The notes below the pieces were generated by a model, which searched no databases, was not told the origin of the DNA, and saw only the letters and a list, made by a program, of their open reading frames with translations. The translations under genes and the position numbers were made by a program. DNA of 6,106 nucleotides from an uncultured Brachyspira sp. (GTDB taxonomy: Bacteria; Spirochaetota; Brachyspiria; Brachyspirales; Brachyspiraceae): assembly GCA_934725655.1 (NCBI GenBank), contig CAKVCJ010000121.1, positions 1 to 6,106 on the forward strand. Reading direction: 5' to 3'. Of the stretch, positions 1-6,106 are shown one piece after another (within the stretch, counting starts at the first letter, position 1; the number at the start of each line of letters is the position of its first letter).

Positions 1-248
1 TGCTTGTTGTATTCAATATGATTAAATACGCATCCTCCGCAAATACCAGCATATCTACATTTTGCTTTTATTCTATGCCTTGAAGGGGTTATGATAGTAT
101 TTATATTAGCATAGCAAAAGTTTTTATTTTCTTTTTTTATCAATACATCAACTACATCACCCTCAACAGAATGTGCTACAAATATAATTTTCCCTTCTTT
201 AGCAATTCCATATCCGCCGTAAGCTGTGTCTATTATTTCTACTTTCAT
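1..248 (-). CDS. TrmA/RlmD-type RNA (uracil-5-)-methyltransferase, N-terminal part (runs off left edge)
   Basis: Only the first 82 codons are in the window. The protein begins MKVEIIDTAYGGYGIAKEGK, the usual opening of a TRAM RNA-binding domain (about residues 1-55). After it comes a cysteine motif C-x5-C-G-G-C (residues about 67-76, CRYAGICGGC). In RlmD/TrmA-family enzymes this supplies three of the four ligands of a [4Fe-4S] cluster; the fourth cysteine and the SAM-binding methyltransferase domain would lie beyond the edge. Family members use SAM to methylate C5 of uracil in 23S rRNA or tRNA in the cytoplasm. TRAM plus Fe-S favours the RlmD/RlmCD side over plain TrmA, but the exact target cannot be read from this fragment. 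The ATG at 248 is chosen because the TRAM homology starts there. No Shine-Dalgarno precedes it, and a TATAAT lies only 7 bases upstream. The family assignment is confident, the substrate is not. Confidence 0.9.
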   Translation of the reverse strand, partial: MKVEIIDTAYGGYGIAKEGKIIFVAHSVEGDVVDVLIKKENKNFCYANINTIITPSRHRIKAKCRYAGICGGCVFNHIEYNK

Positions 249-255
249 AGTACTT

Positions 256-286
256 ATTATACATTAAAATACTAATATATCTACAA
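256..286 (-). promoter_or_regulatory. Possible promoter giving a leaderless transcript for the RNA methyltransferase
   Basis: On the minus strand a perfect TATAAT (261-256) ends 7 bases before the ATG at 248, so transcription would begin at or within a base or two of the start codon. The best -35 match is TTGTAG (286-281) with a long 19-bp spacer, which is weak. No Shine-Dalgarno sequence exists between the box and the ATG, in keeping with leaderless translation. In DNA this AT-rich a TATAAT can arise by chance. Confidence 0.35.
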
Positions 287-387
287 ATAAATGTTAATTA
301 TATTTCTATTAAAATTAATATAAAAAATATTTTACTTTTTTTTATAAGTTCTGTTTTAATAATTAGTATTTTTCATAAATAATCTCC

Positions 388-429
388 CACTTTTATTTAG
401 CTTTATATTTATAAAGCTGAATAAAAGTG
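388..429 (-). terminator. 19-bp hairpin just past the SGNH hydrolase stop codon
   Basis: Arms 388-406 and 411-429 pair over all 19 positions with one G-T wobble (398/419) and a 4-base loop. The hairpin starts 7 bases after the stop codon of the minus-strand SGNH gene, the usual place for an intrinsic terminator or a 3' stabilising stem. The run of T expected after a terminator in the minus direction is poor (it reads GGGAGATTATTT), so termination efficiency is uncertain. Both flanking genes are on the minus strand, so the element sits between them in the direction of transcription. The stem itself is clearly seen; its role is inferred. Confidence 0.55.
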
Positions 430-436
430 AATCCTT

Positions 437-1027
437 TTACTTTATATACTCTTTCAATCTTTCAAGCAAAAAAGAAGAAAAAACATTATGCCCTTCGATA
501 TTTAAATGAACACCATCAAAATACAAATCATAATATTTATATTCTTTTAATATTTCATTCATAAACACATTATAAACATCAATACATTTTATATTATTTT
601 CTTTTGTATAGGAATTAATAAAATTAACATACTCTATTAATATGCTTGCCATCTCTTCTAAGTTGCCAATCTCAAAAAATGTAAAATCTTCTTTTATAAA
701 AGGTATAGGTGTGAATGTTATTATATCTATATTGTTTTCTTTAGATTTGTTTACTATATCAATAAAGCTTCTTTTTATATTTTCTAAGGGCTTAAAAAGA
801 AATATATCATTTACTCCGCCCATAAGTATTAAAGTATCAGCTTTTTCATTAATAACATCTTTATCAAAACGAAAATACATTGAAGAAATAGTATCTCCGT
901 TTATTCCTTTGTTTAGAAAGTGTATGTTAGAATTTTTAAATTTGTTATTTAATATAGAAGTCCAAACTTGATTTCTATTAACCATATAACCATAAGTAGT
1001 GCTGTCTCCAAGACAAACTATATTCAT
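437..1027 (-). CDS. SGNH/GDSL-family hydrolase (lipase/acylhydrolase-like)
   Basis: This is a 196-residue protein of the SGNH hydrolase fold, a family of serine esterases, thioesterases, lysophospholipases and carbohydrate acetylesterases. The diagnostic blocks are in order: block I GDSTT with nucleophile Ser9, block II glycine in NKGINGDT (about 39-46), block III GGVND with Asn73, and block V DGVHLN with Asp171 and His174 completing the triad. The length is typical of single-domain members. There is no signal peptide or membrane segment, so it probably acts in the cytoplasm; the natural ester cannot be named from sequence. The ATG at 1027 is preferred because GDS then falls at the usual distance from the N-terminus and a GGA sits 9 bases upstream. 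A TTG at 1072 would add 15 unrelated residues. It is transcribed away from the MATE gene and is followed by a strong hairpin, so it is probably monocistronic. Confidence 0.88.
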   Translation of the reverse strand: MNIVCLGDSTTYGYMVNRNQVWTSILNNKFKNSNIHFLNKGINGDTISSMYFRFDKDVINEKADTLILMGGVNDIFLFKPLENIKRSFIDIVNKSKENNIDIITFTPIPFIKEDFTFFEIGNLEEMASILIEYVNFINSYTKENNIKCIDVYNVFMNEILKEYKYYDLYFDGVHLNIEGHNVFSSFLLERLKEYIK

Positions 1028-1137
1028 AATAAAATATCCGTTATAATTAAAATTAGTGTTTATATAATACAATAGATTTAAATTATTTTCTTTAAAATAT
1101 ATTTGTGTTTTATAATAAAAAAAAATTAGTCCTAAAT

Positions 1138-1166
1138 TTGACTTTTATTTTATTGTATGCTATTAT
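1138..1166 (+). promoter_or_regulatory. Strong sigma-70-type promoter for the MATE leader
   Basis: TTGACT (1138-1143) and TATTAT (1161-1166) are separated by exactly 17 bp, and TG at 1158-1159 forms an extended -10. This is the best promoter match in the window. It predicts a start near 1172, immediately in front of the structured leader RNA and about 150 bases before the MATE start codon. The placement supports a purposeful 5' untranslated leader. Confidence 0.8.
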
Positions 1167-1171
1167 AAGCA

Positions 1172-1262
1172 GCGTTCATCGGAGGGTGAAATAACATTTG
1201 AAGTTATTAGCTGGATAAGATGATGGGTGAAACTCCCATTTTTCTTATCCAGCTTTTTTTTT
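1172..1262 (+). promoter_or_regulatory. Candidate guanidine-IV (mepA-motif) riboswitch with built-in terminator
   Basis: The leader is compact and structured. UUCA (1175-1178) pairs with UGAA (1187-1190) around the loop UCGGAGGG. AAUAAC (1190-1195) can pair with GUUAUU (1203-1208). A terminator hairpin follows. Four bases of the first loop (GGAG, 1181-1184) can pair with CUCC (1233-1236) in the terminator apex, which would form a loop-loop contact or pseudoknot. The GGAGGG looks like a Shine-Dalgarno sequence but has no well-placed start codon behind it, so a structural role is more likely. Known biology: the mepA motif, shown to be the fourth guanidine riboswitch class, lies upstream of MATE exporter genes and acts through a terminator, with ligand turning expression on. 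Position, size, architecture and target gene all agree. The class name is from recall and context, not a covariance-model hit. An unnamed ligand-sensing or peptide-coupled attenuator is the alternative. Confidence 0.66.
1209..1262 (+). terminator. Rho-independent terminator inside the MATE leader
   Basis: AGCTGGATAAG (1209-1219) pairs perfectly with CTTATCCAGCT (1244-1254), and one further A-U pair (1220/1243) gives 12 bp. Inside it ATGGG (1223-1227) pairs with CCCAT (1235-1239). The stem is followed directly by nine T (1254-1262, the first also in the stem). It stands between promoter and gene, about 60 bases before the MATE start codon. Read-through must therefore be controlled for the gene to be expressed, and this is the expression platform of the proposed riboswitch. 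Confidence 0.88.
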
Positions 1263-1323
1263 GAATTTTTTATTATTTGCAAATATTAAATAATTATTAA
1301 TAAATATTTAGGAGCTGTAAAAA

Positions 1324-2691
1324 ATGAAAGAACAAACTTTAACACAAGGAAAAATCTTAAAATCATTAATACTATTTGCTTTTCCTGTACTTATAGCATT
1401 ATTTTTGCAGGCTATGTATGGGGCAGCTGATTTAATTATAGTAGGGAAGTTTGCAGGCACTAATGAACAGTCAGGGGTTGCATCTGGAAGTCAGCTATTT
1501 AATATGATAACTATGATAATAACGGGGCTTACTATGGGTATTACTGTGTTTGTAGGTGATGCTATAGGTGCTAACAAAAAAGAAAAGGCCGGAAAAGGCA
1601 TTGGAAGCGGTATTATTATTTTTGCTGTTATAGCTATTATCATTACTTTAATTATTGTTCCTTTTAGTGATTTGATTGCAGGCTATATGCATGCTCCAAA
1701 AGAGGCATTTAAGCAAACAAGCAATTATATAAGAATATGTGCAATGGGTACTATATTTATAGTGACGTATAATTGTATAGGGGCTATATTTAGAGGAATT
1801 GGAGATTCAAAGACTCCGTTAATTACAGTTGCTATTGCTTGTTTTATCAATATAGTAGGAGATATTATATTGGTTGCTCTTTTTAATATGGGAGCTTCTG
1901 GTGCTGCTATTGCTACGGTTAGCTCTCAGGCTATTAGTGTTATATTTTCTCTTTATTTTATAAGCAAAAAGAAACTTCCTTTTAATTTTTCTAAGAAATA
2001 TATTAGATTAGAAAAAGAATGCGTAAAGAAAATACTTATTATAGGCTCTCCTATAGCTTTGCAGGAGATGCTTGTGCAGTTTTCATTTTTATTTATACAG
2101 GTAATAGTTAATGGAATGGGGGTGATGGAATCTGCTGCTGTTGGAGTTGCTGAGAAGGTCTGTGTATTTTTAATGCTTGTTGCTTCTGCTTATATGCAAT
2201 CAATATCTGCATTCGTTGCTCAAAATAATGGGGCAGGGTTGTATGAACGCTCTCAAAAGGCTTTAATTTATGGTATAAGAACTGCTTTAATTGCTGGAAT
2301 GTTTACTAGTATAATTACTTTAGTTTTTGGCAGTTTACTTTCCAATATATTTTCTAATGAAAGGTTGGTTATATTGGCATCTTATAGTTATTTAAAAGCT
2401 TATGCTATAGATTGTTTACTTACTGCTATATTATTTTGCTTTGTAGGATATTTTAATGGATGTGGAAAGACATTATTTGTGATGATACAGGGGATAGTTG
2501 GAGCTTTCTTTGTGAGGATACCTGTTGTATATTTGATGAGCCATATTGATAATGCTTCTCTTTTTTATATAGGGCTTGCTACTCCGATATTGTCTGTAGT
2601 GCAGATAATTTTATGTTTAATAGCTTATAATTATTATAAGAGAGATTTATATAATTCAGAGAAATTAGAGAAATCTTATTCTGTTATTTAA
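1324..2691 (+). CDS. MATE-family multidrug/cation efflux transporter (MepA-like), under leader-RNA control
   Basis: A 455-residue inner-membrane protein of the MATE (multidrug and toxic compound extrusion) family, of normal family length. It is hydrophobic throughout with about 12 membrane segments in two halves. The first helix carries QAMYGAADLIIVGKFAG with Asp36, the region where MATE pumps have a conserved acidic residue. The half-domain motifs FRGIGDSKTP (156-165) and FVAQNNGAG (297-305) are typical. MATE proteins export cationic drugs or organic cations using a sodium or proton gradient. Start: GGAG at 1311-1314 lies 9 bases before the ATG. The gene is preceded by a strong promoter and an attenuating leader. 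If that leader is the guanidine-IV class, the physiological substrate is likely guanidinium or a related toxic cation; this is inference from regulation, not from the protein. A second MATE gene follows 283 bp downstream on the same strand. Confidence 0.93.
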   Translation: MKEQTLTQGKILKSLILFAFPVLIALFLQAMYGAADLIIVGKFAGTNEQSGVASGSQLFNMITMIITGLTMGITVFVGDAIGANKKEKAGKGIGSGIIIFAVIAIIITLIIVPFSDLIAGYMHAPKEAFKQTSNYIRICAMGTIFIVTYNCIGAIFRGIGDSKTPLITVAIACFINIVGDIILVALFNMGASGAAIATVSSQAISVIFSLYFISKKKLPFNFSKKYIRLEKECVKKILIIGSPIALQEMLVQFSFLFIQVIVNGMGVMESAAVGVAEKVCVFLMLVASAYMQSISAFVAQNNGAGLYERSQKALIYGIRTALIAGMFTSIITLVFGSLLSNIFSNERLVILASYSYLKAYAIDCLLTAILFCFVGYFNGCGKTLFVMIQGIVGAFFVRIPVVYLMSHIDNASLFYIGLATPILSVVQIILCLIAYNYYKRDLYNSEKLEKSYSVI

Positions 2692-2762
2692 TAATATTAG
2701 AGATGTTTAAAAAATAGCTTTGTATAATTTTATATTTAATTAATAGATTTAATATTGTTTAT

Positions 2763-2864
2763 TTGCACTTTTTGGTTCTTTTGACGAAGTCCGCACCGCG
2801 AGCTGCGGGAAAAAGAACTGGGGTGCTGCACGGTGTGTACTTCGTTAAGGGCAAAGCCCTGCAA
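2763..2864 (+). repeat. GC-rich, self-complementary intergenic block (probable dispersed repeat or structured RNA)
   Basis: This stretch is far richer in G+C than its surroundings. Its main feature is a long imperfect palindrome: 2781-2798 pairs with 2831-2848 over 18 positions with one mismatch (2791/2838) and two G-T wobbles. A second fold competes with it: GTTCTTTT (2775-2782) matches AAAAGAAC (2811-2818) and encloses CCGC (2796-2799) with GCGG (2805-2808). A third hairpin, AGGGC-AAA-GCCCT (2848-2860), follows without a T-run. The ends carry the short inverted match TTGCA (2763-2767) and TGCAA (2860-2864). No start codon with a ribosome site lies in it. The impression is of a small mobile or dispersed intergenic element characteristic of this genus, but its copy number cannot be seen here. 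It could also be a non-coding RNA or leader element for the MATE gene downstream. Confidence 0.5.
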
Positions 2865-2909
2865 GTATTTAAAATAAAAAAATATTTTTATAAACTTAAA
2901 ATTTTTTGC

Positions 2910-2939
2910 TATGTGTTTGTATTTTTTCTAAAACACATA
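2910..2939 (+). promoter_or_regulatory. 9-bp inverted repeat upstream of the second MATE gene, operator-like
   Basis: TATGTGTTT (2910-2918) and AAACACATA (2931-2939) are perfect inverted copies separated by 12 bases, ending 35 bases before the proposed start codon. The half-site spacing of about two helical turns fits a dimeric repressor site, and the right arm borders a weak TATAAC (2938-2943). A hairpin in the mRNA leader is equally possible. No regulator gene is in the window. Confidence 0.4.
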
Positions 2940-2974
2940 TAACATATATGCATAATTTTTTGCAGGTTTTTATT

Positions 2975-4306
2975 ATGACAAAAGATATGACTGTAGGAAG
3001 TCCGTTTAAGACTATAATATATTTTTCTATACCGATGCTTATAGGAGGAATATTTCAGCAATTCTATGGAGTTGCTGATACAATTATAATAGGCAAGTTT
3101 GTAGGTTCAAGGGCATTAGCTTCTATTGGGGCTACTACTTCTACTATGTTTTTCTTTTTATCCTTTGCTATAGGTTTTACTAATGCTTTTTCTATAGTAA
3201 TGGGGCAGTTCTTTGGGGCAAAAAATGAAAGTATGCTTAAAACTACTTTTCTTAACTCAATATATTTAACATTATTTAGCTCTTTAATTCTTTTTATACT
3301 TGGCATATTTTTATCAAGACCTATTATGATATTATTGAAAACACCAGAAGACATAATAGATAATTCTGTATTATATTTGCAAATATGTGTGGGCTTATCA
3401 TTTGGGCAGCTTATATATAATGGAGCTTCCAGTATATTAAGGGCTTTGGGAGACAGTAAGACTCCTTTATATTTTTTAATACTTACAACTGTTTTAAATA
3501 TTATATTAGATTTAATTTTTGTTGCTTTGCTCAAAATGAATGTATTTGGTGTTGCCATTGCTACTGTAATATCGCAAATAATATCTGCTTTTTTAAGTGT
3601 GCTTTATATTGTAAAAAAATTCCCTATGTTAAAACTTCATAGAGAGGATATAGTTTTTAATTTTGAAAATTTATTTATGATAATAAAAATAGGCGTTTCT
3701 ATGAGTGTGCAGGCAATATTTTTATCTATAGGGGAGATGATTATAAGCGGAGTTGTTAATACATTCGGCACTAATGTTGTAGCATCATACACAACAGGAA
3801 ACAGAATAAATCAATTTGCTTCTATGGCATATTTTGTAGTGTCTGAAGCTTTTGCCGTTTATACGGCGCAAAATTTCGGGGCTCAAAAATTTGATAGAAT
3901 AAAAGAAGGTTTTAGAAGCATAATAATATTATCATTATCTTTAAGCTTGTTTGCAACATTTATTATATTTATATTTGGGGATAATTTGATAAGACTATTT
4001 ATTTCAAGCAATGATGAATATATAGAAATAATAGTGGAGATATGCAAAGGCTATTTAAGAATATCATCAATGTTTTATCCATTTTTGGCTATAATATTAT
4101 TATATAACAACTCTATAAGGGCAATAGGAAAAGCACTTATTCCTTTAATTTCTGGAATAGTTGAGCTTGTTATAAAGGTAGGAGGTTCAGTATTTTTGTC
4201 TATACCATTTGGATATGTTGGGGTTTGGTTTGCAAATCCTGTTGGATGGGCTTTGGGTATACTTCCTTCCTGCATTTATTTTCACAAGTATGCCTTTAAA
4301 AAGTAA
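2975..4306 (+). CDS. MATE-family efflux transporter (second copy)
   Basis: A 443-residue MATE inner-membrane transporter with about 12 membrane segments. The opening MTKDMTVGSPFKTIIYFSIP and FQQFYGVADTIIIGKFVG (Asp35 in helix 1) are characteristic of the NorM/DinF-like subgroup common in Firmicutes and spirochaetes. RALGDSKTPL (156-165) and TAQNFGAQKFDRI (297-309) mark the two halves. The ATG at 2975 is chosen because it gives the family's standard N-terminus and AGG lies 8 bases upstream. An in-frame TTG at 2906 and ATG at 2948 would add an unrelated tail. It is clearly diverged from the upstream MATE protein, so the pair is not a recent duplication. Its leader shows no terminator or riboswitch like that of the first gene. 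It has instead a 9-bp inverted repeat and a GC-rich block, so its control is probably different. The substrate is unknown. Confidence 0.92.
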   Translation: MTKDMTVGSPFKTIIYFSIPMLIGGIFQQFYGVADTIIIGKFVGSRALASIGATTSTMFFFLSFAIGFTNAFSIVMGQFFGAKNESMLKTTFLNSIYLTLFSSLILFILGIFLSRPIMILLKTPEDIIDNSVLYLQICVGLSFGQLIYNGASSILRALGDSKTPLYFLILTTVLNIILDLIFVALLKMNVFGVAIATVISQIISAFLSVLYIVKKFPMLKLHREDIVFNFENLFMIIKIGVSMSVQAIFLSIGEMIISGVVNTFGTNVVASYTTGNRINQFASMAYFVVSEAFAVYTAQNFGAQKFDRIKEGFRSIIILSLSLSLFATFIIFIFGDNLIRLFISSNDEYIEIIVEICKGYLRISSMFYPFLAIILLYNNSIRAIGKALIPLISGIVELVIKVGGSVFLSIPFGYVGVWFANPVGWALGILPSCIYFHKYAFKK

Positions 4307-4313
4307 AAATTAT

Positions 4314-4342
4314 TTTAAAAAAATTAATTATTATATTATAAT
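4314..4342 (+). promoter_or_regulatory. Possible promoter for the glycosyltransferase-like gene
   Basis: TATAAT (4337-4342) lies 24 bases before the ATG at 4366, with a poor -35 (TTTAAA, 4314-4319) at 17 bp. The 59-bp gap after the second MATE gene has no terminator, so read-through from upstream is also possible. The composition here is nearly all A and T, which makes the match weak evidence. Confidence 0.3.
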
Positions 4343-4365
4343 ATAAAACAAAAGGGTTTTTTAAT

Positions 4366-5451
4366 ATGGGTTTTGGAAATAAAGTCTTAAATGGCAAGAT
4401 AAGAGCAAAATTAGGTATAAATATTTCTAATAAATTAAGAGATAATTCAGTATCTATAAATGATGTAGATAAAGAATTATATATATCATATCCTTATTCA
4501 AGTATAAATAATTTCTTATGCAAATTAAATAATGCTAAAATATATTCAAGCTGGGGATTTTATTTTACAAATGATAATAAACTCATAAGGGAAACCATTC
4601 CATTTGAGAGGGTATTGTCTTTACATGGAGAACTTGGAGGCAGATTTGCTTTTTATAAGTTTAGATTTAAAAAGAAAACGGATTTGAATGTTTTTAGTTT
4701 GCAATCTATATGGAATGTATGTTTTGGACATTGGATACATGAAACTTTGCCTAAACTTTTTATATTGAAGGATTTAGGATATATAGATAAAATAGATGCT
4801 ATTGTTTTAGGAAACGGATGCAGCTCTAAATTTCATAAAGATAGTTTAGCTATTTTTGGAATTGATAAAAAAAAGATAATATATATATCTGATGAAACAG
4901 AAATTTTATGTAAGAACTTATATTTATCTTCTTTTCCAAGTAGAAATACTCATTATCCAGATATTTGGGTATGCAGCAAATATAGAGAATTATCAAAAGA
5001 ATTAATAAAAAATTATGATGCAGAAAAATTTCCAAAAAAAATATATTTAAGCAGAAAAAATGTAAAGACTAGAAAAATCTTAAATGAAGATAAACTTATG
5101 GATATATTAAATAGATTAGGCTATAAGATGATATGCCCTGAAGATTATTCTTTGCAAGAGCAGTTTTGTATGTTTTATAATGCAGACAAAATAATATCAA
5201 TACTCGGAAGCGGACTTACAAACCTTGTATGCTATAAAGAAAATATATCAGTGCTTGGTATAGTTCCGAATATAAGACAGGAAGATACATATGAATATAT
5301 AGTTAATACTATAGGAGGAAAATATTTTCAATATATAGAAAGTGATGAAAAAAATTATAGGTATCAAAATATGCATAATAAAACAAATGATTTTGATTTT
5401 TATATTGATTTAGAGAAGTTCAAAAATGTTTTAGAAGAGTTTGAAAAATAG
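4366..5451 (+). CDS. Family-61 (DUF563) glycosyltransferase-like protein
   Basis: A 361-residue protein resembling the GT61/DUF563 family, which includes enzymes linked to capsular or other surface polysaccharides. Matching elements are NVCFGHWIHETLPKLFIL (117-134; His122, Trp123, Glu126), then IYLSRKN (226-232), RKILNE (236-241), a region near SLQEQFCMFYNADKI (262-276), and GSGLTNLV (281-288). In most relatives the last block reads close to G-x-H-G-A-G-L-T-N; here it is SILGSGLTN, without the histidine. There is no signal peptide or membrane segment, so it should work in the cytoplasm on a sugar-nucleotide donor. GGG at 4354-4356 lies 9 bases before the ATG. No other polysaccharide gene is visible, so the acceptor and pathway are unknown. 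It ends 8 bp from the convergent uvrB gene. The family call is fairly sure, the activity is not. Confidence 0.78.
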   Translation: MGFGNKVLNGKIRAKLGINISNKLRDNSVSINDVDKELYISYPYSSINNFLCKLNNAKIYSSWGFYFTNDNKLIRETIPFERVLSLHGELGGRFAFYKFRFKKKTDLNVFSLQSIWNVCFGHWIHETLPKLFILKDLGYIDKIDAIVLGNGCSSKFHKDSLAIFGIDKKKIIYISDETEILCKNLYLSSFPSRNTHYPDIWVCSKYRELSKELIKNYDAEKFPKKIYLSRKNVKTRKILNEDKLMDILNRLGYKMICPEDYSLQEQFCMFYNADKIISILGSGLTNLVCYKENISVLGIVPNIRQEDTYEYIVNTIGGKYFQYIESDEKNYRYQNMHNKTNDFDFYIDLEKFKNVLEEFEK

Positions 5452-5459
5452 TGCTTATA

Positions 5460-6106
5460 TTATTTATTTGCCTTTTTTGACGTGATGTTTTTATGCACAG
5501 ATTTTTTTGCGGGCTTTAATTGTTTAAGCTGATTTATTTTCTCTCTTATCTCGATAGCCTTTTCAAACTCTAAACTGTCTGAAGCTTTTTTCATCTCTTT
5601 TTCAAGCTCTTTTATATAATCATCGCTTTTTTGCTCTGGGTCAATTTTTACTCTTTCATTGAAACGTCTAAAGTCAAAATGAAGCTCATAAGAAGTTTCA
5701 ACTTTTTCTTCTCTTTCAATTATATCTTGTATTTTTTTGATTATTGTTTTTGGAGTGATGTTATGTTCTTTGTTGTAGTCCATTTGTATTTTTCTTCTTC
5801 TTTCTGTTTCATCAATGGCTACTTTCATAGCATCGCTTATAGTATCAGCAAACATTATTACTCTTCCGTTAGCATTTCTTGCAGCACGTCCTATAGTTTG
5901 TATTAGGGTAGTGGTGTTTCTTAAAAAGCCTGTTTTGTCTGCATCAAGTATTAGTATGAGTGATACTTCAGGCACATCAAGCCCCTCTCTCAAAAGGTTA
6001 ATGCCCACAAGCACATCAAAAGCTCCGAGTCTCAAATCTCTTATTATCTCAACACGTTCAACTGTTTGAATATCTGAATGCAAATAACGAGTCCTCACTC
6101 CATTTT
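5460..6106 (-). CDS. uvrB: UvrABC nucleotide-excision repair subunit B, C-terminal part (runs off right edge)
   Basis: The last 214 residues of UvrB are present; the N-terminal ATP-binding and beta-hairpin parts lie beyond the edge (family length about 660-680). UvrB receives damaged DNA from UvrA, verifies the lesion and recruits UvrC. Visible elements, numbered within the fragment, are [20 protein letters not shown] (2-21), helicase motif V in [16 protein letters not shown] (33-48), motif [14 protein letters not shown] (69-80), the [12 protein letters not shown] segment (110-121), and a C-terminal UVR domain (about 161-194, with [13 protein letters not shown]) that contacts UvrC. A short lysine-rich tail ends the protein. 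A GTG at 6098 is not the real start, because the frame stays open to the edge with matching UvrB residues (N-G) before it. Nothing suggests a defect in the visible part. Confidence 0.97.

What the first reader, a model, noticed from the sequence alone, without database searches (positions are those of the whole stretch)
1138..1323. MATE exporter gene controlled by a probable guanidine-IV (mepA-motif) riboswitch
An extended -10 promoter, a compact multi-hairpin leader with a conserved-looking GGAGGG loop, a strong intrinsic terminator and then a MATE gene form the layout described for mepA-motif RNAs. The sequence shows promoter, hairpins, terminator and spacing directly. That mepA-motif RNAs sense guanidinium and precede MATE genes is established; the assignment of this leader is inference. 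If the host is a spirochaete, it may lie outside the lineages where the class is best known.
Basis: partly seen in the sequence, partly recalled or inferred. Interest (0 to 1): 0.8.

Follow-up and report, generated by a model that had tools for sequence, protein, structure and literature searches.

The report
Mobile kissing-loop riboswitch controls exporter gene
The stretch of DNA in front of an exporter gene in this Brachyspira-like gut spirochaete encodes an RNA with a predicted kissing loop and transcription stop signal that are conserved in front of related genes in many other bacteria; it likely senses a small nitrogen-rich molecule and turns the exporter on, and it likely moved into Brachyspira together with the gene.

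Summary
The leader is conserved before 61 of the 80 nearest MATE genes (41 of the 61 trained the model). Its structure covaries, including a three-pair kissing loop between the first loop and the terminator's 5' side: 81 of 88 leaders, shuffled mean 49.

[quoted passage not shown] The kissing loop is CAU/AUG, not the GU-containing one I infer for both published motifs. No SMR (sugE) gene was found in 22 downstream frames tested. A guanidine-IV/Gd4v-type ON switch is likely; guanidine as ligand is less likely. No guanidine-IV reference sequence could be reached.

Beyond the finding: promoter, leader and MATE lie in a segment absent from the same site in two close Brachyspira genomes and placed elsewhere in another; the MATE tree suggests transfer from Bacillota. 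Sixteen of 26 Brachyspira genomes carry a second leader of this kind, before a different MATE in 16 of its 17 copies.

The parts
1138..1166 (+). extended -10 promoter: TTGACT, 17 nt, TG-N-TATTAT
   Evidence: similar spacing to the leader in 43 of 55 leaders examined
1175..1190 (+). P1 hairpin region with the conserved loop; CGGAGGG at 1180-1186
   Evidence: C1180, G1182, A1183, G1184 and G1186 invariant, U1179, G1181 and G1185 nearly so, in 42 leaders. The exact P1 pairs are not settled: the isolated fold pairs UCAUC with GGUGA
1177..1179 (+). kissing-loop 5' strand CAU
   Evidence: pairs with 1220-1222; three-pair complementarity in 81 of 88 leaders, shuffled mean 49
1191..1207 (+). linker hairpin between P1 and terminator (AUAAC...GUUAU)
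   Evidence: 5 of 5 pairs with changes on both sides, 92.2% of cells paired
1209..1254 (+). P2, intrinsic terminator stem (1209-1219 / 1244-1254); U run 1254-1262
   Evidence: fold; 98.5% of cells paired in 42 leaders
1220..1222 (+). kissing-loop 3' strand AUG, on the 5' side of the internal loop in the terminator
   Evidence: its first base also covaries with the 3' side of the stem in RNAalifold
1223..1239 (+). [quoted passage not shown]
   Evidence: folds in the window; 4 of 5 pairs with two-sided change but only 68.9% of cells paired; median energy of the segment in 88 leaders -6.4 against -1.8 in shuffles
1310..1314 (+). AGGAG, ribosome-binding-site-like
   Evidence: sequence
1324..2691 (+). 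MATE exporter gene (MATE1)
1110..2920 (.). segment holding promoter, leader, MATE1 and an intergenic tail; missing from the same site in two related Brachyspira genomes (boundaries approximate)

Best explanation
The leader at 1167-1263 has the two-loop, terminator-borne architecture of guanidine-IV-type riboswitches plus the terminator-top hairpin described for the Gd4v variant, and it likely works as an ON switch: with its predicted ligand absent the terminator at 1209-1262 would stop transcription, and with the ligand bound the predicted kissing loop CAU(1177-1179)/AUG(1220-1222) would be held together, the terminator would fail to close and the MATE exporter would be made. Shown by the sequence and the calls: the promoter-like site, the complementary arms and their covariation, the kissing-loop complementarity across leaders, and the placement before MATE genes. 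Inferred: that a ligand is bound, that binding favours read-through (by analogy with guanidine-IV, PMC7736828 and PMC11611296), and that the ligand is a small guanidine-like or amine compound other than free guanidine, which the exporter expels. The promoter-leader-gene unit likely entered Brachyspira from Bacillota.
For: Leader at E<=1e-3 in 61 of 80 nearest MATE loci (41 of them used to train the model, 20 not), median gap to the gene 34 nt. Covariation on a MAFFT alignment of 42 leaders: 90.6% of cells paired (shuffled 79.9%), 15 of 24 pairs with two-sided change (shuffled 8.4), score 0.330 (shuffled 0.165), 0 of 500 shuffles as high on any of the five measures. Kissing loop: three pairs in 81 of 88 leaders, shuffled mean 49.0, maximum 59 of 1000; after removing leaders 80% or more alike, 45 of 51 against 23.7, maximum 33; ten pairing types, CAU/AUG in 60 of 88. 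Promoter at similar spacing. Downstream gene is MATE in 20 of 22 frames tested from hits not chosen by MATE. Two different MATE genes in Brachyspira carry such leaders. Anti-termination by a kissing loop is experimental for guanidine-IV (PMC11611296, passages and one section).
Against: No ligand or read-through data. No relevant Rfam hit at E<=10. 19 of 80 MATE relatives lack a hit at E<=1e-3. P1 is weak in the window, and the isolated fold pairs the kissing-loop bases inside P1 instead. 7 of 88 leaders lack a full three-pair kissing loop. RNAalifold pairs the first base of the 3' strand with the terminator's other side, with two-sided changes, so part of the kissing-loop covariation could come from there. 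The top hairpin is the weakest helix (68.9% of cells); RNAalifold recovers two of its pairs; 62% of letter shuffles of that segment also fold below the -1 kcal/mol mark that 74 of 88 leaders pass. The shuffles do not remove relatedness. The kissing-loop letters differ from those inferred for both published motifs.
Confidence: 0.7

Rival explanations
1. It is a true guanidine-IV riboswitch: it senses guanidinium and the MATE protein exports guanidinium.
For: Same overall architecture and layout; MATE/mepA genes are known guanidine-IV targets and Spirochaetes are in its published range (PMC7736828 Table 1; PMC12186494 passages).
Against: [quoted passage not shown] The kissing-loop base inferred to equal G66/G71 is A in the window; G66C in the Lactococcus RNA eliminated guanidine-dependent modulation, G71C in the C. 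botulinum RNA greatly reduced the kissing-loop state and C30G/G71C did not restore it. No SMR gene in 22 downstream frames tested; 7 of 12 SMR loci examined carried guanidine-I and 5 had no hit.
Confidence: 0.22
2. It is a constitutive terminator or attenuator without a small-molecule ligand; the conserved loops serve RNA stability or a trans-acting factor.
For: No ligand is shown, and the parent variant Gd4v is itself an orphan (PMC9788692).
Against: Kissing-loop covariation over ten pairing types, nearly invariant CGGAGG and GGAUAAG, and leaders shared by different MATE genes fit a ligand pocket better than a bare hairpin. The longest reading frame that starts inside the leader has 20 codons and overlaps the terminator, which leaves little room for leader-peptide attenuation.
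Confidence: 0.13
3. The MATE1 segment was lost from G021 and G022 rather than gained by the others, and the Brachyspira copies are old.
For: An empty site alone gives no direction; the tree is a quick one, drawn with a midpoint root.
Against: The five Brachyspira MATE1 rows are one clade (SH-aLRT 100) inside a 26-row clade (97) otherwise of Bacillota and one unassigned row; only 4 of 26 Brachyspira genomes have this leader type, one of them at another locus.
Confidence: 0.15

Closest known systems
Gd4v motif, guanidine-IV variant of unknown ligand (PMC9788692; introduction, results and discussion read)
   Same: Two hairpins joined by a loop-loop pseudoknot, the 3' one an intrinsic terminator with a hairpin on top; found before MATE genes; reported as enriched in mammalian guts, and many of the relatives found here bear gut or faecal sample names in their record titles
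   Different: Kissing loop CAU/AUG instead of the G57-U58 of the tested Cloacibacillus RNA (position mapping inferred); no transaminase in 22 downstream frames tested; Spirochaetes, Brachyspira and Treponema are not named in the main text
Guanidine-IV riboswitch / mepA motif / GGAM-1 (PMC7736828, passages and part of one section; PMC11611296, passages and one section)
   Same: P1 and P2 loops kiss, P2 is the terminator, ligand gives read-through; MATE genes among its targets; reported in Spirochaetes
   Different: [quoted passage not shown] 97% conserved G and U in the second loop; sugE genes most common downstream
Guanidine-I riboswitch (RF00442)
   Same: Stands before SMR exporters in 7 of 12 SMR loci examined here
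   Different: Different structure; no hit in the window

Membership tests
guanidine-IV riboswitch | kissing loop between the P1 loop and the P2 loop | tested here: met
   three pairs in 81 of 88 leaders, shuffled mean 49; 45 of 51 against 23.7 after thinning. By sequence only
guanidine-IV riboswitch | 3' hairpin is an intrinsic terminator | tested here: met
   P2 98.5% of cells paired, followed by U
[quoted passage not shown]
   hairpin 1223-1239 in the window; median segment energy of 88 leaders -6.4 against -1.8 in shuffles; the 14 weak ones (-0.9 or -0.2) are all of the Brachyspira second type
guanidine-IV riboswitch | 97% conserved G and U in the second loop | tested here: inconclusive
   the window has A-U there if the kissing loops are equated; its spacings of 43 and 41 nt equal A29-U72 and C30-G71 of the C. 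botulinum RNA; no reference sequence could be aligned
guanidine-IV riboswitch | position D1 is always G (sugE-linked subset) | tested here: inconclusive
   the paper's figure could not be seen; the positions I think likeliest (U1216; 1240-1243) are U in the window
guanidine-IV riboswitch | binds guanidinium | not testable with these tools
   needs in-line probing
guanidine-IV riboswitch | covariance-model hit | not testable with these tools
   no Rfam hit; no sign that the library holds the family
Gd4v motif | two hairpins with pseudoknot and terminator | tested here: met
[quoted passage not shown]
   identity with the published D2 rests on its description in text
Gd4v motif | downstream transaminase, GNAT or MATE | tested here: met
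   MATE in 20 of 22 frames tested after hits not chosen by MATE
Gd4v motif | highly conserved G57-U58 of the second loop | tested here: inconclusive
   the window has A-U; 3 of 88 leaders have GUG; mapping inferred
Gd4v motif | fits the published 395-sequence alignment | not tested

The most novel reading that the evidence does not exclude
The CAU/AUG leaders are a third specificity class of the guanidine-IV superfamily, neither guanidine-IV nor Gd4v: an exporter-dedicated switch for an unidentified gut amine or guanidine derivative that travels between phyla as a promoter-riboswitch-MATE cassette and serves two different MATE genes in Brachyspira.
Probability: 0.32. Interest if true: 0.72.

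Novelty: new variant of a known kind. Interest (0 to 1): 0.5.

Why it matters
The ligand of the Gd4v variant is an open question. An exporter-linked group with its own kissing-loop letters, found in culturable gut spirochaetes and many Bacillota, gives short RNAs and transporters on which candidate gut amines can be tested directly. The segment in Brachyspira shows a riboswitch and its gene within one unit that is present or absent between close relatives, which bears on how these switches come to be scattered over phyla, a possibility that the Gd4v authors raised.

Tried and rejected
Rfam scans of the window (E<=10) and of 12 loci (gathering) gave nothing relevant. None gave a sequence I could call guanidine-IV, so guanidine-IV and Gd4v were compared from the papers' text only.

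A first kissing-loop count mis-parsed some leaders and counted one antisense match; one search corrects both. Searches of the class and of the phylum of G006 overlap largely. The family of G213 (6 genomes) gave nothing useful. Hits in L461 and L462 are marginal and were not counted as leaders.

Full report
What is there. The window holds, from left to right, the start of an RlmD-like methyltransferase gene (3-248, minus), a GDSL lipase-like gene (minus), the leader and MATE1 (1324-2691), a second MATE gene (frame 2975-4306), a glycosyltransferase-61-like gene (4366-5451) and the end of uvrB (minus). The leader region has a TTGACT-17-TATTAT promoter-like site with an extended -10, hairpins, and a terminator followed by U. 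The leader folds much better than its shuffles (z -6.0). No relevant Rfam family matches it at E<=10.

Relatives. The nearest MATE1 relatives are in Brachyspira (96% and 87% identity), then Clostridia and related MAGs (64-75% for L002-L022) (the best 80 of 491 kept). A script showed the same leader before many of them. A covariance model (R1, from the 42 leaders of alignment A1) finds it at E<=1e-3 upstream in 61 of the 80 loci, with a median gap of 34 nt. Of these 61, 41 were in the training set and 20 were not; 19 loci have no such hit.

Structure. On A1 (MAFFT, not fitted to the structure) 90.6% of cells pair against 79.9% in shuffles, 15 of 24 pairs show two-sided change against 8.4, and no shuffle of 500 reaches any of the five measures; sliding the partners drops pairing to 37-47%. 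These shuffles do not remove relatedness. The linker hairpin has two-sided change in 5 of 5 pairs, the terminator 98.5% of cells paired. The terminator-top hairpin is the weakest helix: 68.9% of cells, 4 of 5 pairs with two-sided change. RNAalifold by itself finds the terminator and the linker hairpin and two pairs of the top hairpin. It also pairs the first base of the kissing loop's 3' strand with the 3' side of the terminator (30 A-U, 7 G-C), so that base may serve both states.

Kissing loop. The three bases before the C of CGGAG (or shifted by one) pair with the three after GGAUAAG in 81 of 88 leaders; dealing the triplets anew among leaders gives a mean of 49.0 and a maximum of 59 in 1000. 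With Watson-Crick pairs alone it is 69 of 88 against 44.1 (maximum 52). Among 84 distinct leaders it is 77 against 46.5; thinned to under 90% identity, 65 of 71 against 36.2 (maximum 46); under 80%, 45 of 51 against 23.7 (maximum 33). Ten pairing types occur, some with a G-U; CAU/AUG is in 60 of the 88. The 88 come from the 89 matches at E<=1e-5 in the 88 sources given, less one antisense match; 42 of them also trained R1. Tandem leaders were not given to that call. Seven leaders lack the full pairing: L130, L116, L136, L137, L056, L138, L141.

Top hairpin. 74 of 88 leaders fold below -1 kcal/mol in the 26 nt after the kissing-loop triplet, but so do 62% of letter shuffles. The medians differ clearly, -6.4 against -1.8. 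The 14 weak ones are all of the Brachyspira second type (UCUAA...UUAGA, 13 at -0.9, one at -0.2).

Promoter. Of 62 leaders, 55 could be examined. The best promoter-like site in the 75 nt before CGGAG scores at least 9 of 12 in 45, against about 10% of shuffles, and in 43 its -10 ends 11-14 nt before the CGGAG. So transcription would start at the 5' edge of the leader (inferred).

Class. Guanidine-IV riboswitches have two loops that kiss, one in a terminator; guanidinium favours the kissing loop and read-through (PMC7736828, passages and the first part of one section; PMC11611296, passages and one section; PMC12186494, passages). [quoted passage not shown] guanidine bound one tested Gd4v RNA weakly and two others not at all; its ligand is unknown. 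The window's leader has such a hairpin (1223-1239). The kissing-loop pairs A1178-U1221 and U1179-A1220 lie 43 and 41 nt apart, as do A29-U72 and C30-G71 of the C. botulinum RNA; if they are equivalent, the conserved G is A here. In that RNA G71C greatly reduced the kissing-loop state and C30G/G71C did not restore it. This argues against guanidine, by inference. I could not view the published figures or alignments, and could not reach a guanidine-IV sequence.

Genes. Of R1 hits in genomes not chosen by MATE, 22 downstream frames were scanned with Pfam: 20 are MatE (PF01554), one (L114) is a fragment of a cytidylate-kinase-like protein (PF13189), and one (L139, a short locus) has no family. None is an SMR or a transaminase. 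Several of the weakest hits show no leader motif and were not scanned. R1 was trained on MATE leaders, so the sample is biased. L011 has a cytidylate-kinase-like gene (PF13189, E 4.8e-43) between leader and MATE. In samples, R1 hit 16 of 291 genomes of the class of G003 and 13 of 296 of the class of G006, both at E<=0.01.

Brachyspira. R1 hits 19 of 26 genomes. Four (G001, G002, G023, G025) have the window's type at 96-99 bits. Sixteen, G002 among them, have a second type (17 places, 41-56 bits): AAGUUCAUCGGAGGACUU, then GGUUGGAUAAGAUG with a UCUAA...UUAGA hairpin. In 16 of the 17 places it stands before a different MATE (the frames were compared by eye, PF01554 tested for L090). The exception, L109, has lost the CGGAGG loop and shows no intact MATE frame. 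In 296 spirochaete genomes 22 had a hit, 19 of them these Brachyspira; of the other three, L460 shows the same sequence as the leader on Treponema saccharophilum plasmid pTS2 (L185), and L461 and L462 are marginal.

Insertion and transfer. In G021 and G022, whose second MATE is 97% identical to the window's, the GDSL gene lies beside the second MATE; window about 1110-2920 is missing. G025 has the segment at the same site on both flanks; G023 matches from 1120 rightwards but not to the left of it; B. pilosicoli L032 is collinear over 1-4760. In G002 the homologous block is 1125-2699 only, at another place (82.9% identity). There the shared block begins just before the promoter and ends just after the gene. 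In the MATE tree (quick method, 47 rows, 42 of the 80 loci used, midpoint root) the five Brachyspira rows are one clade (100) inside 26- and 27-row clades (97, 98) otherwise of Bacillota and one unassigned row. Transfer into Brachyspira is likely; donor and time are unknown, and an empty site alone does not exclude loss.

Literature. Searches for Gd4v, guanidine-IV with Brachyspira, Brachyspira with riboswitch, Brachyspira pilosicoli with MATE and riboswitch transfer with MATE and guanidine, in an open-access library only, listed no paper whose title or abstract start concerns this leader in Brachyspira. The supplements of the two discovery papers were not opened and may list Brachyspira.

Verdict. 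A guanidine-IV/Gd4v-type riboswitch is well supported by sequence and covariation; ligand and switching are untested. Guanidine itself is the less likely ligand. On rechecking, confidence was lowered slightly (0.72 to 0.70) because of the weak threshold control on the top hairpin.

Noticed in passing
L027:5834-5984; also L026, L040, L045, L046, L049, L055, L064, L065, L073: Tandem leaders: two CGGAGG loops and two GGAUAAG-like arms before one shared terminator 3' arm, so two 5' arms could compete for it; 10 of 80 MATE loci, by pattern and eye (L045 and L046 show the same sequence). L027 folds at -59.4 kcal/mol, z -6.6.
   Followed up: partly
L096-L108, L110, L111, L090: A second, more divergent leader of the same kind before a different MATE in Brachyspira: 17 places in 16 of 26 genomes, one of them decayed.
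   Followed up: yes
L185:1319-1414: Leader with a CAC/GUG kissing loop before a MATE gene on plasmid pTS2 of Treponema saccharophilum.
   Followed up: partly
L109: Decayed leader: terminator kept, CGGAGG loop lost, no intact MATE frame seen downstream.
   Followed up: no
L011:5364-5975, L114, L461: Cytidylate-kinase-like genes near the leader (PF13189 in L011 and L114; L461 by eye only).
   Followed up: partly
window 2760-2880: G+C-rich hairpin element after MATE1 (2770-2870 folds at -38.3 kcal/mol, z -2.6); 2760-2825 is identical in B. pilosicoli L032, G023 matches only the last 32 bases, and G025 not at all.
   Followed up: partly
window 4306-5470: The glycosyltransferase-61-like gene appears to be a second variable segment: in G021, G022, G025 and G023 homology jumps from about 4305 to about 5470.
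   Followed up: no
window 388-429: 19-pair inverted repeat just past the end of the GDSL gene on the minus strand, probably its terminator.
   Followed up: no
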